A stretch of 41,939 bases of DNA from Eubacteriales bacterium (lineage in GTDB: Bacteria > Bacillota > Clostridia > Lachnospirales > Lachnospiraceae), in the NCBI GenBank assembly GCA_030536575.1, contig JAUNPS010000040.1, positions 1-41,939 on the forward strand. Reading direction: 5' to 3'. Made by a program: the position numbers and the translations under genes. Shown piece by piece: positions 1 to 41,939 of this stretch. A model generated the notes under the pieces. The model saw only the letters and a list, made by a program, of their open reading frames with translations, was not told the DNA's origin and ran no database searches. Position 1 is the first letter of the stretch; the number at the start of each line of letters is the position of its first letter.

Positions 1-1
1 C

Positions 2-196
2 TTACGCATATTAGAAATATTAGAAGAGCAAAATCACACCAAATATTGGCTTTACAAACAGATGGATTTGAGCTATCAGAATTTCAATCGCATGGTAACT
101 AATCAGACCACTTCCATTCGTTTTGAAAACCTTGATACGCTCAGCACATTACTTGATTGTCCAATCGGCGATTTATTCGAGAAAACAGACAATTAA
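2..196 (+). CDS. XRE-type helix-turn-helix regulator, C-terminal part
   Basis: The reading frame is open from base 2 to a TAA at 194-196, so the gene enters the window from the left and only its last 64 residues are visible. The peptide reads like a compact Cro/CI-type DNA-binding domain: helical segments rich in Leu/Ile, then NQTTSIRFENLDTLSTLL and an ending in GDLFEK. That ending is typical of the small YozG-like XRE regulators in which the last helix is followed by 'LLxCxIGDLFE'. Such proteins usually control mobile or defence modules. The start and promoter lie outside the window, so partner genes and autoregulation cannot be judged. Confidence 0.75.
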   Translation, partial: LRILEILEEQNHTKYWLYKQMDLSYQNFNRMVTNQTTSIRFENLDTLSTLLDCPIGDLFEKTDN

Positions 197-240
197 ACAC
201 CAAGAAATGGGTGCTGTGGCTAACTCCCTACATTAGTTTT

Positions 241-510
241 TTACATTCTGATACATTCTAAAAACAGGCAGACGGCACACTGAAACCCTTTTATAAAGCC
301 GCTTTCTTCTGCCGCAGACGCAATCAGAAGACCCATGTCCTTAATCAGCTCTTCCTTTTCTGTCATCCACAAGCCTTCATGTTCTTTCAATATGCTCAGG
401 ACTTCTTTTTGAAGTTCACAGCTGATTTTTTCAGATGAATCTTCCTTTATCATATTTACATACAGATTTCTTAATATCCTGTCTTTCTCTAACTCTTTTT
501 CGCAATCCAT
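241..510 (-). CDS. Small acidic helical protein, DUF6809-like
   Basis: This is an 89-residue protein with a good start: a GGAGGG stretch lies about 12 bases upstream of the ATG at 510. It is predicted mostly helical and charged. The C-terminal segment ESGFIKGFQCAVCLFLECI resembles the 'AFIxGFRLGxxLMLEV' tail of small Lachnospiraceae proteins grouped as DUF6809, whose function is unknown. That family link is from memory of the motif, not a search. The gene stands alone between a + strand regulator tail and the prfH/VWA remnant, and nothing around it indicates a job. Confidence 0.6.
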   Translation of the reverse strand: MDCEKELEKDRILRNLYVNMIKEDSSEKISCELQKEVLSILKEHEGLWMTEKEELIKDMGLLIASAAEESGFIKGFQCAVCLFLECIRM

Positions 511-708
511 ACTCGTTCCTTACCCTCCATTACTTGAATCCGATTCTGCAAAGAATATAACCACACCTCCCACTATTATACTTATTTCATGCCTCATTTC
601 CTACTTGATAGCACCGTTGTTGATTCATTCTCCACTACTTTCTTTTAGCTCCGCCCCGCTCCTCTAACAGTCTAAAACCCCCTAGTATTTGTCAAATATC
701 CCAATCCC

Positions 709-746
709 CAAAAAGGCTAGTAATGAGCTTCTTTCCGTTACTAGCC
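709..746 (-). terminator. Rho-independent terminator
   Basis: A perfect 9-bp stem (GGCTAGTAA / TTACTAGCC, 715-746) is followed on the minus strand by TTTTT. It lies about 100 bases after the end of the VWA remnant and would have ended that transcript. The plus-strand side has only a weak ATTTT tract. The remainder of the 541-842 gap shows no convincing gene. Confidence 0.8.
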
Positions 747-842
747 ATTTTCTTCCATCACTTGTATCACACTTTTAATCTTATTTTACCAATCTCAATT
801 TTCTCCTCCCTCCAATCGCCCCATGGTTGTCAGTTCTTCCTC

Positions 843-1204
843 TCACTCATAATAAAACACCTCTCTCTTTGCCCGAAATGGAAATCTCTTCCTCCTCGGC
901 ACCAGAAAGGCGTGTTCCCGCCGGATATGTATTTTCTCTTCAATCTCCCCATCCGTGATCAGCAGGATTGGGCCGTCCTTCGGGAAATCTTTTGCATTTG
1001 CCAGTAAATCCACCCCCGGCTGGAGAATTGTGCCGTCCCGCCCTTTGACTGCTACCTTTCCTGCAATCTCCTCCAGCGCAAGATATCCGGCGTCATACGC
1101 CTGCGCGTCACAGAACGCCTCCTTACATAAGGTACTTCCCGTACCGCCGCATAGCTGGCAATACTCCCCAGCACCATCCCCAGTTCCTTTGCCGACATGG
1201 AACC
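843..1204 (-). pseudogene. Remnant of a VWA (von Willebrand A) domain protein
   Basis: The minus strand carries the C-terminal part of a VWA-domain protein. In one frame it reads SAKELGMVLGSIASYAAVRE followed by VPYVR. A shift of one base near 1117 then moves the sense to the frame FCDAQAYDAGYLALEEIAG...GRDGTILQPGVDLL, with DGPILLITDGEI and a terminal EVFYYE. The GGT-to-LITDGE layout matches VWA proteins that act with MoxR-type ATPases. The N-terminal part, including the DxS of the MIDAS site, is missing because the gene is joined to a prfH piece at 1197-1204. With a lost N-terminus and a frameshift it cannot make a working protein. Confidence 0.8.
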
Positions 1205-1532
1205 GCTCAAACCGGATATCCTGTTCTTTGCAGATTTCTTCTGCTTCCGGTATTACACTCACATCTACGAACCAGTTCTTCCGTTTATGGTTCGGTCGGA
1301 ACGGACTTTTGCAAATCCACCGGATACTGCCCTCCTACTCTGCCAGGTCGCACTCAGCCGAAAACAGAATGGAAGTATAACAACCTTCCGTTTTCGCCGC
1401 ATGGCTGGACAGCATTGTGATATCCGGGTATCCTTTTGTCAGCACCTCATATAATTTCCGAACCGCAAGCTCACATTCAGCCGAACCCTGACCTGAACTT
1501 AATTGCACAATCATATATTCTGTATCTCTCAT
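1197..1532 (-). pseudogene. prfH: Remnant of peptide chain release factor homologue PrfH
   Basis: The minus strand encodes the N-terminal half of PrfH, a release-factor-like protein usually paired with the RNA ligase RtcB and linked to rescue of damaged ribosomes. Recognisable pieces are IVQLSSGQG near the start, WICKSPFRPNHKRKNWFVDV and VSVIPEAEEI, ending at RFERFH. An in-frame TAG at 1335-1337 sits where family members usually have Leu in 'LxxLEGS'. The sequence breaks off exactly before the expected GGQ peptide-release motif and continues as VWA sequence. No rtcB gene is nearby. The start could be the ATG at 1532 or the ATG six codons later. It is a dead gene. Confidence 0.85.
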
Positions 1533-1693
1533 TGGAAATATCCCCTGACTATCTCCTGAGAGACTCGCTTACCTCTAATGAAATCAGCAAAATACAGGAA
1601 TTAACAGAATTATGGGAGAATGCATCTCCAAGCCAGCAGGAGATTGCAGCAGCAATGATACAGTCCCTTTTTGAGCACACTAAAAATTCATAA
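1533..1693 (+). pseudogene. Possible C-terminal remnant of an XRE regulator
   Basis: The plus strand reads LEISPDYLLRDSLT followed by an amphipathic helical tail (IQELTELWENASPSQQEI) and a stop at 1693. The 'LxISPDYLL' string is common in XRE regulators just after the HTH domain. Upstream the same frame runs antisense through the prfH remnant, so the 5' part of this gene appears to have been lost at a junction near 1530. A chance open frame cannot be excluded. Confidence 0.4.
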
Positions 1694-1860
1694 AGAAAAA
1701 GTAAATTATCGAATATGCTTAAGCAGAAAAGCTTGGGAGAATCACAAATTTTATCTTGCAAATTTATAATTTGTTATATCACTTGGCATCATCTGATTTT
1801 TAGAATCATCAGCTACCTTTCCTTATTATTAAAAATTAAAATATACTAACATTCATTTAA

Positions 1861-1990
1861 TGAAAGCAGTTGCCGATGGTAACCAAAAAGGGTTGTGTCA
1901 CAAAATCAGATCGTTCTTACGTAAAGTCCCCTGTATAGAGGGCTGTGAGAATGCTTCTGGCATGGGATACAGCTCTCGGTTACCTGCTGA
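1861..1990. other. Structured AT-flanked region, candidate oriT
   Basis: This stretch upstream of the mobilisation-like operon contains several inverted repeats: CCCT/AGGG around GTATAG (about 1929-1942), GAGGGCTGT (1938-1946) pairing with ACAGCTCTC (1969-1977), and GGTAACC (1878-1884) facing GGTTACC (1978-1984). Origins of transfer are commonly found directly upstream of relaxosome genes and are rich in such repeats. No known nic sequence is recognised, so this is a positional inference. Confidence 0.3.
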
Positions 1991-2184
1991 TATTTTATTT
2001 ATGTATATATAGAAAAAATAATAAGAAATATAAGTTTATATATAACAATAATATACCTATTTACATACCAAATATATACTATATTCTAATGTCGGATATT
2101 TCCATATAGTAAATAGTAATTGTACTCATAACAAAATAATAAAAAACAACACCAACCATCATAACCTGACGAAAGGAGTATTTT
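1991..2184 (+). promoter_or_regulatory. AT-rich leader of the mobilisation-like operon
   Basis: This very AT-rich stretch has a perfect 8-bp inverted repeat, TACTATAT (2077-2084) and ATATAGTA (2104-2111), before the GAAAGGAG ribosome site of the first gene. A promoter and an operator for the ribbon-helix-helix protein would be expected here, but no single -35/-10 pair stands out. The rest of the 1694-2184 gap shows no gene. Confidence 0.35.
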
Positions 2185-2499
2185 ATGTCCGAAAAGCAAT
2201 CTCAGCAAATTAAAGCTCGTTGTGCTCCCTCTTTTAAACAAAAGGCAGAAACATTCGCAAACAATCACGACACCAATATTTCTAACCTGATTGTTAGTAC
2301 CGTAGATACTTTTATGAAATACGATCAGCCTATTAATGAGAATACCGGAATGGGCTATGTCTGTTCCACGGTATATAATATCACCCGAAACAAGGTATTA
2401 AATCTTATTAATTTAGACCCAAACATTCCTGACCATACCAAAGAGAAAATACGAAAGGAGCTGGATAACATTGATCTCTGCAAACTTAATCATCAATAA
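2185..2499 (+). CDS. Ribbon-helix-helix protein, likely relaxosome accessory or operon repressor
   Basis: This 104-residue protein has a strong ribosome site (GAAAGGAG, 7 bases before the ATG). The N-terminal 50 residues fit a ribbon-helix-helix fold: a short basic strand (QQIKARCAPSFK), a first helix (KAETFANNHDT), the NIS turn and a second helix (LIVSTVDTFMKY). A second helical part follows (about 60-100). Proteins of this kind bind DNA as dimers and, next to relaxase genes, serve as accessory factors at oriT or as autorepressors. It is the first gene of a four-gene operon, and its 3' end overlaps the mini-relaxase gene by 29 bases, suggesting translational coupling. The role is inferred from fold and context. 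Confidence 0.7.
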   Translation: MSEKQSQQIKARCAPSFKQKAETFANNHDTNISNLIVSTVDTFMKYDQPINENTGMGYVCSTVYNITRNKVLNLINLDPNIPDHTKEKIRKELDNIDLCKLNHQ

Positions 2500-2962
2500 A
2501 GGAAAGTACGATAATGATGACGCTATTTTCAAAACAATTAACTATATCTCCCGTCTTGATAATGAAAATATTTTTTACTACGGCATCTGGCCCCCGACCA
2601 AGGAAAACTCTATCACCCTGTTTGAAGAGCTTCGTTGCCGCTTCCCAGAGAACACCTGTCCCCAAAAAGTACAACATTTCTGGATTACTTATAAAAGCCT
2701 AAAAGATACGGTTTTCATAAACACATTTGCTGACAGAATTGCTTTTTTCTTCGCTCCTGTATATCCGATCTGCTTTAGCACCCACAATGATAAGAAACAC
2801 TGGCATTCCCACTTTGTCGTATCAACCACAAGCTATTTCCCAGATCAACCTCCCCTTATTGGCGCTACGTGGCGTTCTTATCTTAATATGGTTGAAAATT
2901 TCTCTCTGAGCAATGGCATCCTGTTAAAAGAAATGTATAAGATTCCGAATGGTATATGGTAA
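2471..2962 (+). CDS. Minimal relaxase-domain protein (PF03432-like) with intact histidine motif
   Basis: This 163-residue protein starts at a TTG (2471), supported by AAGGAG ten bases upstream. Its layout follows the relaxase/mobilisation nuclease domain: AIFKTINYISR near residue 18, a middle segment VQHFWITYKS, and the metal-binding motif THNDKKHWHSHFVVST near residue 105-120. This gives H-x-D-x(3)-H-x-H followed by hydrophobics, the three-histidine site of HUH nicking enzymes. The closing WRSYLNMVENFSLSNGILL matches the helix normally ending the catalytic domain. Usual relaxases continue for 200-600 residues; this one stops. A Tyr in the N-terminal INYIS or FYYG segment could be the nucleophile. 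Predicted to nick DNA at oriT or an origin; activity is unproven. Confidence 0.7.
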   Translation: MISANLIINKGKYDNDDAIFKTINYISRLDNENIFYYGIWPPTKENSITLFEELRCRFPENTCPQKVQHFWITYKSLKDTVFINTFADRIAFFFAPVYPICFSTHNDKKHWHSHFVVSTTSYFPDQPPLIGATWRSYLNMVENFSLSNGILLKEMYKIPNGIW

Positions 2963-3041
2963 CTCAATAATAAATAACAGCAAACACAACAATATAGTAA
3001 AAAATATTATAATCTACCATCTTTGAAAGGAGATCTAAATC

Positions 3042-3479
3042 ATGAATGTTAATTTGATTATTCCCGGTATCTATTACAATAACAATGTCGTTTCTGACAT
3101 CCTCAACAATTTATCCATTGACAATATGGTCAGTATGTATATTTCTGATATATACCCTACACTGAATACATATGCAGCAGAAAGCCAGCGTTTTCTTTAT
3201 CCCGATCATGCTGGAAACCAGCAAATACAGTATTTCTGGCTTACTTTCAAAAAAGAAGAATTTCCCCTTTCCGTAGCCCAAGCTTTTTCCGGCGATTTTA
3301 CAGGCTGTTTGCAAAAGCTTTCCCCTCTTCGTTACAGCGTTCACAGCGTTGGCGAATATTTTTGTACCCGGGTTTCCATATCTACCGCAAGCTGTTATCC
3401 CTGGTATGAAATGCTCGCACAAGGGACATGGTATTCTTATTTACTGGATAACTTCGAAGATGTTTCCGAAGGTTATTAA
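3042..3479 (+). CDS. Paralogue of the mini-relaxase lacking the catalytic histidines
   Basis: This 145-residue protein has a clear AAAGGAG site 11 bases before its ATG. It aligns with the preceding mini-relaxase along its length: NLIIPGIYYNNN against NLIINKGKYDND, IQYFWLTFKKEE against VQHFWITYKSLK, VSISTASCYPW against VVSTTSYFPDQ, and GTWYSYLLDNFEDVS against ATWRSYLNMVENFS. In the metal-site region it has YSVHSVGEYFCTRVSIST: the first His remains, but the Asp and the H-x-H pair are gone. It should therefore be unable to nick DNA and may partner with or regulate the active copy. It is also shorter at the C-terminus. The paralogy is seen directly in the sequence; the regulatory role is a guess. 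Confidence 0.7.
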   Translation: MNVNLIIPGIYYNNNVVSDILNNLSIDNMVSMYISDIYPTLNTYAAESQRFLYPDHAGNQQIQYFWLTFKKEEFPLSVAQAFSGDFTGCLQKLSPLRYSVHSVGEYFCTRVSISTASCYPWYEMLAQGTWYSYLLDNFEDVSEGY

Positions 3480-3494
3480 AGGAGTGAATAGAAG

Positions 3495-3677
3495 ATGCTT
3501 GAACAATACGACGATATCCTCACCGTTTATGAAGTAGCAGAGATCATGAAGATCGGAACGACCCAAGCATACAAGCTTGTACGTTCCGGCAAATTAAATA
3601 CCTTTAAAGAGGGAAAAGACTGGAAGATACCGAAGCAATCTCTAATACAGTATATCATCCAGCAAGGAAATCATTAA
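3495..3677 (+). CDS. xis: Excisionase-family helix-turn-helix protein
   Basis: This 60-residue protein has an AAAGGAGTGAATAG ribosome site before its ATG. The sequence has the winged-HTH form of the excisionase/MerR-like family: ILTVYEVAEIMKIGTTQAYK as helix-turn-helix, then LVRSGKLNTFKEGKDWKIPK as wing, then a C-terminal helix. Such proteins bind att-site arms and direct a tyrosine integrase toward excision, or act as small regulators. It is the last gene of the operon, 15 bases after the paralogue. A matching integrase would be expected next; instead only a 5'-truncated one lies on the other strand at 5954-6445. Confidence 0.85.
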   Translation: MLEQYDDILTVYEVAEIMKIGTTQAYKLVRSGKLNTFKEGKDWKIPKQSLIQYIIQQGNH

Positions 3678-3686
3678 ACTACCAGA

Positions 3687-3728
3687 AAAAAGCATCCCGG
3701 AATTATAGTGATTCTGAGATGCTTTTTC
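3687..3728 (+). terminator. Rho-independent terminator of the mobilisation-like operon
   Basis: The stem GCATC..GGAAT / ATTCT..GATGC (3692-3722) is followed by TTTTT. It lies 15 bases after the xis stop codon and closes the rightward operon. Confidence 0.8.
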
Positions 3729-3766
3729 CTTGTTTCTTTGTAAATCTTTGAGTATTTTGCTCTAAA

Positions 3767-3785
3767 TGGTACAAAATTGGTACAA
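3767..3785. repeat. Direct repeat TGGTACAA, 11-bp period
   Basis: TGGTACAA occurs at 3767-3774 and 3778-3785. Short direct repeats of this kind serve as arm-type integrase binding sites near excisionase genes, which fits the position, but two copies are weak evidence. Confidence 0.3.
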
Positions 3786-3834
3786 GGCTAAAACCTCATT
3801 TCCGGCGCTGCTATGTAAATACCCTCCATCCGAA

Positions 3835-4481
3835 TCACAGACAATACGTTTCTTTTGTTCCTTTAAACGCAGATATTAGCATCTTTTTTACTTCCTGATC
3901 GTCTTTGAATACAGTCATCCATACAGAAAAGAATCCAGTCGCTTTTGCAAGCATTTCTATCTGGTTCAGGTATCTCTGTCTTTCTGATGATCCCTTTACT
4001 TCGTTCCAGCCCTGCTTACTTTCCAGCGCATAATTGCGCGCTTCATTTCTCACAGCATAACGCCGATCCTTTACCGCTGGAGTAAGAGGTACATGATCCA
4101 GCTTCACAAGATGGAACAGATTCTCCGCTTTCTGTCTGATTTCATCCCCTTGTTTTTGCAGATACTCGTCATTTAATTTCGGGATATCTTCATCGTATAG
4201 AAACGCATGGAAGGTATCATCTTCATCTGGCCAGAGATAGTTCTCCTTATCGCCATTTCCTACAATCGTGCCTTTGCGGGTATTACAGTATTTGCAGGAA
4301 AGCAGCAGATTTTCCCATGCCGTTTCATCGCCGCCTCTCTATGCTCAACTTCCGGTACATGATTGATGGACATTTCACAGAAAGAACAGTAGGCTCCTAA
4401 CCGTTCCTCCAAATACGGTTCTGCTTCCTGATACTGATTAAATTGCCTATCCGGCGCTTCTCCTTTGTCCACTGGCCGCAT
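3835..4481 (-). pseudogene. ptuB: Septu HNH endonuclease PtuB, frameshifted
   Basis: The gene starts at an ATG overlapping the ptuA stop (TAATG), as is usual for this pair. The first frame gives MRPVDKGEAPDRQF, then YCSFCE and EVEHRE, the first zinc/HNH half. Near 4328-4340 the frame shifts. The second frame continues GDETAWENLLLSCKYC and NTRKGTIVG, the second CxxC and HNH half, and runs on to a stop at 3835. Both halves match HNH proteins of the PtuB/TIGR02646 kind, which cut nucleic acid when PtuA is activated by phage. The reading-frame break is visible in the sequence; a sequencing error is possible. If real, the nuclease is dead. Confidence 0.8.
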
Positions 4482-5815
4482 TATCCTTCGACCTCCACCT
4501 TTTTTTCCAAATACTTCATCTTCATCCACGCATAATACGCCGGGTTATCGCTATATTCAGCAGAAAGAACATCCAACCGTTCCTTTAACTCCTGCAATTT
4601 TTCCTGAGATACATCACCTTTCAGAGCGTTGAAATATTCCTCCGCGGCTTTGTACATTTTTAGCTTCTTTTCGCTGTATTGTGCTACGGGAACTTTCATA
4701 ATATCTTCTGCGATATCTTCAATACTCTGGCCTGAGTATTCTTCATCTAAAATGGTGTCTAAGGTAATCAATTCACCCGGCTCTAAGGACTGGATGATAA
4801 AGGGCGAATGGGTAGCGCAGATAAATTGAACCCTTGGGAATAATTCTTTTAAAATTCGGACAATCCTCCTCTGCCACGTTGGGTGCAGGCTTAAATCCAG
4901 CTCGTCTATAACCACTACACCCGGCGTCAGCTTCAACGTATCTTTTTCAAGGTATGGATTCAGGATACACATTTTGGTTGCTATATCGGTGACGATTTTA
5001 ATGACATTCCGGTATCCATCGCTTAACGCTGAAAAATCAATAATCGTACCGTCTGAGTTTTTTACCGCGATCTCCCCATATCTGGATGAATATAAAACCT
5101 GTTGTCCTGGAGATAATTCGTCCTGCAAGCTATATTTTACCGCGTCCATGATTACCTCATAAGCGGGAAGTGGTTTCCCATCGTTTTCCTCAGAGGCCAG
5201 ACTTCCTAGTAGTTTAATATACTCAAAAGAAGTCTGATTTCCGCGTTTCTGATCCAGACAGCGCTGGTACGCATCTGTCCTTCCGGGAGTTTTTTCGATT
5301 TCCCCTGTCCGGTTTTCATTCCATAGCCTGGCAGAACTCAAATACAGCACCAGCGGATATATCTGGCCTTCATCGGAACCATCTGCTGCTTTGATTGCCT
5401 TTTCCCATTCGGCAACAAATTCCCGCATAGGATTTTTTCCAACAAATTTTGTCCTTCCACCTTCTTTTTCCAGGCTTCTCACGCATTCGATTATTTTTTT
5501 GTTCCACACGATCTGACTGCTGACCGTACAGGGAAACTGTTTTACCGAAGACGTTACTGCAATGCCTTTTGTTGGCTTTAATGACTTCCTTAAAACATCA
5601 TTGTCTGAAATGTTATGACCGAACCTGCTCGGTACATATTCTTTAAAAGCCGCTAAATAAGCGCCCAAAATGACAGTAGCAGCCTCTAAAACCGTAGTTT
5701 TTCCCGATGCATTTTTGCCGATAAAAACATTCATCTGTGGATTCAGTTCGTATGTAGAATTATCAAACCTTCTAAAATTCAATAATTCTATATTTTTTAA
5801 ATAAAACCTCTCCAT
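4481..5815 (-). CDS. ptuA: Septu ATPase PtuA (ABC/RecF-like AAA)
   Basis: An AAA/ABC-type ATPase of 444 residues. Visible motifs are Walker A GKNASGKTT (residues 33-41), a signature-like FSALSDGYRN, Walker B GVVVIDELDLSLHP and the switch-like CATHSPFII, followed by a helical C-terminus. The start is placed at the second in-frame ATG (5815), which has GGAGG six bases upstream; an earlier ATG at 5827 lies over that ribosome site. PtuA forms the ATP-sensing complex of the Septu anti-phage system and holds PtuB in check. Its 3' end overlaps ptuB, here frameshifted, so PtuA may now be an orphan. It has its own promoter just upstream. Single OLD-like ATPases are an alternative family label. Confidence 0.82.
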   Translation of the reverse strand: MERFYLKNIELLNFRRFDNSTYELNPQMNVFIGKNASGKTTVLEAATVILGAYLAAFKEYVPSRFGHNISDNDVLRKSLKPTKGIAVTSSVKQFPCTVSSQIVWNKKIIECVRSLEKEGGRTKFVGKNPMREFVAEWEKAIKAADGSDEGQIYPLVLYLSSARLWNENRTGEIEKTPGRTDAYQRCLDQKRGNQTSFEYIKLLGSLASEENDGKPLPAYEVIMDAVKYSLQDELSPGQQVLYSSRYGEIAVKNSDGTIIDFSALSDGYRNVIKIVTDIATKMCILNPYLEKDTLKLTPGVVVIDELDLSLHPTWQRRIVRILKELFPRVQFICATHSPFIIQSLEPGELITLDTILDEEYSGQSIEDIAEDIMKVPVAQYSEKKLKMYKAAEEYFNALKGDVSQEKLQELKERLDVLSAEYSDNPAYYAWMKMKYLEKKVEVEG

Positions 5816-5895
5816 GATATCCTCCATGCGTCTTTACGCATCATTTTCTCTCTGCTTAATACAAATTTGCTCACACCTCACGCATCATATGGTAT

Positions 5896-5924
5896 AGTAT
5901 ATCCATTTTCAATCATAAAATCAA
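5896..5924 (-). promoter_or_regulatory. Sigma-A promoter of ptuAB
   Basis: On the minus strand TTGATT (5919-5924) is separated by exactly 17 bases from TATACT (5896-5901), about 80 bases upstream of the ptuA start. It is a good match to the housekeeping consensus. Confidence 0.7.
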
Positions 5925-5935
5925 TAATCCCAACT

Positions 5936-5968
5936 GAAAAAGCAGGAGAAGAGTCATTCTTCCCCTGC
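5936..5968 (-). terminator. Terminator after the integrase remnant
   Basis: GCAGGGGAAGA / TCTTCTCCTGC form a stem at 5942-5968, and the minus strand continues into TTTTTC. The integrase stop codon lies inside the stem. It separates the remnant from the ptuAB promoter. Confidence 0.75.
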
Positions 5969-6451
5969 CTCAGTACTCTCTAATGCCTGTACCCATTCCT
6001 GTTTCTGCTGTTTTAGCTTAGCCTCAAAATTGTCAAACTCACGCTGCTTTAATTCTTTTGTAACGGTTGTATAAATGTCCAGCGTCACATCTGAACGGCT
6101 ATGTCCGCAGAGTTCCTGTATCACTTTAATATTTACGCCAGCTTCCACCAACCGGGTAGTAAACGTATGCCGTAAGGAGTGACAGGAAAAATTCGGAAGC
6201 AGTACCGGGTTCTTTTTCCCTTTTAACAGCTGCTTGTCATTACAATCACGAATGATACGCCGGAGCGCTTTATTAAGCGTCCCCTGATGTTGTAAATTCC
6301 CGAAGCGGTTAGTAAAGATAAAATTTCGATAACCATCCACCGTAACATCACAGCTTATTCCGCCCAATTCCTGGCATCTCTTTTCTTCCATGAATGCCAC
6401 TTTTACCTCCTCTGTCATGGGAATTTGCCGATTGCCATCCTTGGATCCCAA
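5954..6451 (-). pseudogene. int: Tyrosine recombinase/integrase, C-terminal half only
   Basis: Only the second half of a phage-type integrase catalytic domain is present. It has GNRQIPMTEE, the HxxR box CHSLRHTFTTRLVEAG, the second His in ELCGHSRSDVT and the nucleophile region LDIYTTV, followed by a charged tail. The N-terminal arm-binding and core-binding domains and the first catalytic Arg ('TGLRxGE') are missing: at about 6447 the sequence changes abruptly to a spoIIID-derived fragment. The TTG at 6451 is only the first possible codon and lacks a proper ribosome site. The protein could not recombine DNA alone. It presumably belonged to the element that also carried the xis gene at 3495. 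Confidence 0.85.
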
Positions 6452-6571
6452 ACTTCTTCACCGTAGCATTCGTCTCAATAATATAATTCGCAATTTCCAC
6501 TGCCCGCTCTTCAACATAATCTTTCAAGTAGAAGCCTCCAAAGACGCTGTTTTTACGGTGTAAGCAAAGGA
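6447..6571 (-). pseudogene. spoIIID: 5' fragment of spoIIID, copy A
   Basis: The minus strand contains a GGAGG ribosome site and a TTG start (6527). It then encodes LKDYVEERAVEIANYIIETN followed by ATVKKFG, the N-terminus of the sporulation regulator SpoIIID. It lacks 12 bases (residues RQTA) compared with copy B at 8741-8917 and is cut off at the integrase remnant. Identity to copy B runs through the leader up to 6571, only 25 bases from the rloB stop. Confidence 0.85.
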
Positions 6572-6595
6572 TTTTCCCCGTATGCATAACCGAAT

Positions 6596-7297
6596 TTAAT
6601 CTGCATATCGCTTTTTTATTTCTTCCGGCATATACTTCACCAATTCCTCCACTAGCTCATATACCTTCGTTCCCGGCGCAATTTCCGTCGGAGTCCTGCC
6701 TTGTCCATCTCTTATGATTCGTTTTGCATATCGAATCGCCAATTTGGGATTCCCTTTTTCCATAAGAATCTCAAAAATATTTTTCATATTCTTTTGATAC
6801 TTCCCTAATCCCAACTCTTTGAATTTCTCGTTCAAAAAGGAAATGTACTCTGTCCGATGGTTGTTCGCTGTATAATAAGCGAAATGAAGGAGGAACCAAA
6901 ATTCAATACATTCGTTGCTCCACGCCGCATGATACTGCAACTCTGGATTGTCTTTGTTTAACTGCTCTGCCCTGCCTACTACGCCGTTAAAATCGCTGGC
7001 AGGAAAGCTATCTTTATCATAAACGCACCAAATTTGCCCTTTCTCTATTCTGTTTCTCCTCACATAATCCTCTGCCATACCAATTACTCGCATAGTTTCT
7101 GCCTGACATGGCTCTATTTCAATCAACACCATATCTTTATAAATTGGATTTTCCTCTATCAACTTTTTGAAACCTGCAAAATATTGCGGTTCCGTTTGCT
7201 GGCCCTCACAGAAAATATAGTAACGGTACTTCTTTAGCTCCAGATGTTCCTGGCGACGTTTCTTTTTCCACTTCTCCATTCCGGCTTTTTTAGACAC
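6596..7297 (-). CDS. rloB: RloB-family protein, TOPRIM-like nuclease partner
   Basis: This 233-residue protein overlaps the upstream ATPase gene by 8 bases and starts with GTG (7297); an ATG six codons on is an alternative. After a basic N-terminus it has IFCEGQQTEPQYF (catalytic-type Glu at 31) and CVYDKDSF (Asp 94 and 96), the E...DxD arrangement of TOPRIM nucleases. SNECIEFWFLLHF, a signature of RloB proteins, follows. RloB family members are encoded with ABC-type ATPases in restriction and defence islands; PARIS and OLD/Gabija systems use the same ATPase-plus-TOPRIM logic. Predicted effector that cleaves DNA or RNA when the ATPase senses infection. The target is unknown. Confidence 0.82.
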   Translation of the reverse strand: MSKKAGMEKWKKKRRQEHLELKKYRYYIFCEGQQTEPQYFAGFKKLIEENPIYKDMVLIEIEPCQAETMRVIGMAEDYVRRNRIEKGQIWCVYDKDSFPASDFNGVVGRAEQLNKDNPELQYHAAWSNECIEFWFLLHFAYYTANNHRTEYISFLNEKFKELGLGKYQKNMKNIFEILMEKGNPKLAIRYAKRIIRDGQGRTPTEIAPGTKVYELVEELVKYMPEEIKKRYAD

Positions 7298-8525
7298 CTA
7301 CAGTCCCCCAATCTATAATTTTTCTGAGATATGGGTCTGCTCCATATTTACCTTCCAGATACTGTTTATCAAACTTGGCATCCTTGCGAACCGATACCCC
7401 CTTCTCGTTTTTAAATTCTACCAAAGAATATAATTTAGAGTTTTGAGCATTTCCTTTTGCCACAAACCATATTTCATCCCGCCGGAATAGCTCGCTGTTC
7501 ATGGTAGATAAATCATGTGATGTGAAAATTAACTGCCCGCCGTTTCTATTGATGCTCAGATCTGTAAATCTTTCAATAATATTTTGAAGCAATGCAGGAT
7601 GGATTTTTGCATCCAGCTCATCAATAATCAACGTCGTTCCATACACCAGACTTTTCGCAATAAATGGCAGTAAGCCAAACAGTTTTTTTGTTCCGCTGGA
7701 TTCTTCAGATAAAGTTATTTCCGCACTATATCCGTCCACGATATGCTTTGTATATACTTCAATCCGGTCATTATCCTTTTCTTCAACTCGGAAATCTTCA
7801 ATATCCAAATCCATCTCCCGAATCATATCCAATACTAAATCTTTTATTTTCTCCGAATTTGCTACTGCTGTTCTCAACTCCTCATATGGATCACCATAAT
7901 TTAAGAAGTCTATAGAATCCTCAAACCAGCTTAAAACATCATTTACAATCTCATTCTTCTTATAGGTAATTCCAAGATAAGATAGAAGTGGCAATGTTGT
8001 GGATAATTCGTCACTTATTTTGAATTTTCCAAAATCACCCTTTAAGCTGACTTCTTCACTGTTTCTCGTAAATAATGCGGAACGGCGTCCTGTTTCCATT
8101 TTAATCCGATCCAGACTTTCGTAAAGCACAACATCCTGCTTTATTTGTAGAATGTATCTGTATTCCGCAATCTCTGTTCTAAAAAACACCTCAAATTCTG
8201 TCGGTTCATTTTTACTATCTTCCGAAAAAGCAAAAGGCTCTACCGGAATCTTCCGTACTTTATAATCACAATCATTTTTATCGCAGGTAGCGCATAAAGG
8301 TCTTAACACCTTTGAATCCAAAGTATGCAATGCTTCCAGTACATTCGATTTTCCACCGCCATTTGGCCCATAAATAACGGAAATTGGCAAGAATAATTCT
8401 CCATCTGCATCTTTAATCACTCTATCTTCATGCTCTGAAATAGCCGTCGCCTGCATGTCAAATGTCATTTCATCCCGTATGCTCTTATAATTCTTCACTG
8501 TAAATTGACATAACATATTTTCCAC
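7290..8525 (-). CDS. RloA-like AAA/ABC ATPase of a defence pair
   Basis: A 411-residue ATPase with ABC/SMC-like motifs: Walker A GPNGGGKSN (53-61), signature SEESSGTKKLFGLLP, Walker B TLIIDELDAKIHP, and a FTSHD switch. Between Walker A and the signature lies a long insertion with a small Cys cluster (CATCDKNDCDY near 77-87). The start is firm: GGAGGT lies 7 bases upstream of the ATG. It is the first gene of a two-gene operon with the RloB-family effector and resembles the AriA-type sensors of PARIS and related abortive-infection systems. Predicted to form an ATP-loaded oligomer restraining RloB until triggered. The pair appears intact, unlike its Septu neighbour. Confidence 0.82.
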   Translation of the reverse strand: MENMLCQFTVKNYKSIRDEMTFDMQATAISEHEDRVIKDADGELFLPISVIYGPNGGGKSNVLEALHTLDSKVLRPLCATCDKNDCDYKVRKIPVEPFAFSEDSKNEPTEFEVFFRTEIAEYRYILQIKQDVVLYESLDRIKMETGRRSALFTRNSEEVSLKGDFGKFKISDELSTTLPLLSYLGITYKKNEIVNDVLSWFEDSIDFLNYGDPYEELRTAVANSEKIKDLVLDMIREMDLDIEDFRVEEKDNDRIEVYTKHIVDGYSAEITLSEESSGTKKLFGLLPFIAKSLVYGTTLIIDELDAKIHPALLQNIIERFTDLSINRNGGQLIFTSHDLSTMNSELFRRDEIWFVAKGNAQNSKLYSLVEFKNEKGVSVRKDAKFDKQYLEGKYGADPYLRKIIDWGTVGV

Positions 8526-8542
8526 CTCCGTTCTATAGTTCT

Positions 8543-8570
8543 ATTATACTCATTTTTCTTTTTTTGTAAA
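8543..8570 (-). promoter_or_regulatory. Promoter of the rloA/rloB pair
   Basis: TTTACA (8565-8570), a 16-base A-rich spacer and TATAAT (8543-8548) precede the GGAGGT site of the ATPase gene. A small palindrome, GAGAT-AAA-ATCTC, lies just upstream at about 8581-8593 and could be an operator. Confidence 0.75.
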
Positions 8571-8662
8571 CAATATTTGAGATTTTATCTCATATTTTTT
8601 GTTGAAATTCTCCCCAGACACGCACACGAGGCAGCACATTTCAATAAATGCCCGTACAAAAC

Positions 8663-8698
8663 AAGCGGCAGCCCCCTATTTCTAAGGAACGCTGCCGC
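8663..8698 (-). terminator. Terminator downstream of spoIIID copy B
   Basis: A perfect 9-bp GC-rich stem AGCGGCAGC / GCTGCCGCT, with CCTTA/TAGG further pairing in the loop, is followed on the minus strand by TTGTTTTG. It lies about 45 bases after the shortened spoIIID frame. Confidence 0.6.
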
Positions 8699-8740
8699 TC
8701 TCACATACCCTTCATTATCTGATAATCCATACATATCGTT

Positions 8741-8917
8741 CTATTTTGTTACTTCCATATGTACCGTTGACTTGCTAATTCCAAACTTCTTCGCCGTCTG
8801 CCTCACCGTCGCATTCGTCTCAATAATATAATTCGCAATTTCCACTGCCCGCTCTTCAATATAATCTTTCAAGGAGAAGCCTCCGAGAACGCTGTTTTTA
8901 CAGTGTATGCGAAAGGA
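8741..8917 (-). pseudogene. spoIIID: 5' fragment of spoIIID, copy B
   Basis: A TTG start (8872) with GGAGG upstream opens a 43-codon frame. It reads LKDYIEERAVEIANYIIETN then ATVRQTAKKFGISKSTVHM and stops at 8741 after EVTK. This is the helix-turn-helix half of SpoIIID, the mother-cell sporulation regulator, which is normally 80-90 residues; the C-terminal basic half is absent. Homology to copy A includes the leader up to 8917. It could be the original gene cut by an insertion, or a transported piece. Confidence 0.85.
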
Positions 8918-9131
8918 AGAGCGCTTATTCTTTCAGGCCTTCCCCATTCCGGCTGTCGTTACCTCTCATCCTTTACACGTTATATCGTCGCTTCGATCAA
9001 TCCCCTCCCCCTCAATCATAACCTCGCGGACTCCCGGCGTTTTCTTTTTATAAAAGCTAAAGATCAGCATTCGTCCCGATAAAATTCTATCTTGATTTCT
9101 AAATTTTCCATTGACGGTAAAATTTTTTCTT
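8918..9131. other. Intergenic stretch with a doubtful decayed frame
   Basis: No clear gene is present. On the minus strand two short frames in sequence (MENLEIKIEFYRDEC, then a frame containing FYKKKTPGVREVMIEGEG, stop at 8966) look as if they might be one coding remnant split by a frameshift near 9068. I do not recognise the product. Confidence 0.25.
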
Positions 9132-11096
9132 TTATACGAAAAACTCCTGTGTTCGGTTCGCTTTTAATGGGTACGTTTGATTTCCCAGGCGGAGAGTTCC
9201 TCCTTCTTTGTCCGTTCGAACAGTCAAAACATGGTTCTTCCATTCAAGCTTTATAGAGCCGTCTTTTAGCGGGAATTCACAGCTAAAAGACTGAAACAGA
9301 GAAACCTTCGGCTCGACCAAAAACGTTTCATAGGCGGCCGAGGTCGGCGAAATTCCCATAAAATACCTTCCTATAAGGTAAATGGGACTGGCTCCCCACG
9401 CATGACACAAACTTTTTCCGTAAGGGTCCCCGTACATTTCATAGTGCTCGTCCCCTTGTTTTCTGGGATCGTATTCTTCCCAGAAGGTGACGGCTCCCAA
9501 ATCCAACATACCGCCCCAATAGCTCAAAATCTGATCGAGCACTTCCTGTTCCTGTCCCAGCTTTGAAAGCGCCTCCAACTCATAAAATTTAAAATACGGC
9601 GTGGTGATCGGGGGAATTTCATCATTTAGAAGCACCTTTTGGTAGATTTTATCCGTTTGTTCCTGATCGGCCATCCCAAACAGGATGGCAAACAAATTGG
9701 TATGTCTGGATACATGGTTTTTTCCGGAAGCAAAGCTGTCAATATAGGCCCCTTTTTCCTCATTCCAGTAGAAACGGCGGATGTTTTCCGCAAGAGAGCG
9801 GTAACTCGTTCCATAGTTCCGAGTCCCTTGTATCTTCAGCAGCTTTTCCACTTTTTCCATGGCTTCGTAACATTTCGCCAAAAGTATCTGCTCGGCGCAA
9901 ACCGCCCCCGTTTTGTCTATATCCGCCCAATCAATGAAAATCCAGTCTCCCTCTCTTCCCACCAGAAACCCATGTTCATCCGTCTGTTCTTCCAGGAAAT
10001 CCATCATACTGCACATTCTGGGGTAGATCATCCGGACAAAGCGTTCATCTCCCGTTATCTCGTAATGTTTCCACACTCCCATCAGCCAATACATGGAATA
10101 ATCCACAATCGTATTGATGTGCTGTCCGATAGGATCTTTCCCTCTGAGCGCCCACAGCGTCCGCTTAGAGATCTCCTCGTCAAATAAGAGATATTGATTC
10201 ACAAAAAAGCTCTGATAAGCGTCCCCGGACCAAATCCAGCGGTCCCGTTTTATCCCGTCCAGGAAAAAGACGCCGCTGCAAAGCTTAAAGGTCCTTTCTG
10301 CCACCTGCCAGATCTGATTCAGCTTCTCGTTGTCGCAGGCAAAAAACGCCCTCGTTGGCATCGCTACATACTGTTCCATGGCTGTTACCGAAACTTTTCC
10401 TGGTGAAAGATTTGGAATATAAAGATAACGGAAGGCTCTGGCCGGAATCTCATCCGTTTCCTTTCGAAGTTTCTGTCGATAATAACAGTTTTCTGTGTCC
10501 AGGGCTTCCGCACGGGACTCTCCATAGCAAAGCATAATCTTCTGAAATCCCTCCGAGAAATCAAGGGAAAGGGTAGCTGCCATCTCCGTGGAAAATGTAT
10601 ACAAACTCCCGCCGTTTACCTCCTCGATGTTTTCGGGACGCATTTCCCGTTTGTCATATACCCATACGGAAGGATTCTGATCCTTTCGGACATACCGGCC
10701 GCTGAAATCCACCAAAACAGGCTCATTTATGAAATCATCCACCCTCCAGCTTCCATCCGAAAAAATTTTTTCCCCCTGAACGAATATGGCCGGAATTCCG
10801 GAAGGACAGCCTGCATAGACCTCCACCGATACCTCGCCCGGCCCGCAGGTAATCGGTTCTTCCAGGCGGCATTTTTTTCGATTGACTCTCACATAAGCGT
10901 GGGCATGGGAGAAGACCGCAAAGGTCTCCTCTCTCTCCAAAAGATAGGTTCTGGAATATCGGACATTTTTCATACAGTCATCCATATGCCAATAGGCCGG
11001 CCACCGAAATCCCCTCTCCTCCCTGCTGAAGTTTTGCAGCATTCCATGATAAACTTCAAAGTCTCCAGGATACCAAATCCAATATGCGTTTCCCAT
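9132..11096 (-). CDS. GH78 alpha-L-rhamnosidase-like enzyme
   Basis: A 654-residue cytoplasmic enzyme without signal peptide. An N-terminal beta-sandwich (about 1-240) leads into an (alpha/alpha)6 barrel marked by DGIKRDRWIWSGD (280-292), the GH78 active-site motif region. VTFWEEYDP carries the likely second acidic residue, and SLCHAWGASPIYLIGRYFMG comes before a C-terminal beta-sandwich. GH78 enzymes remove terminal L-rhamnose from plant glycans and glycosides. The length is short for GH78, which often exceeds 900 residues, because the extra N-terminal domains are missing. It has a GGGAGG ribosome site and follows the MATE gene by 16 bases, as the last gene of the leftward carbohydrate operon. 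The sugar specificity is by family only. Confidence 0.82.
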   Translation of the reverse strand: MGNAYWIWYPGDFEVYHGMLQNFSREERGFRWPAYWHMDDCMKNVRYSRTYLLEREETFAVFSHAHAYVRVNRKKCRLEEPITCGPGEVSVEVYAGCPSGIPAIFVQGEKIFSDGSWRVDDFINEPVLVDFSGRYVRKDQNPSVWVYDKREMRPENIEEVNGGSLYTFSTEMAATLSLDFSEGFQKIMLCYGESRAEALDTENCYYRQKLRKETDEIPARAFRYLYIPNLSPGKVSVTAMEQYVAMPTRAFFACDNEKLNQIWQVAERTFKLCSGVFFLDGIKRDRWIWSGDAYQSFFVNQYLLFDEEISKRTLWALRGKDPIGQHINTIVDYSMYWLMGVWKHYEITGDERFVRMIYPRMCSMMDFLEEQTDEHGFLVGREGDWIFIDWADIDKTGAVCAEQILLAKCYEAMEKVEKLLKIQGTRNYGTSYRSLAENIRRFYWNEEKGAYIDSFASGKNHVSRHTNLFAILFGMADQEQTDKIYQKVLLNDEIPPITTPYFKFYELEALSKLGQEQEVLDQILSYWGGMLDLGAVTFWEEYDPRKQGDEHYEMYGDPYGKSLCHAWGASPIYLIGRYFMGISPTSAAYETFLVEPKVSLFQSFSCEFPLKDGSIKLEWKNHVLTVRTDKEGGTLRLGNQTYPLKANRTQEFFV

Positions 11097-11112
11097 CTTT
11101 TTCCTCCCGTTT

Positions 11113-12483
11113 TTATTGAATTTTGCTTAACCCCTCTTCCGACAAAATTTTCTTAATATTGAAAAGGAAGAGGCCCGCAGCAATGCAGGCTGCGATCACA
11201 TCCGCCAATGGCTCCGCATAGTAGATCCCCATCACGCCAAAGCGAAGAGGCAAGAGCAAAGCCAATGGAACCAACAGCAAGATTTTTCGTAAAGCTGCAA
11301 TAAACAATGAAATCTTTGCCTGTCCCAAAGCTAAAAACACAGGCTGAATGCTAATCTGTAATCCAAATATTAACATACCGGACATATAAATGGGAATTAC
11401 TTTTTCCAAAAGTCCTACCAGTTCCATATCCGAGGTAAACAGCCCGGCAAACATCCCTGGGAAAAGGATCACCAGAACAGCGCAGCAGGACAAAAAAGAA
11501 GTGCAAATCGTTATCATCCTTCTGTAGATTTTCCGTACCCGTTCAAAATTTCCTGCGCCGTAATTGTAACTGATAATCGGTTGAACCCCTTGCGTAAATC
11601 CGGTAACGGGCGCGATAAAAAACTGCATAATACTTTGTAAGACCGTCAGGGACCCCACATAAAGGTCTCCCCCGTAATAGGAAAGTCCCCGGTTCAGTAC
11701 AATAGTGACAATACTCTCCGTGGATTGCATAACAAAGGGGGCGATTCCCAGAGAAAAGATATTTTTGACAATCTTTCCATCAGGCTTTAGATTGCACAAA
11801 CGGATCTTCATTTTGCTCTTCTTTCCGAGCAGGTAAGAAAGCACCCAGACGGCGCTGACTCCCTGCGAAATTACCGTAGCCCAGGCAGCTCCCTTTACGC
11901 CCATACCAAAGACAAAGATAAAGATCGGATCCAGAATCGTATTCAATACCGCTCCCACAATAATGGAGATCATGGCAATTCCCGACGCTCCCTGAGCGAT
12001 AATAAATGGATTCAGTCCCAGATAGAACTCCACAAAAAAAGTGCCGAAAAGATATACCGTAATGTACTCATTGGCCTGAGGCAGCGTCGTATCGCTGGCT
12101 CCAAACATCCGCAAAAGCGGAACCTTAAAGAGCAGGAAAAAGGTCATTAAGATCGCGGAAAAAAGTCCCAGCAGAAATACCCCGTTCCCCAGTATCTTTT
12201 CTGCATGCTTCTTGTCCCCCTTTCCCATCCAGATGGAGGAAAGGGGCGCTCCGCCGGAGCCTACAATCGCTGAAAATGCAGAGATCAGAGAAATGATCGG
12301 AACCGTAATACCAACGCCTGTCAGCGCAGAGGAACCAAGTCCTGGGATATGTCCAATATAAATACGGTCCACAATGGTATATAAAATATTGATTACCTGG
12401 CCCACAATGGTAGGCAATCCCAGGCGAAACATCAGCTTCCAGATATCTTCCGTCCCCAGAAAATTTTCCTCTTTTTTGTTCAT
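11113..12483 (-). CDS. MATE-family multidrug/cation antiporter
   Basis: A 456-residue membrane protein with twelve predicted helices in two similar halves. MFRLGLPTIVGQVINILYTI with VDRIYIGHIPG marks the start of the first MATE half and GIAPFVMQSTESIVTI the second; TGFTQGVQPIISYNYGAGN is the typical conserved loop. MATE proteins expel drugs or metabolites using Na+ or H+ gradients. Its place between GH3 and GH78 genes with short gaps (25 and 16 bases) suggests export of a plant-derived aglycone released by these enzymes, which is speculation. The start has a GGGGGAGG ribosome site. Confidence 0.88.
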   Translation of the reverse strand: MNKKEENFLGTEDIWKLMFRLGLPTIVGQVINILYTIVDRIYIGHIPGLGSSALTGVGITVPIISLISAFSAIVGSGGAPLSSIWMGKGDKKHAEKILGNGVFLLGLFSAILMTFFLLFKVPLLRMFGASDTTLPQANEYITVYLFGTFFVEFYLGLNPFIIAQGASGIAMISIIVGAVLNTILDPIFIFVFGMGVKGAAWATVISQGVSAVWVLSYLLGKKSKMKIRLCNLKPDGKIVKNIFSLGIAPFVMQSTESIVTIVLNRGLSYYGGDLYVGSLTVLQSIMQFFIAPVTGFTQGVQPIISYNYGAGNFERVRKIYRRMITICTSFLSCCAVLVILFPGMFAGLFTSDMELVGLLEKVIPIYMSGMLIFGLQISIQPVFLALGQAKISLFIAALRKILLLVPLALLLPLRFGVMGIYYAEPLADVIAACIAAGLFLFNIKKILSEEGLSKIQ

Positions 12484-12508
12484 AGGCCTCCCCCTTGCAT
12501 TTCTGTCT

Positions 12509-15067
12509 CTAGTTTCTCGTCACCGTAAAATAGTCCGCAAGCTTTTCGAACTTCGTAAGATAGCTTACACAGCCCTCATACTGGTTAGAATCCAGAATCA
12601 ACTGGATCATATTCTTCGCACATCTTCTTAAATCCTGGATATCCAACAAAACATTTCCTTTTCCTTCCAGGGAGTCAAGGATCAATTTTTTATCTTCCGG
12701 CGTTCCAGGCATGATCAGATCGTTCCCCGCCTGCATACAAACCGCCGAATCGGAACCCCGTTTGGTAGTCTGCCAGTCGGTCATAACGATACCGGTAAAG
12801 CCCCATTCCCTTCTGGCCGCCATGGTACAAAGGTCATAGCTGTTAGCTGTGTGAAGTCCGTTGATCATGTTGTAAGAAGTCATGATCGACATTGGACGGG
12901 AAGTTTTAACAGCAATCTCAAAACCTTTCAAATAAATCTCTCTTAACGCCCTCTCGGACAGTACGCTGTCACAGAAGAAGCGATTGTCCTCCTGATTGTT
13001 GGCTGCAAAATGCTTAATGGTAGTTCCCACGCCCGGTATGCTCTGAACGCCTCTGGTCATAGCCGCCGCCATAATTCCGCTGACCACAGGATCTTCGGAA
13101 TAATACTCGAAATTCCGCCCGCATAAAGGATTTCGATGAATATTCATCCCAGGCGCCAGCCATAAGGTAATGCCGAACTCTTCCAGCTCCTCGCCCACGG
13201 CGCTTCCCACGGTTTCAATCAGCGTAGGGTTCCAGGTCTGAGCGATCATATGGCCTACGGGCATAGCGGTGCAGTATTGATAATAGTCTTCGGCGTCCTC
13301 ATGCCATTCTTCCCTGGCAAAAAAACCGCCTTCCAGAGAGTGAAGGATATCTTGTTTATAAATGGTTCCGTCTTTGGCTACCTGGTAATGTTTGCTCAGA
13401 CGAATTCCCGCCGGGCCGTCCGCCACAGCGATATTGGACACCCCATATTTTTCCATCAGATACGGCGTTGTCTCTCCCGCCGCTCCCGGAACGGTGATGG
13501 CGGCATTGCCGATTTCCGTGGGACGGTTTCCGTTGACCGCTCCTACGGTAAGGGAAACCAATTCTTCCGGAGACATTTGATCGGCCAGTTCTCCAGCCTC
13601 TTTGGAAACTTCGGTTTCTTCTTCATAATCCACCGTTTCCGTTCTCACTTCTTCCGCTTTGATTTCCCAGCGGGGCAGTGTGGATTCCTCCCTTCTTTCG
13701 GGGCATTCCGGCAGGGCTACTTCACAGAGGGTTTCTTTTAACGGACAAATATTTTGCAATTTTTCCGTTATCACTTCTCTGTCTAATGTCAGAATTGCCA
13801 CATCCGTAAGCGCGCGGGAAGAATTTCCGATTTTCACCACATACTCGCCCGGTTCCAACAGGTAAGAAGCTTTCTTTTCACTGTATGAAGTGAGATTTCT
13901 CACGGAAAAACAGATCTTTAAAGTCTCTTGTTCTCCCGGAGCCAGATTCCTGGTTTTGGCAAAAGCTGCCAGACGCCGCACTTCTTTTTCAAGCGTGCCT
14001 TTGGGCGGCTCCACATAAATCTGGACTACTTCTTTTCCGGAATAGGCAGCTCCGGTATTTTTCACCGTGGTTTCCACCGTCACGTTCTCGCCGTTTAAAG
14101 AGGCCACACAGCCGTTTATCTGGAAAGAAGTATAGGACATTCCGTAACCGAATTCATAGCGAGGTTCGATTTTAAAACGGTCGAAATACCGATATCCCAC
14201 GAAAATTCCTTCCCGATAGTATTCCGTATCGATATTTCCGTTGTTGTGGCTGTAAGTGTCCCAGCAGGGATAATCTTCATAACGCCTGGCCCAGGTATCG
14301 GTCAGTTTGCCGCTGGGCGTCACGTCTCCTTTGATTACATCCGCCAGGGCATTTCCGCCTTCCATTCCCGGCTGGGACAGGAAAAGCAAACCTTTGATCT
14401 TGGGAATCGTCTCCAGGAAAGAAAGTTCCAGCAGTCCTCCCGTATTTAAGATCACAACGGTATTAGAAAACTTCTCTGTCACTTCTTTTAAATTTTCCAG
14501 TTCTTCCGTGGAAAGCTCATAATCTCCTTTTTCCCGTTTCCGGTCAGCTCCTTCCCCTGCGGTACGGCTGATGATATAAAGCGCGGTATCCGTATGGGCT
14601 TCCTTTACATCTTTTTCCGTAATCTTTCTGCCGGCTGGCGCTTTAAAAGGGTTCTGAGAGTAAGACATGATCATGCTTCTCTCCTCTCCCACTTCCGGGG
14701 CGATGCTTGCCGCCAGGCCTTCGATTTTTTCCTTCCAGTTCAGGCGCGCCTCCTGGTAAACTTTGTCATATTCGTCCAGCCAGCTTTTCGAAGCGATCTG
14801 ATAGCCTGCATTTTTCAATCCTTCCTCAATGGATACCACTTCTCTCTGGTTCACATCTCCGGAACCGCTCCCGCCTTTCATCAGATATCTGGCGCCGGAT
14901 CCAAACAGCGCGATGGCTTTCTGGTTGGAAATAGGCAGCGCTCCGTCATTTTTTAAAAGAACGATTCCTTCCGCCGCCGCTTCTCTGGCGATCTTCCGGT
15001 TTTTCCGCTCTCTGTCGCTTACTTCCTGGGACTTTGTCCCGCTGTATCCTCTCTGTTTTCGAATCAT
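12509..15067 (-). CDS. GH3 beta-glycosidase with permuted domain order
   Basis: An 852-residue enzyme. The order is reversed from ordinary GH3: the alpha/beta sandwich domain comes first (EGIVLLKNDGALPI at about 34, GGSGSGDVN near 65), then a fibronectin-III-like domain (about 300-420, YGMSYTSF and LEPGEYVV). Last comes the TIM barrel (about 500-830), with VADGPAGIRL, KHFAANNQEDNR and the nucleophile Asp in GIVMTDWQTT. Such permuted GH3 beta-glucosidases are known from ruminococci and related Clostridia. There is no signal peptide, so it acts on imported oligosaccharides. AGAGGAGA precedes the ATG, and the gene follows the second permease by 38 bases. Beta-glucosidase or beta-xylosidase are both possible. 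Confidence 0.87.
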   Translation of the reverse strand: MIRKQRGYSGTKSQEVSDRERKNRKIAREAAAEGIVLLKNDGALPISNQKAIALFGSGARYLMKGGSGSGDVNQREVVSIEEGLKNAGYQIASKSWLDEYDKVYQEARLNWKEKIEGLAASIAPEVGEERSMIMSYSQNPFKAPAGRKITEKDVKEAHTDTALYIISRTAGEGADRKREKGDYELSTEELENLKEVTEKFSNTVVILNTGGLLELSFLETIPKIKGLLFLSQPGMEGGNALADVIKGDVTPSGKLTDTWARRYEDYPCWDTYSHNNGNIDTEYYREGIFVGYRYFDRFKIEPRYEFGYGMSYTSFQINGCVASLNGENVTVETTVKNTGAAYSGKEVVQIYVEPPKGTLEKEVRRLAAFAKTRNLAPGEQETLKICFSVRNLTSYSEKKASYLLEPGEYVVKIGNSSRALTDVAILTLDREVITEKLQNICPLKETLCEVALPECPERREESTLPRWEIKAEEVRTETVDYEEETEVSKEAGELADQMSPEELVSLTVGAVNGNRPTEIGNAAITVPGAAGETTPYLMEKYGVSNIAVADGPAGIRLSKHYQVAKDGTIYKQDILHSLEGGFFAREEWHEDAEDYYQYCTAMPVGHMIAQTWNPTLIETVGSAVGEELEEFGITLWLAPGMNIHRNPLCGRNFEYYSEDPVVSGIMAAAMTRGVQSIPGVGTTIKHFAANNQEDNRFFCDSVLSERALREIYLKGFEIAVKTSRPMSIMTSYNMINGLHTANSYDLCTMAARREWGFTGIVMTDWQTTKRGSDSAVCMQAGNDLIMPGTPEDKKLILDSLEGKGNVLLDIQDLRRCAKNMIQLILDSNQYEGCVSYLTKFEKLADYFTVTRN

Positions 15068-15104
15068 TTTATCTCTCCTCTTGCTTTTATTATCAAAATA
15101 TTCT

Positions 15105-15995
15105 TTATCCCTTTACTCCGCCTACTACAATTCCTTTTACGAAGAATTTCTGAAAAAATGGATAGATACAAAGAATCGGAAGAATTCCGATTACCGCAAT
15201 GGCCATACGGATTCCTACGCTGGGAATCTCCGCTACGCCAAAGTCCGCCGTAGCCCCCGCCGCACTCTGGAGAAATTGGATGTCCTGGATCATACGGTTT
15301 AAGATATTCTGAATGCTGAACAGGCTGCTGTCCGTCAGATAATAAAGGCCGTTCAGCCAGTCGTTCCAGTATCCCAGACCCACCATCAGCGCCAAAGTCG
15401 CCAGCATAGGACCTGATAAAGGCATTACTACTTTAAATAAAATCGTATATTCCCCGGCCCCATCGATTCTGGCCGCTTCCACCAGCGCATCCGGAATATT
15501 GGAGGTAAAATAAGAGCGCATCATGATTACATAGAACGCATTCATCAAAAGGGAAGGAACGATCAACGCCCAAATAGTGTTTTTGATATGGAAATACTGG
15601 GTCCACATAATGTAAGACGGCACCAGGCCTCCATTGAACAGCATGGTAAAGAAAGCAAAAAAGGCGATGATATTTCTTCCGGGTAATTCTTTTCTGGACA
15701 GCGGGTAAGCAAACAGCGTGGTCATCAAAAGATTCAGCGTGGTTCCGATAACCGTCACACCGATCGTAATCAGATACCCCCTGAAAATTGTGCTTCCTCT
15801 TTGAATAATATAACGATAGGATTCCAGGCTCCACTGTTCCGGGAAAAAGGAATAACCATTTCTCATCAGGGTTCCTTCATTCGTAAAAGAAGAAATCACC
15901 ATTAAAAGAAAGGGCAGCACACATATGAGCGCTAAAAGAGTTAAAATAGTATGTAAAAGAATTTGTTCTTTCTTATTATTTTCAACGATATTCAT
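15105..15995 (-). CDS. CUT1 sugar ABC transporter permease (LplC/YtcP type)
   Basis: A 296-residue permease with six predicted membrane helices. The EAA loop that contacts the ATPase is seen as LVEAARIDGAGEYTILFKVV followed by MPLSGP. The C-terminal KGIVVGGVKG is typical of the LplC/YtcP subfamily, which moves oligosaccharides and often partners with YesM/YesN regulators. It follows the first permease by 27 bases. No ATPase gene is encoded in the operon. Confidence 0.9.
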   Translation of the reverse strand: MNIVENNKKEQILLHTILTLLALICVLPFLLMVISSFTNEGTLMRNGYSFFPEQWSLESYRYIIQRGSTIFRGYLITIGVTVIGTTLNLLMTTLFAYPLSRKELPGRNIIAFFAFFTMLFNGGLVPSYIMWTQYFHIKNTIWALIVPSLLMNAFYVIMMRSYFTSNIPDALVEAARIDGAGEYTILFKVVMPLSGPMLATLALMVGLGYWNDWLNGLYYLTDSSLFSIQNILNRMIQDIQFLQSAAGATADFGVAEIPSVGIRMAIAVIGILPILCIYPFFQKFFVKGIVVGGVKG

Positions 15996-16022
15996 CCTGC
16001 TCCTCCTAATCTTTCGATCGCC

Positions 16023-16958
16023 CTAGAATAACGCGTTATCCTTGTCCAGCTTCCGGACGATCATATTTGCTGTGAGCACCACGATAAATCCTACAATGGA
16101 CTGATAAAAACCTGCCGCAGAAGCTCTTCCTACGTCATTTAACTGAGTCAATCCCTTATATACGTAGGTGTCAATGGTCTGCGTCACGTTGGACAAAAGA
16201 CCGGAGTCCATCGGAACCTGATAGAACAAGCCGAAGTCGGAATAGAAAATTTTTCCGATACTAAGAAGCACCATCGTGATAATTGTGCTCTTTAAGCCCG
16301 GCAGCGTCACATGGAAAATACGCTGAAGTCTGGTGGCTCCATCCACCACGGCGGCCTCATAGAGGGAGGAATCGATTCCGATCACAGTGGCATAATAGAT
16401 GATACTGTTGTATCCGAAGCTTTTCCACAAATGAACGAATACCAGGATAAACGGCCAGTACTTGGGTGTGGTATACCAGGAAATTCGCTTGATTCCAAAA
16501 GCTTTCAGGATGGTATTGTTGATAAATCCGCTGTCAGCGCTTAAGAACGCATAAACAATATAGCTTACCACTACCATGGAGATGAGATAGGGAATCAAAA
16601 TCAATGTCTGATAGACCTTCTTGGACATCGCGCTCTTTAGTTCATTCAGCATAATCGCTACGACCACCGCCAAAGTGGTTCCCAGGATAATAAATGCCAA
16701 ATTATAACAAATGGTATTTCTGGTGATAATAAAAGCATCCTGAGATTTAAAAAGATACGTAAAATTCTTCAGTCCCACCCATTCGCTTCCGAAAATTCCT
16801 TTGGAGTAATCGTATTTTTTGAACGCGATGGAAAGCCCCAGCATAGGAATATAGTTATTGATGAGTAGGTAAAGGATTCCGGGAACCATCATGGAATACA
16901 ATACCAAAGCCTGTTTTTTATGTACCTTTCCGGTACGTTTCTTTCCCTTACTCTTCAT
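16023..16958 (-). CDS. CUT1 sugar ABC transporter permease (LplB/YteP type)
   Basis: A 311-residue permease. A basic cytoplasmic N-terminus (MKSKGKKRTGKVHKKQ) precedes six helices; MVPGILYLLINNYIPMLG is the usual first helix of LplB proteins. The EAA loop is SLYEAAVVDGATRLQRIFHV with TLPGLK. It forms the translocation pore with the adjacent LplC-type permease and receives substrate from the binding protein encoded 61 bases upstream. The ribosome site is AAAGGAGCAGG. Confidence 0.9.
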   Translation of the reverse strand: MKSKGKKRTGKVHKKQALVLYSMMVPGILYLLINNYIPMLGLSIAFKKYDYSKGIFGSEWVGLKNFTYLFKSQDAFIITRNTICYNLAFIILGTTLAVVVAIMLNELKSAMSKKVYQTLILIPYLISMVVVSYIVYAFLSADSGFINNTILKAFGIKRISWYTTPKYWPFILVFVHLWKSFGYNSIIYYATVIGIDSSLYEAAVVDGATRLQRIFHVTLPGLKSTIITMVLLSIGKIFYSDFGLFYQVPMDSGLLSNVTQTIDTYVYKGLTQLNDVGRASAAGFYQSIVGFIVVLTANMIVRKLDKDNALF

Positions 16959-17019
16959 GATCCTGCTCCTTTTAAAAGAATTGGGGCAAATTTCTTTGCC
17001 CCAGTCATGTGCCTCTTAT

Positions 17020-18474
17020 TTACTCTGCCTCTTTGCTTGCCAAAAATGCGTCCAACTGTTCCTGTTTTGCAGTGATGATCTTATCGATTCCGGCTACCTC
17101 AAGTTCCTGGTTTGCCTGTTCGATGGTGGATTCCGGATCTACGGTCCCATCCAGCAATGCGTAATAATATTTATTCATGATGTTGACGCAGGCTGCATAT
17201 TCATCGGTCACTTCAGAAGAATCAAAGACAAATCCAGTGGCGATGGAATGGGTGGCGTTGGTGTTGAAATCCATTAAGTCGTCAAAGAACGTCGCGCCGT
17301 TGCTCGAAAGAGGCGGGGTCAGGGAAGAATTCGGATAGATAAAGTACATTGCCGCGCCGCCGTAAGTCACTGTCGTCGCATCTTTTCCTTCCGGATAAGA
17401 GATGGAGCCGTCCTCATTCTTTACATAATGTGTTCCTTCAATGCCATCTACCAGCAAGGTAGCGATATCGCTGTCCGTATAAACGGCTTCAATAAACTGC
17501 CATGCAGCGTCCGGATTGCTGGAGTTGGAGTTGATCCCGTAGCTTAAAGAGGCGTAGCTATTGCTGGTGGACCATGCCGGTAAGATCTCCGCCAGTACGA
17601 TTCCATCGGCGGGGGCCGCGCACAGGTCGTTATTCAGATGGCAGAAGGCCTTACCGTTCAGAATCAGGTTATCCCCGCGCTCGGTATTGCTTAAGATATC
17701 CGCCATAATCAATCCGTCCTCATACCACTTATGGGTGTATTCACAGAATTCACGGAAATCGTCGGTATTAAAGAGGTTTTCTACGGTGGTACTCTGACCG
17801 CAGTCCGCTAAAACGCCTACGTAGGACTCATCTCCCAGACCGTCCCAGGACCATCCGTTTACCATAAAGTTCAGGTTCTGGCCCACCATGGGATAGATAT
17901 CCGGATATTGTTCCTGTACCTGATATAAAATTTCTTCGATGTCGTCGAAGGTTTTAATTGTAGAGACGTCGATTCCCATTTCATTTACAATTTCTTCCGA
18001 TAAATGTAAGTTGTACACATTCGCAAAATTCCGGAAGTTCGTGATGGAATATAAGCTTCCGTTCACTTTCGTTCCTTCCAGTTCTCCATGCGTCCATACA
18101 TTTTTGAACGCCTCGCTGGAATTTTCATAATAATCATCCAGACATAAAAGCTGACCGTTGTTGACAAAGGTTGCCAGCGGCGTCTGCTGTAAAGCGATCA
18201 CGTCCACTTCGTCTCCCGTTAAAAGAAGGTTCGACTGCTGGGTCCAGCTTCCCGCATTGATGTAAGTAATCTCTACCTGGATACCGAAACGCTCCGCCAG
18301 AAGTTTGTTGATCTCTGCTTCTACCAGATCTACATCCGTAAAGTCATAGGTGCTCGGCATCGCATATTTTACTACCGGAAGGTCTGAAGCTTCATCGGCC
18401 AAAACGGTTCCTCCCATCAGCATGGAGCCTGTCATCGCTGCTGCCAGCATCGTTACTGCTGCTTTTTTCTTCAT
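17020..18474 (-). CDS. Extracellular solute-binding protein of the CUT1 transporter
   Basis: A 484-residue LplA-type binding protein (family 1 fold). The N-terminus MKKKAAVTMLAAAMTGSMLM followed by GGTVLADEAS is a clear signal peptide, but there is no Cys in a lipobox. Signal peptidase I would cut near VLA|DEA and the protein would not be lipid-anchored, which is odd for a Gram-positive ABC binding protein. The body has KYAMPSTYDF, DVIALQQTPL, SYGINSNSSNPDAAWQFIEA and a final helix-rich part, matching this family. It is the first gene of the transporter set, with AAGGAG ahead of the ATG. The ligand is presumably a plant oligosaccharide handled by the adjacent GH3, GH2 and GH78 enzymes. Confidence 0.88.
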   Translation of the reverse strand: MKKKAAVTMLAAAMTGSMLMGGTVLADEASDLPVVKYAMPSTYDFTDVDLVEAEINKLLAERFGIQVEITYINAGSWTQQSNLLLTGDEVDVIALQQTPLATFVNNGQLLCLDDYYENSSEAFKNVWTHGELEGTKVNGSLYSITNFRNFANVYNLHLSEEIVNEMGIDVSTIKTFDDIEEILYQVQEQYPDIYPMVGQNLNFMVNGWSWDGLGDESYVGVLADCGQSTTVENLFNTDDFREFCEYTHKWYEDGLIMADILSNTERGDNLILNGKAFCHLNNDLCAAPADGIVLAEILPAWSTSNSYASLSYGINSNSSNPDAAWQFIEAVYTDSDIATLLVDGIEGTHYVKNEDGSISYPEGKDATTVTYGGAAMYFIYPNSSLTPPLSSNGATFFDDLMDFNTNATHSIATGFVFDSSEVTDEYAACVNIMNKYYYALLDGTVDPESTIEQANQELEVAGIDKIITAKQEQLDAFLASKEAE

Positions 18475-18527
18475 TTCTTCTTCTCCTTTTCTTTGTTTAT
18501 TTTTTCCCTTGTTTGTTTTGTGCCTTA

Positions 18528-18560
18528 AGTATAACAGGCTGTTTTTGTTTCATCTGTCAC
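18528..18560 (-). promoter_or_regulatory. Probable activator-dependent promoter of the transporter operon
   Basis: A good -10 TATACT (18528-18533) lies about 55 bases before the binding-protein start, but the hexamer 17 bases upstream is CAGATG, not a -35. A -10 without a -35 is what one expects for a promoter needing the YesN-type activator encoded next door. Confidence 0.45.
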
Positions 18561-18570
18561 TTTTATGATG

Positions 18571-18609
18571 AAAAAATGTCCCTTTCGTGACTTTCTCACA
18601 AAAGAGACA
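18571..18609 (-). terminator. Terminator of the YesM/YesN operon
   Basis: A 14-bp stem (TGTCTCTTTTGTGA with TCACGAAAGGGACA, two G-T pairs) is followed by TTTTTT on the minus strand. It lies a few bases after the response-regulator stop, between it and the transporter promoter. Confidence 0.85.
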
Positions 18610-18615
18610 TTTCTT

Positions 18616-20196
18616 TTAGCTATTTCTTTTATGTATCTGCCGGTAGTCGAGAGGAGTCATATGTTCCATTTCCTTGAAGATTTTCGAGAAATAGGAAAAG
18701 TTATCGTATCCCACTTTGGAGGCGATAATTCCCACGGAAAAATTCGTGGAAGACAACAATTTTTTGGCCAGCTCCATCCGTTCCTGAATCACGTAATCTT
18801 TGAACGTCAGTCCCACTTTTGCTTTAAACATTCTGGAAAAATATTCTTCATTCAAATACAAAAGGTTTGCTACTTCTTTCCGGGAAATATTCTGGTTGAT
18901 ATTGTCATGGATGTACTGCAGGGCGATTTGAATACCATCTTCCTTCGTATTTTCCTGCCGACGGATAAATTCCAGGCAATAATCGACGGCTTTCATCAAC
19001 CCGTCAAACGTATGATAAGCCTCCATAAACACTTCATACGGGTAAGCCTCCGTAAAAATACCGTGCGTCTCGATCTTCCGGGATTCTGCTACCGCGAAAA
19101 AAGCCTTGGAAAAATTAAAATGAATGGCCTTCATCCGTTTCAGATCCAATTCTCCCCTCCGATCGGCCCTTCGGCAGTATTCCTCAATCTCACCTCGTAC
19201 AAGCTCCCCTTCCCCTCTCTCAATATAATGAAACCACTGCTCCATTCCGGGAAGCTTTAAAGAATCTCCGCTTTTCTTTTGCTCCTCACTTACGAAGGTA
19301 TCTGCTTTTCCCATAACATTATCCGTCTTCATCTCTTCCAGCCTCTTAAGACCCTTGTAGATGGTTTCTTTTTCCGCTTTGACCAGATAAAACGCCATGG
19401 CAAAATCCATATTCTTTTGTACAAATTCGTGAACCGTTCGGATCTTTTCCACTACTTTGGAATCGTTCATCGAAGCTTGATTCCCATAAAGCAGCAAAAA
19501 CAAACCGGAATTTTTGATGGGACATAGAAAAAGCTGGCATTCCAATCCTTCAAACGTCTCTTCCATAATATTCTTCACTACCATCCGAACAAGCCTTGTG
19601 CTCCATTCTCCTTCATGGCTTTTCCAGTGGAGAATTTCCGCCTGCACCAGGTAAAAGACTTCCTTTGGGTAACGTTTGTCAAGAAGTTTCAATAGCTTCT
19701 CCAGAACACTTCGGACTTCGGATTCCTCGCTTACCAACAAACGTTCCAGAAAACTGTTATGTAAGATCTCCTGCTGGTCTTTTAGAAAATCTCGATTTTC
19801 TTCCAGCTCCATCCGCTTCCTGTCCTGAAAAATCTTTGCACAGGCTTTCTGAAGAACCCTCTCCACCTCCTCAAACCTGGCCGGTTGAAGGATATAATCG
19901 TATCCGCCCAGTTGGATCGCTTTATGCGCATACTGAAAGTCCGCATGGGCCGTCAGAAAAATGCACTCGATTTTGGGATCATATTCCTTTACCCAGGCGA
20001 ACAGGGAAAGTCCGTCTTCTCCCGGCATCTCGATGTCGGTAAGCATTAAATCAATCCGATGGTTTCTAAGAAGCTCTTTGGCCTCCCCGGCGCTTGACGC
20101 CAGGTAGATTTCTTCGATGGGAAGTTTTTCCCAGGCGACTCCATTTCTCAGACTGCTTAACACAGTCTTTTGATCATCCACAATAATAAGATTCAC
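18616..20196 (-). CDS. AraC-type response regulator (YesN family)
   Basis: A 526-residue two-domain regulator. The receiver domain (1-120) has VDDQ near the start, phosphoacceptor Asp54 in LTDIEMPG, and YDYILQPARF, in which the usual conserved Lys before Pro is Gln. A long linker follows, and the C-terminal AraC HTH pair (about 425-520) includes ISRKEVANLLYLNEEYFSRM, VGLTFKDYVI and VGYDNFSYFSKIFKEMEHM. The gene overlaps the kinase gene by 4 bases (ATGA). It most likely activates the neighbouring CUT1 transporter operon and possibly the GH2 genes on sugar sensing by its YesM partner. The Lys-to-Gln change may alter how phosphorylation is signalled; I believe Gln also occurs in some relatives. 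Confidence 0.9.
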   Translation of the reverse strand: MNLIIVDDQKTVLSSLRNGVAWEKLPIEEIYLASSAGEAKELLRNHRIDLMLTDIEMPGEDGLSLFAWVKEYDPKIECIFLTAHADFQYAHKAIQLGGYDYILQPARFEEVERVLQKACAKIFQDRKRMELEENRDFLKDQQEILHNSFLERLLVSEESEVRSVLEKLLKLLDKRYPKEVFYLVQAEILHWKSHEGEWSTRLVRMVVKNIMEETFEGLECQLFLCPIKNSGLFLLLYGNQASMNDSKVVEKIRTVHEFVQKNMDFAMAFYLVKAEKETIYKGLKRLEEMKTDNVMGKADTFVSEEQKKSGDSLKLPGMEQWFHYIERGEGELVRGEIEEYCRRADRRGELDLKRMKAIHFNFSKAFFAVAESRKIETHGIFTEAYPYEVFMEAYHTFDGLMKAVDYCLEFIRRQENTKEDGIQIALQYIHDNINQNISRKEVANLLYLNEEYFSRMFKAKVGLTFKDYVIQERMELAKKLLSSTNFSVGIIASKVGYDNFSYFSKIFKEMEHMTPLDYRQIHKRNS

Positions 20197-21935
20197 TTCC
20201 CACCCTCCTTTTTTCCGATCAAGGCTTCGGAAGACGCAGCGCTTTCCTCATCTGCCACATAGGGCAGGATCAGCTCGCTGACAGCGCCCCTGGAATTATA
20301 AAAATTATACTCTGCCTTCCCGTGATACAAAATGGCGCAGCGGTTTTTTAGATTGGTAATTCCCACGCCCACCGTTTCATCACTTTCCCAGGCATTGATC
20401 ACCTCAAGCACCTTGTCCGGATACCCCGAACCGTTATCACGAATGGTCAGATCGACGTATTCCCCGTCCTCAGCGGAAAGCTTGATGGCTCTTATCTGAA
20501 GTTTCAGCTCTTCCCCTTCCTTTTGGGGTTTGTAATACTTGAAGGCATTCTCTACAAACGTCTGTATGGTCAAAAATGGCACTTTCGCCTGAGCAAGCTC
20601 CGGTGCAATGTTCCAGAGGCAAACTGCCCGGCGCTCCAGAAGTTCATTTTGGAGTTTTTGATAATTTTCCGTATAGCTTACTTCTTCTTTCAAGGTGACC
20701 ATATCTTTTTCCATCTTCAGAAGATAGCGCATATGCTCGGAAATGGCGAAAATCAAATCCTGGATCTTATGATATCTTTCCTCCGTTACCAGGGCATTCA
20801 TAGTTTTTAAACAATTCAAATAAAAATGCGGCCGGATCTGGAGTTGGAAGTACGTTAGCTCTGCCTTTTGTTTTTTGATCTTTTCTTCATAAGAGGCAAT
20901 CTTCAGACAACGGATCTGCTCCATCATCTGCCCGAACATCTCATTGACTTCCTTGATCTCCAGAAACTCTGCGTTTCGATTGATCTCAACGTCCCAGTTA
21001 TTATCTCGAATCTGTTCCATCGTGTCCTTCAGCTCTGCCAAAGAATTGATCATTTTTTGATTCAAATGCCGCATCAAGACTACGAGAACGAATAAGCACA
21101 CTGCGGATAAGAGGATAATCACCACCTGAGAAATCTGAAGATAGTACTGCCAATTTTTACGGAATACCATGTGAAGCATCAAATTCGAAGAACCAATGGC
21201 CTTCTGAGTGACCACATAGTTCCGGTTTTCCCAGGTTCCGGTTTTTCCCTCTTCGAGGGCTGTGGTAAGCGAAAGTTCCTTGGCAAGCTCCATTCCGGTG
21301 ACAGCCTCTCCTCCTTTCGTCAAAACAATCTGTGGTTTCATTCCCATGATACTCTCCGAAACCTGTTCGTCATACGATAAACTTACCAGGCCGATCACGC
21401 TTCCGTATCTTTTTTGATAGACTTTCGCATAATACGTGCACGCATCCGTTTGAATCAAAATCCATTCGTTCATGTTGATAAGCGGTTCCACAGAATCTTT
21501 GATTATTTGGACCGCCTGAGTTTTTTCTTCATTACTCACCGTATCCACAAATCGGTAGAGGACATGTTTTCCCCCGTCATAGGAAACAATATATCCCCTG
21601 AATCCGGACTCTGACAAAAGACAGCTCTGCATCATACTGTCCAGATTATAGGCGGCGCCGTAGCTTTGGACAGTATCCTTTTTCGTACTCATCGTTTCAA
21701 AGTCCGGACTGTTAAAAAATAGCATAGCAAGGGTATTGTCCACATTCTGCATAGCGTCTTGCGTATCACTGACCAGCTTTTCAATCTCCGATGTCGCGTC
21801 GAATTTCATCTGATAGTAGGTCCGTGAGATGGCATAAAAGTCAAAAATCAGCAAAAGGATCGCAATGATGGCAAACGCAAAGGTCCAGGTATATGTTAAT
21901 TGTCTTTTTAAGGATTTTTCCTGTTTCATAGACAC
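20193..21935 (-). CDS. Sensor histidine kinase (YesM family)
   Basis: A 580-residue membrane kinase. A first membrane helix (about 15-38), an extracellular sensor domain to about 260, a second helix (268-288) and a HAMP region lead to the His-kinase domain. The phospho-acceptor is His370 in LQIRPHFYLNCL, the N box TFVENAFKY is near 463, DNGSGY is at 500-505, and GVGITNLKNR forms the last nucleotide loop. YesM kinases sense extracellular sugars, sometimes through the ABC binding protein, and phosphorylate YesN. It is translationally coupled to the YesN gene. A promoter lies immediately upstream, near the end of the GH2 gene. Confidence 0.9.
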   Translation of the reverse strand: MSMKQEKSLKRQLTYTWTFAFAIIAILLLIFDFYAISRTYYQMKFDATSEIEKLVSDTQDAMQNVDNTLAMLFFNSPDFETMSTKKDTVQSYGAAYNLDSMMQSCLLSESGFRGYIVSYDGGKHVLYRFVDTVSNEEKTQAVQIIKDSVEPLINMNEWILIQTDACTYYAKVYQKRYGSVIGLVSLSYDEQVSESIMGMKPQIVLTKGGEAVTGMELAKELSLTTALEEGKTGTWENRNYVVTQKAIGSSNLMLHMVFRKNWQYYLQISQVVIILLSAVCLFVLVVLMRHLNQKMINSLAELKDTMEQIRDNNWDVEINRNAEFLEIKEVNEMFGQMMEQIRCLKIASYEEKIKKQKAELTYFQLQIRPHFYLNCLKTMNALVTEERYHKIQDLIFAISEHMRYLLKMEKDMVTLKEEVSYTENYQKLQNELLERRAVCLWNIAPELAQAKVPFLTIQTFVENAFKYYKPQKEGEELKLQIRAIKLSAEDGEYVDLTIRDNGSGYPDKVLEVINAWESDETVGVGITNLKNRCAILYHGKAEYNFYNSRGAVSELILPYVADEESAASSEALIGKKEGGK

Positions 21936-21994
21936 CTTCCAAATATAATTTTATTACGCTCGTTCCTCGCTCAATGTTTCGCTATTCTTTTCTA

Positions 21995-22023
21995 AATATA
22001 CCATGTCCAAAACTCTTACACAA
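21995..22023 (-). promoter_or_regulatory. Promoter of the YesM/YesN operon
   Basis: TTGTGT (22018-22023), a 17-base spacer and TATATT (21995-22000) lie within 5 bases of the GH2 stop codon, so the regulators can be expressed independently of the GH2 genes. Confidence 0.55.
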
Positions 22024-22026
22024 TCC

Positions 22027-27772
<5,746 letters not shown>

Positions 27773-27805
27773 TGCCGCCTCCATTTTGTTTTTTCTCGAT
27801 AATGT

Positions 27806-27826
27806 CATTGTAAATTTTTCACAATG
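27806..27826. promoter_or_regulatory. Inverted repeat between the GH2 and AraC genes
   Basis: CATTGT (27806-27811) and ACAATG (27821-27826) form a perfect inverted repeat in the 169-base divergent gap, about 40 bases before the GH2 start. It is a candidate operator for the AraC regulator. Confidence 0.35.
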
Positions 27827-27886
27827 GATTCTCAATATCTCAGAGCATCCAATGCCGTCCAAACTGTATCGTATTCAGACTTTCTA

Positions 27887-27915
27887 TTGACGAAAACGGA
27901 AAAGAATTTTATACT
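27887..27915 (+). promoter_or_regulatory. Promoter of the AraC regulator gene
   Basis: TTGACG (27887-27892), a 17-base spacer and TATACT (27910-27915) lie 27 bases before the ATG. It is a strong housekeeping match. Confidence 0.75.
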
Positions 27916-27941
27916 AATCGGTAGGAAGGGGAAATGTTTTT

Positions 27942-28904
27942 ATGAATTTTGTGATCTCAAACAGTCCTTTTCGCGTCTCTTATTTAGCGATCAAAGGAGG
28001 AAAAGCGCAATATTTTTGCATTGTGGGAAAAGAAAAGCCACGAGGAACGGACGGGCATCTGAAGAATCGGTTTCATCAGCATGAATCCTATGAATTGATC
28101 TATGTATTGAACGGGGAACTGACGCAGCACCTGGAAAATGGGGTGTTTCCTTACCGCGCCGGGGATGTGTGTTTTCTCGACCGCAATACCAGGCATTTTG
28201 AAGGCTATGAGACGGACTGCTCCCTTGTTTTTTTGAATTTTGCTCCCTGGTTTCTGGAGAAATTGTTTGGCCCGAACGAGATTCTTCCGGACACCGCTCA
28301 GTTTTCTTCCGGTATCGTCCGGGAATTCTTGATTGGAAACGCTAAAGAGCCGAAAAAAGAATATTTAGATTTTGCGTATAGCCCCAAAGGCCGCGAATTG
28401 CTCCCTTCGCCTCTGACCGCCTTACTGGATGAGATCATTCTGGGGCTTCTTTACCCGAAAATCGGGTTCGCATTTCATATTCAGGAATCGCTTCTATGCC
28501 TGATTGCCACTTTGGAGGACGCAAACCTTTACAATGCTTCCAGAATCTCCCTGGATTCCGGGACGGAAACCTTTATCATGGCCCGCATCAATGGGTATAT
28601 TCAGAGATATCACGGACAGATTTCCCGAAAAGAACTGTCCGAATATCTTCATTACAATGGCGATTATCTGAATCGCATCGCCAAACGTCAAACAGGAACG
28701 ACACTCTCCAAGCTCTGTCAAAACGCCTGCCTTGCGGAGGCGAAACGGCTGCTTTTACAAACTGACTGGAGCATTTCCCGCATTATCGAACATCTCGGCT
28801 ATGTAAACCGGACGTATTTCTATGAAATTTTCGAAAAGCAGTTCGGCGTCTCGCCCTCCGAATTTCGTAAGGTGGATTCGGATACGACGCATCCCACTTT
28901 CTAA
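27942..28904 (+). CDS. AraC-family regulator with cupin sensor domain
   Basis: A 320-residue regulator. The N-terminal cupin (about 35-130) has FHQHESYELIYVLNGELTQH and YRAGDVCFLDRNTRHFEGYE, the fold used to bind sugars in AraC proteins. The C-terminal pair of HTH motifs (about 215-315) has ISRKELSEYLHYNGDYLNRI and WSISRIIEHLGYVNRTYFYE followed by FEKQFGVSPSEFR. It has its own promoter and a GGAAGGGG ribosome site and diverges from the two GH2 genes, which it probably controls. The inducer is likely the sugar freed by them. Confidence 0.88.
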   Translation: MNFVISNSPFRVSYLAIKGGKAQYFCIVGKEKPRGTDGHLKNRFHQHESYELIYVLNGELTQHLENGVFPYRAGDVCFLDRNTRHFEGYETDCSLVFLNFAPWFLEKLFGPNEILPDTAQFSSGIVREFLIGNAKEPKKEYLDFAYSPKGRELLPSPLTALLDEIILGLLYPKIGFAFHIQESLLCLIATLEDANLYNASRISLDSGTETFIMARINGYIQRYHGQISRKELSEYLHYNGDYLNRIAKRQTGTTLSKLCQNACLAEAKRLLLQTDWSISRIIEHLGYVNRTYFYEIFEKQFGVSPSEFRKVDSDTTHPTF

Positions 28905-28925
28905 AAGTGAGAACCGAAAAATGCC

Positions 28926-28965
28926 CTGCCCGCTCTTCAATATGATCTTTCAGGGTGAGGCCCCC
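28926..28965 (-). repeat. Decayed spoIIID 5' fragment, copy C
   Basis: This stretch shares an exact 18-mer (CTGCCCGCTCTTCAATAT) and about 35 of 40 positions with spoIIID copies A and B (leader plus first codons, LKDHIEERAG). The TTG start has become CTG and the ribosome site is degraded. It lies between two convergent AraC genes and supplies the last codons and stop of the leftward one. Confidence 0.8.
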
Positions 28966-29800
28966 GCAGCTGCGTCGGCGTCGCCCCAAACCTCTCCCGA
29001 AACATCCTCCGAAACACCTTCTCATTCGTAAACCCATGCTTCTCCAAAAGATCCGAAATCCTCTCCTCCGTCCCCAGAACCTCCTCATAAATCTTCCCCA
29101 ACCGCACCTCATTCTGATACTCCAAAAACGTCATTCCCATCCATTTCTTAAAAAAACGGCAGAAATATTTCGGCTCAAACGCGGCCACCTGGGCGATTTC
29201 CTGTAATGGAATGGGGCGATTATAGTTTTCTGCAATGTAGTCCAGGACGGGCTTTAACTTTTCCAGGTTTTTTTCCCGTCTGGTCATCTCCTCCGGCGCT
29301 ATGGGCGCACGGAAATTCTGACAGAGCTGAAAAAGCGCTTCGAAAAGCAGGCTGTTAAATTTCAGTACGCCGCTATCCGGCTGTTCTTCTTCCAGAAGCC
29401 GCATGTGCGCAAGGATTTCTTTGAAACCGTTTACCTTGCTCTGCTGATCTACCGTGTCGGCTGGGTCTTTCAGCGTAAAATTGAGCGCTTGTTTGTCCGG
29501 AATCCATTTTTCAAGGAAGCTTTCCGGGATCTGGAAAACAATGGCGCGGTTGGGCCTGGTGCACAGGGTAGAATGAACCTGATTGGGGTTAATGAGGATA
29601 CAGCGGCCGCTTTCCAGCGTAAAGGAAACCTTTTCCATGCGGATCTTCAATTCTCCTTCCAGCATATAGAGGATTTCAACCGCATCATGCCAGTGGGGCG
29701 CCACATAACTGCCGGAATCTATGGAGGTGTAGAAACGGACATTCGTCCTGCCATCCAGGGGGATCAGCTCGTAATTCGTTGGGGTAAGTATTTTTTCCAT
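28937..29800 (-). CDS. AraC-family regulator with cupin sensor domain
   Basis: A 287-residue regulator with AAGGAG before the ATG at 29800. The cupin half (about 15-110) has VAPHWHDAVEILYMLEGELK and INPNQVHSTLC. The AraC HTH half (about 180-280) has IPLQEIAQVAAFEPKYFCRF with FKKWMGMTFLEYQ and NEKVFRRMFRERFGATPTQL. The final residues after QLR (GPHPERSY) are read through the spoIIID-derived copy C and are probably not original. It diverges from the GH43 gene across 138 bases and is the likely regulator of it. Confidence 0.88.
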   Translation of the reverse strand: MEKILTPTNYELIPLDGRTNVRFYTSIDSGSYVAPHWHDAVEILYMLEGELKIRMEKVSFTLESGRCILINPNQVHSTLCTRPNRAIVFQIPESFLEKWIPDKQALNFTLKDPADTVDQQSKVNGFKEILAHMRLLEEEQPDSGVLKFNSLLFEALFQLCQNFRAPIAPEEMTRREKNLEKLKPVLDYIAENYNRPIPLQEIAQVAAFEPKYFCRFFKKWMGMTFLEYQNEVRLGKIYEEVLGTEERISDLLEKHGFTNEKVFRRMFRERFGATPTQLRGPHPERSY

Positions 29801-29846
29801 CGCGGCTCCTTGTGCGCGGCTTATCCGCGTTCAAAAAAAGAGAATA

Positions 29847-29881
29847 TTGACCTGTTAATCAGATACTAGCATATCTGGCGG
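29847..29881 (+). promoter_or_regulatory. Possible promoter of the GH43 gene
   Basis: TTGACC followed after 17 bases by CATATC lies about 60 bases before the GH43 start. The -10 is weak, as expected for an AraC-activated gene. Confidence 0.35.
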
Positions 29882-29938
29882 GGCCGCCGCAAGTATTTTA
29901 TGATAAAGCCACAGACTACTTACCAGGAGGTATCACCA

Positions 29939-31570
29939 ATGATTCAAAACCCGATTCTTCCGGGCTTTCACGCCGATCCCTGCATCTGCCGGAAAGGAGA
30001 CGATCTTTACCTTGCCGTCTCTTCTTTTGAATGGTTTCCGGGGATTCCGATCTATCACTCGAAAGATATGAAAAACTGGGAATTGTATTCCCATGCGCTC
30101 CAGGATGCGGAAAATCCGGACTTAAAAAAGCTTCCCAGCGCAAAGGGGATCTGGGCGCCCTGCCTCACCTACTGCAAAGCGGAAGATTTGTTCTATGTGG
30201 TTTACGGCGTCATGAACTCCATGAATGCCCGGTATTTTGATGTGGAAAATTATCTGATTACCGCGAAAGACCCGAAAGGACCCTGGAGCGAACCGGTCTA
30301 TCTGCATTCCACGGGGTTTGACGCCTCGCTTTTTCACGATGACGACGGGCGCAAGTATGTGGTGGCCCTGGAATGGGAGACCCGCACGAATTACGAGAAG
30401 CCCGGCCCGATCTGCATTGTGGAGTATGATCCGGCCGCGAAAAAAATCATCGGCATGCCGAAACGGTTCTGGCGGGGCGGGACAGACCGCGGCTGTATCG
30501 AAGGCCCTCATTTGACAAAACATGGCGATTATTATTACATCATGTGCGCGGAGGGCGGAACCGGTTATTATCACAGCGTGACGATGGGCCGTTCCAAAAA
30601 TGTCTGGGGGCCTTATGAACCCGACCCGTGTAATCCGATCCTGACGTCCTCTCCGGGCAATTTTAACGAGCGGGCAGACTGGGATCATTTAAAGCCCCGC
30701 TATTATAACCCGGACAGCGTCCTCCAGAAATCCGGCCACGGCAGTTATGTGGATCTTCCAAACGGCGAAACCTGGCTGGTGCATCTGACCGCGCGGCCGT
30801 TTCTTCCTGAGCTTCGTTGTACCCTTGGGCGGGAAACGGCCATCCAGCGGATGAAATGGACGGCAGACGACTGGCTTCGGATGGAAAACGGGGGCAATCT
30901 GGCGCAGGAATTTGTGGAAGAAAGCGCGCTTCCGGAAGTGCCTGTGAAATCGCTTCCGGCCCATGACGATTTTGAGGACGGCCAGCTTGGGCTGGGCTAT
31001 TATGCACCCCGGATCGATCCCATGACGTTTGTGGATTTGAAGGCAAGGCCGGGCTGGGCCAGGCTTCGCGGGCAGGAGTCGGGCTGTTCTCTGAATAAGG
31101 CCAGTATTTTGGCGCGGAAGCTGACCAGCACACAGGCTGTTGTGACGACGAAGCTTGATTTTACTCCTCTCAGTTATCAGCATACGGCCGGACTGCTTCT
31201 TTATTATGACAATATGAATTTCATTTACTTGTATAAATATTTCAGCGAAACGCTGAATCACGGGGCAATTTCCGTGCTCCAAATCGAAAATGGCCTGAAA
31301 AGGGAATTCTGTGAGGCACGGACTTTCGTGGAGGATGGACGGGAAATCTGGATGCGTCTTGTCATTGCCGGGCGCAGTTCGCGGTTTTTGTGGTCGCTCG
31401 ATGGGGAATCCTATGCGCAGATCGGGCCGGAATTCGACACTTCTCTGTTTTCGGATGAGTATTCGGAGTTTGGGGAATTTACCGGGGCTTTTGTGGGAAT
31501 TACCTGCGGGGACCGGATGATGCATCAGCATACGGCTGATTTCGATTTCTTTGATTACGATGCGGGATAA
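29939..31570 (+). CDS. GH43 beta-xylosidase/arabinofuranosidase-like enzyme
   Basis: The start is set at the ATG at 29939, with CAGGAGG upstream, giving 543 residues; the frame begins earlier without a ribosome site. The five-bladed propeller opens with NPILPGFHADPCI (base Asp); FDASLFHDDDGRKYVVALEW holds the second Asp, and CIEGPHLTKHGDYYYIMCAE holds the acid Glu. A C-terminal jelly-roll domain (about 345-540) of the two-domain beta-xylosidase type includes FVGITCGDRM near the end. It is cytoplasmic. It likely cleaves xylo-oligosaccharides or arabinosyl decorations; the family is certain, the substrate is not. It diverges from an AraC gene. Confidence 0.9.
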   Translation: MIQNPILPGFHADPCICRKGDDLYLAVSSFEWFPGIPIYHSKDMKNWELYSHALQDAENPDLKKLPSAKGIWAPCLTYCKAEDLFYVVYGVMNSMNARYFDVENYLITAKDPKGPWSEPVYLHSTGFDASLFHDDDGRKYVVALEWETRTNYEKPGPICIVEYDPAAKKIIGMPKRFWRGGTDRGCIEGPHLTKHGDYYYIMCAEGGTGYYHSVTMGRSKNVWGPYEPDPCNPILTSSPGNFNERADWDHLKPRYYNPDSVLQKSGHGSYVDLPNGETWLVHLTARPFLPELRCTLGRETAIQRMKWTADDWLRMENGGNLAQEFVEESALPEVPVKSLPAHDDFEDGQLGLGYYAPRIDPMTFVDLKARPGWARLRGQESGCSLNKASILARKLTSTQAVVTTKLDFTPLSYQHTAGLLLYYDNMNFIYLYKYFSETLNHGAISVLQIENGLKREFCEARTFVEDGREIWMRLVIAGRSSRFLWSLDGESYAQIGPEFDTSLFSDEYSEFGEFTGAFVGITCGDRMMHQHTADFDFFDYDAG

Positions 31571-31573
31571 TGC

Positions 31574-31645
31574 TTGTCATATCCGCCCTTCCTGGCGTAT
31601 AATAGGTTCAGCCGCCAGGATGCGCCTGACGGCCAGGAATGACAA
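31574..31645 (+). promoter_or_regulatory. Promoter and inverted repeats of the LytTR regulator gene
   Basis: TTGTCA (31574-31579), an 18-base spacer and TATAAT (31598-31603). CCTGGCG (31591-31597) and CGCCAGG (31613-31619) flank the -10, and a further GGCCAGGAATGACAA about 12 bases on is complementary to the TTGTCAT and CCTGGC segments. The arrangement suggests an operator or structured leader, possibly for autoregulation. Confidence 0.6.
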
Positions 31646-31660
31646 AATGGAGAACCTAAG

Positions 31661-32386
31661 ATGCGCATTGCAATTGTAGACGACCTTCCGGAGGATCGGG
31701 AAAGGCTGCTGGCGGATATCTGCCGCTGGGCAGAGGAAAACCGGACGCCTTTAAATCCGCCTCCTGTGCTTTTTGACAGCGGGGAAGCTTTGCTGAACGG
31801 CCTGACGGAAGGAACTTTTGACGTTATTTTTTTAGATATTTATATGACCGGGATGAACGGCATGGAGACTGCCCGGCGTATCCGGGAACGCAGTCAGGAC
31901 TGCCGCTTGATTTTTACGACTTTGACGCCGGATTTTGCAGTGGAAAGCTATGATGTGGAGTCTTCTTTTTATCTGTTAAAGCCTTACACGTATGAGAAGC
32001 TTTCTCTCGCGCTGAACCGCTGTCAGGTTCCGGTGCAAGAGGAGGAGTTTCTTGTCCTGCCGGGGCGGGGTGTGGAGGAACGGCTCTATCCGCATGAGAT
32101 TGCTTATACGGAGTACAGTAACCGGCGCGTGACGGTGCATGGGAAGGATGGTTCGTGTCGCCAGATTGCCATCAAGCAGGGGGATTTTGCGGATGCATTG
32201 CTGAAGTATCCCTGTTTCTGCGACTGCATTAAAGGAGTTTTGGTCAATTTTGAGATGGTGGAGCAGCTTGAGAAGGATCGCTTTCTTCTCAAAAATGGCC
32301 AGTATCTTCCGATCAGCCGTTTAAAGTATCAGAAAGTTCGGGAACAGTTTCTGGACTATCTCTACGAAAAGACGAGGCATATGTGA
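31661..32386 (+). CDS. LytTR-family response regulator, orphan
   Basis: A 241-residue regulator. The receiver domain has VDDLPEDRE and phosphoacceptor Asp in VIFLDIYMTGMNG, with LLKPYTYEKL. The LytTR DNA-binding domain (about 140-238) has LYPHEIAYTEYSNRRVTVHG, CIKGVLVNFEMVEQL and LPISRLKYQKVREQF. Such regulators usually work with a GHKL histidine kinase, yet none is encoded beside it. It stands alone between the GH43 gene and the lipid/glycosyltransferase operon, both of which are possible targets. Confidence 0.9.
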   Translation: MRIAIVDDLPEDRERLLADICRWAEENRTPLNPPPVLFDSGEALLNGLTEGTFDVIFLDIYMTGMNGMETARRIRERSQDCRLIFTTLTPDFAVESYDVESSFYLLKPYTYEKLSLALNRCQVPVQEEEFLVLPGRGVEERLYPHEIAYTEYSNRRVTVHGKDGSCRQIAIKQGDFADALLKYPCFCDCIKGVLVNFEMVEQLEKDRFLLKNGQYLPISRLKYQKVREQFLDYLYEKTRHM

Positions 32387-32461
32387 GTGGGCTGAGCGGC
32401 TGGAAGCAGTCGAAAGGCTGGCCGTCCGGCGCTAGTATAAATCGCATCCAGTCGGTCGCCT

Positions 32462-32566
32462 GGCCAGTATGGTTTGCGCCAGGCCAGTTCGCCGGGCCAG
32501 TCAGCCTTGTTAGCAGGGGCGCGCCGGGCCAGTTCAACGAGCCAGCCTATATCGCGCCGGGCCAGT
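32462..32566. repeat. GC-rich patch with five GGCCAGT repeats
   Basis: GGCCAGT occurs at 32462, 32482, 32495, 32527 and 32560, twice inside a 13-mer GCGCCGGGCCAGT spaced 33 bases apart. It fills much of the 216-base gap between two converging genes. No coding sense is seen; related GC-rich motifs occur in the repeat insert at 37061-37288. Confidence 0.55.
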
Positions 32567-32602
32567 CGGCCGCGTCAGCATTCGTCTCGCCCCGCGGCGC
32601 AT

Positions 32603-35600
32603 TTACCGCTCTCTTCGCTCTCTGAGCACACTCAGCAGCGTTCCGCCCACGCCTCCTACCGGCTTCGCAATATACCCACACTCATGAAAATACTTCAAAT
32701 ACCGCTTCATCAGCCCCGCATCCATCGCCGGACACCGAATCCCACTCCCTTCCAGCAGCCTCTCCGTATTTCCCATATCGAATTCCGCCTGCCTTCCCCC
32801 AAACCGCTCGATCAGATTCTCCCCTTCCTTCCGCTGATCCGTAAACAGACACGACAAAATCCGCAGCACATTTTCCTCATTCGTACACGTCTCCAGCTTC
32901 CGGCACCACTCATCAAAGGGCAAATGCCCCACCGGATACCCCAGCTTCCTCTCCTGCAAATAAAACTGCTCCAACGGCATCAGCTTCTTATTCAAAAGAT
33001 TAAACGCCTGTCCCACAGAACCGCTCTGAAACGCGATCCACACCACCGCATCCGCCACATAATCCACCGGCGTCAAATGCAGATGCACATCGATCTCCGG
33101 CACATAGCCCAACTGAATGCACCCCACAATCGAACGGCTGATCAAATCCTCCAGCTTCCAAATTCCATCCTTCCTCGTCCCCGTAATATCTCCCGGCCGG
33201 TAAATCGCCGTGCGCAGCCCCCGCTCTTTCGCGATTCCCACAAGCTTTTCCGCCACCCACTTCGTCTCCGAATACCCCAGAAAATACCCCTCCGGCGACT
33301 CCAACGGATCATTCTCCATCACATGCCGCCCAAAATGGCTGGGATTGTCATAAACGCTGTACGAAGAAATATAATGGAAATACTTCGCGCGTCCCTTCGC
33401 CGCAAACCGCAGCGCCTCAGCCGTCCCCTCCACATTCGTGCGCTTCATCTGCGTATAGGGAAACACGAAATTCAGAATCGCCCCATTGTGGATCACCAGA
33501 TCGATCTTCTTCGAAAGGCGCTCGTAAACCTTCGCCTCCATCCCTAAATTTGGCAGATTTAAATCCCCCGGCACCGGGACGATGAATTTCCGGTATTCCT
33601 CTTTCCAGCAATGGAACCGACGCATATTGCTCACAATGCGCTCCATCAGCTCCTTCTGGGAAGCCCCGCGCCCGTGGCAGTATACCCGCACGCCCTTTTT
33701 GTGCCTCTGCTGAATCAGCGACCGCACCAGATACGCTCCCAGGAACCCGGTCGTCCCGGTAACGAAAATATTCCGGCATTCCTCCGGCCTGCACGCATAG
33801 GCAGCTTCCGGCCGTATGTCCGCGTCCAGCTTACATTCCGCGCGCAGATCGACTTCCCGGCTCTTCACATCCCCGCTTAACAGCGCGCTGATATAATTCG
33901 AAATCCCTCCGACCGTGGGCGCCGCGGCCACTTCCCGCAGATCCATCGCAATGTCCAGGTCTTTTTCCAGCTCGCACACCAGCTCCATCAGCCGCAGGGA
34001 ATCCCCGCCCAGCTCCATGAAACTGTCGTCCGGCCCAAACTCCATTCCGGGAAGCAGTTCCGAAAAAATGGCCTGGATCAATGGCTGCACATCCTCCGGC
34101 TTTGCATTTTCCGGCAAAACGGCCTTTTTCCGGTGTGCCGCCGGTTCCATTTTCGCTTCCGCCGCAGCGGCTCCATGCTTTAACGTGCTGAACAACACTT
34201 CCAGTTTTTCGCGCTCATAGGCGCTTTTCGCCGCCAGTGTCTTGATTTTCTGATTATCGGTACGGGGCAATGTATTCTTTTTCACAAACACGATGTCCAT
34301 AAAGGAAAAACCGAATACGTGAGAAACAATTTTATTCACCTGGGCGGCTAATCCGTGGAAATCCGCGTCCGGTTCGCTCTCCGCGCACAAAACCGCGCGC
34401 TCATTGCCGCTCTGCTGGATGGAAAACAGCGCCAGCCCGTTCATTGCCAGGGCAACGCCCTCTTTCTGCAGGGCCAATGTAATATCGCTCGGAAAAATAT
34501 TTTTTCCGCCAATCACCAGCATTTCCTTAATCCGCCCCGTCAGATAAAGCTGCCCGTCGTGCATGGCCCCCATGTCGCCCGTGCGGTAAAATTTCCCTTT
34601 GTAACCCGGAATCTTCGTTTCAAAGCTCCTGCTCTCCTCCGGATTTTTCCAGTAGCCCCCGCAGACATTCGAACCCCGCAGGCAGATTTCGCCGATTTCT
34701 CCCGGTTCGCAGGGGGTTCCGTCCTCGCGGATTGCCACGACTTTCAGGTCGATTGCGGGACGTCCAACGCTCACAATGGTTTTTTCGCCCTGTTCCGTCG
34801 GCTCCAGACGGCGGTTATAGTACGCATCCAGGTCAATTTTCACTTGCCGGAAATCCCTGCTGGACAGCGTTGCCACACAGACGCATTCTGACAGGCCGTA
34901 GCCAGGCGCGAAGGCATCCGGGGACACATGGAACAGGCGGCAGAATTTATCGATGGTGTATGCGTCCACAAATTCGGAACCATTGATAAAATGCGTCATA
35001 CTGGATAAGTCGTACTGGCACGCTTCTTCCTCCGTAAACAGGCGGGTGCACAGTTCATAAGCAGAGTTCGGAGCGGCCGTGATCGTTGCGTGATACTGCG
35101 ACATGGTTTCCAGCCAAATGGACGGATTCTGCAGAAACTGCAGCGTCGGAATGAAACAGGTGTATCCGTCATTCGCAATGCATTGCATAAAAATGGACAC
35201 CACCAGCCCGATATTATGATAAAAAGGAACCCAGGAAGCCAGCACCTGCTTTTTTTTCTGAAAATCAAAAATTTCCAGGCACAGGTCGATGCAGCTCATC
35301 AGATTTTGGTAGGTCACCATGACGCCCTTCGGCGCGGAGGTCGACCCGGAAGTATATTGCAGATACAACAAGTCATCGCCTTCATGAGTGCAGAGGAGCT
35401 CCGGCCCGTGGTAGGGCTTCACTTTATCGGTATAAATCCGTTTCAGCGCAACCACCTGAAAGAACGCCTGGCGCATCAGCGCGCCCGACGCATTCGTCTC
35501 GCTGGTCTTTTCCAGCCCTTCATTGGAGATCAGAAACTTGGGGCCGCAGCTTTTCAGCACGGAGGCGAAACGGTTCAGCTTTCCCTCGTCGAGGGGCGGC

Positions 35601-35872
35601 GGAATCAGCGTGAAGACCACGCCGATCATCATACAGCCCCACACCGCATAGACGGTGCCTGCGTCCTGCATGGACAAAATAATGGCGCGGTCGCCTTTTT
35701 TCGCGCCCTTTGCTTTCAGTTCGGCCGCGATTGCCTCCGAACGCTTCCAGGCCTCCCGCACGGTAACGCGGTTTTCCCCAAATGGAGCAGTCTCACAGTC
35801 CAGAAAATTGTATAAAACCCGTTTCGGCGTCTCGGAAGCTCTCCGATGAAATAACTCTAAAATACCATCCAT
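32603..35872 (-). CDS. Acyl-AMP ligase / carrier protein / thioester reductase fusion
   Basis: A 1,089-residue one-module enzyme. The adenylation domain (1-560) has LQYTSGSTSAPKGVMVT at 171-187, APNSAYELC, GYGLSE, TGD at 431-433 and LPRTDNQKIK with Lys542. Its wording is that of fatty-acyl-AMP ligases rather than amino-acid activating domains. A carrier domain (about 595-665) has FMELGGDSLRLMEL with phosphopantetheine Ser625. A thioester reductase domain has FVTGTTGFLGAYL (703-715) and the catalytic pair Tyr867/Lys871 in GYSETKW. It should activate an acyl chain, load it and release it as aldehyde or alcohol. The ATG at 35872 fits the AAAGGA site; a TTG two codons earlier lies too close to it. 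Last gene of a six-gene operon. Confidence 0.85.
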   Translation of the reverse strand: MDGILELFHRRASETPKRVLYNFLDCETAPFGENRVTVREAWKRSEAIAAELKAKGAKKGDRAIILSMQDAGTVYAVWGCMMIGVVFTLIPPPLDEGKLNRFASVLKSCGPKFLISNEGLEKTSETNASGALMRQAFFQVVALKRIYTDKVKPYHGPELLCTHEGDDLLYLQYTSGSTSAPKGVMVTYQNLMSCIDLCLEIFDFQKKKQVLASWVPFYHNIGLVVSIFMQCIANDGYTCFIPTLQFLQNPSIWLETMSQYHATITAAPNSAYELCTRLFTEEEACQYDLSSMTHFINGSEFVDAYTIDKFCRLFHVSPDAFAPGYGLSECVCVATLSSRDFRQVKIDLDAYYNRRLEPTEQGEKTIVSVGRPAIDLKVVAIREDGTPCEPGEIGEICLRGSNVCGGYWKNPEESRSFETKIPGYKGKFYRTGDMGAMHDGQLYLTGRIKEMLVIGGKNIFPSDITLALQKEGVALAMNGLALFSIQQSGNERAVLCAESEPDADFHGLAAQVNKIVSHVFGFSFMDIVFVKKNTLPRTDNQKIKTLAAKSAYEREKLEVLFSTLKHGAAAAEAKMEPAAHRKKAVLPENAKPEDVQPLIQAIFSELLPGMEFGPDDSFMELGGDSLRLMELVCELEKDLDIAMDLREVAAAPTVGGISNYISALLSGDVKSREVDLRAECKLDADIRPEAAYACRPEECRNIFVTGTTGFLGAYLVRSLIQQRHKKGVRVYCHGRGASQKELMERIVSNMRRFHCWKEEYRKFIVPVPGDLNLPNLGMEAKVYERLSKKIDLVIHNGAILNFVFPYTQMKRTNVEGTAEALRFAAKGRAKYFHYISSYSVYDNPSHFGRHVMENDPLESPEGYFLGYSETKWVAEKLVGIAKERGLRTAIYRPGDITGTRKDGIWKLEDLISRSIVGCIQLGYVPEIDVHLHLTPVDYVADAVVWIAFQSGSVGQAFNLLNKKLMPLEQFYLQERKLGYPVGHLPFDEWCRKLETCTNEENVLRILSCLFTDQRKEGENLIERFGGRQAEFDMGNTERLLEGSGIRCPAMDAGLMKRYLKYFHECGYIAKPVGGVGGTLLSVLRERRER

Positions 35873-35887
35873 TTCCAATGTTCCTTT

Positions 35888-36880
35888 CTAGCATAAAGTC
35901 TTGTTGTCATTCATTTCTTTTTCCTGTAAATGATCTTTTCCAGCGTATTCGCTGATGATATAGCGCGGCCTGCCTTTGGCCTCCATGTAGATTTTTCCAA
36001 TGTATTCTCCGAGGATGCCAAGGGCCAGAAGCTGGATGCCGCCTAAGAAGGCTACCATGCAGATCATGCTTGTCCAGCCGTCTACGGTGTAGCCCAGAAA
36101 ATGTGTTGCCACCGCCCAGACGATTGCCCCGAAACCGAAAAGGGAGACGAGCAAACCCAGCCCAGTAATGATCCGCAGGGGCCGCACGCTGAACCCGGTA
36201 ATGCCGTCGAGGGCCAGCGCGGCCATTTTTTTGATGGGGTAATGGGTGCGCCCGGCCGCGCGCGTCTTTCGCTCGTAGTACACGCAGGTGCTCTGGAAGC
36301 CTACCAGCGGGAACATGCCCCGCAGGAAGAGGTTGACTTCTTTAAAATCTACGAAGGCCCGTAAGGCTCTGGCGGAAACCAGGCGGTAGTCGCCGTGGTC
36401 GTAGATGCTTTCGGCCCCCAGCCAGTTCATGAGGCGGTAAAAAAGGCGGGAGGTGAGTCTTTTGGGGAGATTGTCACGCTTTCGGTTCCGGCGCACGCCG
36501 TAGACGATTTCGGCGCCTTTTTCGTAGGCGGCGAGCATTTCGTTTACGGCCTGGATATCGTCCTGGCCGTCACAGTCCATGGTAATGGTGAGGTCGGCAT
36601 ACTTGAGTGCTTCCAGCAGTCCTGCCAGGAGCGCGTTTTGCTGGCCCCGGTTCCGGCTCTGGCGGATGCCTGCTATGTGTTCGTCCTGTGCGGCGAATTT
36701 CTGGATAATTTCCCAGGTTTGGTCGCTGCTGCCGTCGTCCACGTACAGAATCCGGCTGTTTTCGTGAATGATTTTCTTTTGGATCAGTTCTGTAAGCTTT
36801 CCGCGGAAACCTGGGAAAGTGAGCGGGAGGACGGCTTCCTCGTTATAGCAGGGGATGATAAAATATAAGATTGGTTCCAT
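35888..36880 (-). CDS. GtrB/DPM1-type polyprenyl-phosphate glycosyltransferase
   Basis: A 330-residue GT2 enzyme. The N-terminal GT-A domain has PCYNEEAVLPL, VDDGSSDQTWEI, NRGQQNALLAG and the metal-binding TMDCDGQDD. Near the end two membrane helices (about 230-255 and 265-295) anchor it, as in GtrB/ArnC-type enzymes that move a sugar from a nucleotide to polyprenyl phosphate. The C-terminal EYIGKIYMEAKGRPRY is diagnostic of this group. Its product would be the donor for the GT39 membrane enzyme encoded 12 bases upstream. AAAGGAG precedes the ATG. Confidence 0.9.
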   Translation of the reverse strand: MEPILYFIIPCYNEEAVLPLTFPGFRGKLTELIQKKIIHENSRILYVDDGSSDQTWEIIQKFAAQDEHIAGIRQSRNRGQQNALLAGLLEALKYADLTITMDCDGQDDIQAVNEMLAAYEKGAEIVYGVRRNRKRDNLPKRLTSRLFYRLMNWLGAESIYDHGDYRLVSARALRAFVDFKEVNLFLRGMFPLVGFQSTCVYYERKTRAAGRTHYPIKKMAALALDGITGFSVRPLRIITGLGLLVSLFGFGAIVWAVATHFLGYTVDGWTSMICMVAFLGGIQLLALGILGEYIGKIYMEAKGRPRYIISEYAGKDHLQEKEMNDNKTLC

Positions 36881-36892
36881 CGCATCACTCCT

Positions 36893-39175
36893 TTACCAAT
36901 ACTGCACCAGCACCCAGGTGTCCAGCCACCGCAGGACCTCCGCCACGTAGCTGCCGGAGACTGGCGCGCCGGAAAGCACCGGATAGAACAGCGCGAACAA
37001 GGCCAGCGCCAGAAGGGCGTAGCAGGCCAGAAGGGCTGCAAATTTCCGTGGATGCAGGCCTTTTCCGGGGCGGGATGCGGCGGACACGGCGGTAGGGTGC
37101 CGGGCTGAGGCGTTTTCTCCGGGACGGGACACGACAGCCACGTCGGCGGGATGCCAGGCCAGGGCACTTTCGCCAGGATGGGACGCGGCGGCAGGCTGCC
37201 GGACTGAGGCGCTCTTCCCGTGACGGGACGCGACAGCCACGGCGGCGGAGCGCTGGGCTGGGGCACTTTCGCCAGGACGGGATGCGCGTCCGGGCGCGCC
37301 GCCCGCCCTCCATTGCGCCAGACTATAGGTAATCATGCAGATGACCAGCGGCACGCACGGAAAATAGTGATAAAGAAACGTGTACCTTGTCACCAGGCAC
37401 CAGGGCAGGTAGCAGGCAGCGTAAGCAATGCACAGAAAAATCGCTGTCTGGTCTTTCTTCCGCAGGCCTCGGTACAGCATGTACAAAAGTGCCGGAATCC
37501 CGGCCCACCACACCAACGGATTCCCAAACGCACTGATCCCCTGTCTCATCTCCCCCTCCAGGATCTTCGTATAATAAAACACCGGCCGGATCATAAGCGG
37601 CCACTGATACCACTTCGACGCATAAGGATGCTCCGCCCTCAGACCCGTATGGTAACGCAGCATATAGTTCTGGTTCTTCCACATCCGTTCAAACAGCCCC
37701 GCATCCGTCCCGTCCGAAAACGGCAGATACGAAAGCAAATAAATGAGAAATGGAACAACCAGAAAAAAGACCACGCAGAATCCCAGCGTTTTCACCGTAT
37801 TCTTCCGGAAACACCGGATAATCGCCCCATGCGCAATCCCATGGCTGCACCCCTGCGGCCGCCTGGACGCATAAACATATTCCCGGTAACGCAGATACAG
37901 CACACGAAAAAACAGCACCGCAAGCCCGACCCCCGCATAAAATCCCGTCCATTTACACGCAATCCCCAGCCCAAACGAAACCCCGCATGCCCCTAACGGC
38001 AGAAACGTCCGCCGCAAAGGCGTGTCATAAAAATTCATCCGGCTGTAACGGTACATAAAATAAAACATCAAAATCGTAAAAAACGTGATATACCCATCAA
38101 TCGTCGCAAGCCGCGTCTGCGTAAAGTGCATAAAATCACAGGCAAGCAAGAAAGCCGCAAACGTCCCGCACAGACGGCTTCCCGTCATCTCCCGCCCCAT
38201 CAGATACAAAAACGGAAGCATCAGAACGCCAAACAACACGCCTACCATCCGAAATCCAAAGGGTGTCGTCCCAAAACAGGCCGCCCCCAGCGCAATGAAA
38301 ATTTTCCCCAAAGGCGGATGCGTCGTCTCATAAGTCTGCTCCCCGTTCAGAAATTCATACGCCGTCCGGACGTAGTAGCCCTCGTCAAAATAGCTCCCGC
38401 TCCGGTAATCAATCACTTCCGGAAACGTATCCGTTTCGTCGAAAAGCGCCGTCTGGCCTGCCTCCTGTACATCCGCCGCGGACACCACAGATTCCGGCGT
38501 CACCACATTGCCCTCGGCATCCTGAAGCACCAATTCGCCAATAGCCATCGCTTCGCCAAGATTCGTCAGCCGCAGATAGCGTCCCGCCGTCTCCACCTGG
38601 CAGCTTCCCCAGCAAAAAACGCGCTCCATAAAAATTTCCTGCCCATCCTCCCATGGCCCGTCCGCAGAATCTCCGCTTTCCAGCGTCAGCGTACAGCGGC
38701 TGTAATCTTTCAGATACCAGTTCAGCGTCGTTCCCTCCGGATTTTCCCCGAAATCCAAGATCAACGATTCCCCCGCCGCCAGCGGATATTCCGTAACCGG
38801 CGCCTCTCTGATACCGAGATTCCAGAATGCAATGCATCCATAACCCAGGCAAAGCGCCGCCGGAATTCCAAAATCTTTCCATCCAAAGGGCATCCGTCCG
38901 GCAGAGGGCACTGGAACGCATTCCGCCGAAAAAAAACGTTTAAGCAGTCTTTCCCATAACTCAAAAGAAAAAAGCGCCACAATGTCCGCCAGTACATTGT
39001 CCAACACATTTCCGTCAAAGCCCATCGCAAAGGCAAGAAAAAGACGCAGGACGAAAATCAGGCAGCACACAAGCACGGTATCCCGGAGTCGTCTGGACAC
39101 ACCGTGCCTGCGCTTCTCATATTGCGAAAAAAGGCCGTAAAGAACGACGATGACAATCCCATGTAACGCAAACAT
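36893..39175 (-). CDS. GT39 (PMT-like) membrane glycosyltransferase with repeat insert
   Basis: The start is placed at 39175 (AAAGGGAAGCC before the ATG), giving 760 residues; a longer frame overlaps the upstream gene without a ribosome site. About a dozen membrane helices are predicted. ETTHPPLGKIFIALG and FGTTPFGFRM are the PMT/ArnT-like catalytic loop region, FTQTRLATIDGY is typical, and TRYTFLYHYFPCVP sits late. Between about residues 130 and 260 lies a predicted extracytoplasmic beta-rich domain (LILDFGENPEGTTLNWYLKD). Residues about 629-705 are Ala/Pro/Arg/His-rich tandem repeats before the last helix. Such enzymes transfer a sugar from a polyprenyl-phosphate donor to proteins or lipids outside the membrane; the donor is likely made by the GtrB-type enzyme. 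Confidence 0.85.
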   Translation of the reverse strand: MFALHGIVIVVLYGLFSQYEKRRHGVSRRLRDTVLVCCLIFVLRLFLAFAMGFDGNVLDNVLADIVALFSFELWERLLKRFFSAECVPVPSAGRMPFGWKDFGIPAALCLGYGCIAFWNLGIREAPVTEYPLAAGESLILDFGENPEGTTLNWYLKDYSRCTLTLESGDSADGPWEDGQEIFMERVFCWGSCQVETAGRYLRLTNLGEAMAIGELVLQDAEGNVVTPESVVSAADVQEAGQTALFDETDTFPEVIDYRSGSYFDEGYYVRTAYEFLNGEQTYETTHPPLGKIFIALGAACFGTTPFGFRMVGVLFGVLMLPFLYLMGREMTGSRLCGTFAAFLLACDFMHFTQTRLATIDGYITFFTILMFYFMYRYSRMNFYDTPLRRTFLPLGACGVSFGLGIACKWTGFYAGVGLAVLFFRVLYLRYREYVYASRRPQGCSHGIAHGAIIRCFRKNTVKTLGFCVVFFLVVPFLIYLLSYLPFSDGTDAGLFERMWKNQNYMLRYHTGLRAEHPYASKWYQWPLMIRPVFYYTKILEGEMRQGISAFGNPLVWWAGIPALLYMLYRGLRKKDQTAIFLCIAYAACYLPWCLVTRYTFLYHYFPCVPLVICMITYSLAQWRAGGAPGRASRPGESAPAQRSAAVAVASRHGKSASVRQPAAASHPGESALAWHPADVAVVSRPGENASARHPTAVSAASRPGKGLHPRKFAALLACYALLALALFALFYPVLSGAPVSGSYVAEVLRWLDTWVLVQYW
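37061..37288 (-). repeat. In-frame tandem repeat array inside the GT39 gene
   Basis: About four and a half degenerate units of 54 or 45 bases, each encoding a version of ASRPGESAxARHPAAVAV. Units read ASRPGESAPAQRSAAVAV, ASRHGKSASVRQPAA, ASHPGESALAWHPADVAV and VSRPGENASARHPTAVSA, then ASRPGKG. Lengths are multiples of three, so the frame is kept. The region is much more GC-rich than the rest of the gene. Confidence 0.85.
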
Positions 39176-39201
39176 TGGCTTCCCTTTCTCAAAAACAGCG
39201 A

Positions 39202-39960
39202 TTACCTTTCCGAAATCTTTTCCCGTCCGGAAAGATATTCGATGCTTTTCCGATACTTTTCCAATGAATTCACTTCCACAAGAACCGAGGCGTCCGGACG
39301 CAGGGCAGGCAGAACCGTTTCCCATGCAATGTTCCCCTCGCCCAGCGGAAGATGCTCGTCGATCAAGCCGTGGTTGTCATTAATATGGTAATGACGGATG
39401 TAAGGCGCACAGGCCGCATGCCAGTCGGCAATCGCGGTTTTCGAAATGTGCGCATGGGCCAAATCCAGGCAGATGCCAAAGCGCTGCCCCTGCATCCGTT
39501 TCGCCAAAGCCGCCAGACAATCCGGCTCCTCATCAAACATATTTTCCATAAAAACAAACAGTCCCGGATAATCCGCAAGCAGCGCCCGAAAATAAGCCTC
39601 GTTCCGGTCAATCCAGCCGTCCCGGTAACTTTTTTCATAAAAATTCGGAATAAAATTCGTGTGGAGGATCATTCCTTTTACTTGCAGACGCAGCGCGATC
39701 TCACAGGCCTGCCGGATGCGGAAATCGCTGGCCCGGCGGATCATTGCATCCGAAGAATGAACGGTAATATCCAGAAAAGGCCCGTGAAGGGTGTCCTGGC
39801 TCCTGTCCCGCTTTAGCTGAAGATAGCCGTCGATGCGGCGCTCGACTTCCGCTTTCTGGTCGAGGATGCCAGGCAGCATGAAATCGTTATATTCGAACGG
39901 AATATCCATTGCCGCCCATTCTTCCAGGCGTTCAAAATCCGGTATGCCATGATACTTCAT
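39202..39960 (-). CDS. Sugar phosphate isomerase/epimerase-like TIM barrel protein
   Basis: A 252-residue protein of the xylose-isomerase-like/AP-endonuclease-2 fold. Metal-site residues are in place: Glu in FVFMENMFDEE, Asp and His in ICLDLAHAHIS, His in HYHINDNHG and Glu in SVLVEVNS. Such proteins isomerise or epimerise sugars, or act as hydrolases on related compounds. Here it overlaps the cyclase gene by 4 bases (ATGA) and precedes the GT39 gene by 26 bases, so it belongs to the glycosyltransferase operon and may supply or modify its sugar. The exact substrate cannot be read from the sequence. Confidence 0.8.
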   Translation of the reverse strand: MKYHGIPDFERLEEWAAMDIPFEYNDFMLPGILDQKAEVERRIDGYLQLKRDRSQDTLHGPFLDITVHSSDAMIRRASDFRIRQACEIALRLQVKGMILHTNFIPNFYEKSYRDGWIDRNEAYFRALLADYPGLFVFMENMFDEEPDCLAALAKRMQGQRFGICLDLAHAHISKTAIADWHAACAPYIRHYHINDNHGLIDEHLPLGEGNIAWETVLPALRPDASVLVEVNSLEKYRKSIEYLSGREKISER

Positions 39961-41765
39961 ACTCCTGCCTCCTGTCCTTTTGGCGGTTCTACGCGATCCA
40001 GGGCATAGACCATGATGCTCCTGGACTTCCCTTTCAAAGGAATTTCGCCGATTTCGGTTACTGCAATGCGGTCCCGCAGCCCTTCGTATACGGACTCGCT
40101 GATCAAGATCTGCCCGGCCTTTGCGTTTGCTTCCAGGCGGGCCGCAGTGTTCACGGTGTCTCCGATGGCGGTGTAGTCCATCCGGAAATCGGAGCCGATG
40201 TTTCCCACAACGGCATTGCCGCAGTTGACGCCGATCCCGTAGCTTACCGTTTTGCCGAAGCGTTCCTGGAATTTCGCGGCAATCCGTTCGCTGCCCGCCG
40301 CAATGTCTCTGGCGGCGCAGACGGCTTTATAGAGGTAATCTTCGCTGTCGAAGGGGGCGTTGAAGATAGCCATAGCCGCGTCGCCGATGAATTTGTCCAG
40401 AGTTCCGTCGTTCTGAAAAATGGCTTCGGTTACGAGTTCCAGGTATTCGTTGAGAATTTCCACGACTTGTTCGGGTTCCAGGGCTTCGCTGAGGGGCGTG
40501 AAGCCGCGGATATCGACGAAGAGGACGGCAATGTGGCGTTTTTCGCCGCCGAGCTTAATCTGGTAGTCGTGATTTTTGGAGATTTCTTCCACCACCTGGG
40601 GCGCAACGTATTTGCGGAAAGCGTGGATGATTTTTCGTTTTTGGAGAGCTTCCGCCGCGTATTTGCTGATGATGCTCCAGATCAGGACGGACAGAAGGGA
40701 CAGCGGAAGGGCGATCAGGTTGATGACGATTCCGCTTTCGTCCAGTTTCAGGCTGAGGAATGCCTGGCCCGCCAGGATTCCGGCTGTCACTAGAAAATTG
40801 ATCCATATCTTCAGCCTGGTAAACAGTACGGCCAGCGCAAAGGCGAGGGAAGCGTAGATTACCGCATTCCAGAAGGTACTCACAGGCTGAAGACAGCGCT
40901 GTTCCAAAAGGCTCTGGATAATGTTCGCGTGGATTTCCACTCCGTACATCTGGGTTCCCTTTTCGATGGGGACAAAATAGGAATCCCCCATACCGGCCGC
41001 ATGAGCGCCCACCAGGACGATGTTGTCTGCGAAGGCGGCGGCCGGGATCCTGCCCTCCAGGACGTCGATCAGGGATAGGGTCTCGTAAGTTTCCGGGCCG
41101 GCGGTGTAGTCGATGTAGATACCGCCGTTTGCGTCGGTTGGCATGGTGGAAATGAGGTCGGTTGTTTTATCGCCGCTTTGGGTGGCAAGGCGGACGATGG
41201 CGGATGCAAAGGACTGATAGCCGCCGTATTCCAGGAGGGTGTAGCGCACGCTGTTGTCTCTGGTGTCCTGTACGGTATTGACGAAACCGGTTTGGACGAG
41301 GCTTTCCAGCTCGCCAAACGGTGTTTCAACCAGGTCGATGTACAGAGGATTGGCTTGGGTTTTTCCGTCGATGGTTTCGAGTTTTGTGGTGAAGACCAGG
41401 TTGGAGGCCATGACAATGTTGGAATATTTCTGGCAGGCTTCCAGTAGGAGCTGGTCTTCTTCTCCTTTTTCATTTACAAGCAGGATATCCAGGCCGATGA
41501 CTTTGGGGGTGTAGGGGCCGCTGTTTAGGAGTTCGATCAGGTCGGCGTAGGGTTTGCGGGTCCAGGTTTCGAACTGGCCCAGGGCTTCCAGGGTTTTTTC
41601 GTCGATGGCGAGGATTTTGATGGTTGGGTCGGCGCGGTTTTCCTGTTGGTAGACGGCGTCCTGGAGGGTGAGGTTTAGAGTGGGGAACCACTGAAAGCTG
41701 ACCGCTAGGAAGGTCAGGAGGGCGAGGAGCAGGGCGGCGGCAAGGTTTGTTTTATTCTTTTTCAA
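39957..41765 (-). CDS. CHASE2-domain class III adenylate cyclase
   Basis: A 602-residue membrane sensor. One N-terminal helix (8-24), an extracellular CHASE2 domain (about 27-295; ILAIDEKTLEALGQFETWTR, VGAHAAGMGDSYFVP), then three helices (about 300-370) and a cytoplasmic cyclase domain (about 405-590). Metal-binding Asp418 (LFVDIRGF) and Asp462 (DKFIGD), purine-selecting Lys458 and Asp536 (GDTVN), and transition-state Asn539 and Arg543 are all present. The Lys/Asp pair predicts ATP as substrate, so it should make cyclic AMP. Translation begins at TTG (41765) with AAGGA upstream, overlapping the preceding gene by 14 bases. It probably couples an extracellular cue to the glycosyltransferase/FAAL operon it sits in. 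Confidence 0.88.
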   Translation of the reverse strand: MKKNKTNLAAALLLALLTFLAVSFQWFPTLNLTLQDAVYQQENRADPTIKILAIDEKTLEALGQFETWTRKPYADLIELLNSGPYTPKVIGLDILLVNEKGEEDQLLLEACQKYSNIVMASNLVFTTKLETIDGKTQANPLYIDLVETPFGELESLVQTGFVNTVQDTRDNSVRYTLLEYGGYQSFASAIVRLATQSGDKTTDLISTMPTDANGGIYIDYTAGPETYETLSLIDVLEGRIPAAAFADNIVLVGAHAAGMGDSYFVPIEKGTQMYGVEIHANIIQSLLEQRCLQPVSTFWNAVIYASLAFALAVLFTRLKIWINFLVTAGILAGQAFLSLKLDESGIVINLIALPLSLLSVLIWSIISKYAAEALQKRKIIHAFRKYVAPQVVEEISKNHDYQIKLGGEKRHIAVLFVDIRGFTPLSEALEPEQVVEILNEYLELVTEAIFQNDGTLDKFIGDAAMAIFNAPFDSEDYLYKAVCAARDIAAGSERIAAKFQERFGKTVSYGIGVNCGNAVVGNIGSDFRMDYTAIGDTVNTAARLEANAKAGQILISESVYEGLRDRIAVTEIGEIPLKGKSRSIMVYALDRVEPPKGQEAGV

Positions 41766-41939
41766 TGGTGTGTTTCCTTTTGCGTGCGAACAGGATCAGT
41801 TCTGCGGCGGCCAGCGGGAGCAGAAACAGGCTGACTGCTTTCGAGGTGGTGTCCGTCGGGTCTGTCGTGTCTGCGGAATCTGCTGTGTCCGTGGGATCAG
41901 TCGTATCGACCGAGTCTGTCGTGTCTGACGGATCGGTCG
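41752..41939 (-). CDS. Thr/Asp-repeat surface protein with C-terminal membrane anchor (partial)
   Basis: Only the last 61 or so codons are in the window; the gene continues beyond 41939. The visible part is a low-complexity TDP/TDT/SDT-type repeat, then a hydrophobic helix (VSLFLLPLAAAELILFA) and a basic tail RKRKHTIEKE. The order of Thr/Asp linker, helix and positive tail resembles a wall-spanning membrane anchor, but there is no LPxTG motif. It is translationally coupled to the CHASE2 cyclase. FecR-type proteins are often found next to CHASE2 cyclases and this could be one, but the identifying domain is not visible. Confidence 0.7.
   Translation of the reverse strand, partial: TDPSDTTDSVDTTDPTDTADSADTTDPTDTTSKAVSLFLLPLAAAELILFARKRKHTIEKE

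Follow-up and report, generated by a model that had tools for sequence, protein, structure and literature searches.

In MOBP relaxases (PF03432; RP4 TraI, VirD2), a C-terminal region beyond the nuclease domain is usual; the MOBL relaxase of pLS20 is full length, and a relaxase adjoining a tyrosine integrase is the usual layout of IMEs. The IS200/IS605 and REP-associated TnpA proteins (Y1 HUH) are HUH nucleases of ~150 aa that work with a hairpin at an element end and in which HUH precedes Tyr. In its passages on nick sites, PMC3772185 gives the MOBP nick consensus as (C/T)ATCCTG(C/T) and places an inverted repeat immediately 5' to this site. For pMV158, the parts of PMC5863519 on oriT describe mutually exclusive hairpins 5' of the relaxase gene and a catalytic His in MobM. 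The abstract and section titles of PMC5675868, on the relaxosome of pLS20 in a Firmicute, place the RHH genes (Aux1/Aux2) between oriT and the MOBL relaxase and mention no dead twin. Gut IMEs with a relaxase, mobC and a serine recombinase are described in extracts of PMC12904643; considered as the same system as the locus reported here, they were set aside because their layout, as given there, differs.

The locus reported here resembles the MOBP systems in having an RHH gene directly 5' of the relaxase, the motif H-x-D-x(4)-H-x-H, an N-terminal Tyr, and, less clearly, an upstream inverted repeat ending in a site like CCTG↓C (arrow, putative nick). It differs in that its minimal relaxase (MR) is the nuclease domain alone (~160 aa), with no C-terminal region, and in carrying an HTH_17 gene third in the cassette and, in the window, a catalytically dead twin of MR; the inverted repeat is also longer, ~110 nt compared with the 16 and 25 bp given for RP4 and tfs4 in the same passages of PMC3772185. 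MobM/MOBV of pMV158 (4lvi, 5n2q) shows likeness to the locus at the sequence level, where the MR profile matches it weakly (E = 0.037), in the fold of the twin, and in competing hairpins (one long and one of 5 bp here), whereas MR keeps the Tyr. The likeness to pLS20 lies in the placement of the RHH gene, and that to TnpA (a small HUH nuclease plus an end hairpin) is one of working only; in MR the Tyr comes first and HUH follows, the order seen in relaxases. The cassette hairpin stands before RHH only, and the stem-loops seen by eye 3' of HTH_17 in some loci were taken as terminators. No description of a pseudo-relaxase kept beside an active relaxase was found in titles, abstract openings and a few passages, mostly outside subscription journals.

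Organization of the locus

The window, i.e., the whole stretch of 41,939 nt that was analysed, contains a row of four genes at 2185-3677, as evidenced by the sequence and its open frames, with the following features:

1864-2001, + strand: conserved inverted repeat, candidate oriT (covariance model, motif, folding)
2002-2184, + strand: A+T-rich leader, from the hairpin to RHH (sequence)
2185-2499, + strand: RHH protein, 104 aa, probable NikA/MobC-type relaxosome accessory
2471-2962, + strand: MR, minimal (domain-only) relaxase, 163 aa, TTG start (PF03432; Y25, H69, H112 and H114 intact)
3042-3479, + strand: twin, 145-aa MR paralogue without the catalytic residues (homology to MR)
3495-3677, + strand: HTH_17/excisionase-family DNA-binding protein, 60 aa (PF12728, TIGR01764)
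3686-3727, + strand: stem-loop 3' of HTH_17 (AAAAAAGCATC...GATGCTTTTT), probable terminator (seen by eye)

The four close-packed genes with good ribosome sites described in the original prediction were found at the positions given there, with AAAGGAG just 5' of every start (2172, 2454, 3026 and 3478) and the MR start lying inside the end of RHH (2471 vs 2499). The stem-loop at 3686-3727 was absent from the output of the pattern scan. The integrase of the window (5954-6451) is a fragment.

The assignment of the fourth gene to the excisionase type also held, with matches to PF12728 (4.8e-11) and to the TIGR01764 excisionase family (4.9e-8). This gene is the best conserved of the cassette, the window copy being 55-72% identical to those of five relatives, while the window MR is only 26-33% identical to MRs of the same five. 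The window RHH matched no family above cut-off (best hint, an Arc-like PHROG, E = 0.078), and it is labelled RHH because its relatives match RHH families. The NikA-like family PF21983 was matched above the Pfam cut-off by the RHH of L057, L061, L062 and L140 and under it by those of L014, L016, L059 and L101 and by the second RHH of L065, with no match for the RHH of L060, the first RHH of L065 or the window RHH. NikA-like was the top match for 6 of the 9 window-type RHH scanned (L014, L016, L057, L061, L062, L140), the others being L059, L060 and L101.

Conservation of the cassette

With the window MR as query, relatives were detected at E <= 1e-3 in 7 of 397 genomes of the same family; in two of these genomes the matching open frames were long (362 and 388 aa). 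Profile and pattern searches with inspection yielded 13 other window-type loci (L014, L101, L055-L064, L140), some of which are the same places under two labels (L055 = L016, L056 = L015, L057 = L141, L058 = L017, L059 = L019; L054 repeats L055). The contig-wide genome scan gave no relative with the window MR and 11 loci with the L016 MR, among which one stretch is present twice, as L054 and L055 from different assemblies, and four loci (L055, L056, L058 and L059) repeat known places. Neither the window MR nor the L016 MR had a relative among plasmids, the window MR had none among phages, and viral contigs gave no match in a search reaching close relatives only. A third weak match in the window's own genome (C17, E = 0.008) was rejected, having no MR-like frame and dropping out at E <= 1e-4 when the A4 profile was used. 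In the window's genus, the other two genomes harbored no cassette and no DNA in common with window positions 1-7446; in one of the two, short pieces matched window 7447-8875 only.

The order RHH-MR-HTH_17, without a twin, was complete in 9 of the 13 other loci, and the remaining four are incomplete (RHH is cut in L056, L058 begins inside MR at a contig end, L061 is without HTH_17, and in L064 the MR frame has only 130 aa and the sequence ends 113 nt beyond). Reading of the 12 window-type loci with readable DNA behind MR (all but L064) revealed a twin in none. Counts of twins refer to the loci retrieved, which included 14 and 17 of the matches listed by two profile searches. Thus, of the gene order proposed as a possible system, the three-gene part recurs and the four-gene version with the twin does not; the conserved system is a three-gene cassette plus hairpin, not an active/dead pair, and the twin is a lineage-specific addition to it.

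The minimal relaxase

MR was 156-171 aa long in 11 of the 13 relatives, the exceptions being L058, cut by the contig end, and L064 with its 130-aa frame, and HTH_17 lay directly behind it in 9, in agreement with the claim of a stand-alone relaxase domain. In whole genes, MR overlaps RHH, and HTH_17 overlaps MR or starts within ~10 nt of it, leaving no space for a lost C-terminal region. For this clade, the near-constant MR length and the HTH_17 gene immediately after MR led to rejection of the view that MR is a mere truncated form of a longer relaxase.

Against PF03432, as the original prediction had proposed to check, alignment A5 gave matches at E <= 0.01 for 19 of its 20 MRs (best 5.5e-22); the window MR itself, with E = 2.4e-4 and 21.8 bits, stays below the cut-off of 24.6. 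Alignment A5 comprises 20 of 25 MRs (L063, L071a, L071b, L073 and L078 left out), and M1, Y25, H69, H112 and H114 are invariant in it, so that all 20 have the Tyr (Y25) and the HxH metal site (H112, H114), all three of which the window twin lacks. In the 25-row alignment the three His are invariant, but the two L071 proteins carry F or H in place of the Tyr; in the sister clade the first His is Asp. The motif announced for this protein is indeed intact, but its spacing had been misread, being H-x-D-x(4)-H-x-H (HNDKKHWHSH) and not x(3). The AF2 model of MR (pLDDT 84.5, pTM 0.83) had as its best PDB match the MobA minimal relaxase 2ns6 (prob 1.00, TM 0.54, E = 1.1e-3), and that of the twin, of moderate quality (pLDDT 74.0, pTM 0.67), the MobM relaxase domain 5n2q (prob 0.98, TM 0.65, E = 0.051); neither model had a PDB match at E <= 0.001. 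For the twin, the fold match is not fully independent because the alignment behind its model included relaxases.

The twin

Judged by its sequence, the window twin is a real MR paralogue, with 31% identity to MR in the whole-genome search (E = 3e-10) and 25% over 144 residues in the pairwise comparison (E = 2e-12). At the positions of Y25, H69, H112 and H114 it has N, Y, C and R. The loss of motif residues described originally is therefore real for the Asp and both His of HxH, and extends to the Tyr and H69, but the first motif His is still present (YSVHS). A 37-row tree grouped the window twin with the window MR as its sister (support 99/94), a placement whose certainty is lowered by long branches; the twin branch measured 3.42 compared with 0.055 for the window MR, and such a length is expected under weak constraint.

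Neutral drift of MR codons to <= 30% identity, with indels ignored, left a frame free of stops in just 5 of 3000 runs, and base shuffles of the twin were stop-free in 34 of 200,000. The rarity of stop-free frames under neutral drift suggests that the twin is probably a pseudoenzyme that has been kept. It is the most unusual part of the system, and its function is one that we infer.

A second active/dead pair and related short relaxases

An active/dead pair was also identified in another branch, at L065 (6105-7518), with an extra RHH gene of its own. The dead member (7006-7518) is a full-length homologue without HxH in which the counterparts of the Tyr, H69 and HxH are all gone; it matched the family profile at E = 1.1e-14, and a BLAST comparison with the neighbouring MR reached no more than E = 6e-4, across 66 residues. 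In the tree it fell in a different set (23 rows, 100/99), with no settled place inside that set, and the two pairs appear to be independent. Among the loci covered with a lenient profile, L065 was the only other place where a full-length homologue without HxH lies beside an intact one; at L071 the two neighbouring proteins both have HxH. The pairing of an active and a dead protein is accordingly not conserved within the window's own clade, as given above, and has this second instance outside it.

Across the family and order, the same profile revealed at least 27 distinct short HxH proteins and at least 17 further places with open frames of 146-207 aa. Four of the 17 are possibly pieces of longer genes (three extend to the end of a contig, and that of L111 overlaps another frame). 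The count excludes L020 (a 77-aa piece), L022 and L023 (long), L074 and L077 (long/split relaxases) and L061 -1..343 (contig end). Among the matches listed by the profile searches, most are long relaxases. An RHH gene was seen by eye directly 5' of many of the short relaxases, and in other branches tyrosine integrases adjoin RHH-MR (L066, L072, L104, L106, L107), indicating that the domain-only relaxases of these bacteria are parts of small mobile elements, with the window type as one branch.

The upstream hairpin

An inverted repeat of ~110 nt ending in GRTTRCCTGCT was found in 11 of 13 assessable window-type loci (window, L014, L101, L057, L059, L060, L061, L062, L063, L064, and L140, the last matched by DNA and motif, without folding). 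It was absent from L055 (329 nt of upstream DNA) and L056 (cassette cut inside RHH), and L058 stands outside the count. In the window, the outer stem pairs GGTAACC (1878-1884) with GGTTACC (1978-1984), and an alternative small hairpin, TTGCC-GAT-GGTAA (1870-1882), provides on the 5' side a 5-bp stem that competes with the long one. The window has a single copy of GRTTRCCTGCT, at 1978 and 207 nt 5' of RHH, and this spacing was 184-331 nt in the 9 loci measured. The strongest sequence conservation of the hairpin lies at its 3' base, where the end TRCCTGCT shares only CCTG↓C with the MOBP nick consensus, its core being TACCTG and not ATCCTG; a candidate nick would fall between 1986 and 1987.

Covariance model R1, built from 7 hairpins without those of the window, L014 and L101, matched the window at E = 4.2e-6 (51 sources), L101 at 7.9e-5 and, beside the RHH of L018, that locus at 0.0028, with L014 reaching only E = 0.21. 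In the window's own genome, the window copy was the only R1 match at E <= 0.1 among 150 scored candidates, and beside other short relaxases R1 gave no convincing match. In the 7 aligned hairpins, two of which are nearly identical, 89.4% of 34 pairs were formed, compared with 84.0 +/- 1.1 in shuffles; 14 of the 34 pairs showed changes on both sides (7.9 +/- 1.9 in shuffles, reached by 1 of 500), the covariation score was reached by none of 500 shuffles, and the signal was abolished by sliding the pair partners. The number of pair types was not above shuffles (103 of 500 reach the value), and RNAalifold on 9 hairpins together retained 7 pairs only, those of the outer stem.

The hairpin, the NikA-like counterparts of RHH and the likeness of the nick site together suggest an arrangement of oriT, accessory protein and relaxase, in which the inverted repeat is probably an oriT-like origin, in agreement with the oriT or replication origin invoked in the original prediction. 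A transcribed regulatory RNA (a leader or antisense target) in place of a DNA origin is improbable. It would agree with the folding of the window + strand, which is far better as RNA (z = -4.07) than that of the - strand RNA (-1.58) or the DNA (-1.64, not significant). The other 9 segments, however, fold well as RNA on both strands and also as DNA (z = -3.8 to -6.6, + strand), as expected of a DNA inverted repeat; Rfam had no match to the hairpin (window at E <= 1, seven loci at the gathering threshold), and sequence conservation peaks at the 3' base, the predicted place of nicking.

Signs of movement

L015 and L016 share 95.5% identity over 804 bp and diverge within a few bases 3' of the HTH_17 stop, and the left flank of L140, which has the cassette, is 92% identical over 568 bp to that of L173, which is without it, the similarity breaking at a T-run directly 5' of the cassette. 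The precision of this left break is limited by ~16 bp 5' of TAACAG that are alike in L140, L121 and L173. L121 is an internally deleted copy that kept the hairpin and leader and lost the genes, and ~316 bp of its right flank match the right flank of L015 at 93%. Several places per genome were occupied (G059, C3 and C38; G368, C22 and the deleted copy L121 at C11), and MR copies were present in 4 of 6 genomes of the genus of L121. L062 and L063 are 95.5% identical over 2.6 kb, though their records name different families; both are MAGs, in which a binning error is possible. The patchy occurrence, the sharp left break and the deleted copy suggest mobility.

The L057 cassette adjoins ParA and RadC genes and a ParB-like gene (by eye; no Pfam match), and DNA similar to its surroundings was found in L056 and L060; these neighbours indicate that the mobile unit may be larger. 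An empty site with both flanks was sought and none was found, and no intact integrase was seen beside window-type cassettes.

Proposed mechanism and alternative explanations

The explanation that we regard, with modest confidence, as the probable one is that the locus is a mobilization module carried by a family of small mobile elements in gut Clostridia, to which the window lineage added a kept pseudo-relaxase twin. The ~110-nt inverted repeat would serve as the origin, where RHH would bind as a NikA/MobC-type accessory; MR would cut CCTG↓C, at the hairpin's 3' base, and stay on the 5' end through Tyr25, and the nicked strand could then either undergo transfer or be rolled off and closed again. 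HTH_17 may act as an Xis-type architectural protein or as a regulator. The twin would have arisen by duplication of MR in the window lineage, lost catalysis and been kept as a folded pseudo-relaxase that may bind MR or the hairpin and tune nicking or operon expression.

The flank comparisons also bear on whether the cassette is instead a transposon, i.e., a relaxase-derived HUH insertion sequence moving as single-stranded DNA without an integrase, which is considered unlikely; a hairpin forming the left end, a right end just past the HTH_17 stop and insertion beside T-runs are held to be unlikely to the same degree. The parting of L140 and L173 at the T-run directly before the cassette, that of L015 and L016 beside the HTH_17 stop, the copies at different sites in G059 and in G368 and the spread through 4 of 6 genomes of one genus would all fit such an element. 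Nevertheless, there is one left junction only and no clean empty site with both flanks; the right side of L173 is the region right of L015, located elsewhere in G716; the right end is not fixed, since the deleted copy shares its right flank with L015; and the L057 and L060 cassettes, beside ParA/RadC, may be part of a larger unit. A wider version of this thought, an autonomous class of HUH elements in which hairpin end, RHH, minimal relaxase and HTH_17 form one 1.3-1.9-kb unit and pseudo-relaxase partners arise repeatedly as nickase controllers, is more speculative still and quite unlikely, and so is the corollary that these partners would come from duplication plus loss of catalysis and work as heterodimer or hairpin-binding subunits.

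As for the twin, a decaying duplicate with no function is a doubtful possibility, to which its absence from all 12 assessable loci, its very long branch and its lost catalytic residues would correspond. Against decay stand an intact frame with its own AAAGGAG at 25-31% identity, the scarcity of stop-free outcomes in the drift runs even without indels, and the second, apparently independent pair in L065. A toxin-antitoxin pair of RHH with MR or the twin is very improbable: the RHH of L059 is above the cut-off for the TacA1 antitoxin, but the NikA-like family is the top match for two thirds of the RHH scanned, MR has a complete relaxase active site, and the hairpin is origin-like.

Implications

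Taken together, the domain-only relaxase, the long oriT-like hairpin and the Xis-like third gene suggest, on sequence grounds, that the cassette is a mobilization module. If so, a relaxase stripped to its catalytic domain would still run such a module, which would offer a compact system for the study of nicking and re-closure. Domain-only relaxases are spread through the order and can escape annotation, as illustrated by the window MR under the Pfam cut-off, and keeping a pseudo-relaxase alongside an active enzyme would, if the proposed reading is true, provide a natural regulator of DNA nicking.

Active-site variants and incomplete copies

Among relatives of the minimal relaxase, the first motif histidine is replaced by aspartate (GVD, GLD or ALD) in the sister clade (cassette loci L055-L064 and L140), giving a D-H-H metal site as opposed to H-H-H. 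In a locus of the wider short-relaxase family (L071, 6016-7882, minus strand), two adjoining short relaxases both have the HxH motif, and the tyrosine position is occupied by F or H.

Incomplete cassettes were also detected. The copy at L121 (2251-2883), from a genome that also carries a cassette, has an internal deletion by which three genes were lost, while the hairpin and leader remain; about 316 bp of its right flank are shared with L015. In L055 (1-329), the leader beside the RHH gene is present and the expected upstream hairpin is absent, close to the contig end, so that either this copy is damaged or the assembly stops there.

Genes adjoining the cassette

The following features, all on the minus strand, lie on either side of the window cassette:
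843-1532, remnant in which at least two frames look, by eye, like a PrfH-type release factor
3835-5827, Septu-type defence pair, PtuA and PtuB
5954-6587, tyrosine integrase C-terminal piece beside a SpoIIID-like gene start (first codons)
6596-8525, AbiL-type pair, AbiLii (6596-7297) and AbiLi (7290-8525)

The upstream remnant had no match in the Pfam search. Upstream of the cassette in L057 (1883-5174), L060, L062 and L063, a neighbour set recurs in subsets differing by locus, comprising a Cro-type HTH, a DUF6809-like protein, RadC, a ParB-like protein (by eye) and ParA; its window counterpart is an HTH at 62-196 plus a weak DUF6809 match at 241-510.

On the other side, PtuA is a single open frame (4481-5827, minus strand) and PtuB is split between two (3835-4107 and 4260-4529, minus strand). 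The integrase piece and SpoIIID-like start represent a possible element junction within spoIIID. Given the AbiL-type pair, a defence island therefore flanks the cassette.
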